Of a stretch of 34,809 bases of DNA, positions 1 through 34,809 are shown one piece after another; positions within the stretch are counted from its first letter, which is position 1; each line of letters starts with the position of its first letter. The notes under the pieces are model-generated. The model made no database searches. It was not told the origin of the DNA and saw only the letters and a program-made list of their open reading frames with translations. Origin of the DNA: Candidatus Sulfotelmatobacter sp. (GTDB lineage: Bacteria > Acidobacteriota > Terriglobia > Terriglobales > Acidobacteriaceae); NCBI GenBank assembly GCA_030040965.1, contig JASHOT010000221.1, forward strand, positions 1-34,809, written 5' to 3'. The position numbers and the translations under genes were made by a program.

Positions 1-1752
1 GGCTCGCAGACCAATGGCCTTAGCATTTCCGATGCACCGAATGGCAGGCCCGTTGGTTGCATCCCCACCGACTGGTATCCCTCCGCGCTCGCCGTGCACG
101 GCGACGACCTCCTCATAGCCACGGCCAAAGGCCTAGGCACACGCGCCAACAAAGACATGGGCAAGACCGTCTACGAGACCAAGCACAAAGAGCATCCCTA
201 CATCCCCACGCTGCTGCGCGGATCGATTGCGCGCCTGAAAATCTCCGAAGTCATGCCACATCTTGCCGAATACACGCGCATGGCCGAGCATAACAATCTC
301 TTCGACTCCGATCCCGGCAAGATCACGTTCTCCGGCGGACAGAATCCCATCAAGCACGTCATCTACGTCCTGAAAGAAAACCGCACCTACGACCAGATTC
401 TCGGCGACTTGAGAATCGGCGACCAGCCCGTCGGCAACGGCGATCCCTCCATCACGATGTATGGTGCCGACATCACGCCCAACGAGCACAAGCTCGCGCT
501 GCAGTTCGGCGTGCTCGACAATTTTTACGACAGCGGCGAAGTTTCCGGCGACGGGCACATCTGGTCGAACGCCGCGATCACCTCCGATTACAACGAGAAG
601 ACCTGGCAGATTGCCTATCGCGGCAAGGAACGCACCTATGATTTTCAAGGGCAGGTTGCCGATGAGTATCCGCTGGAGAGCAATATTCCCGACATCGACG
701 ATCCTTCCACCGGATTTCTCTGGGACAACCTCACCCGCAATCACGTCAGCTTTCGCGACTATGGCGAATTCGTCAACGCGGAGTGGTGTAACAACTACCA
801 CGCGGATTCGGACGCCAAGCGAACAACTCCGCCGCAACTGAAGGAGCGCTGCCCGCAAACCACTTTGCAGTTGGGCGACTCGCTTCCTCCGAACGTGGGC
901 AATCCGCACGGCGACCGCAGTCCTTGGCCGTGGCCCGTGCCCATGTTCGCAGGAGTTAAGCCATCCAAGGCGAACCTGCGCGATCACTTCGACCCGCTGT
1001 ATCCCGACTTCAATACGGACTATCCCGACCAGCTTCGCGCCGATGAATTTCTGAACGAATTTGGCGCTTACGTTCGCGCACGGCAGGAAAAGGAACGCCC
1101 TGATTTCGAAATGCCCTCCTTCGTGCTGCTTTATCTGCCCGACGATCACACCGGAGGCACGCGCCCCGATCGTCCACGCCCAGCGGCTTCAGTCGCGGAC
1201 AACGACCTCGCTCTCGGCCGCGTGGTCGATGCCGTTTCGCACAGCCCCTACTGGGATGACACCGCCATCTTCGTTCTCGAAGATGACGCGCAGGATGGCG
1301 CCGACCATGTCGATGCGCACCGCTCCATCGCATTCGTGATCAGCAAATATTCTCCTGGGTCGGATTCAGGAAGCTTGGCCGGGCAGCCTTACGTCGAGCA
1401 TCGGTTCTATACAACCGTGAACGTGGTTCACACGATGGAAATGCTGTTGGGCCTTCCGCCCATGAATCAGTTCGACGCCTACGCGCCGGTCATGGGCCAG
1501 CTGTTTTCGGGGCAGGGAAATCAACCCGCATTCAAAGCCGACTATCGCAATCTCAAGAATGGATTGATCTACGAAACCAACAAACGCGATGCGCCGGGCG
1601 CGAAGATCTCATCGCGCATGGACTTCTCACGTCCCGATGCCGCCGACGCGCACAAGCTGAATCGAGTCCTATGGCAGGATCAGAGGGGATCGGCGCCCAT
1701 GCCGGAAGCGAAGCACACAGTGTTGCCGGCAGGCGCGGACGGTGACGAATAG
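1..1752 (+). CDS. YncE-like propeller / phosphoesterase-family protein, 5' truncated
   Basis: The reading frame is open from the first base of the window, so the N-terminus lies outside; 583 residues are visible. The first ~45 residues (IPTDWYPSALAVHGDDLLIA) look like a blade of a YncE-type beta-propeller. From about residue 117 a phosphoesterase-family domain (PF04185 type, related to acid phosphatase and phospholipase C) begins with IKHVIYVLKENRTYDQILG. Later come GEVSGDGHIWSNAA and the metal-site-like segment EDDAQDGADHVDAHRS around residue 430. The combination matches proteins usually called bifunctional YncE family/alkaline phosphatase family protein. They are presumed to be exported phosphate-ester hydrolases; the substrate is unknown. 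The gene converges on the GH3 gene downstream with only 21 bases between the two stops. I see no terminator there. Confidence 0.85.
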   Translation, partial: GSQTNGLSISDAPNGRPVGCIPTDWYPSALAVHGDDLLIATAKGLGTRANKDMGKTVYETKHKEHPYIPTLLRGSIARLKISEVMPHLAEYTRMAEHNNLFDSDPGKITFSGGQNPIKHVIYVLKENRTYDQILGDLRIGDQPVGNGDPSITMYGADITPNEHKLALQFGVLDNFYDSGEVSGDGHIWSNAAITSDYNEKTWQIAYRGKERTYDFQGQVADEYPLESNIPDIDDPSTGFLWDNLTRNHVSFRDYGEFVNAEWCNNYHADSDAKRTTPPQLKERCPQTTLQLGDSLPPNVGNPHGDRSPWPWPVPMFAGVKPSKANLRDHFDPLYPDFNTDYPDQLRADEFLNEFGAYVRARQEKERPDFEMPSFVLLYLPDDHTGGTRPDRPRPAASVADNDLALGRVVDAVSHSPYWDDTAIFVLEDDAQDGADHVDAHRSIAFVISKYSPGSDSGSLAGQPYVEHRFYTTVNVVHTMEMLLGLPPMNQFDAYAPVMGQLFSGQGNQPAFKADYRNLKNGLIYETNKRDAPGAKISSRMDFSRPDAADAHKLNRVLWQDQRGSAPMPEAKHTVLPAGADGDE

Positions 1753-1773
1753 AAGTTACAGATTCTCTCGTCG

Positions 1774-4014
1774 TTATTTCAGAGTCACAGTTTCTTTCAG
1801 CGGCAGGCTCTGCGACGAGCCGCCGACCATGAAAACGTATTCCCCGGGCAGCAATTGCCAGCCGTTCTGTTCAACGTTGAAAATGGAAAGGAATTTCGGA
1901 TCGACCTCGACCGAAACTTCCTTACTCTCCCCGCCATTGAGTTTGACCTTATTCCACCCCACCAGCCGTTTCGGCGGCTCGGAAGCCGCGGCGGGCAGCG
2001 CCGCATAAACCTCTGCGATCTCCGCTCCGGCGCGATTACCGGTGTTGGTCACGGTGAAAGTCACTCGCGGATTCTTTCCCGGAGCTATCTTGAGCCCTGA
2101 ATACGAATACGTCGTGTAGGAAAGACCGTAGCCAAACGGGAAGAGCACAGGCTTGTTTTCCGCGTCGTACCATTTGTACCCAACCTTCACGCCTTCGTCG
2201 TAGGTGACCTGGAATGCCGGCAATCCCGCCGCAATACGCCTCCAGCCCTGATGGTCTGCATCGGTGGTCACTTTCGGCGGCTTGACGATCGTCGGATGGG
2301 GCAGATCAGCGTCACTCTTGGGGAAGGTCATGGGCAATTTCGCGGAAGGATTGACATCTCCAAACAGCACATTGACAACGGCCTCCGCGCCACAACTACC
2401 CGCATACCAGGCCTCGACGATTCCACCGACCCGAGCGGCCCAGGGCATCGTCACGGCAGTGCCCGTTTCAAGTACGACAATCGTGTGCGGATTCGCTGCA
2501 GCGACTTTGGCAATCAACTCATCCTGATGTTCAGGAAGCGACAGCGTGTCGAGATCCATGCCTTCGCTCTCCCACTGATAAGCGAAGACGATCGCCACGT
2601 CAGAATTCCTGGCCAGAGCAGCCGCCGCTGAAGGATCCGAGCCCGAGTTAAACTTCACACTCGCAGCCGGCACCTTGGCGCGAATGGTTTTCAGCGGGGA
2701 AGTCGGGAACCATATCTTTTCCTGCCAGTGCGTGTTGCCCTTGCCCGGCGGCATGATCGCGTTTCCGCCCGGAGGATCGACCTGAGCCGATCCTCCGCCG
2801 GAGATCATGCCCACGTCAGCATGCGGCCCGATTACGGCGATGCTGTGCAATTTACCGGCATCCAGCGGAAGCAGCGACTGATCATTCTTCAGCAGCACAA
2901 TGCTTTGCTCAGCGATTTTCTGCGCGACTTCAAGATCACCAAACACATCGACTACGCTTCGTTGCGGCGGATCGTCAATGACTCCCGTCGCAAACATCGC
3001 CCGCAGAATGCGGTGAACATGATCATCGAGTTCGGCCATGGGCACCGTCCCCGATTCGACATCCTTTTTCAGCTCATCGCTGTAGAAGACCCAGCCGGGC
3101 TCTTCGTGATCAAGCCCAGCCGCCGAAGCCTTGGCTGCGCTGTGCGTCCCGCCCCAGTCGGAAAGAACGAAGCCTTTGAAGTTCCAGTCTTTTTTCAAAA
3201 TATCCGTCAGCAGGTACTTGTTTTCGCAGGCGTAATCGCCCCATACGCGGTTATAGGAGCACATCACGGCCGCCACATCGGAATCCTCGATCCCGATTTC
3301 GAAAGCCAGCAGGTCGCTCTCTCGCGCCGCTCGCTTATCGATATTGACGTTGACCGCGTTCCGCCCGCTCTCCTGATCATTCAGCGCATAGTGCTTGATA
3401 TCGCCGATGACATGCTGTGCCTGCAATCCCTTCATGACTGCGCCGACCGTCTTCCCCGCCAGCACCGGATCTTCTCCAAGATATTCAAAGGTTCTGCCGT
3501 TGCGCGGCTCGCGCGTCAGATTAACGCCTCCGCCCAGCGTCATGTTGTAGCCCTGCGCGCGCAATTCGCGGCCGATCAACGCGCCATACTCGTACGCAGC
3601 ATCGAGATCCCAGCTGGCCGCGCCTGCAAGGTCAGATGGCAACGCGGTCGAATAACGCCCATTTTCCCCGCTCGAGCGCACACCATAGGCAGCGTCCGAC
3701 ATCTGAATCCCGGGGATGCCGAGCCGCTGGATGCCAACCACATAGCCGGCCCCGCCGTTGGAATGGACGATCTCCGGGCTCAATGCGCTAAGACCCAGCA
3801 TGCCCGTCCCATGCAGCAGCGTAATTTTTTCGTCGAGCGTCATTTCTTTGATGACCATCGACGCCCGCTCGTCCGGCGAGAGGCTCGTGTTCGTCCATGG
3901 GCGAGACGCAGCCGACGACTGTGCTAAGACAGAAGGGAGGGAAAGCGAACAGCTAAACAAAATGGAGAAAAAGAGAATGAATGGCTCAGCTTTTCCGCGC
4001 ACGCTCGGTCGCAT
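1774..4014 (-). CDS. Secreted glycoside hydrolase family 3 beta-glucosidase
   Basis: A 746-residue protein with the full GH3 three-domain layout. It has an N-terminal signal peptide ending near SLPSVLAQ, a TIM-barrel domain, an alpha/beta sandwich domain and a C-terminal fibronectin-III-like domain that ends with LLPGEYVFMVGGSS. The barrel carries the KHY substrate-binding pair (IKHYALNDQE) and the catalytic nucleophile Asp in GFVLSDWGG near residue 286. The segment ESEGMDLDTLSLPEHQDEL matches the region of the second domain that usually carries the acid/base Glu. The frame also has a TTG at 4041, but I prefer the ATG at 4012-4014 because it follows a GAGG-like Shine-Dalgarno and gives a more normal signal peptide. 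The likely role is hydrolysis of beta-glucosides or oligosaccharides in the periplasm or outside the cell. It is divergent from nadE. Confidence 0.92.
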   Translation of the reverse strand: MRPSVRGKAEPFILFFSILFSCSLSLPSVLAQSSAASRPWTNTSLSPDERASMVIKEMTLDEKITLLHGTGMLGLSALSPEIVHSNGGAGYVVGIQRLGIPGIQMSDAAYGVRSSGENGRYSTALPSDLAGAASWDLDAAYEYGALIGRELRAQGYNMTLGGGVNLTREPRNGRTFEYLGEDPVLAGKTVGAVMKGLQAQHVIGDIKHYALNDQESGRNAVNVNIDKRAARESDLLAFEIGIEDSDVAAVMCSYNRVWGDYACENKYLLTDILKKDWNFKGFVLSDWGGTHSAAKASAAGLDHEEPGWVFYSDELKKDVESGTVPMAELDDHVHRILRAMFATGVIDDPPQRSVVDVFGDLEVAQKIAEQSIVLLKNDQSLLPLDAGKLHSIAVIGPHADVGMISGGGSAQVDPPGGNAIMPPGKGNTHWQEKIWFPTSPLKTIRAKVPAASVKFNSGSDPSAAAALARNSDVAIVFAYQWESEGMDLDTLSLPEHQDELIAKVAAANPHTIVVLETGTAVTMPWAARVGGIVEAWYAGSCGAEAVVNVLFGDVNPSAKLPMTFPKSDADLPHPTIVKPPKVTTDADHQGWRRIAAGLPAFQVTYDEGVKVGYKWYDAENKPVLFPFGYGLSYTTYSYSGLKIAPGKNPRVTFTVTNTGNRAGAEIAEVYAALPAAASEPPKRLVGWNKVKLNGGESKEVSVEVDPKFLSIFNVEQNGWQLLPGEYVFMVGGSSQSLPLKETVTLK

Positions 4015-4149
4015 CAATGGCCTCGTCAGGGAGTCTGCCAAAACGATAATGTAACGGCGTTTTGCATTCTCTCCCGATTCGAAGATTTCGTCAAACTTAC
4101 CTTTGGAGGTACTACCGTCTCATGGGTGCAAACCTGGGGAATGTAGCTT

Positions 4150-4155
4150 TACACT
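4150..4155 (+). promoter_or_regulatory. Candidate -10 element for nadE
   Basis: TACACT lies exactly 6 nt before the GTG start at 4162, so transcription would begin at or next to the start codon (leaderless). The -35 region is poor: TGCAAA at 17-nt spacing matches TTGACA at only 3 of 6 positions. The region 4042-4161 lies between two divergent genes and holds nothing else I recognise. Confidence 0.35.
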
Positions 4156-4161
4156 AGAAGC

Positions 4162-5802
4162 GTGAAGATCGCCCTCGGTCAGATCAATCCCACGGTCGGA
4201 GATTTCTCGGGCAACGCAGCCAAGATCGTAGCGTTTGCGCGACAGGCTAAGGCTGCCGATGCCGGTTTGGTCTTATTTCCCGAGCTGTCGGTGTGTGGCT
4301 ATCCGCCGCGCGATTTGGTCGAACGACCATCCTTTGTCGCGCGCAATCGTGAAATCACAGAACAAATTGCCAAGGAAACAGCCGGGATTGCCGTGATTTG
4401 TGGGCTGGTTACGCCAGCGCACTCGAGCACGGGCAAGAGCGTAATGAATTCGGCGGCTCTGCTCCAGGAGGGCAAGATTGCCTTCGTGCAGTCGAAGATG
4501 TTGCTTCCCACCTACGACGTCTTCGATGAAATGCGCAACTTCGCGCCCGCCAGTGCACAGGAACTGTTTCCATTCTGCGGCAACCGCATGGCACTGACCA
4601 TCTGCGAAGATGCCTGGAACGATAAACAATTCTGGCCCAAGCGCCTGTATACGGTCGATCCGGTCGAGGCTCTGATCCAGGCGGGAGGAAATTTCGTTCT
4701 TAATATTTCGGCTTCACCCTTCTGGATTGGAAAACGCGAACTGCGCCGCGACATGCTGGCGAGCATCGCTCGTCAGCACAAAGTTCCCGTTGTAATGGTC
4801 AACCAGGTTGGCGGTAACGACAGCCTCGTCTTTGATGGTTCCAGTCTGGTGCTCAATCGCGATGGCCAGGTCATCGCGCAAGGCAAATCGTTCGCAGAAG
4901 ATCTTATTTACTTTGATTCGCAACAACTCACGGGAGAAATGCACGAGCAGATTGCTGGAGATGACGCCAGCGTCTATTCCGCCTTGGTCCTGGGCACCCG
5001 CGATTACATGCACAAGTGCGGATTTCAAAAAGCGATTGTCGGGCTGAGTGGCGGCATCGACTCCGCGCTCACTGCCGTGATCGCCGCGAACGCCGTTGGG
5101 CCCGAGAACGTAATCGGAGTCGGCATGCCGGGCCCGTATTCATCCCAGGGATCGATTGACGATGCTCGTGCGCTCGCCAACAATCTCGGCATTCGCTTCG
5201 AACTGCTCTCGATCAATCCCGCCTACGAGGCATATCGCCAAATTTTGCAGCCTGTGTTTGCGGGGCGAAAGGAAGACGTGACCGAGGAGAACATTCAATC
5301 ACGGGCGCGCGGCATGCTTCTGATGTCGCTGTCCAATAAGTTCGGCGCGATCGTTCTTTCGACGGGTAATAAAAGCGAACTAGGCGTCGGATATTGCACG
5401 CTCTATGGCGACATGGTCGGAGGCCTGGCGGTTATCTCCGATGTCCCCAAGACACTGGTCTACCGATTAAGCGAGTACGTAAACTCGCGACGTGCGGTCA
5501 TTCCGCAGGCGACGATTGAGAAACCGCCTTCGGCCGAGCTGCGTCCGGACCAGAAAGACAGCGATTCGCTTCCGCCCTACGATGTTCTCGATGCCGTGCT
5601 CGAAGATTATGTAGAAGAATCGCATTGCGCCGAGCGCATTGCAGGTGATCGCGGAATTGACCTGGAGACGGTGCGGCGCGTCATTCGCATGGTGGATCGC
5701 GCCGAGTATAAGCGCCAGCAGGCTGCGCCCGGCTTGAAAATTTCTCCCAAGGCCTTCGGTTACGGCCGCCGTTTCCCGATCGCCGCGAAATCCGAGATTT
5801 GA
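4162..5802 (+). CDS. nadE: NAD+ synthase (glutamine-hydrolysing)
   Basis: A 546-residue, two-domain glutamine-dependent NAD synthetase that converts nicotinate adenine dinucleotide to NAD+ using ATP and glutamine-derived ammonia. Residues 1-~260 form a nitrilase-fold glutaminase whose catalytic triad is visible: Glu41 in FPELSVCGYPP, Lys112 in VQSKMLLPTYD and Cys148 in ICEDAW. The C-terminal synthetase domain has the ATP-pyrophosphatase P-loop SGGIDSA at ~296-302 and the motif STGNKSELGVGYCTLYGD. The length matches the short bacterial two-domain type (about 540-580 aa). The start is GTG at 4162: the second codon onward (KIALGQINPTVGDF) is the conserved N-terminus and no upstream start is plausible. 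No real Shine-Dalgarno is seen. Confidence 0.96.
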   Translation: MKIALGQINPTVGDFSGNAAKIVAFARQAKAADAGLVLFPELSVCGYPPRDLVERPSFVARNREITEQIAKETAGIAVICGLVTPAHSSTGKSVMNSAALLQEGKIAFVQSKMLLPTYDVFDEMRNFAPASAQELFPFCGNRMALTICEDAWNDKQFWPKRLYTVDPVEALIQAGGNFVLNISASPFWIGKRELRRDMLASIARQHKVPVVMVNQVGGNDSLVFDGSSLVLNRDGQVIAQGKSFAEDLIYFDSQQLTGEMHEQIAGDDASVYSALVLGTRDYMHKCGFQKAIVGLSGGIDSALTAVIAANAVGPENVIGVGMPGPYSSQGSIDDARALANNLGIRFELLSINPAYEAYRQILQPVFAGRKEDVTEENIQSRARGMLLMSLSNKFGAIVLSTGNKSELGVGYCTLYGDMVGGLAVISDVPKTLVYRLSEYVNSRRAVIPQATIEKPPSAELRPDQKDSDSLPPYDVLDAVLEDYVEESHCAERIAGDRGIDLETVRRVIRMVDRAEYKRQQAAPGLKISPKAFGYGRRFPIAAKSEI

Positions 5803-5803
5803 A

Positions 5804-5817
5804 GTATCCTGGGATAC
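5804..5817. repeat. Short inverted repeat between nadE and the DsbA-like gene
   Basis: GTATCCTGGGATAC is a perfect 14-nt palindrome two bases after the nadE stop codon. It could be a weak operator site or chance. There is no T-run after it, so it is not an intrinsic terminator. Confidence 0.3.
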
Positions 5818-5860
5818 GATCCTCAAAGCTTGCTATCACCCTTTACCTTGAAAGGAATTC

Positions 5861-6811
5861 ATGCGAAATTCACGGACGCTGCTATTTATATTTCTCGTGG
5901 CTGTACCTCTTTCCACTGGGCTAGCCGCGGCACAAACGGTTCCGGCAAAATCCCCTTCCGCCAAGCCGGATCCCGTGAAACCTGCTGCGCAATCAACTCC
6001 CGGAACGCCTGCCTCCGCGAATCTTCCATCCGAGGCTACGGTCGATTCTTTTCTTCAGCAGACTTTCGGCTACGAGTCTGACATTTCCTGGAAGATTTCG
6101 AGCATCAAGCCTGCGGGCGTGGCAGGCTTGGCGGAAGTAACCGTCATTCTCGCAACTCCGCAAGGCCAGCAACTCAGCCGTTTCTACGTTACGCCCGACG
6201 GCGAGCACGCTTTGACCGGAGATATTATTCCATTCGGCGCGAGGCCGTTCGATCCCGTAAGAAATACTCTGGAAAAAGGAATAACCGGGCCATCACGCGG
6301 CCCCAAGGATTCTCCCGTCATGATCGTCGAATTCGGCGACCTGCAATGTCCGGCATGCAAGGCGGCGCAGCCGACGATTGAAAAGCTCGTTGCTGATGCG
6401 CCCAACGCTCGCTTCGTCTTTCAGAATTTTCCGCTGGAAATACACAATTGGGCGGCAAAAGGCGCCGATTACGCAGATTGCGTCGGGCGCGCCTCCAACG
6501 ACGCTTTTTGGAAGTTTGTCTCGAAAACCTACGAGACGCAAGCCGACATTACCGCCGAGAACGCTGACGAAAAACTGACCGCCCTCGCCACCGAAGCCGG
6601 TGTGAACGGCACCGAGATAGCCGCCTGTGCGGCCAAGCCCGACACCAAGGCTCGCGTCGATGCCTCAATCGCTCTCGGTAAATCCGTCGATGTCACCGGA
6701 ACGCCGACCCTTTTCATCAACGGTCGACGCATTGGCAGCTTCGACCCGCACATGTCGGATGTTTATAAAAATTTGGTGGATTTCGCGGCGAAGGACGCCA
6801 AAGCGCACTAG
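5861..6811 (+). CDS. Exported DsbA-like thioredoxin-fold disulfide protein
   Basis: A 316-residue protein. A signal peptide ends near GLAAAQ (about residue 25) and is followed by a Pro/Ala/Lys-rich linker. An ~80-residue N-terminal region (65-140) is followed by a DsbA/DSBA-like thioredoxin domain from ~150. The redox motif CPAC is at 163-166 (GDLQCPACKAAQP) and the cis-proline loop is GTPTLFING at ~280. The layout resembles the DsbA/DsbG-like thiol:disulfide oxidoreductases with an extra N-terminal domain that occur in Acidobacteria and Deltaproteobacteria. Expected role: forming or isomerising disulfide bonds in exported proteins. The start is fixed by AAAGGA at 5851-5856. It lies 58 nt after nadE on the same strand and may share transcription. 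No DsbB partner is in the window. Confidence 0.9.
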   Translation: MRNSRTLLFIFLVAVPLSTGLAAAQTVPAKSPSAKPDPVKPAAQSTPGTPASANLPSEATVDSFLQQTFGYESDISWKISSIKPAGVAGLAEVTVILATPQGQQLSRFYVTPDGEHALTGDIIPFGARPFDPVRNTLEKGITGPSRGPKDSPVMIVEFGDLQCPACKAAQPTIEKLVADAPNARFVFQNFPLEIHNWAAKGADYADCVGRASNDAFWKFVSKTYETQADITAENADEKLTALATEAGVNGTEIAACAAKPDTKARVDASIALGKSVDVTGTPTLFINGRRIGSFDPHMSDVYKNLVDFAAKDAKAH

Positions 6812-6835
6812 ATTGACTCGGGGAAGAACGAATGC

Positions 6836-8716
6836 TTACTTCTCTGTCAGCCAGATCTCCGGCGTCGTGCGGTTGATGTCCGCCACAATATGAGGGGTGA
6901 TGACGACCATCAGTTCGTCATCTTCTTCGTTTCTGGTGTTCGTAACCATGGCTTGGTTTAGCAGTGGTATCGCTCCGAGCCCCGGAATTCCGCTCATCGA
7001 AATCGTATCCGTTTGTGAGATCTCGCCGGCGACGACGGCGGGTTCTCCATCTTTCAGATTGATGCTGCCTTTGTATTCGCGATTCGAGATGATGGGAACG
7101 CCATTATTGGACTGCCCAGTCAGCGCGCGGACCTGCATTTCCAGCTGCAGGGCAACCGTGTTGTCGCCGTGGATAACCGGCTTCGCCTTCACCATCAGCC
7201 CAAGATCCTCGTAACTGACCGAAGGGAACGGCGCCTGATACGACTGATTTCCCAAGACCTGCGTGATTTGCGGTGAGTTGTAAATGGGAGCGTAACTGGC
7301 ATTCAGAATCGGATAGCGCTCGCCCAGGTGAAACGTCGCATCCGTTCCTTGCCCCGCGCGCATAGTCAAGTTTTCAAGATCGCGCACCCACGATTCGTTG
7401 ACATTCAGCGCAGCGACAAATTCGTCAAGACTCAGTCCCATAAACGTCAAGCCGTTTCCGAAAGTTGCCAGCGGAGTGTTGAAAATGCTGCTCGACTGCC
7501 CGCCCAACTGCGCCAAAAGGCCGGAGAGAGCCGAGCTCCCGGCCTGATTGATGCCGCCGGAAGAGATCAGCTGATTGATCAGCTGCTGAATGTTCTGCCC
7601 ACTTCCCAGCGCGCCCAGTCCTGCCAGTGCAACCGCCGGAATGTTGTACATCGTAAAGGTGTCGGGAATATGCACGCCGACATTGCGCGCCAGTTGATGG
7701 CTGATCTGGAAGACCCGCACATCGAGCATCACCTGCGGCTTTTCGTTGTCAAGATCCTGCAAAAGCCGGGCACAGGCCCTCAGAATGCGCTCGGGCGCGC
7801 GTACTTCCACCGTTCCCGCAGTCTGTCCAGAGGTGATAAAGCGAAGATCGAACATGTTCCGCAGGGTTGTGACCATTTCCGTTACGTCCTGCGGCGTCGA
7901 GTGCGCCGGCAGCACGAACATCTGCAGCGACATGCGATCAAACTGCTTATGATTTTCCGGATTGTCGGCGGCGATCAGAACCTGATGGGCATCGAGCGGC
8001 GCCCACATCGTCTTGCTGACTTCGCACGCGAGCCTTAAAGCTGTGAAGAAATCGACATTATCAACATTGAATTGGACGTGCCGCGCCTGTACGGAGTCAT
8101 CAAATTGAACCTTGACGCCGTAAGCGGCCACCAATTCGCTGAACATACCGCGAACGTCGCCGCGAAAGTGAAATGTGGAGACATCGTTCTTGGGTTCGAG
8201 TTGGATCTCACTGGCAAATGAACTCTCGACCGGCGGCACGATGCGTTGATTCTGATCGACGTTGTTCCGGGTCGCCTCCGCCAGCCGCTCCAGGGCATAT
8301 TGATTGTCTGGCTCTAGATCGAGCGCGGCGCGAAATTCCGCCCTCGCCTGGGGGCGGTAATTCTGAACCAGAAGCGCATTCCCCCGCTCAATGTGGTTGA
8401 AGACCAGCTGTCCCTTCACCACTTCACGAGCGGTCAGGAACTGAACATTTTGCGGCACGGTTTTGGATGCCTGGTCGAACTGAACGAACGCATCCTCGGG
8501 CTGACCGTGCTCCTCGAGTTTGATTCCGCGAGCATATGCCTCACGCGCTTGCCTCATCCCTTCTTTAGTCACGATGCAGTTGATCCCACCCGGAATTCCG
8601 TTGCTGCAGGAAACCGGCGGAGACATCGAAGCCGGCTCGTCAGCCGCGGAAAACGCGGGCAAAGCCAACCCGACCGCAAGAACCGCGGTCACAAGATTGT
8701 AGACTACTGGGCGCAT
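6836..8716 (-). CDS. Secretin (type II/III secretion family) with N-terminal TPR repeats
   Basis: A 626-residue outer-membrane secretin-family protein. A signal peptide ends near LALPAFSAAD. Next come TPR-like helices (YARGIKLEEHGQPEDAFVQF and YRPQARAEFRAALDLEPDNQ, about residues 45-130), an N0/STN-like domain (VKVQFDDSVQARHVQF) and an N1-type domain (VEVRAPERILRACARLLQDL). The C-terminal secretin domain is marked by LGLMVKAKPVIHGDNTVALQ, IKDGEP-like LKDGEPAVVAGEI, ISMSGIPGLGAIPLL and DDELMVVITPHIV. The fold belongs to the GspD/PilQ superfamily; which system it serves cannot be told, since no other secretion or pilus gene is nearby. It is tail-to-tail with the DsbA-like gene (24 nt). Confidence 0.9.
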   Translation of the reverse strand: MRPVVYNLVTAVLAVGLALPAFSAADEPASMSPPVSCSNGIPGGINCIVTKEGMRQAREAYARGIKLEEHGQPEDAFVQFDQASKTVPQNVQFLTAREVVKGQLVFNHIERGNALLVQNYRPQARAEFRAALDLEPDNQYALERLAEATRNNVDQNQRIVPPVESSFASEIQLEPKNDVSTFHFRGDVRGMFSELVAAYGVKVQFDDSVQARHVQFNVDNVDFFTALRLACEVSKTMWAPLDAHQVLIAADNPENHKQFDRMSLQMFVLPAHSTPQDVTEMVTTLRNMFDLRFITSGQTAGTVEVRAPERILRACARLLQDLDNEKPQVMLDVRVFQISHQLARNVGVHIPDTFTMYNIPAVALAGLGALGSGQNIQQLINQLISSGGINQAGSSALSGLLAQLGGQSSSIFNTPLATFGNGLTFMGLSLDEFVAALNVNESWVRDLENLTMRAGQGTDATFHLGERYPILNASYAPIYNSPQITQVLGNQSYQAPFPSVSYEDLGLMVKAKPVIHGDNTVALQLEMQVRALTGQSNNGVPIISNREYKGSINLKDGEPAVVAGEISQTDTISMSGIPGLGAIPLLNQAMVTNTRNEEDDELMVVITPHIVADINRTTPEIWLTEK

Positions 8717-8724
8717 GTCTTCTA

Positions 8725-8730
8725 ATTTTA
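8725..8730 (-). promoter_or_regulatory. Candidate -10 element for the secretin gene
   Basis: On the minus strand, TAAAAT ends 8 nt before the ATG at 8716, implying a leader of only one or two nucleotides. I see no convincing -35 at 16-18 nt. The rest of 8731-8926 shows no gene; it has a short direct repeat GCTGCAT (around 8829 and 8842) of unknown meaning. Confidence 0.3.
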
Positions 8731-8926
8731 GCTTGCTTTCTAGGAGTTCGAGCTAGCCAATAGGCCCTCGTACCTTCGGATTCACCCATGTCTTGAACTT
8801 AGGGTGTGCCGACTGCGCGCTTTAGGCAGCTGCATTCAGCGACGCTGCATCCGGAGCGGGCCATTAGGAGAACGCCAGGCGTGCGAATTCTTGCAGTTTT
8901 CAGCGACCCACCCTGGACGTGCCCAT

Positions 8927-9718
8927 TCAGCTAACCGTCAGCCGTTGAATCGCCCGTGCCTTGCCGGTGTGTTCGTCGCAATCGATTACGACCGCACAAA
9001 GCCTCACATCTCCGGTCGCTGGCTCGAAGCGGACCGGCATGCCATTGAGAAACTTGCTCACGACCAGCTCTTTTTTCACTCCGATCACGCCGTCGTAAGG
9101 CCCGGTCATGCCAACATCCGTGATATACGCCGTGCCGTTGGGCAGCACACGCTCATCGGCCGTGGGCACATGAGTGTGCGTTCCAATTACCGCAGTGACG
9201 CGCCCATCGAGGTACCACCCCATGGAAATCTTCTCCGATGTCGCTTCCGCGTGAATGTCAACCAGAATCACGCCCGCTTTGATCTCCTTCAGCAACTGGT
9301 CGGCGATGCGGAAGGGATCGTCATTCGATGCCATAAACACGCGTCCCTGCAGGTTGATCACAGCATACGGCACCTTGCCCTTATAGCCTTGATACACGCC
9401 CCATCCCGGCATGTCGGATGGATAATTCGCCGGACGAAGAATGCGCCGCGCCGGCCCGTGGCCATTGCCCTCGATCATCTGAAAATAGTCGACGATCTCG
9501 CGTTTGTCCCACACGTGATTGCCCGTCGTGATGACATCGATATTCAGCTCGAACAGCTCTTCCGCCAAAGCCGGCGTGATGCCAAATCCCGCAGCCGCAT
9601 TCTCCCCATTCGCAATGATCAGGTTGATGGCATGGTCGCGCACGATTCCGGGCAGACGATCCTTCACGATCGTGCGCCCGGGGCGTCCGAAGATGTCGCC
9701 GATGAAAAGAATCCGCAT
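8927..9718 (-). CDS. ymdB: YmdB-family metallophosphoesterase (TIGR00282)
   Basis: A 263-residue cytosolic calcineurin-like phosphoesterase of the YmdB/DR1281 family, reported to hydrolyse 2',3'-cyclic nucleotides and 3',5'-cAMP; Bacillus YmdB affects the choice between biofilm and motility. The metal ligands are recognisable in order: Asp8 in IGDIFGRPGR, Glu39 and Asn in NGENAAAGFG, GNHVWDKREI, His in VDIHAEATSEK and the two His of GTHTHVPTAD. Its length matches the family (about 260-280 aa). It is followed by ~200 nt without genes and preceded on the same strand by the M48 peptidase gene (72-nt gap), so cotranscription is possible. It is a short, usually single-copy housekeeping enzyme; the function here is by family. 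Confidence 0.93.
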   Translation of the reverse strand: MRILFIGDIFGRPGRTIVKDRLPGIVRDHAINLIIANGENAAAGFGITPALAEELFELNIDVITTGNHVWDKREIVDYFQMIEGNGHGPARRILRPANYPSDMPGWGVYQGYKGKVPYAVINLQGRVFMASNDDPFRIADQLLKEIKAGVILVDIHAEATSEKISMGWYLDGRVTAVIGTHTHVPTADERVLPNGTAYITDVGMTGPYDGVIGVKKELVVSKFLNGMPVRFEPATGDVRLCAVVIDCDEHTGKARAIQRLTVS

Positions 9719-9790
9719 GATGGGCTAAAGGCGATGGTAACACGCAGAATCGTATGCCCGAGCCGGCGCGGAACTTGTGAGCGAAAAAAA

Positions 9791-10939
9791 TCAGCGGGTC
9801 AACTTCGGGAGGTCGGTCCTTGTCAGGATCGCGCCCCAGGAATCCACGACGTATACGTCCGTCCACCGTGAATTGCGGGGCCGATCAGCGCTAGAAAGCA
9901 GGAATGTAATGGTAGTCTTCGGCGACGTGCAACCGGTCAATTGACGGACGTTTTCATTGGCGTCTTCCAGTGAATCTTCCGACAGATTCCGGGTGAGCGA
10001 GGGATGAGCAGAGGCCGCGCGCAATACCACCTCCACCGCCCCAGCCAGATTTTGACAGCGCAATGGAATCTGGATTTCCCACTGGCTGCTGCCCATCCTT
10101 CGAACTTTTGGTTCGTCCGCGAACACGACAATCGGCGGATTGCCGCCGGGCGATGCGTACCGCTCGGGCCAACGATGATCGAACTCGATACTCTCCGAGA
10201 CATATGCGGCGCTCAACTCACGGTCTCGTTCCTCCCAGCAGGGGTGCATCGCATTGAGAGATGACGGCGTCGCGCCCGACTCTTCTGCATGCAGCAAATG
10301 ATGCAGCGCCGGAACGAAGTCTGGATGGTAACCGGCGCGGGCCATTAACATCAGACCTGCGCGATCCGCGTCGACTTCCAGCTGGCGGCAGAAGCGGCCG
10401 AGATCAGCCGATGCTTTCTGCGAATCGCTCCAGGACCCAGGAGATGTGCCGGGATCGTCCAGCACAATTATTCCTGCATTGCCACTTTCGAGAGACCGCT
10501 GATACAGGTAGCGTCGCGCCCAGTCCCGCCCAATCACATGCGCGATCTCATGTGCCAGAATCGCCGCCCACAATCCGGCGCTTGAACCGGCGAGCTGTGC
10601 CATCCCGCTCTCGACATAGACCGTCCCGTCGGGTGAGGCGTAGGAGTTCAGCATGCCGTCCTCGACAATGCGCAATTCCCAAGTCACCTTTAAACCGGCA
10701 GGAAGCTCTGCTTGCCCGACCAGCTTCGCAAATACCTGCTGTCCTGTTGCATAGCGCCCTGCAGCAGCAGGAATGCTCTGCTCCATTAATTGAGGACGCA
10801 GGCGGGCGGCAGTTTCCATATCGAGCTTGAAGTTGTTCGGAACAATGGAAGAGTTCTGCTGGCCTAAAGAAGGGAGGGCCAACACCACGCAGAAACTGAG
10901 AGCGAACAAACAAGCAACCGAGTTACGGTCCCGTTCCAC
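9791..10939 (-). CDS. Secreted M48-family zinc metallopeptidase
   Basis: A 382-residue protein with a signal peptide (hydrophobic stretch LFALSFCVVLALPSLGQQ, residues 11-28) and an M48 (Ste24/HtpX-like) peptidase domain. The zinc motif is HEIAH at 130-134 (ILAHEIAHVIGRD), with the third ligand Glu188 in LEVDADRAGL. After the catalytic domain (to ~260) comes a beta-rich C-terminal stretch of about 110 residues with no family I recognise. There are no transmembrane helices around the active site, so it is a soluble periplasmic or outer-membrane-associated form like BepA/LoiP rather than HtpX. The start is GTG, supported by a strong upstream GGAGGAG. The likely role is envelope protein quality control (inference). 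Confidence 0.88.
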   Translation of the reverse strand: MERDRNSVACLFALSFCVVLALPSLGQQNSSIVPNNFKLDMETAARLRPQLMEQSIPAAAGRYATGQQVFAKLVGQAELPAGLKVTWELRIVEDGMLNSYASPDGTVYVESGMAQLAGSSAGLWAAILAHEIAHVIGRDWARRYLYQRSLESGNAGIIVLDDPGTSPGSWSDSQKASADLGRFCRQLEVDADRAGLMLMARAGYHPDFVPALHHLLHAEESGATPSSLNAMHPCWEERDRELSAAYVSESIEFDHRWPERYASPGGNPPIVVFADEPKVRRMGSSQWEIQIPLRCQNLAGAVEVVLRAASAHPSLTRNLSEDSLEDANENVRQLTGCTSPKTTITFLLSSADRPRNSRWTDVYVVDSWGAILTRTDLPKLTR

Positions 10940-10943
10940 GGGG

Positions 10944-10950
10944 CTCCTCC
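10944..10950 (-). promoter_or_regulatory. Shine-Dalgarno that fixes the GTG start of the M48 gene
   Basis: On the minus strand GGAGGAG stands 4 nt before GTG at 10939-10937. It is the strongest ribosome-binding site in the window and supports the non-ATG start. Confidence 0.6.
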
Positions 10951-11046
10951 GCGGAAATAGTATGTGTTCGAATTATGCTCCGATTGTGGCGGGATGCAAG
11001 CACCAATTGACAGGTCTTAACTAAGACGCTAACCAACTAAGTCGAA

Positions 11047-12618
11047 CTATGGAACCAGCTCTGCCGTCCGCAGAAAATCATAGTTGCCTTCCGGATTCAT
11101 TCTGATATTGCGTACGCGGCGCGTGTGCACCATCACATTATCCAGATACCAAAGGTTGATGTAAGGCAGGTCGTGCGCCAGGATGCGTTGAATCTCAGCA
11201 TAAAGCGGCTTCCTCACGTTTGGATCAATTTCTCGCCGCGCCTGATCAATCAGCGCATCCAGCTTGGGATTTGAGTAAAAGCCGCGATTCGCGCCGTTGG
11301 GAGGAAACTTCGCGGAGTCGAAAGCGTATTCAAAAATATCGGGATCTTCATTGCCTCCGATCCAGCGAAGCCCGTACATCTGGAAAGCTCCATGTGTCAC
11401 GTCGGAAAAAAATGTGGCGAACTCAAAGGATCGAATGTCGAGCACTATGCCGACCTCGCCAAGTTGGCGTTGCATCACGGCCACCATGAGCCGCGTATTG
11501 GCATCGGTCGACGTTTTCATGGTGATGTGAAAACGAATTCCATTCACGCTAGGGTATCCGGCTTCATCCAGAAGTTGATTTGCCTTTTCCGGATCATGGT
11601 CATAGCTGGGAACCTCTCCATCGTAAGCCCAGCTTTGAGTGGGCAATACGCTGCGCGCCACCTCGGCCTCTCCACGCCAAAGGTATTCGATCATGGGCTT
11701 GCGATCGAGCGCGTACGCGATCGCCTGCCGCACCCGAAAGTCGCGAAGAATGGGATCGCGCACATTGAAGGCTAGGTAAGCCAGACGTGTGCCCGGCGAG
11801 GTTTCCACCGCCAGGTTTGGAGCGCGCGCCAGAGTGACCACACTGTCGGGAGTGAGGAACGCATTGATAGCAAGATCGGCGCTGCCCTTGCGTAATTCGA
11901 GCGCTTCCGTCGTTTCATCGGGAACCACCGCGAAGAGCACGCGCGCCAGCTTCGCCTTCTCGCCCCAATAATCATCATTGCGTTCGATAACAACCTCGCG
12001 ATCGGTCTCCGCGCTGACGAACTTGAATGGTCCTGAGCCGACAGGATGTTGAGCGATTTCATCCCCGCTGCCATACGGCACAATTCCCATCGCGCCATCG
12101 GACAAGTTCCACAACAGTGTGGAGTCTGGCTCTTTCAGATGAAACACAACCGTAAAATCATCCGGCGCCTCGATGCGATCAACGAAGCGATAGACCGCAA
12201 CCTTGGTGGAGAGAATTTTGTGCCCCAGCAGGGAATCGAAAGTCCATTTGACGTCGCGTGACGTGAGCGGCCGGCCATCGTGAAATTTGACTCCGTGATG
12301 CAGATGAAAAAGGTAGGTCAGCGAATCCGAGATCTCCCAACTCTCGGCCAAGCCGGGCGCCACGTTCAAGTCCTCCCCCCGCGAGAGTAGATCGTCGAAG
12401 ATCAGGCTGTCGATGCGTTCGGAGAAGGCATCGAGCCCCACGCGGGGATCGAGATTCGTCGGGCTCGACTCGATAATCATCACCAGAGTATTGGGATCGG
12501 GCCGGGACGAACAGGACAGCAGTGGAATGATACCGATCAGGACTGCAATTATTGCTAGCCGGAAGCAATGACTGACTTTCTTGTCGCCAACCTGTTCGCG
12601 TTGGCGTCCGTCATGCAT
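11047..12618 (-). CDS. ABC transporter family-5 substrate-binding lipoprotein (oligopeptide type)
   Basis: A 523-residue SBP_bac_5 (OppA/DppA/NikA-type) periplasmic binding protein. The N-terminus has a basic stretch, a hydrophobic core and the lipobox LLSC followed by SSRP, so the mature protein should be a lipoprotein. Family landmarks are the N-lobe start ESSPTNLDPRVGLDAFS, AESWEISDSLTYLFHLHHGV and KFHDGRPLTSRDVKWTFDS. A longer reading from 12750 exists, but it would overlap anmK by 140 nt. The ATG at 12616-12618 overlaps it by only 8 nt and gives a normal lipoprotein leader. It is the last gene of the mutS-nagZ-anmK operon. No permease or ATPase follows. Binding of murein-derived peptides, as with MppA, would fit the neighbours but is inference. 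Confidence 0.9.
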   Translation of the reverse strand: MHDGRQREQVGDKKVSHCFRLAIIAVLIGIIPLLSCSSRPDPNTLVMIIESSPTNLDPRVGLDAFSERIDSLIFDDLLSRGEDLNVAPGLAESWEISDSLTYLFHLHHGVKFHDGRPLTSRDVKWTFDSLLGHKILSTKVAVYRFVDRIEAPDDFTVVFHLKEPDSTLLWNLSDGAMGIVPYGSGDEIAQHPVGSGPFKFVSAETDREVVIERNDDYWGEKAKLARVLFAVVPDETTEALELRKGSADLAINAFLTPDSVVTLARAPNLAVETSPGTRLAYLAFNVRDPILRDFRVRQAIAYALDRKPMIEYLWRGEAEVARSVLPTQSWAYDGEVPSYDHDPEKANQLLDEAGYPSVNGIRFHITMKTSTDANTRLMVAVMQRQLGEVGIVLDIRSFEFATFFSDVTHGAFQMYGLRWIGGNEDPDIFEYAFDSAKFPPNGANRGFYSNPKLDALIDQARREIDPNVRKPLYAEIQRILAHDLPYINLWYLDNVMVHTRRVRNIRMNPEGNYDFLRTAELVP

Positions 12619-13777
12619 ACGAGAGTTTCCCCAACACCGCCGCCTTGCGTGCACCTGTCGCAGCGGGAATATTCGACGGCCGACGATTCCAGGTTTCATA
12701 AGCGAGAACTGCAAACGCGACGGCTTCCTTCGCTTCCGAGGGCACGCCAAATTCGTCGGAAAAGCGTAATCGCAGCCCCAAAGACACGACGGATTCGGCC
12801 AGCATCGCGATCAGAGTCTTATTTCGTGTGCCGCCGCCAGAGGCGATGATCTCGCCATAAGACTCGCCGCGAGATTTTGCAATGACGAATCGCCGCACCG
12901 CATCCGAAATGGACTGTGACGTCAGAGCCGTTGCCGTAGCCACGATATCCTGCTTGCGCATTCGACCGCAGCCTTGCAAAAACTGGCGGACAAACTCTCG
13001 GCCAAACTCTTCGCGCCCCGCAGTTTTTGGGGGATTCTTGCGAAAGAAACTTGCGCACAGGATCTTGCGCACGATTTTTTCGTCGACCATGGCGGACGCG
13101 GCAAACTCCCCATCGCGATCAAATGCCCGCCCGGTCAGCGCATGCATCACTTGGTCGATCACCATATTCCCCGGGCCCGTATCGAAAGCAATGACACGTT
13201 CCGGGCCGGCATTCGCCGGAATCGCGGTAAGATTGGCGATTCCGCCAACATTCAGAACAATTCTGCCAATCCTTGCATCGCGAAAAAGCAGGTAATCCAG
13301 ATAAGGAACAAGCGGAGCTCCCTCGCCGCCTGCAGCCATATCAGCCGGACGAAAATCCGAGACGACAGGCACTCCGACACGCGCCGCAATGATCGCCGCC
13401 TCGCCCGTCTGCCACGTCGCCGCAACTCTCTTGCCCAGAAACAATTCCGGTTCTCCCTGATGATAAAGCGTTTGCCCGTGGCATCCGATGAGATCGGGCT
13501 TTGCGCGAAACTTGCGCTGTGTTTCCAGCACTGCGTCGGCGTATAAATGTCCGAGAACGAAATTCAGGCGCGCCAAATCCGCAACCCGCGCCCTATCCGC
13601 GTTCATTGCCGCGAGCACAGCCTGCCGAACCCTCGGCGGATAAGGAAATGCCGCGTGGCCAATCAGCTCGATTACTCCGCGGAGTTGTGATTCGCCAATT
13701 TGTATCAGCGCCACATCAATTCCGTCCGCGGACGTGCCACTCATAATCCCGGCCACAATCATCGCCTTGCGCTTCAT
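12611..13777 (-). CDS. anmK: Anhydro-N-acetylmuramic acid kinase
   Basis: A 388-residue sugar kinase of the ASKHA fold. It phosphorylates and opens 1,6-anhydro-N-acetylmuramic acid to MurNAc-6-phosphate during recycling of the cell's own murein. The N-terminal signature GIMSGTSADGIDVAL (residues ~12-26), VNVGGIANLT, the ATP/sugar site AFDTGPGNMVID and the late ASGGGTRNKTLI are all present. Length agrees with the family (365-390 aa). The start ATG overlaps the nagZ stop codon in an ATGA, and the 3' end overlaps the next gene by 8 nt, so translation is probably coupled. NagZ, encoded just upstream, makes this enzyme's substrate. The next enzyme in the pathway, MurQ, is not in the window. Confidence 0.96.
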   Translation of the reverse strand: MKRKAMIVAGIMSGTSADGIDVALIQIGESQLRGVIELIGHAAFPYPPRVRQAVLAAMNADRARVADLARLNFVLGHLYADAVLETQRKFRAKPDLIGCHGQTLYHQGEPELFLGKRVAATWQTGEAAIIAARVGVPVVSDFRPADMAAGGEGAPLVPYLDYLLFRDARIGRIVLNVGGIANLTAIPANAGPERVIAFDTGPGNMVIDQVMHALTGRAFDRDGEFAASAMVDEKIVRKILCASFFRKNPPKTAGREEFGREFVRQFLQGCGRMRKQDIVATATALTSQSISDAVRRFVIAKSRGESYGEIIASGGGTRNKTLIAMLAESVVSLGLRLRFSDEFGVPSEAKEAVAFAVLAYETWNRRPSNIPAATGARKAAVLGKLSYA

Positions 13778-14919
13778 GCGCTGCCCTGCCGGGTTTCACG
13801 CCCACGCTGCATGCATTCGAGGCGAACCTGTTCCACGAACTCCCATAGGTTCCGCGTGAGTGGATCGATTGTGTTTTGGGAAGGAAGTCTTGCGGGCGTC
13901 TGCATCTTCTTCGCCCATTTTTTCTTGAACGACTGCACGCGCTTTGCCGATTGTGCCATTCGCTGGGCGAATTTCCCGTCGCGCTCGCCTTCCTTGATCA
14001 ATTTCTCATGCGCTTGCAGCACGTGGTCCTCACGATGGCAAACCAGACAGAGATCGCCGCCGGCCCGCACAAACTGCACAGCCGCCTGGCCGACCGGCGC
14101 AGCCGAAAGAACCCCACCCATTTCGAGATCATCCGACACGATCAGATTTCGGTATCCGATTCGCTTGCGAAGAATGTCGGTGATCCAACGCCCTGACAGT
14201 GACGCCGGGGTTCGATCATTCGTAACCTGCGGATATGCCGAGTGCGCCACCATCACAAATGGCAGGCGTCGAGCAAGCGTGCGATAGGGCGCCAGATCTT
14301 CTACCCAGAGCTTTTTCAGAGGCTTATCGATCACCGGCAGCTCGTGGTGGCTGTCGAGTCGTCCCTCGCCGAGCCCGGGAAAATGCTTGCCGCACCCTAG
14401 CACGCCTGCGGAATCCAATCCAGCAAGAAATGCTCGTGCATACGCTGTCGTCTCACGCGGCTTCGCCGATACCGACCGCGATCCCATCACAGTGCGCGAA
14501 GCTGCAAATGCCAGATCGAGCACAGGGGCAAAGTCGACATTGAATCCCAACGCATGGCAATTCGCGCCTATCAATTGCCCATGCCGACGGAAAAGCTTAC
14601 GGTCTCCGGTTGCGAATACTTCGGCAGCCGAAGGAGTCGGCGCGAGCGCGTCGCGAAATCGATCGACCGGCCCGCCTTCCAGATCGACGCAAGTAAACAA
14701 GGGACCAGCGCTGCAATTTCGGCACTCGCGCAGCAGCCGCCAGGTCTGCCCGACATTCTTTATATTGCGAGCAAACAAAATCACTCCCGCGGGCTGCACA
14801 CGCTTGAGCAGGGAAGCGAGACGCGAGCTCATCTCTATTCCGTCGAAGCCGATGATGAGCAGTTGGCCAGCGTCGTTCGGCACCGATTTTTTAAATTTCC
14901 TGATACGCGGCGAGGTCAA
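13774..14919 (-). CDS. nagZ: Beta-N-acetylhexosaminidase (GH3, NagZ type)
   Basis: A 381-residue single-domain GH3 glucosaminidase. It removes GlcNAc from GlcNAc-1,6-anhydroMurNAc (peptides) in the cytosol. The domain begins at [24 protein letters not shown] (178-182) and the DSH general acid/base dyad of NagZ enzymes (189-191) follow. The nucleophile Asp lies in VSDDLEMGG (263/264). There is no signal peptide, as expected for a recycling enzyme. The start codon is TTG inside a TTGA overlap with the mutS stop, supported by AAGGAG a few bases earlier. The first ATG (residue 30) would cut into the barrel. The C-terminal ~60 residues are basic and rich in Lys/Arg. It overlaps anmK by 4 nt. Confidence 0.93.
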
Positions 14920-17591
14920 ATCTCCTTTTTCAATTCCGCCAACAAGTTCAAAGCCTCGAGCGGCGTCAGCCGGTTCAAGTCTACTTCCCGCAATTTCTCC
15001 AGCACCGGCTGCGAGAGTGCCGTAAAGATCGTTAGTTGCGCTGCTGGCGGAGTTGCTCCCGGCGAAAGATGCGCCGATGCCTGCTGCTCCGCGAATTCAT
15101 GCTGAGTCAAAACTTCTCTTGCGCGGGTGACGACCTCGTTCGGAAGCCCCGCCAGCTTGGCGACTTCAATCCCATAGCTGCGGTCGGCCGCTCCCGCCTC
15201 CACCTTACGCAGGAAAACAATTCCTCCCCCTGTCTCTTTCACCGACACGTGATAGTTTTTCACTCCGGAAAGTTGTTCGGCCAGCTCGGTCAATTCGAAG
15301 TAGTGAGTCGCAAACAGCGTCTTGGCGCGCACGCGACCATGCAGGTATTCGATCGCGGCCCACGCGATCGCCAGCCCATCGTAAGTCGCCGTGCCGCGCC
15401 CAACTTCATCGAGGAGGATGAGAGAGCGCGCCGTCGCCGTGTGCAAAATCGCAGCGGTCTCCGTCATCTCCACCATAAAGGTCGATCGTCCCCGCGCCAG
15501 GTTGTCGCTCGCGCCAATCCGCGTAAACACACGGTCGACAATGCTCATCCTTGCGGAGCGCGCTGGAACAAACGCTCCCATCTGCGCCAGAATTACGATC
15601 AGCGCCGTCTGCCGCAAATACGTCGACTTCCCGCCCATATTCGGCCCCGTGAGCAACAGAATGTTGTGGCTCGTGGAATTCAGGTAGAGATCGTTGGGCA
15701 CGAAACGCTCGCTCCCGCCGGCAATTTCCTGCTGCTCGATGACAGGATGCCGGCCTTGGATGATCTCAAGTTCACCACCGGCCGAATCCGCGACAAAAAC
15801 CGGGCGACAATAATTCCGCAGTGCCGCGACGTGCGCCAGCGAGGCGAGGACGTCCACTTCTGCCAGCGCCAGCGCAGTGCGCCGAATGCGCCTGGCTTCG
15901 GCCGCAATTGCCGATCGCAATTCGGCGAATAATCTTCGCTCAATCTCAACAATCTTCTCCTGCGCATCCAGAATCTTCGCTTCGTATTCCTTCAGCTCAG
16001 GAGTCGTGAATCGCTCTGCGCCGACCAGAGTCTGCTTGCGCTCGTAATCTTGCGGAACTAAGTGCAGATTTGGTTTCGAAACTTCGAGGTAGTACCCGAA
16101 GATCGAATTAAACTTCACTTTCAGCGACGAGATTCCGGTCCGTCCGCGTTCCCGCTGCTCGATCTGCGCCAGCACCTGTTTGCTATTGCGCGAGAGTTCG
16201 CGCAGCGCATCGAGTTCGCGGTCTACCCCACTGCCGATCACGCCGCCATCAGCAAAGTTCAACGGCGGCTCTGGAACAATGCTTTTCGTGATCCGCTCGC
16301 GCAGCTCACTCAGCTCGTCGAGCGCAGCTTGCAACGTCTGCATGCGCTCGGACGTCAACCTTCCGACCGCAATTTTCACCGCTGGAATTCTCCCCAGCGA
16401 TGCAGCCAGCGCCAGCACGTCGCGAGGATTCGCAGTTTCGAGCGTTACCCGGCTCAACAGGCGCTCCAGATCGAGAATGCCATCGAGCGCGCGCCGCAAC
16501 TCCTCGCGCGCCATCAAATCCTTCACACCCGCTTCCACCGCGTCGAGCCGAGAATTGATTTCCCCCAAATCCAGCGACGGTCGCAGAAGCCAGGCCCGCA
16601 GCAATCGTTTGCCCATGGGCGTCATCGCCGTGTCGATCGAGCGAAACAAAGTCACGCCTTCGTCGGCGCCAGCGAACAGCGGTTCGATCAACTCCAGATT
16701 GCGAACGGTGACCGCATCGAGCACCAGGCAGTCCTGCCGCTCATACCAGCCAATGCGATCGACGTGATCGAGTGCACCGCGCTGTGTGGAGCAGACATAA
16801 TAGAGAATCGCCCCGGCCGCCGAAGCGGCCGCGGTTCGTCCCGCCAATCCAAATCCTTCGAGCGACAGCACGCCAAATTGATTTTCAAGCAACGGAAGCG
16901 CGTGATCGGGAGAAAAGATCCAGTCATCGAGCGGAGTCTCAGTGTACAGGGAGGACCCAGGTGGAGACAGCCGCCCTCGGCCGTCCGCCCGAGCGAAGCT
17001 CGGCAGTTCGGTCGATGCCGTTTCTCCCGCCGCCGCGTCGAATAACGGCGCCGCCGAACCGTAGAGCAGTTCCTTGGGACGCAACTGTTCCAGCTCTTCC
17101 TGAATGCGCCGCAGCGCACCATCCCCAGCAAATTCCGTCGCGCGAAACTCGCCCGTCGATAGATCCAGTGCCGCGAATCCTACCCGTTCGCGCACCCCAG
17201 CGATCGCCGCCAGAAAATTGTTCTCCTCCGATCCGAGCGAAGAGTCCGCCGCAGTGCCCGGCGTCACGACCCGGGTTACTTCGCGCCGAACGAGTTTCTT
17301 GGCCAGGCGCGGATCTTCCATCTGCTCGCAGATCGCGACCTTGAATCCCTTGCGGATGAGCTTGCTGATATATCCCTCGGCTGCGTGGTAAGGCACGCCG
17401 CACATAGGAACCGCCAATCCCTTCTCTTTGTTGCGCGACGTCAGCGTGATCTGCAGTTCTTTGGAGGCGACGATTGCGTCATCGAAAAAAAGTTCGTAAA
17501 AATCGCCGAGCCGGAAGAACAACAACGCGGTGGGATGCTCTTTTTTGACAGCGGCATACTGCCGCATCAGCGGAGTGGACGGCTCGGTCAT
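14916..17591 (-). CDS. mutS: DNA mismatch repair protein MutS
   Basis: An 891-residue MutS with every expected part. The N-terminal mismatch-recognition domain starts [15 protein letters not shown] and has the Phe-x-Glu wedge in [12 protein letters not shown]. The connector, lever/clamp domains and C-terminal ATPase follow. The ATPase has Walker [11 protein letters not shown] near residue 645, Walker [12 protein letters not shown] and the conserved [15 protein letters not shown]. The protein is full length for bacterial MutS1 (about 850-900 aa) and has the tail that forms dimer/tetramer contacts. It is the first gene of a four-gene operon, its stop overlapping nagZ. A TATAAT stands 32 nt upstream. 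MutL is not in the window. Confidence 0.98.
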
Positions 17592-17623
17592 CTTCAGGCG
17601 TCAAAGCGGCAGCACTTCGGCGG

Positions 17624-17629
17624 ATTATA
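17624..17629 (-). promoter_or_regulatory. Candidate -10 element of the mutS operon
   Basis: A perfect TATAAT on the minus strand, 32 nt before the mutS ATG, in the divergent mutS/galT-like gap (17592-17711). No good -35 is visible at 16-18 nt spacing, so the call rests on the hexamer and its position. Confidence 0.4.
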
Positions 17630-17711
17630 ACAAAGCGCGCGCCGAGGTTTGCGTTGCATTTACACCCGAAAACTATGGCAAACAAATCCTGGTTGACTCC
17701 ACCTTCAGACA

Positions 17712-18722
17712 GTGTTCTCCTTTTCTGTGGAACTCCGCAAAGATCCCATCACGCGCTCATGGGTCATCACAGGTGACGACCTGGCCAGCCCGACGCAGCG
17801 CAGTGATTCTGTCTGCCCATTTTGCTCCGACTCATCCTCCTCGCCGCACGTGATCGCGCATTCCCCGGATCAACCTGGAGCATCCTGGTCGGCGCGTGCC
17901 GTTGTCCATCCCACACCTCTTTTTCACATCGAGGGCGAACCGGGACGCCGCGGCGACGGCATTTACGACCGCATGCAATCGGTTGGCGCGCACGAAGTGG
18001 TGGTGGAAAATCCACGTCATGACCGTCATCTTTGGAACGCCAGCGATGAAGAGATTGGGCATTTTCTGCGCCTCGCCGCCGAGCGCATTCTCGACCTGAA
18101 GCGCGATCCGCGCGTGAAATACGTCAGTCTGTTCAAAGATTACGGCCACAACGCCGGCCAGGAATTCAGCCATCCGACTTCGCAGATCACCGCCACCATG
18201 TTTGTGCCGCGCCGTGTGCTTTATGAATTGCGCGCCGGACGGGAATATTTCGTCAGCAAAGAGCGATGTGTATTCTGCGACATCATTCAGCAGGAGGAAC
18301 GCCAGACGCAGCGGGTGGTTGAAGCTCGTGGCGACTATCTCGCCATTTGTCCGTACGCTCCGCGCGTCCCCTACGAAACCTGGATTCTGCCGCGCAATCA
18401 CGACGCCTCATTCGAACGCACCGGTCTTAACAAGCCCGGACTACGAGTGAACCTGGCTGCGCTCCTGCGCCGCACGCTGCAGCGTGTGCGCTCCATTACC
18501 GAGGATTTCCATCTCGTTCTTCACACTTCGCCGAGCAGTCTCCATCCTTCGAAGAATCTCGGCTACTGGAAGACGATCGACGAGGATTATCACTGGCACA
18601 TTGAGATTTTGCCGGTCGTTCCTTCGAAGGCGCGTTCCTACACGTTCAAGGAGGTTTATTATTCGCCCGTCAGTTCCGAGACTGCGGTCCAACAATTGCG
18701 CGAGGCACGAATCGATGGTTGA
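17712..18722 (+). CDS. Galactose-1-phosphate uridylyltransferase (GalT) family protein, nucleophile position altered
   Basis: A 336-residue member of the GalT branch of the HIT superfamily. The N-terminus ELRKDPITRSWVI is typical. The zinc Cys pair is in VCPFCSD (35/38) and a second pair in CVFCD (186/189). The C-terminal domain has HWHIEILPV. In GalT the active site reads His-Pro-His-x-Gln, with the second His the uridylylated nucleophile. Here it reads HPTSQ (154-158), so Thr156 stands at the nucleophile while the zinc-binding His is kept. The protein may therefore not be a normal Leloir GalT; an ADP-sugar or nucleotide phosphorylase-like activity or a binding role are alternatives. The start is GTG at 17712, with GTG at 17727 also possible. 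No other galactose gene is nearby. Confidence 0.85.
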   Translation: MFSFSVELRKDPITRSWVITGDDLASPTQRSDSVCPFCSDSSSSPHVIAHSPDQPGASWSARAVVHPTPLFHIEGEPGRRGDGIYDRMQSVGAHEVVVENPRHDRHLWNASDEEIGHFLRLAAERILDLKRDPRVKYVSLFKDYGHNAGQEFSHPTSQITATMFVPRRVLYELRAGREYFVSKERCVFCDIIQQEERQTQRVVEARGDYLAICPYAPRVPYETWILPRNHDASFERTGLNKPGLRVNLAALLRRTLQRVRSITEDFHLVLHTSPSSLHPSKNLGYWKTIDEDYHWHIEILPVVPSKARSYTFKEVYYSPVSSETAVQQLREARIDG

Positions 18723-18744
18723 CGTGCCAGTCCATTGCACATCC

Positions 18745-18753
18745 TGCTAAAAT
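18745..18753 (+). promoter_or_regulatory. Candidate extended -10 for the TonB-domain gene
   Basis: TGCTAAAAT fits an extended -10 (TGn plus TAAAAT) and ends 10 nt before the ATG at 18764. The predicted leader is only a few nucleotides. Confidence 0.4.
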
Positions 18754-18763
18754 CCCTGCCGTT

Positions 18764-19180
18764 ATGAAAGAACCCCTGCGACATCTACTCTGTTGCAGCT
18801 TGATCTTCGCGGCCACTTTCGCGATCGCTCAAGAAAAAGCCGAGGCTCCAGCGAATTCGCAGCCGGTTTTAAGAGTGTGCCACGTTGAGAATCCACCTCC
18901 CTGTGCGGATAAGCCGCCGAGCATCATTCACGCTCCCATTGCACGATGCTCAAAAGAGTCCGTGAAGGGGCGAGTTCATGGCACGGTTGCCCTAATGGTT
19001 GTAGTCGGGATCGATGGACTCGGTCACGACCCTGCGGTGGTGCAATCGCTCGGCTACGGATTGGAGGATGAGGCCATTCTGGCCGTGGCGAAGTGGAGGC
19101 TCAAGCCCGGCGAAAGTGCTGGCAAGCCTGTTCCAGTGGAAACTCGCATCGAGGTAAAGTTCAGTTGCCCTCTGTTCTAG
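18764..19180 (+). CDS. Small exported TonB C-terminal-domain protein
   Basis: A 138-residue protein with a signal peptide (hydrophobic LLCCSLIFAATFAIAQ) followed by a single TonB C-terminal-like domain. That domain has the typical GRVHGTVALMVVVGIDGLGH, an SLGYGLEDEAILAVAKWRLK segment and the ending PVPVETRIEVKFSCPLF. It lacks the transmembrane anchor and Pro-rich spacer of a true TonB, so it is unlikely to transduce energy by itself. Short TonB_C-only secreted proteins occur in Acidobacteria with unknown function. I chose the ATG at 18764 over a TTG at 18719, because the latter overlaps the galT-like stop and puts 15 residues before the signal peptide. Two extra Cys pairs (CHVENPPPC) may form a disulfide. 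Confidence 0.8.
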   Translation: MKEPLRHLLCCSLIFAATFAIAQEKAEAPANSQPVLRVCHVENPPPCADKPPSIIHAPIARCSKESVKGRVHGTVALMVVVGIDGLGHDPAVVQSLGYGLEDEAILAVAKWRLKPGESAGKPVPVETRIEVKFSCPLF

Positions 19181-19206
19181 ACAGAACGCGCAGGAGAATG
19201 CTTGCC

Positions 19207-20136
19207 ATGGGACGCACCGGAATTGCGCTGCACTGCCTGCTATTCTTCGGTATTTGTGCGGTTCAGAACGGCACCACGCCCTCCGGCAAACAGAAAGTCC
19301 TCTGGCAGAAACTCGAAGTACGCATTCACGAAATCGATGATCACCTCGACGGCGTCATGGGAGTCGCCATCGAAGACCTCACGGCCGGCGATCAGTTTTT
19401 CCTTCACGAAGATGAAGTCTTCGCCCAGGCCAGCTCCATCAAGATCACGGTGCTTGCAGACTTGTATCTGCAGGCGCAGCAGGGAAAACTCAAGCTCACT
19501 GATCTCTATACCGTGCAATCGTCCGATCTCGTTCCCGATAGCGACGTCATGAACGGTCTCACACCGGGCGTCACACGGGTCACGTTGCGCGATCTCGCGA
19601 CCATGATGGTCGCCGTGAGCGACAATGCCGCCACCAACGTCCTGATCGATCGCGTGGGCATGCAAAACGTCAACACCATGCTCGATTCGCTAGGCCTCAC
19701 GCGCACCCGGCTGCGGCGAAAAATGATGGACCTCGAGGCTGCCAGGCAAGGCCGCGAGAATATTTCCACCCCTCGCGAAATGATGCAATTGCTGGATCTT
19801 ATTTTTCACGGCAAGCTGCTCGATAAAGATACAACTGCGGATTTTTTCAAAATGCTGAGCACCAACAAGCGATCGTTCCTTCCCCGCGATCTGCCCGCCG
19901 ATGTGAAAGTTGCCAACAAGCCCGGCGAACTGGAAGCCGTTCGCAACGATTCTGGAATCGTATTCGTGGAAGGTCGTCCATACGTAATTTGCGTGATGAC
20001 GGGCTATTTACGCAACGAACGCGATGGCGAGGATGCGATCAGCAAGGTCTCGCTTGCGGCCTGGCAGATGTTCGATCGCCTCAGTCGTGCGACCGAATAT
20101 GGCAGAGTCGTTTCCCCCGGAAACGGCACCCGGTGA
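19207..20136 (+). CDS. Class A beta-lactamase-like serine hydrolase
   Basis: A 309-residue exported protein of the serine beta-lactamase/penicillin-binding-protein fold. After a hydrophobic leader (IALHCLLFFGICAV) come the three active-site motifs. SSIK is at 76-79 (nucleophile Ser76, Lys79) and SDN at 138-140 (VAVSDNAATN). KPG (VANKPGELEAVRNDSG) stands where KTG is expected. An omega-loop-like segment has candidate Glu177 and Glu184. The usual deacylating ExxLN motif is not clear, so true lactamase activity is uncertain; a DD-peptidase or esterase role is possible. The start is ATG 19207, 10 nt after AGGAG (19192-19196). ATG 19198 is only one base from that site. It follows the TonB-domain gene by 26 nt. 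Confidence 0.85.
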   Translation: MGRTGIALHCLLFFGICAVQNGTTPSGKQKVLWQKLEVRIHEIDDHLDGVMGVAIEDLTAGDQFFLHEDEVFAQASSIKITVLADLYLQAQQGKLKLTDLYTVQSSDLVPDSDVMNGLTPGVTRVTLRDLATMMVAVSDNAATNVLIDRVGMQNVNTMLDSLGLTRTRLRRKMMDLEAARQGRENISTPREMMQLLDLIFHGKLLDKDTTADFFKMLSTNKRSFLPRDLPADVKVANKPGELEAVRNDSGIVFVEGRPYVICVMTGYLRNERDGEDAISKVSLAAWQMFDRLSRATEYGRVVSPGNGTR

Positions 20137-20165
20137 GCAGGATCGGACCATCGAAGCAAGCCCGA

Positions 20166-21799
20166 CTACTTCACGACGGTAGTGGCGCGCATCGGGGCAA
20201 CCTGTAGCCGCAAAAAACGCTGGGCGGCAAGGCCGTCGAGGGGCTGCGAGAAGTAGTATCCTTGCCCATATTCGCATCCCATTTCCCTCAGTCGTTCAGC
20301 CTGGCGGGGTGTCTCAATGCCCTCGCCGATGACCTTCAAACCTAGTTTTCGAGCCAGCATAAGAATCGTCTCGACAATATCGCTGGAGGCGCGGTCGGTC
20401 TGCATATCCCGCACCAGCGATCGTTCGATTTTCAGCGCCTCGACAGGGAACTGCCATAGTCCGCGCAACGATGAAGCTCCAATGCCAAAGTCATCAAGAA
20501 CCACGCCAATGCCGAGATGCTTGAAGTGCGAAAGCAGAGTTACTGTATGCTTCGGATCGGCTGCGGCCACACTTTCCGTCATTTCCAACTGTAGCCTCGA
20601 CGGATCCAAACCTGTTTCGTACAGCACGTCCTGGATGTCGCTCACCAGGCGTGCATCCGTAAACTGACGCGCCGACAAATTCACCATGATGTTCAAAGTT
20701 TTGCCGGTATAGTGCGTTGCCTCCCATTCGCGCAATTGCCGGCATGCCTCGAGCATCAGCCAGTGGCCGATTGAGACCAGAATTCCACTGTCCTCCGCCG
20801 CCTCGATGAACAAGTAGGGCGAGACCAGTCCCTGCGTCGGATGTTGCCAGTGCAACAGGGCCTCAAACCCCACAATATTACGGGTTGCGAGCTGGATGAC
20901 CGGCTGGTAATAAACCCGAAATTGCCGCTCGCAATCGCCGTCCGCAGGTCGGATTCGAGCCGCAGCCGGCCTGCGGCACGCGTGTGCATGGCTTCATCAA
21001 AAACTTCGCAGCGTGACTCGCCTAGCGCCTTCGCACGCCGCATGGCCACATCTGCATCGCGCAACATATCTTCGGGTTGAACATGTGCGGGCGTGCTCAA
21101 AACGATGCCAATGCCGACCGACGGACGCAGTTCCCGCGAATCCGCAAATAGAGGCTCGGCAACCGCTTGCTGAATGCGCTTCGCAATCCGCAGGTCGTCG
21201 CTCGGATCCTTCACCGTGTCCAGCAGGATGGTAAATTCATCGCCGCCCAGGCGGGAGAGCAGTGGTTCTTCCCCCGGTGCAGCCTGACCTTCGATGCGCG
21301 CCACTGTATCGGTTTGCCGCAGGAATGCACCGATGCGACGTGCGATTTCCTGCAAAATCTCATCGCGATTCACGATTACCAGCTTGGCCACCTTGCCACT
21401 CGCATCCCGGATCGTGCTGGCCACCAATTCCAGCACGCGCCAGCTGCCGTCTTTGTGCTTGATGCGATATTCCAGCCGCTTGCCAGCTCCCGTCTCGCGT
21501 GCCTCCCACGCCGCATCGAGCACCCGAAACCGATCCTCGGGATGGATCTGCTCGAACGCCGATGTTTCTCCCAACTCCGCAGCCGTGTACCCCAAAATTC
21601 GCTTGTACGCGGGACTGTTGTACAAGCGCCGGCCCTTCACGTCCACTAACGCAATCATGTCCGCGGCATTTTCCGTGACGATCTTGAACAACTCCTCGTT
21701 GTTCTTCGACTTTGTTTGAACGTGATATAGCGCCAACTGCTGATACAGGGCCAGAATGGCTGGCGCTCCCAGCGGAATCCAAAACCACTGCACGTGCAT
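20166..21799 (-). pseudogene. Broken PAS-GGDEF-EAL cyclic-di-GMP signalling protein
   Basis: A cyclic-di-GMP gene with two lesions. The upstream part (from ATG 21799) has one hydrophobic segment, a PAS domain with PAC tail (EYRIKHKDGSWRVLELV) and an incomplete GGDEF domain (LSRLGGDEFTILL). The PAS end VNRD runs directly into LQEIARRIGAFLRQTD. Roughly 80-100 residues that normally hold TGLPNR and the metal-binding DxDxFK are therefore missing in frame. Near 20920 a single-base loss shifts the frame: the EAL domain resumes one frame over at RVYYQPVIQL and runs to 20166 with FEALLHW, NLSARQF, EMTES, DDFGIGASS and QGYYFSQPL intact. The cyclase cannot be functional as read. The phosphodiesterase half looks recently intact. 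An assembly error could explain the one-base shift but not the internal deletion. Confidence 0.82.
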
Positions 21800-21954
21800 A
21801 CGGTGCTCTCCCCGCTAACATATCGGCACAATCACGCTTGAGATTTAATTCAAAGCAAGTCAGGGAGAGCTACGGCCCAGCCCTACGCCGCACTTTTGTT
21901 TTCAGAGACTTGCCCGAATCAGCCTGGCGCGCGAATCGCGATGAAGCCCGCCTG

Positions 21955-21983
21955 CAGACAAAAATTTCACCAACCTCCATAAT
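21955..21983 (+). promoter_or_regulatory. Candidate -35/-10 promoter of the small gene at 21990
   Basis: CAGACA (21955-21960, four of six positions match TTGACA), a 17-nt spacer, CATAAT (21978-21983), then 6 nt to the ATG at 21990. The spacing predicts transcription starting at the start codon. Confidence 0.45.
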
Positions 21984-21989
21984 GTCTGC

Positions 21990-22352
21990 ATGACGGTTCG
22001 CCGCCTCAAGACCTACGCCGGTGCGCAAGGTTACGTTTACCAGTACTACTTTGTCGGCAGGCGCGCCGCTCTTCCCGACGACCCCGAAGCACCAGCTCTG
22101 GAATTCATCTTCGACGTGACGTCCGATAGAAAGCTGACCTACGCGGTGAGCATCTTTCTTCCCGAAGCTGCGAGCCTTGCCTGGAGCAGCATGCACGGCC
22201 GTTCTCTCACCGATGCCGAACAATATGCCGGGGCCAAGATGCGCCTGTTTCGTGCATTCGACGAACTGGCAGATGTGAAAGCTAGCGGCCGTCGCTTGAC
22301 CATCGACTCCGTACTTCTCGAAGAAGCGATGTCGACGCTCGGAGTGGAATGA
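21990..22352 (+). CDS. Conserved-looking small hypothetical protein
   Basis: A 120-residue protein I cannot place in a family. It is soluble, with no signal peptide or membrane segment, and has an alternating strand-like middle (LEFIFDVTSDRKLTYAVSIF) followed by two helical segments (EAASLAWSSM and TDAEQYAGAKMRLFRAFDEL). Codon use is like the neighbours (GC-rich third positions), it has a promoter-like sequence directly upstream, and no better gene exists on either strand. Together these make real coding likely. It is divergent from the broken GGDEF/EAL gene (190 nt apart) and converges on the hydrolase gene downstream. Confidence 0.6.
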   Translation: MTVRRLKTYAGAQGYVYQYYFVGRRAALPDDPEAPALEFIFDVTSDRKLTYAVSIFLPEAASLAWSSMHGRSLTDAEQYAGAKMRLFRAFDELADVKASGRRLTIDSVLLEEAMSTLGVE

Positions 22353-22374
22353 TGGTTGTATGTCTGCCCAGGAA

Positions 22375-22408
22375 CTCCATTTTGGATGGAGCAGCACTTC
22401 GGCGCTGC
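22375..22408. terminator. Possible double hairpin between convergent genes
   Basis: CTCCAT/ATGGAG (22375-22391, 5-nt loop) is followed by GCAGC/GCTGC (22391-22408, 8-nt loop) between two convergent genes. No T-run follows, so this is at most a weak terminator. Confidence 0.25.
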
Positions 22409-22410
22409 GA

Positions 22411-23196
22411 TTAAGGCGCCAGAATTCCGCTCACCGCCTTGGCCACGACCGATTTCCAGATGAATGTCCGCGGATCGATGAGATCGAAGTGTCCCGCACT
22501 GGAAACCTCGATGATCTGCACATTTTCTCTCGGTTTGCGGTGTAATTTTGCAGTCGCATAGTTTTCGCTGAACTCAGGTGGCACCACATCATCATCCCCG
22601 CCATGAATCAGCACCTGCCGTGCCTGGGGAATCGAAAGCTGCATCGGATCAGCCTCCCGATAGTGCTCCGGAACTTCCGCCGGCGTCCCATGCAGAAACT
22701 CCACCACTGCATCGTTGCTCAAGTGCAGTTCATACGCTCGTTCGAGATTCACCACCCCGGCGAGTGAAATCACCCGGTCGACGCCAGCTTCATGTGCGGC
22801 CAAACCTAGAGCAAGCTGGCCGCCGGCGGAATGTCCGGTCACCACAAACTTCTTTCGATCGAAGTTGTGCCGCGATGCATTCTGCACCAAAAATCGATAG
22901 GCCGCCCGGATGTCGTCGAATGTGCCGGGCCAGCCTCCGCCCGCGTTGCCTACGCGCCGGTATTCCACATTTGCGGTCGCCAGGCCGGAAGCCGTTAGCG
23001 CCGCGCAAAGATGGCTGGCGTGGTCCAGATTGTATTTCGCCCGCCAGTAGCCGCCGTGGATGTTGATGACTAGCGGCGCCGGATCTTTGCCAACATGCTT
23101 CGGAAACCGCAGATCGACGAACTGCTGAGCATCCGAGCCATAGGAGACCCGGGCATCGGCGGGCGTCGGCGGCAGCGTAAGAATGTCATCCGGCAT
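22411..23196 (-). CDS. Alpha/beta hydrolase (esterase / kynurenine-formamidase-like)
   Basis: A 261-residue cytosolic alpha/beta hydrolase of the hormone-sensitive-lipase/BD-FAE-like group. The oxyanion-hole motif is HGGYW (47-51) and the nucleophile elbow is TGHSAGGQLAL with Ser123. The catalytic acid is probably in IHGGDDDVVPPEFS (~205) and the His in SSAGHFDLIDP (~239). HGGYW with a GHSAGG elbow is the pattern of arylformamidase-like enzymes. No tryptophan-catabolism genes are nearby, so a general carboxylesterase is equally possible. The start ATG at 23196 fits the short conserved N-terminus. Upstream lies the long non-coding stretch 23197-23529. Confidence 0.85.
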   Translation of the reverse strand: MPDDILTLPPTPADARVSYGSDAQQFVDLRFPKHVGKDPAPLVINIHGGYWRAKYNLDHASHLCAALTASGLATANVEYRRVGNAGGGWPGTFDDIRAAYRFLVQNASRHNFDRKKFVVTGHSAGGQLALGLAAHEAGVDRVISLAGVVNLERAYELHLSNDAVVEFLHGTPAEVPEHYREADPMQLSIPQARQVLIHGGDDDVVPPEFSENYATAKLHRKPRENVQIIEVSSAGHFDLIDPRTFIWKSVVAKAVSGILAP

Positions 23197-23240
23197 GTCT
23201 CAGCCGACTCCTTCTCGACCATTCTAGTGCGGGTAGGCTT

Positions 23241-23313
23241 TTTGGGAAGGGCACGACCTTAGTTGTGCCGCCAAAGCCGCCCAGATCAGCGGCTTGAGCC
23301 GTTGAGGGAAACC
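23241..23313. repeat. Palindromic intergenic element (REP-like)
   Basis: Within the 333-nt gene-free stretch 23197-23529 lie successive inverted repeats. GGCAC (23250-23254) pairs with GTGCC (23265-23269), and AAGCCGC (23274-23280) with GCGGCTT (23289-23295). CGGCT-TG-AGCCG (23290-23301) overlaps the last. The series resembles, from memory, dispersed GGGCACGAC...GTCGTGCC intergenic repeats of Acidobacteria, here as a degenerate copy. The remainder of the stretch holds a small hairpin GGCTC/GAGCC (23486-23501) and the ribosome-binding site of the next gene. I see nothing coding. Confidence 0.4.
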
Positions 23314-23511
23314 TGTCATCCAGCTTGTGCATTTTGGAAATTCGCTAGACTCGTGCTCCCGGTCACTTCCCTCTGTAGCCCCCATCACTGCGCGGCATCG
23401 CATCCACGATTATCGTAACGCCGGCTTTCGATCACACCCCAGGTCATCTGTCTCGGGATCGGGCTCCGGCGCCTGTCTCGAAAAAGGCTCTCGCCTGAGC
23501 CCCTTCCCAAC

Positions 23512-23521
23512 AAGGAAGGAG
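23512..23521 (+). promoter_or_regulatory. Strong ribosome-binding site of the ABM-fold gene
   Basis: AAGGAAGGAG, a doubled Shine-Dalgarno, ends 8 nt before the ATG at 23530 and fixes that start. Confidence 0.55.
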
Positions 23522-23529
23522 CATCTTTT

Positions 23530-23859
23530 ATGTTTGCTCGTGTTTTGGAAGTTCCCATCTATGCGGAAAAGAAGAACGAACTGATCAAAACAGTTCGCCG
23601 CGAAATCGTCCCCATCCTCAAGCAACAGCCGGGATTCCTCGATGTTCTCCCGCTCTTCCCCGAAATCGAGAATGAGAAAGTGCTGGCCATTAGCCTCTGG
23701 ACCGACAAACGTTATGCGGAGAAATTCGAAAAAGAGTCTTTCGCCAAGGTCGAGGAGATCGTGAAATTCTTCCTCACCGGCCCGGTTACGCTTAAGGTCT
23801 ATGACGTCGAGACCACCCTCTGTGACCATCTGGTCGAGGCCCTGACCGTGGCTTCCTGA
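23530..23859 (+). CDS. Small ABM-like dimeric alpha/beta-barrel protein
   Basis: A 109-residue protein with the pattern of the antibiotic-biosynthesis-monooxygenase (ABM) ferredoxin-like fold. It has an N-terminal strand (FARVLEVPIY), a helix carrying the moving-average EKKNELIKTVRREIVPILKQ, then QQPGFLDVLPL. A second strand (EKVLAISLWTDKRYAEKF) and a helix at SFAKVEEIVKFFL follow. Such proteins are often small monooxygenases, haem-degrading enzymes or stress proteins. No specific active-site residues let me choose here. It is a single-gene unit: strong ribosome-binding site, long upstream gap, and an intrinsic terminator straight after it. Confidence 0.75.
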   Translation: MFARVLEVPIYAEKKNELIKTVRREIVPILKQQPGFLDVLPLFPEIENEKVLAISLWTDKRYAEKFEKESFAKVEEIVKFFLTGPVTLKVYDVETTLCDHLVEALTVAS

Positions 23860-23894
23860 TCCTGCCGCAGCGTAAACGAAAAAAGAAATGATTC

Positions 23895-23925
23895 AGCCGG
23901 AGCGTTTTTCGCTCCGGCTTTCTTA
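23895..23925 (+). terminator. Intrinsic terminator after the ABM-like gene
   Basis: A perfect 10-bp stem, AGCCGGAGCG (23895-23904) and CGCTCCGGCT (23910-23919), has a T5 loop and is followed by TTCTTATT. An A-rich tract precedes it, so it may also stop transcription from the minus-strand permease genes. It sits between convergent genes, as expected. Confidence 0.85.
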
Positions 23926-23953
23926 TTGAACGCAGCTTCATCATGCTTCCCCG

Positions 23954-25294
23954 CTATTCGTACCGCAGTGCCTCAATTGGATCCAGGTGCGCCGCGCGCA
24001 TGGCTGGCACCATGCCGCTGATCACTCCTACCACCGCCAGTATCGACGTCGCGATCAGCAATATCATGGGCGAAACTACCAAACGAATGTCTCCCGCCTC
24101 GGCATGTTTCGCCATCGCACTGTAAAGCGTCAACCGCCCCACCGAAAGGGAAACGATGTAAGAAAGCACGATGCCGAGCAGGCCACCAATGGCCGTGATC
24201 ACCATCGCTTCGGACAGGAATTGGAACAAAATGTCCCTCCGTCGCGCGCCCAGCGCCTTCTCCACGCCAATCTCGCGCGTGCGCTGCGTCACCGAGACCA
24301 GCATGATGTTCATCAATCCAATTCCGCCGATGCTCAACGTCACCGTGCCGATCACACCCAGCAGAATCTTCAGCATCGCCGACATGATGCCGAACTGTGA
24401 GAGCTGTTTCTGGGCGTCGAACACGAAAACGGCGCGCGCATCGTCAGGCTTGAAATTGTGCGCCGCCGCCAGGCTTTCCTTGATCGACTTGGTCATCTTC
24501 TCGTGGTCGAGTCCCGCCGAATCGAGCCATATCCCATCGAGATAGTGATTGTCGCGAACCACGTCGATGGAATTGAAGGGAATGTAGATGACGCGATTAT
24601 CGTCGCTGTCGCCTTCCTGCATGCGGGGTTTGAGCACTCCCACCACCTGAAACGTGACGCCCGCCACGCGAATCGTTTCGCCCACCGCATCCATCCCTGA
24701 AAACAGACGATCGCGCGCCTCCGAGCCGAGAACGGCATACAGCCCGTGCTGGGCATTGTCGGCATCGTTCAGAAATCGTCCCTCCGCGACGTCAAGATTC
24801 CAGATGTCTTGAATCGCCGGGTCGAGCCCCATCGCCGGAAACGTGAATGAGCGATTGTTGTTTTGTACCGTCGAATCCTTTTCCACCATGCGCGAGGTGT
24901 TACGGCACAGCGGCACATTGTTGCGCAACAGGTCGAGATCATCATTGGTGAAATGAACCAGCACGCCGGCCTTATTGCCGCCCGCCTGCAACGACGTGCG
25001 TCCGGGAAAAATGCCCACCGCCGTTGCCCCGAAGCTCTGGAAGATGTTGGTGATCGCTTGGCCAAATCCGTTGCCATAGGCAAGCAGAAGCACCACCGTC
25101 GCAATGCCCCACGCCATTCCGGCCATGGTCAGCAGCGTTCTCCGAAGGTCATGCCGCATGGCCGAGACTGCCTGCCGAACCAGGTCGAAGTGCGAAGTGA
25201 CGACTGGCTTGGCACGTGGACGCGCCCGCGTGTGCCTTGTTTCCGGAACACTCGCCGCCGATAATGCAACCGTTTCTTCTATAACAGGATTCAT
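23954..25294 (-). CDS. MacB/FtsX-type ABC transporter permease
   Basis: A 446-residue permease. A cytosolic N-terminus of ~45 residues leads to TM1 (LLTMAGMAWGIATVVLLLAYG). A MacB_PCD periplasmic domain of ~230 residues follows (FPGRTSLQAGGNKAGV, VVGVLKPRMQEGDSDD). Three C-terminal helices carry the FtsX motif GGIGLMNIMLVSVTQRTREI and EKALGARRRDILFQFL, and the protein ends HLDPIEALRYE. The family works as mechanotransducing ABC systems, such as macrolide/enterotoxin export or lipoprotein handling, with an ATPase dimer. I use ATG 25294 rather than TTG 25303. It follows the other permease gene by ~43 nt and is surely cotranscribed. No ATPase gene is in this operon. Confidence 0.9.
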   Translation of the reverse strand: MNPVIEETVALSAASVPETRHTRARPRAKPVVTSHFDLVRQAVSAMRHDLRRTLLTMAGMAWGIATVVLLLAYGNGFGQAITNIFQSFGATAVGIFPGRTSLQAGGNKAGVLVHFTNDDLDLLRNNVPLCRNTSRMVEKDSTVQNNNRSFTFPAMGLDPAIQDIWNLDVAEGRFLNDADNAQHGLYAVLGSEARDRLFSGMDAVGETIRVAGVTFQVVGVLKPRMQEGDSDDNRVIYIPFNSIDVVRDNHYLDGIWLDSAGLDHEKMTKSIKESLAAAHNFKPDDARAVFVFDAQKQLSQFGIMSAMLKILLGVIGTVTLSIGGIGLMNIMLVSVTQRTREIGVEKALGARRRDILFQFLSEAMVITAIGGLLGIVLSYIVSLSVGRLTLYSAMAKHAEAGDIRLVVSPMILLIATSILAVVGVISGMVPAMRAAHLDPIEALRYE

Positions 25295-25337
25295 CTCTAA
25301 CAAGACTCAAATTAAGAAGGATTCAACGCCCCGCTGT

Positions 25338-26585
25338 CTATTCCTTCCGCAGTGCCTCCACCGGCTCCAGCAGCGCCGCGCGGCGTGCCGGGTAAAGTCC
25401 GGCAGCCACGCCCGCAATCGCCAATGACGTGACCGCCAGAATTGCAGTCGACGGCACCAGTTTCGGCGGATCAAAATTGCCCATATCCACGCCGGAAAGT
25501 GCGGCCATGATCGCCGCTGCGCCGGCAATGCCGATGCTGCCGCTCAGCAAAGTCAAAAACGCTCCCTCCACAAAGAACTGAAACATGATGCTGCCGTTGG
25601 TTGCTCCCACTGCCTTGCGCAACCCGATTTCCCGGGTTCGGTCGGCTACGGCCACCAGCATGATGTTGATAATCCCGATCGCTCCCAGCGCCAGCGTGAC
25701 CAGCCCCACGCTGCCGAGGAATGTATTCATGGCGTCGAAAATTTTTCCTACCTGATCCACCGTCTCGATCGTGTCCCACTCATCGAAGGAATCGGAATTG
25801 TTCGGATCAAACCCGTGATTGCGCCCAATCACGTGATGCACTTCCCGCATCGCCTGCTCGTGCAGCGCCCGCGTCTTGGGCTGATAGTTGATCATCGAGA
25901 TCACGTCGGTGCCCTCGCCGACGTTCAGTGGAGGAAAGTATTCGTGCATCGTGCTGTAAGGCACGTAACTCTGCAGGTTCTGATTCGTATTGTCGCCGTG
26001 GCCGATGCGGGCAAGAATGCCGACAACCTCGAAGCGAACGCCATTTAAAAGTATCGTTGTGCCCACCGCGGGCCGTCCAAAGAACAGCGTCCGGCGGGTT
26101 TCATCTCCCAGCACGATGACTGGCCGCTTCTGCGCCTCATCCATGTCATTGAGCCAGCGCCCTTCCTTGATCGGCAGATATCGGATGTCCGTTATCGACG
26201 CCGGAACTCCGTTGATGCGCCCACTCGACTGGTAGAAATCGCTGACCGCGTGGATGTCGCTTCTTCCCACCACTGGCGCCGCTGCCCGCACGCTCGGGCA
26301 ATCCCGAACAATGTCCAGATAATCCCGGTAGGTCAGGTAGTACTGCCGGAGGGCCGTGAAACTCCCGTTCATCGCAGGGGCCCTCCCCGACCAGATGAAC
26401 ATCACGTTCTCGCCCACCGAGGCAAACTGCTTCCGATTGCCCTCCCGAAAACCCTCGCCCACGCCCACCAGCAGCAGCAGCGAACCCACGCCCCACGCGA
26501 TCCCAAACATGGTCAGAAAGGAACGCAGCTTATGCGCCCACAGCGTTTGAAGAGTCTGACCGAAAATGTCGAAGACGAGGCGCAT
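25338..26585 (-). CDS. MacB/FtsX-type ABC transporter permease
   Basis: A 415-residue paralogue of the downstream permease with the same plan. TM1 is in FGIAWGVGSLLLLVGVGEGF and the MacB_PCD ectodomain runs to ~270. The FtsX domain has IGIINIMLVAVADRTREIG and LRKAVGATNGSIMFQF, and the protein ends LYPARRAALLEPVEALRKE. Two non-identical permeases in tandem suggest a heterodimeric transporter core. The ATPase must come from elsewhere in the genome. A TATAAT lies 6 nt before the ATG. It is divergent from the MgtE-N protein gene (148-nt gap). Confidence 0.9.
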   Translation of the reverse strand: MRLVFDIFGQTLQTLWAHKLRSFLTMFGIAWGVGSLLLLVGVGEGFREGNRKQFASVGENVMFIWSGRAPAMNGSFTALRQYYLTYRDYLDIVRDCPSVRAAAPVVGRSDIHAVSDFYQSSGRINGVPASITDIRYLPIKEGRWLNDMDEAQKRPVIVLGDETRRTLFFGRPAVGTTILLNGVRFEVVGILARIGHGDNTNQNLQSYVPYSTMHEYFPPLNVGEGTDVISMINYQPKTRALHEQAMREVHHVIGRNHGFDPNNSDSFDEWDTIETVDQVGKIFDAMNTFLGSVGLVTLALGAIGIINIMLVAVADRTREIGLRKAVGATNGSIMFQFFVEGAFLTLLSGSIGIAGAAAIMAALSGVDMGNFDPPKLVPSTAILAVTSLAIAGVAAGLYPARRAALLEPVEALRKE

Positions 26586-26591
26586 TGCCTG

Positions 26592-26597
26592 ATTATA
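26592..26597 (-). promoter_or_regulatory. -10 element of the permease operon
   Basis: A perfect TATAAT on the minus strand is followed by 6 nt (CAGGCA) and the ATG at 26585. This is the clearest leaderless-type arrangement in the window. ATGACA, five of six to a -35, is present but at a 20-nt spacing, which is too long. Confidence 0.5.
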
Positions 26598-26733
26598 CGG
26601 GTGCTTTCCGCCGTGATTGTCATTGGATCGTCGCCGCGTACTGATTCTTGCAATCTTTCCATTTTCAGGAGAAATTCATTCCGAATCGCAGACAAGTTGG
26701 TTATTCTCTAGCGGTACGACTTTTTTCGCGATA

Positions 26734-28014
26734 ATGTCCGCAACCATGATGACCGTTGCCCTCAGCGAATTGTTAGGCGCCACCGTCTATGACCCGTCTG
26801 GCGCCCCGAGTGGCCGTGTGCGCGAGGTCGCGCTCGCCCCGCAGGAGGACCGTTCGCGCATTGTCTCGCTCATCGTGAAAACTAAAGCCGGCAACCGTGT
26901 GCTGCCCTCTGCCGCGGTTTCCGCGATCAACGGTGGTGTCAAGGCCGCAACTCCCGCGGGCGAGTGGCCGGCCGCCAACGGCACCGAAGGATTATTTCTG
27001 CTCGAGCGCGACCTGCTCGATCAGCAGGTAATCGATATCAACGGGCGTAAAGTCGTTCGCGTCAACGATGTCGAGCTCAACATCGACACTCCCAAAACCG
27101 ACGCCCAAAAAGAGGGAACGCAGCCCCGCACCGTCGTGCGCGTTCATTCGGTCGATGTCGGCGCGCGCGGCGCCGTTCGCCGCCTGCTCCGGGGCGTAGC
27201 TCCGAAATCGGCCCTGCATGCCCTGCTTGGCCGGATTCCTCCTCGCACCATCCCCTGGAACTTCGTCGACGTCATCGAGACCGACCCCGCCCGCCGCGTC
27301 AAGCTGAAGATTTCGCACGAAGGCCTGGCCAAACTGCACCCGGCCGATATCGCCGACATTGTCGAAGAACTGGCTCCCGACGAGCGCCAGGCGGTTTTCC
27401 AGACGCTCGACGAAGAGACTGCTGCCGAGGCGCTCGAAGAAGTCGAACCAAAAGTCCAGAAGGCGATCGTCGAGTCACTGGATTCCGAGCGCGCCGCCGA
27501 GATCGTCGAAGAAATGAATCCCGACGCGGCCGCCGACCTGCTCGCCGACCTGCCTGAGGAACGCACCGAACAGATCCTCGTGCAGATGGAGCCCGAGGCC
27601 CAGCAGGACGTCGTGGAACTGCTCGAGCACAAGGAAGAAACCGCTGCCGGGCGCATGACTACGGAATTTCTAGCGCTGCCTGTGACTGCAACCGTGCAGA
27701 ATGCGATCGATTCCATGCGCGAGTTCGAAGGCGGAGTCGAGGCCGTCAGCACTATCTATCTCGTCGACTCCCACGGTACCCTAGTCGGCGCCGTGCCTTT
27801 AGCCCGCATCGTCCTTGTCCCTCCCACCGCGCCCATGCTTTCGTTGACGCAGGAGCCTCTGATCCTCTCGCATGAGGGCGTCGCCGACAACGAAGTCGCC
27901 GAACTATTCGATAAATACAACCTGCTCACTCTTCCCGTTGTCGACGAGCACAATAAGCTGACCGGCATCATCACCTCCGATGACGTAATCAGCATGCTGC
28001 GTGCCAAGCTGTAG
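26734..28014 (+). CDS. Soluble PRC-barrel / MgtE-N / CBS-pair protein, putative Mg2+ sensor
   Basis: A 426-residue protein with no membrane segment. Residues ~5-150 form PRC-barrel-like modules (LLGATVYDPSGAPSGRVREV, then LLDQQVIDINGRKVVRVNDV). Residues ~190-305 are an MgtE intracellular N domain, with HPADIADIVEELAPDERQAV and repeated acidic helices such as VEEMNPDAAADLLADLPEER. Residues ~310-426 are a CBS pair (TIYLVDSHGTLVGAVPLARI, LPVVDEHNKLTGIITSDDVI). In MgtE these two domains bind Mg2+ and gate the attached channel. Here the channel is absent and an Nramp-type transporter is encoded next (154-nt gap, same strand), so it may act in trans on that transporter (inference). The start could also be ATG 26746. 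Domain calls are strong; the role is a proposal. Confidence 0.88.
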   Translation: MSATMMTVALSELLGATVYDPSGAPSGRVREVALAPQEDRSRIVSLIVKTKAGNRVLPSAAVSAINGGVKAATPAGEWPAANGTEGLFLLERDLLDQQVIDINGRKVVRVNDVELNIDTPKTDAQKEGTQPRTVVRVHSVDVGARGAVRRLLRGVAPKSALHALLGRIPPRTIPWNFVDVIETDPARRVKLKISHEGLAKLHPADIADIVEELAPDERQAVFQTLDEETAAEALEEVEPKVQKAIVESLDSERAAEIVEEMNPDAAADLLADLPEERTEQILVQMEPEAQQDVVELLEHKEETAAGRMTTEFLALPVTATVQNAIDSMREFEGGVEAVSTIYLVDSHGTLVGAVPLARIVLVPPTAPMLSLTQEPLILSHEGVADNEVAELFDKYNLLTLPVVDEHNKLTGIITSDDVISMLRAKL

Positions 28015-28168
28015 GATCACTCCGATACCGCGGCCCCGCACAAATCGCTGGCAGGTGATTCCAAAAATAAACTTCAATCCTGCACTTTTTCTTTGGCCAG
28101 ATTCGCACTCTGCATTTATCCTGTGGCGTCGTCGATCGTAATTCGCTCCATTTTTATGTCTGTGAAAA

Positions 28169-29431
28169 GTGCGCATGAGGTTCCTGAGACGCTGGAAGAC
28201 CCGGATTCTGCTGTTCTTCGCCGTCGTCGGCCCGGGTTTTATTACCGCAAACGTCGACAATGATGCCGGCGGCATCCTCGTCTATTCCCAGGCCGGCGCT
28301 CAATTTGGACATCTTCTGCTGTGGACCATGATCCCGACCACGATCGCGCTGATCGTGGTGCAGGAAATGTGTGCCCGCATGGGCGCCGTGACCGGCAAGG
28401 GTCTGAGCGACCTAATCCGCGAAGAATTTGGCCTGCGCATCACTTTTCTCATGATGATCGGGATTCTGGTCATCAACTTCGGCAACGTCGTCACCGAGTT
28501 CATCGGCATCGCCACCAGCCTTGAACTCTTCGGACTGCCCCGCTTTGCTACCGTGCCAATCTGCGCCCTCATCGTGTGGGTCATCGTGGTTTACGGTCAG
28601 TACAAGAGCGTCGAAAAAATTTTCCTCGCCGCGTCTTTTTTCTATATAACGTACATTTTTGCCGGCGCGCTCGCCCATCCTGCCTGGATCGATGCCACCA
28701 AAGCCACCTTCGTCCCGCCAAAGCTAAGCGCCTTTCGCGATCAGGCTTACCTGTTCATGGTGATCGGTGTCGTCGGCACAACCATCGCTCCCTGGATGCA
28801 GTTCTACCTGCAATCTTCCATTGTTGAGAAAGGCGTGACTAAACGCGGCTACAATGCCTCGCGTCTCGATGTGATTGTGGGCTGCATTTTCACCGACGTC
28901 GTGGCCTGGTTCATCATCGTTGCTTGCGCCGCCACGCTTTGGATTCACGGCTTCCGCGACATTAAATTTGCGGCCGATGCGGCACAGGCTCTCAAACCAC
29001 TGGCGGGCGATTACGCGTACATCCTATTCGCCGTTGGATTATTCAATGCATCCCTTTTTGCCGCGTCGATCCTTCCGCTCTCCACGGCCTACACCGTTTG
29101 CGAAGGATTGGGCTTCGAGTCCGGCGTCGGCTTGAAATTCAGCGAGGCGCCGTTCTTTTACTGGCTCTACACCCTGCTCATCGTCGCCGGCGGCGCGCTT
29201 GTTCTCGTGATCCCCGCCCCCAGACTGGTCCAAATCGTTCTCTGGTCGCAGGTGCTCAATGGCGTTGTTCTGCCCTTCGTACTCATCTTCATGCTGCTGT
29301 TGATCAACAAGAAGGAATTGATGGGTGAGTACACCAACACGCGCTTGTTCAACGTGATCGCGTGGGTCACGACGGTTGTTGTCATCGGACTTTCAGTCGC
29401 GTGGATGTTTGGCTCATTCATCGGCGGATGA
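28169..29431 (+). CDS. Nramp-family transporter with Mg-type (NRMT-like) motifs
   Basis: A 420-residue polytopic membrane protein of the Nramp (SLC11) fold with about 11 hydrophobic helices. Family anchors are VVGPGFITANVDNDAGG in TM1 and the TM6 segment VVGTTIAPWMQFYLQSS. In Mn/Fe Nramps the ligands are DPGN (TM1) and MPH (TM6). Here they are DAGG and APW: the Asp is kept, but the Asn and the Met and His are replaced. As I recall, this is how Nramp-related magnesium transporters differ, by losing the soft Met ligand. With the MgtE-N/CBS protein next door, Mg2+ uptake is the best guess; Mn2+ cannot be ruled out from sequence. The start is GTG 28169 or ATG 28175; neither has a good ribosome-binding site. 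Confidence 0.9.
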   Translation: MRMRFLRRWKTRILLFFAVVGPGFITANVDNDAGGILVYSQAGAQFGHLLLWTMIPTTIALIVVQEMCARMGAVTGKGLSDLIREEFGLRITFLMMIGILVINFGNVVTEFIGIATSLELFGLPRFATVPICALIVWVIVVYGQYKSVEKIFLAASFFYITYIFAGALAHPAWIDATKATFVPPKLSAFRDQAYLFMVIGVVGTTIAPWMQFYLQSSIVEKGVTKRGYNASRLDVIVGCIFTDVVAWFIIVACAATLWIHGFRDIKFAADAAQALKPLAGDYAYILFAVGLFNASLFAASILPLSTAYTVCEGLGFESGVGLKFSEAPFFYWLYTLLIVAGGALVLVIPAPRLVQIVLWSQVLNGVVLPFVLIFMLLLINKKELMGEYTNTRLFNVIAWVTTVVVIGLSVAWMFGSFIGG

Positions 29432-29443
29432 CATCGCAGCAAG

Positions 29444-29659
29444 ATGCGCCCGGCCGTGCTCTGGATCGTGAACCCGCGTTCCCGACCCATCGCACTAGCC
29501 GCGGTGATCCTTCTGCTCACACTCGTCATCATCGGAAACTATCGCTGGGTGTCCGACATCATCGCTGGCTGTTTTCTCGGAATCTGGATAGGGTGGGCAA
29601 CCACTCAACTCGGGCAATCCCGGGAAGCAATGGAAACCGAAACGCAGATCGTAACGGGC
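29444..29659 (+). pseudogene. C-terminal remnant of a PAP2 phosphatase
   Basis: Directly after the Nramp stop, ~60 codons read like the end of a PAP2 (phosphatidic acid phosphatase type 2) protein: a hydrophobic helix, LVIIGNYRWVSDIIAG, then FLGIWIGWATTQL. The earlier KxxxxxxRP and PSGH motifs are absent, and Arg stands where the catalytic His of the last motif (HxxxD) belongs. There is no stop where a PAP2 protein would end. The frame simply runs on into the antisense of the Nudix and GAF genes as far as 30232. It is a decayed fragment; its 5' part must have been lost before or during placement next to the Nramp gene. The end coordinate is approximate. Confidence 0.55.
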
Positions 29660-30052
29660 TTAGAGCAACTTTCCTGCGGCCAAGTTCCGCACCAGCGTCA
29701 GATCGGCCTCAAGGAAATCATACTTCGGAAGATCTTTCGGCCAAGCCCATTGCACATCTTTGAAGATGCGATTCTCGATCTCTCCCTGAAACTCCCGCAC
29801 CACAAAGAATCGCAGTTCCACCATTCCGCCATTCGGATACTCGTGCTGAATTCGCGCCACTTCATCTCCAATCGTGGCTTGAATTCCCAGTTCTTCTTCG
29901 AGCTCCCGGCGCAGAGCGTCGCGCGGCTGCTCGCGCTCTTCGATTTTTCCTCCCGGAAATTCCCACTTCAGCGGCATCGTCTGATGGCGCGTGCGCTGGC
30001 AGACCAACAGCTTGCCATTCTGGACGATCAATCCTGCGACCACCCGTTTCAT
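29660..30052 (-). CDS. MutT-type Nudix hydrolase (NTP pyrophosphohydrolase)
   Basis: A 130-residue Nudix protein with a complete Nudix box at residues 35-57: Gly35, Glu41 and the REL-EEE-LG core at 49-56. The N-terminus KRVVAGLIVQNGKLLVCQR and the segment MPLKWEFPGGK are those of small MutT/(deoxy)nucleoside triphosphate pyrophosphohydrolases. These clear oxidised nucleotides such as 8-oxo-dGTP, or CTP/dCTP analogues. The start ATG overlaps the stop of the GAF gene in an ATGA, so the two are translationally coupled. It is the last gene of the btuF-like/GAF/Nudix operon. The exact substrate is not readable from sequence. Confidence 0.92.
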   Translation of the reverse strand: MKRVVAGLIVQNGKLLVCQRTRHQTMPLKWEFPGGKIEEREQPRDALRRELEEELGIQATIGDEVARIQHEYPNGGMVELRFFVVREFQGEIENRIFKDVQWAWPKDLPKYDFLEADLTLVRNLAAGKLL

Positions 30053-30534
30053 CGGCCGGCAGTTTCCAGTTTCTTTCCCACGACTTCGGCGCAGTGTTGC
30101 ACCAGTGCCTGGTGCTCCGGCGTAAACGCGGCAGGAAAGTGGCTGTCGATATCCAGTTCTCCTACCACCTTTCCATTCTTAAACACCGGCACCACAATCT
30201 CAGATTTCGTTTCCAGAGAGCACGCCAGATAGCGCGGATCTTTGCTCACGTCGTCGACCACCACCGTCTGTCCGCTTGACGCCGCCGCGCCGCAGATTCC
30301 CTGGTTCAGCGGGATCCTCGTGTGCGGGGTCATCGCCCCCTCAAAAGCGCCGAGAACCAGCATGGGCGGCTTTGCCCCGGGCTCGAGCATGTAGAACCCT
30401 ACCCAGTTATATTTCAGCATGCGGTCATGCAATAGCTTGACCATTTTCCGCATCAGATCCTGAGCGGTCGGCTCCGCTTGCGCCAGATCGCTGATTTCGT
30501 TTCGCACCTCTCCCAGTTTGTCGGCAACGGGCAT
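30049..30534 (-). CDS. GAF-domain protein resembling free methionine-(R)-sulfoxide reductase
   Basis: A 161-residue single GAF domain. It follows the fRMsr (YebR) pattern throughout: YNWVGFYMLE, LGAFEGAMTPHTRIPLNQGI, GICGAAASSGQTVVVDDVSK, YLACSLETKSEIVVPVFKNG and VVGELDIDSHFPAAF. E. coli fRMsr uses three cysteines. The catalytic one (in IACD) and the middle one (in GVCG) have counterparts here (YLACS, GICG). The first (ACTRI), as I recall the resolving one, is replaced by His in PHTRI. Substrate-binding Glu and Asp residues (SEIVVP, LDIDS) are kept. It may therefore still reduce free Met-R-sulfoxide with a different resolving step, or bind a ligand only. It precedes the Nudix gene with a 4-nt overlap. 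Confidence 0.87.
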   Translation of the reverse strand: MPVADKLGEVRNEISDLAQAEPTAQDLMRKMVKLLHDRMLKYNWVGFYMLEPGAKPPMLVLGAFEGAMTPHTRIPLNQGICGAAASSGQTVVVDDVSKDPRYLACSLETKSEIVVPVFKNGKVVGELDIDSHFPAAFTPEHQALVQHCAEVVGKKLETAGR

Positions 30535-30540
30535 GAGTAA

Positions 30541-30546
30541 ATCTTA
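30541..30546 (-). promoter_or_regulatory. Candidate internal -10 before the GAF gene
   Basis: TAAGAT on the minus strand ends 6 nt before the ATG at 30534, in the 14-nt gap after the BtuF-like gene. It matches four of six positions only. It could give a leaderless GAF-Nudix transcript besides read-through from upstream. Confidence 0.25.
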
Positions 30547-30548
30547 AC

Positions 30549-31406
30549 TCAGACAGCTTTGTGCAAACTTGTGGAAGACCGAACCTCGGTAATCTGCCGG
30601 ATTCCTTTCGTGCGCTCAAATATTTCCGGATGGATCGCCCATGCCAGAGCATCGAGTCCCGCCAGCAGCGTGGGCGCGGGCGTATTGAGGAACTCGTCCC
30701 GAATGCAGTAAACGCGCCCCGCTCGTGCCGCCGACGTCTCCTGCCAATTCCGGCCCGTGATATTTTTTTCCAGCGGAACCCGATCTCCCGCCCCGCACCA
30801 CGCCGCAATCAATACCTCTGGATCGAAGCCAGCAATCTGCTGTGCATCAACCTGACGCCCCGGCTCGCCGATGAACTCGCCGCCCGCGGCCTCAACCAGT
30901 TCCGCCACCCATTTCTGTGAAGCAATGATGGGTTTTCCCCACTCCTCGCAGAACACCCGCGGCCGAGCTGACTTGGCCATCCTTGCCTGGACCTCCCCAA
31001 TTCTTCTCCGCATTTCCACAATTACGGCTTGTCCCGCGTCCATTTTCCCAACCATCCCCGCAATCGTTGCGATATCAACATAGACATCCCCCAACGTCCT
31101 CGGCGCCAGCCCCAGAAATCGCACTCCAGCTTTGAGAATCTCTGCAACCGCTTTCTCCTGGTAAGGCACTGAAGCGATCACCAGATCCGGCCGCGCCCCG
31201 AGAATTTCCTCCGCATCGGCCGTCCAGGAATCGGAGAGAATCTTGCGCTGGCCGTCAGCGACTGCAGGCACAACATCCGCGCAATACCGAGTGCACGCGA
31301 CCACGCGCCCCAGTTCGCCAATCTCATTCAGGATTACCGTCGCGCTGGGCTGCAGACACGCAATTCGGCACGCTGTAAATGACGGAAGTGTAGAAGAAAG
31401 GCCCAT
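30549..31406 (-). CDS. BtuF-like (class III) cobalamin/siderophore-binding protein without signal peptide
   Basis: A 285-residue protein of the BtuF/FhuD periplasmic-binding fold. It has an N-lobe start (RIACLQPSATVILNEIGELG), VVACTRYCADV and a DLVIASVPYQEKAVAEILKA segment. A long linking helix is followed by a C-lobe with VFCEEWGKPIIASQKWVAEL, GRQVDAQQIAGFDPEVLIAA and RVYCIRDEFLNTPAPTLLAG. The family binds vitamin B12 or Fe-siderophores for an ABC importer. There is no signal peptide or lipobox: after 10 residues the protein starts directly at the first strand, and no upstream in-frame start adds one. It may act in the cytosol, or the annotated family role may not hold. No permease or ATPase gene is near. 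It heads an operon with the GAF and Nudix genes. Confidence 0.85.
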   Translation of the reverse strand: MGLSSTLPSFTACRIACLQPSATVILNEIGELGRVVACTRYCADVVPAVADGQRKILSDSWTADAEEILGARPDLVIASVPYQEKAVAEILKAGVRFLGLAPRTLGDVYVDIATIAGMVGKMDAGQAVIVEMRRRIGEVQARMAKSARPRVFCEEWGKPIIASQKWVAELVEAAGGEFIGEPGRQVDAQQIAGFDPEVLIAAWCGAGDRVPLEKNITGRNWQETSAARAGRVYCIRDEFLNTPAPTLLAGLDALAWAIHPEIFERTKGIRQITEVRSSTSLHKAV

Positions 31407-31453
31407 GCCTCGGAACGGGAGCAGAAAGACTTGGACCGCTTGGCAAAGATTGC

Positions 31454-33124
31454 CTAATGCAGACTAAGTGGCGTGGTCAAGCTTCCAACATGCCCACTCA
31501 GATTATCCCGCACCACAAACTTTACCTGATAGTCGCCCGGGGGAAGCTTTAGAGAATTCTTGTAGTACAGGCCCTCTCGTTTCAGCCGGGCCAGTCCGTC
31601 CGGGTTTACCTTCCCCTTCACGCTGTGCCCCTCTTTAACGACCGACGAACCGTTCCTGCTCGCTTCCCATATGAAGTCGACATTGACAGGGTGAGCGTCG
31701 GTTTCTCCGATTACATTCGACGCCGGCACAATCATGGCAAACTCGGCATTTCGATCCGTACCCGATTTGGCGGTGGCCTCGTTCCAACGCACCATTAACG
31801 GCACTCCTGTGCTGTCGAATGGGGACATGAGGGCGAAACTTTCATCCGCCTGCTGCGTCGATTCTGGATTCAGCGTGGTTTTTCCCACCAGGAATCCGGT
31901 GCGTGCGCGGACCCTCGCTCCTTCGCGATCTGTTTTGACCTGCAGGCTGCGCCATCCGGGCTTCAAATTCTGTGAATTACGGTAGTAGCCAAGAACGTAA
32001 TACGACGACGAATCGTCGACGGCCTGCGCAAACCCCCTATCTAGGTCGTTCCGGTTATAAAATGCACGTCCTCCGGTCATCTCCGCGAACACTTGAAGAT
32101 TATGCAAGGTCGCATCCAGTAAACGATTTCGCGCCGTCGCTTGATCAAGCACAGCTTGGCCAGATCCCACCGTGTTGTTGAACAGATCGTGCATCGGAGG
32201 CGGCCCATTGACAGTCTCGCTTGAACCAAGGCCGCGCACATCAATCGGATAGACGGAGATCTGGGCGTCATTGAGCGCTTCCATCGTGCGCTCATACAGC
32301 AACGCTAGCCTTGGGTCGGCCGGGCCGGGTGAGCCGGACTCCACATAAAAAGGAAAGCTGCCCGTCGCCCACACCAGAGACTTCCTTCCTGGCACCCCGC
32401 AGACTGACCACGCAATCGCCAGGAACGCTCGTAGTGTTCGATCAATGGCCTGCTCTTGCTGGAACTGTGCCTCTGTTTGTGCCGCGTCCTGTTCCAGATG
32501 CAAGCGTTCGGGTGACGAAGAAAAACTCTGCGGGCTCACCGCGAAACCCTCGGTCGCCGGTGTTTCACCCTTCATGTTCTTGACTATTGCAACCACCGAA
32601 GCCGGATCATCCATCAACCCCGACAACTTTTGCACGCCTTTTTCGGTGATGCGCATTAAGGCGACCGAGGTTGTCGCCTGAAGATTCTCGCTGAGGTATT
32701 TCAGGAGATATTCCCGCCCCGTTTCCTGATCTGAAAAGGGTGTATTGACTGCGTCCAAAACTACCATCGTGAGCGCAACCCGCTTATCTGCGTTGAACAG
32801 AAGATTCGTGTAGGTATTTGGCAGAGTCGACATGTTCGACGGTCGCGATCTGCTGGGCGTAACCTCCTCTAGAATCGCAATCTTCTGCTCGGCACGGTTT
32901 TCGAATACCTGAAAGTCGCTCTTCGTCAGGCCGTGTATATGGTTCCCTTTGTTGTCAGTGATTACAGTGGGCACCTGCACCATCGTGGTCTCGGACTTGA
33001 AGATTACAGGTTTCTGGGAATCGTCCGCCGGCCTGGCCAGGGCTGCCGGTCCGTTCCAACCCGCCAGCCAAATAGCTGGGATTAAGATCAAAGCCAGCGT
33101 GGAAATCCTTAGACGCAGGCGCAT
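31454..33124 (-). CDS. Exported VWFA-related domain protein (acidobacterial type)
   Basis: A 556-residue protein of the VWFA-related family typical of Acidobacteria (TIGR03436 style). A signal peptide (LALILIPAIWLAGWNGPAAL) is followed by the conserved FKSETTMVQVPTVITDNKGN and HIHGLTKSDFQVFENRAEQK. The VWA-like fold begins at LTMVVLDAVNTPFSDQETGR. The metal site is degenerate: D-x-N-T stands in place of D-x-S-x-S. GRKSLVWATGSFPFYV, MTGGRAFYNRNDLDRGFAQA and YYVLGYYRN follow. The last ~170 residues are beta-rich. It is presumably periplasmic or secreted, perhaps in protein-protein contacts; no function is established for the family. Promoter and ribosome-binding site (TTTGGAG) are well placed. 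Confidence 0.92.
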   Translation of the reverse strand: MRLRLRISTLALILIPAIWLAGWNGPAALARPADDSQKPVIFKSETTMVQVPTVITDNKGNHIHGLTKSDFQVFENRAEQKIAILEEVTPSRSRPSNMSTLPNTYTNLLFNADKRVALTMVVLDAVNTPFSDQETGREYLLKYLSENLQATTSVALMRITEKGVQKLSGLMDDPASVVAIVKNMKGETPATEGFAVSPQSFSSSPERLHLEQDAAQTEAQFQQEQAIDRTLRAFLAIAWSVCGVPGRKSLVWATGSFPFYVESGSPGPADPRLALLYERTMEALNDAQISVYPIDVRGLGSSETVNGPPPMHDLFNNTVGSGQAVLDQATARNRLLDATLHNLQVFAEMTGGRAFYNRNDLDRGFAQAVDDSSSYYVLGYYRNSQNLKPGWRSLQVKTDREGARVRARTGFLVGKTTLNPESTQQADESFALMSPFDSTGVPLMVRWNEATAKSGTDRNAEFAMIVPASNVIGETDAHPVNVDFIWEASRNGSSVVKEGHSVKGKVNPDGLARLKREGLYYKNSLKLPPGDYQVKFVVRDNLSGHVGSLTTPLSLH

Positions 33125-33145
33125 TACTACTCCAAAGTGGCGCTA

Positions 33146-33174
33146 ATTATATGAAAATCCGAAGTCTTCGTCTA
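33146..33174 (-). promoter_or_regulatory. Promoter of the VWFA-related gene
   Basis: On the minus strand, TAGACG (33174-33169, four of six to TTGACA), a 17-nt spacer and a perfect TATAAT (33151-33146) are followed by TTTGGAG and the ATG at 33124. The predicted leader is about 15 nt. This is the best complete promoter in the window. Confidence 0.6.
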
Positions 33175-33261
33175 TGCGAAAGAGGTCGCCAGATGCAGGA
33201 GTCCGCGAAAGTAACCCCACTTGCGGTGCAAAAGTCGCGACGAATGGCAGCGATTTGCGTT

Positions 33262-33267
33262 TATAAT
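33262..33267 (+). promoter_or_regulatory. -10 element of the glycosyltransferase gene
   Basis: TATAAT ends 9 nt before the GTG at 33277. It predicts a leader of two or three nucleotides and argues against any start upstream of it. No clear -35 is visible. Confidence 0.45.
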
Positions 33268-33276
33268 AAAAATCCC

Positions 33277-34254
33277 GTGCCCAAATACTCCATCGTCGTC
33301 CCGCTGCACAACGAGCAGGAGAACGTTACCGACCTCTACGACCGCCTCAAGGCCGTCATGGAGGCCCATGGTGAGTCGTTCGAAATCGTTCTCGTCGACG
33401 ATGGTTCGAGCGATCACACCTTCGCCATGCTGCGCGAAATCGCGGCCGTCGATAGCCGGGTCACCGTGGTCAAGTTGCGCCGCAACTTCGGCCAGACCGC
33501 CGGCCTCGCCGCCGGATTCGATCATGCGCGCGGCGAATACATCATCGCCATGGATGGCGATCTGCAGCACGATCCCAACGACATCCCGATCTTTCTCGAG
33601 AAAATTGCCGCCGGGTACGACATCGTCAGCGGATGGCGCAAGGTTCGCGTGGACAATTTTTGGCTGCGCCGCATCCCCTCCCGCATCGCCAACTGGATGA
33701 TGGCCAAAATCTCCGGCGTCGACATCCACGACTTCGGAACAACTTTCAAAGCCTATCGCCGCGACATCCTCGAACAAGTCCCGCTCTACGGCGAATTGCA
33801 CCGCTTCATTCCCGCGCTCGCCTCCTGGCATGGCGCCTCGATCTGCGAAGTGCCCATCCGCAACGTCAACCGTGAGCGCGGAGCATCGCATTACGGCATC
33901 ACCCGCACCTTTCGCGTCTTCTTCGATTTATTGACTATCCGTTTTCTGCTGCGCTATCTTTCGCGTCCGCTGCACTTTTTCGGCGGCCTCGGCATGATGA
34001 GCATCTTTGCCGGCAGCGGAATCGTTCTCTGGCTCGCCGCGGAAAAATTCCTTCGTCACGTTCCCGTCATGGCCGCCCACGGACCCCTCATGATGGCCTC
34101 TCTCGGCCTTCTGCTTGGCGGATTAAATCTTCTCGCCATCGGCCTGCTCGGTGAAATGCAGGTCCGCCACTATCACGAACCCAGCCGCCGCGCGCCCTAC
34201 TCAGTCGATCGCATTTTGCGCTCGCAAAACGAAGAACACAGCGTCTCGGAGTAA
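33277..34254 (+). CDS. Family 2 glycosyltransferase, polyprenyl-phosphate (DPM1/GtrB-like)
   Basis: A 325-residue membrane-bound glycosyltransferase that would transfer a sugar from a nucleotide donor to undecaprenyl phosphate at the inner face of the membrane. It opens with PKYSIVVPLHNEQENV. The GT-A motifs are DDGSSDHT (41-48), the metal-binding DGDLQHDP (93-100), DFGTTFKAYRRDIL and RERGASHYGI. Two transmembrane helices close the protein (IFAGSGIVLWLAAEKF and MMASLGLLLGGLNLLAIGLL), as in GtrB/DpsA. The frame is open back to 33151, but the GTG at 33277 begins exactly at the conserved N-terminus, gives the family length (~320 aa) and stands just downstream of a TATAAT. The upstream extension has no family character. 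Confidence 0.93.
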   Translation: MPKYSIVVPLHNEQENVTDLYDRLKAVMEAHGESFEIVLVDDGSSDHTFAMLREIAAVDSRVTVVKLRRNFGQTAGLAAGFDHARGEYIIAMDGDLQHDPNDIPIFLEKIAAGYDIVSGWRKVRVDNFWLRRIPSRIANWMMAKISGVDIHDFGTTFKAYRRDILEQVPLYGELHRFIPALASWHGASICEVPIRNVNRERGASHYGITRTFRVFFDLLTIRFLLRYLSRPLHFFGGLGMMSIFAGSGIVLWLAAEKFLRHVPVMAAHGPLMMASLGLLLGGLNLLAIGLLGEMQVRHYHEPSRRAPYSVDRILRSQNEEHSVSE

Positions 34255-34269
34255 TTTCCATCCTCAATC

Positions 34270-34283
34270 GGCGGATATCCGCC
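34270..34283. terminator. Palindrome between convergent genes
   Basis: GGCGGATATCCGCC is a perfect 14-nt palindrome in the 46-nt gap between two convergent genes. It can form a 5-bp GC stem with an ATAT loop but has no T-run. It could be a weak bidirectional terminator or a protein site. Confidence 0.3.
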
Positions 34284-34300
34284 CCCGTTGTCCAAGCGTA

Positions 34301-34809
34301 CTACTGTGCGTTCAGCGTCACGTTATCTAACCACACGTTATATGGCTGTTGCGCATAATTTCCATCCATCTGGAAAGCGATGTCGATCTCATCCGCATAC
34401 CAGCTCGACTGCGCCGTGTAATATGTGTCGACGTCGTACGTCTGATCGTTGACCTGCAACGAGATGTAATGCACCTGATCGCCCACGCGCTCAAGCGTCC
34501 AGATTGCGTGAATCCACGTGTTCGAGGGAAAATGCGTGCAGGGTACGCTCGTCGGCACCCAGACGCCGCCCGCATCGTTCCAGATGTCCCACTTCTGGTC
34601 GGCGTCAAAGTTGCATTCCGATCCCCACGTCCAGCGCGTTCCGCCGAATGTTTGGTTCACGTCAAACTCCAGCGCCTGCGATGCGTCACTGTTGTCGATG
34701 TAGAAGTACAGATCGAGCCCGAAGCGGGTGACGTTATCGCCCCCTCCCAGAGGAATCCAATAGAGCGCGTTCGAGTAGGGATGGGTTGCTCCTTCCAGGA
34801 TGAACTTCG
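34301..34809 (-). CDS. Secreted lectin/LamG-like protein, N-terminus outside window
   Basis: The frame is open to the end of the window; the last 168 residues are visible. They are rich in Trp, Tyr, Asp and Asn and follow the pattern of a concanavalin-A-like jelly-roll: ATHPYSNALYWIPLGG, FGLDLYFYIDNSDASQALEF, GTRWTWGSECNFDADQKWDI, WIHAIWTLERVGDQVHYISL and FQMDGNYAQQPYNVWLDNVT. Two Cys (ECN, PCTH) may be joined, fitting export. From memory, such domains occur at the C-terminus of large Ig-like-repeat secreted proteins of Acidobacteria. No catalytic residues can be named. It is probably a binding or structural domain of a cell-surface or secreted protein. Confidence 0.7.
   Translation of the reverse strand, partial: KFILEGATHPYSNALYWIPLGGGDNVTRFGLDLYFYIDNSDASQALEFDVNQTFGGTRWTWGSECNFDADQKWDIWNDAGGVWVPTSVPCTHFPSNTWIHAIWTLERVGDQVHYISLQVNDQTYDVDTYYTAQSSWYADEIDIAFQMDGNYAQQPYNVWLDNVTLNAQ

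Follow-up and report, generated by a model that had tools for sequence, protein, structure and literature searches.

A channel-less MgtE-type sensor and an NRMT-type Nramp transporter form a conserved pair with a possible role in controlled Mg2+ uptake

The sensor and transporter genes

The window analysed here is a 34,809-nucleotide stretch of contig JASHOT010000221.1 from Candidatus Sulfotelmatobacter sp., a member of the Acidobacteriota. Two neighbouring genes on its forward strand, here called the sensor gene and the NRMT gene, have the following features.

26734..28014, forward strand: channel-less MgtE-type sensor gene, 426 aa, domain order PRC, MgtE_N, CBS pair (Pfam, open reading frame)
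26755..26955, forward strand: PRC-barrel domain, aa 8-74 (PF05239)
27334..27639, forward strand: MgtE_N domain, aa 201-302 (PF03448), containing the equivalents of E59 (Mg7), D91 (Mg4) and D95 (Mg6)
27892..27999, forward strand: best CBS stretch, aa 387-422 (PF00571), containing the equivalent of D247 (Mg4)
28015..28168, forward strand: 154-nt intergenic gap between the sensor and NRMT genes
28169..29431, forward strand: NRMT-type Nramp transporter gene, 420 aa (Pfam, PDB relatives, motifs, tree)
28262..28273, forward strand: TM1 metal-site motif D-A-G-G (DxxG), motif as defined in excerpts of PMC8806188
28778..28789, forward strand: TM6 metal-site motif T-T-I-A (TxxA), motif as defined in the same excerpts

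Consistent with the original prediction of an MgtE-N/CBS protein with PRC modules and no channel, Pfam matched the MgtE_N domain (E 2e-28), CBS in two stretches (E 3e-13) and the PRC barrel, also in two stretches (E 1.6e-7), and found no match to the PF01769 channel domain in the sensor protein. The sensor scored 149 bits against the NCBI MgtE equivalog TIGR00400, below the cut-off of 232.75, and its C terminus lies directly after CBS2, at the point where the MgtE plug helix would start. Of the parts of an MgtE channel, it therefore has MgtE_N and CBS and lacks the PF01769 channel and the plug helix. The reading frame is open from 26617, that is, 5' of the ATG at 26734.

The next gene on the same strand had been predicted to encode an Nramp relative without the transition-metal ligands, and this too was borne out. 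The protein matches Nramp (PF01566, 318 bits), and among solved structures EleNRMT of Eggerthella lenta is by far the closest to it (7qia, 358 bits, versus 101 bits for DraNramp). In NRMTs, DxxG in TM1 and TxxA/T in TM6 replace the DxxN and A/CxxM of other Nramps (PMC8806188, excerpts); the window transporter has D-A-G-G and T-T-I-A and lacks the Asn and Met that act as ligands in transition-metal Nramps. Both the DxxG/TxxA site and the fold are common to EleNRMT (PDB 7qia, 7qic, 7qji, 7qjj) and the window-type NRMT. In pairwise alignments, the proton-path histidines of TM6b (H and H in DraNramp) are replaced by W and L in the window protein and by W and N in EleNRMT. The start of the gene is ambiguous, with GTG at 28169 and ATG at 28175 equally eligible. 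In a midpoint-rooted tree of 51 rows with some long branches flagged, the window protein fell in a 36-row group with EleNRMT (96/94), away from the MntH-type Nramps. Judged by its sequence, the downstream gene is an NRMT, an Nramp-fold importer whose metal site is predicted to have switched to Mg2+ and which is predicted to transport it.

The 154-nt gap was confirmed by the coordinates (28015-28168), and a search of it turned up neither an Rfam element nor any consensus site resembling a promoter or terminator. The two genes correspond to the nrmT/mgtE-like two-gene system of Shin et al. (2014), who introduced the name NrmT, found a homologue of the MgtE cytoplasmic domain next to most NrmT genes, and proposed cytoplasmic feedback or chaperone activity for this partner (PMC4072509, excerpts). 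Thus, the pairing and the feedback idea have been in print since 2014. The Ca_c0685 operon of Clostridium acetobutylicum and Acp2976/Acp2977 of Acidobacterium capsulatum hold the same two kinds of genes with the same proposed role (PMC4072509, excerpts); the A. capsulatum pair has the gene order of the window and, like it, no M-box, an upstream feature of only part of the nrmT/mgtE-like group. In the same excerpts, the partner is described only as homologous to the N-terminal cytoplasmic domain of MgtE. The word CBS is absent from the main text of PMC8806188, and the excerpts of that paper name no partner. Among the open-licence matches listed, judged by title and the start of the abstract, we found no later work on the MgtE-like partner. 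To the account of Shin et al. (2014), we add the PRC barrel, the residues of the Mg2+ sites, co-occurrence of unlinked genes, a further riboswitch and the lack of other importers; new to our analysis are the co-occurrence counts that include unlinked genes, the depletion of MgtE channels, and the separate M-boxes in Peptococcaceae bacterium CEB3.

Co-occurrence of the sensor with one NRMT class

Some Nramp match was present in 59 of the 119 genomes of the window's phylum, and 32 genomes carried a sensor-type NRMT, a class defined by DxxG, TxxA/T/S, a TM3 Glu and a TM10 Gln after the sensor results were known (one member, G114, has E in place of the TM1 Asp). A channel-less MgtE_N gene was found in 32/32 of these genomes. 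In 25 of them (the window plus 24 fetched loci), no more than about 6 kb separates the sensor from the NRMT, and both share a strand; the other 7 have the sensor at an unlinked place in the genome. One example is G084, a genome of the same genus with 82% NRMT identity, whose sensor and NRMT are on different contigs, with the sensor adjoining an MgtC/DUF4010 gene. Across the 119 genomes, only 4 of 36 channel-less MgtE_N places occurred in genomes without a sensor-type NRMT: two at contig ends (G012, G090), one beside a full MgtE (G054) and one whose frame, by our reading of the sequence, continues into a peptidase-like end in a genome that is 75% complete (G080). The Nramps of G095 and G009 (209 and 204 bits) were excluded by motif, having DPSG and neither the TM3 Glu nor the TM10 Gln; if they are counted as NRMT carriers, the sensor is present in 32/34.

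Similar to the window's phylum, the phylum of Peptococcaceae bacterium CEB3 (G119; 149 genomes, NRMT class set by a score to A1 of 430 bits or more) had the sensor in 15/15 NRMT genomes, adjacent in 14, with one NRMT interrupted by a stop. The 14 genomes of this phylum with MgtE_N of at least 57 bits but no MgtE channel were all NRMT carriers. Five further genomes (G149, G161, G166, G180, G203) encode Nramps of 206-232 bits with GPGT/GTGT at the DxxG position and no adjacent sensor, and counting them as carriers gives 15/20; the TM3 Glu is not universal among the NRMTs of this phylum. Conservation of the pair beyond this genome was thus found in every classed NRMT carrier of two phyla.

Gene orientation was uniform. 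Both genes were on the same strand in all 86 fetched loci that hold both, and on opposite strands in 0/86. After removal of 6 known duplicates, 80 distinct loci, among which named and unnamed records may still overlap, comprised 69 with the sensor first and 11 with the NRMT first. Among 80 named loci, the sensor was inside the flank in 42 (41 upstream, 1 downstream); flanks are short in several of the remaining 38, and all six whole genomes checked from these 38 contained a sensor, which by coordinates lay about 4 kb from the NRMT, just past the flank, in two and far off or on another contig in four.

The pairing exceeds chance. The possibility that the sensor and the NRMT are chance neighbours with no functional link might appeal to the 154-nt gap and to the split pair in same-genus G084, but it is contradicted by the co-occurrence counts, by the common strand in 86/86 loci and by M-boxes on both CEB3 genes (see below); we rejected it as having a negligible probability. 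A functional pair of sensor and NRMT that is conserved across phyla, and whose parts co-occur even when unlinked, is well supported. The survey therefore upheld the adjacency that the original prediction had proposed to look for, but not fusion: we saw no natural sensor-NRMT fusion in 268 genomes, judged by the open-frame lengths of NRMT matches, and the open frames of NRMT-class matches were at most 550 aa.

A glycosyltransferase-like gene lies between or beside the pair in Granulicella- and Terriglobus-type loci (PF13524 in L159, the one tested). We excluded it as a third component, as it is absent from the window. In a search of viral contigs, 18 stretches matched a pattern, and none of them encoded relatives.

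Mg2+ importers and riboswitches in genomes with the pair

Genomes with the pair rarely encode an MgtE channel. Counting only matches over the cut-off, PF01769 was present in 4/32 pair genomes versus 66/87 others in the window's phylum (Fisher 3.7e-10) and in 1/15 versus 93/134 in the second phylum (Fisher 2.9e-6), values that overstate the evidence because the genomes are not phylogenetically independent. CorA, counted in the same way, was not depleted among pair carriers (20/32 versus 55/87). Of the 119 genomes, 15 lacked both CorA and the MgtE channel, and the pair was present in 11 of these (Fisher 7.5e-5, subject to the same overstatement). The window's own genome (G000, 93.6% complete) had no PF01769, CorA or MgtA over the cut-off, its best MgtA match being 52 bits, and the 100% complete G084 likewise had no CorA, MgtE channel or MgtA over the cut-off. 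Among the 11 genomes that have the pair but neither CorA nor the MgtE channel, MgtA exceeded the cut-off in G098 only; P-type ATPases in G007, G029 and G055 scored 267-314 bits, below the MgtA cut-off of 611. An MgtA match above the cut-off was present in Terriglobus roseus (G122) as well. On these data, the NRMT is the probable principal importer of Mg2+ in the window's bacterium.

Riboswitches link both genes to Mg2+ in some relatives. In Peptococcaceae CEB3, the genes are on different contigs and each has its own upstream M-box (NRMT L198, sensor L195). M-boxes also precede the pair in the Geobacteraceae loci L186 and L187 and in L182, L208 and L211. The window gave no Rfam match of any kind, and there was no M-box in 16 acidobacterial loci searched, including L036; the search covered 37 sources (L185 and L198 being the same place), many with little upstream sequence, so most absences are uninformative. 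In the tree, the window NRMT pairs with that of G084 (100/99) and belongs to a 27-row clade (100/99) together with the M-box NRMTs of Geobacteraceae, Peptococcaceae CEB3 and L182. The sensor also accompanies another lineage (L054, L056, L058, L060, L063), which groups instead with the other Nramp of the window's genome (L070); the sensor is thus associated with two Nramp lineages.

Mg2+-site residues, models and a possible brake acting in trans

To compare the sensor with a known Mg2+ gate, we mapped the Mg2+ sites of Thermus thermophilus MgtE (TtMgtE; 2yvy, 2zy9), as given in excerpts of PMC5882242 and PMC5529423, onto the sensors by alignment. The two proteins share the N domain and the CBS pair, and the window sensor retains acids aligned to E59 (Mg7), D91 and D247 (Mg4) and D95 (Mg6). 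Unlike TtMgtE, the sensor has an added PRC barrel and no channel or plug helix, and it has lost other site residues: N and S stand at D226 and D250 of Mg5, the Mg2 and Mg3 sites are gone because the protein stops short of the plug, and the ATP site is lost, with T, A, R, Q and L at Y170, R187, D188, N203 and F227. In TtMgtE, closure required each of Mg2-Mg7 (PMC5882242, excerpts). Across 93 sensors, the acid was conserved at D95 in 90, at E/D59 in 83, at D/E247 in 71 and at D91 in 58, and 50 of the 93 had acids at all four positions, as did the sensors of the M-box loci L182, L186, L187, L195, L208 and L211. In Granulicella rosea, Terriglobus roseus and Acidobacterium sp. S8, the sensor has lost both Mg4 positions, 91 and 247.

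These residues bear on the substrate of the transporter. One alternative is that Mn2+ is the main substrate imported by the acidobacterial NRMT, and that Mn2+ is also what the MgtE-like protein reacts to or whose uptake it adjusts. We regard this as the main rival explanation; its basis is the sole experiment that we found for an acidobacterial member, in which A. capsulatum NrmT fully rescued a Mn2+ defect but rescued a Mg2+ defect weakly and only at low mM Mg2+, co-expression of the MgtE-like protein gave no better rescue, and the transporter behaved as a Mn2+ transporter (PMC4072509, excerpts). The missing M-box in the window and the loss of Mg4 residues in the three sensors named above fit this alternative as well. 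By contrast, the window sensor retains the Mg4 residues that those relatives lost, none of CorA, the MgtE channel and MgtA passes the cut-off in its genome, MgtE channels are depleted in pair genomes, and the window NRMT nests with M-box-regulated NRMTs. Furthermore, EleNRMT transports both Mn2+ and Mg2+ (PMC8806188, excerpts), and a transporter that rescues a Mn2+ defect may therefore carry Mg2+ as well. If A. capsulatum belongs to the side branch without Mg4, a placement that we infer, loss of this site may account for the absent Mg2+ phenotype of its pair. For the window, we consider a mainly Mn2+-directed system unlikely.

We modelled the sensor and NRMT as one chain with AlphaFold2, reading through the natural stop codons. 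The sensor-first model (L122; 98 rows, 20 read through) reached pLDDT 89.7 and pTM 0.72, and the NRMT-first model (L182; 66 rows, 3 read through) pLDDT 88.1 and pTM 0.56. By our own arithmetic, a pTM near 0.53 is expected for two well-folded halves without mutual placement, so 0.56 amounts to no placement and 0.72 is a hint only. In Foldseek comparisons normalised by target, the L122 model matched EleNRMT with TM 0.91 and the Mg2+-bound cytosolic domain of TtMgtE with TM 0.81. Both halves are thus predicted to fold well, with their mutual placement hinted at in the L122 model and absent from the L182 model; the structure prediction of the complex that had been proposed as a check thus gave a hint in the one case and no confident placement in the other.

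Another explanation is that the sensor serves Mg2+ homeostasis without contacting the NRMT, as a Mg2+ buffer, a metal chaperone or a controller of another target. It would fit the many genomes in which the two genes are apart, the MgtC/DUF4010 gene beside the G084 sensor, the pTM of 0.56 in the NRMT-first topology, and the clostridial NrmTs that rescued Mg2+ transport without the MgtE-like partner (PMC4072509, excerpts). However, the sensor is present in every classed NRMT carrier (32 and 15 genomes), linked or not, the sensor-first model with its 20 read-through rows reached pTM 0.72, and a brake is unnecessary for transport, so that an NRMT working without its sensor is to be expected. We consider an explanation without contact rather unlikely.

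The best explanation, which we hold to be somewhat more probable than all others combined, is an NRMT Mg2+ importer with an MgtE-derived Mg2+ brake that acts in trans. The NRMT would import Mg2+ as the probable main route. The sensor would be the cytoplasmic part of MgtE, its N domain and CBS pair, released as a free protein and joined to a PRC barrel, and would most likely bind intracellular Mg2+ at the N/CBS interface (Mg4, Mg6, Mg7). At high cytosolic Mg2+, it would then act in trans and brake the NRMT. We infer that the sensor binds Mg2+, that it contacts the NRMT and that control runs in this direction. That the NRMT works alone and that the partner does not improve rescue would follow if the partner is a brake. 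Of the coupling originally predicted, the functional unit stood, given the conserved pairing, the unlinked co-occurrence and the M-boxes on both parts in CEB3; physical gating is putative, as the pTM of 0.72 gives a hint of placement and that of 0.56 gives none, and the A. capsulatum test did not confirm the feedback idea.

Against the Mg2+-brake explanation, we counted the A. capsulatum result, the lack of an M-box in the window and in the 16 acidobacterial loci searched, the loss of Mg5, plug and ATP site, the split in G084 and the undepleted CorA, as well as the MgtA of G098, the P-type ATPases of G007, G029 and G055 below the cut-off, the pTM of 0.56 and the lack of a fusion.

The counts given here indicate a sensor that consistently accompanies one NRMT class and is not a passenger, and they single out organisms whose sole Mg2+ importer may be the pair. 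It is possible, if a little short of an even chance, that the gate of MgtE, once detached, came to control in trans a secondary transporter of the LeuT fold and that in this acidobacterial lineage the pair took over from MgtE, CorA and MgtA as the sole way for Mg2+ to enter. If the sensor does gate the NRMT, the regulatory domain of one channel fold would work on an unrelated transporter fold.

Association of the sensor with other Nramp genes

The channel-less sensor (PRC, MgtE_N and CBS domains) also accompanies a second Nramp lineage, outside the clade of the Eggerthella lenta magnesium-type Nramp (EleNRMT), and in five loci (L054, L056, L058, L060 and L063) it lies downstream of the Nramp gene. 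The window's own genome carries a second Nramp (L070, on contig C47), beside which we looked for a sensor and found none. The metal-site motifs of this protein, DGPS and ATVT, are neither MntH-like nor NRMT-like.

Irregular sensor frames and record titles

At L209:127-1504, two overlapping frames of 225 and 279 aa make up the sensor, and the adjoining NRMT is intact. Similarly, Shin et al. (2014; PMC4072509) report a split sensor in the Ca_c0685 operon of Clostridium acetobutylicum.

In another genome (G080, L228), a 519-aa frame contains an MgtE_N domain and its end, on our reading, resembles prolyl oligopeptidase; this frame is possibly an assembly join. Acidobacteriota-like NRMT and sensor genes also occur at two loci (L145 and L157) in records titled Rhodanobacteraceae and Bifidobacterium breve, and these titles of assembled genomes may be wrong.

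A glycosyltransferase-like gene near the pair

In Terriglobus- and Granulicella-type genomes, a glycosyltransferase-like gene separates the sensor from NRMT; where NRMT is elsewhere, this gene adjoins the sensor.

Glycosyltransferase-like genes near the sensor
L159:2958-4007, glycosyltransferase-like gene (PF13524; the one tested)
L039:5726-6841, glycosyltransferase-like gene
L043:8348-9403, glycosyltransferase-like gene
L076:46-1089, glycosyltransferase-like gene

Neighbours and riboswitches of unlinked sensors

MgtC is tied to Mg2+ stress. In a same-genus genome (G084, L232:878-3520), a gene for an MgtC/DUF4010 membrane protein (Pfam) is immediately followed, on the same strand, by the gene for the detached sensor. 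In Peptococcaceae CEB3, an M-box, a Mg2+ riboswitch, lies upstream of the unlinked NRMT (L198:3011-3177), and a second, separate M-box lies upstream of the unlinked sensor (L195:564-730).
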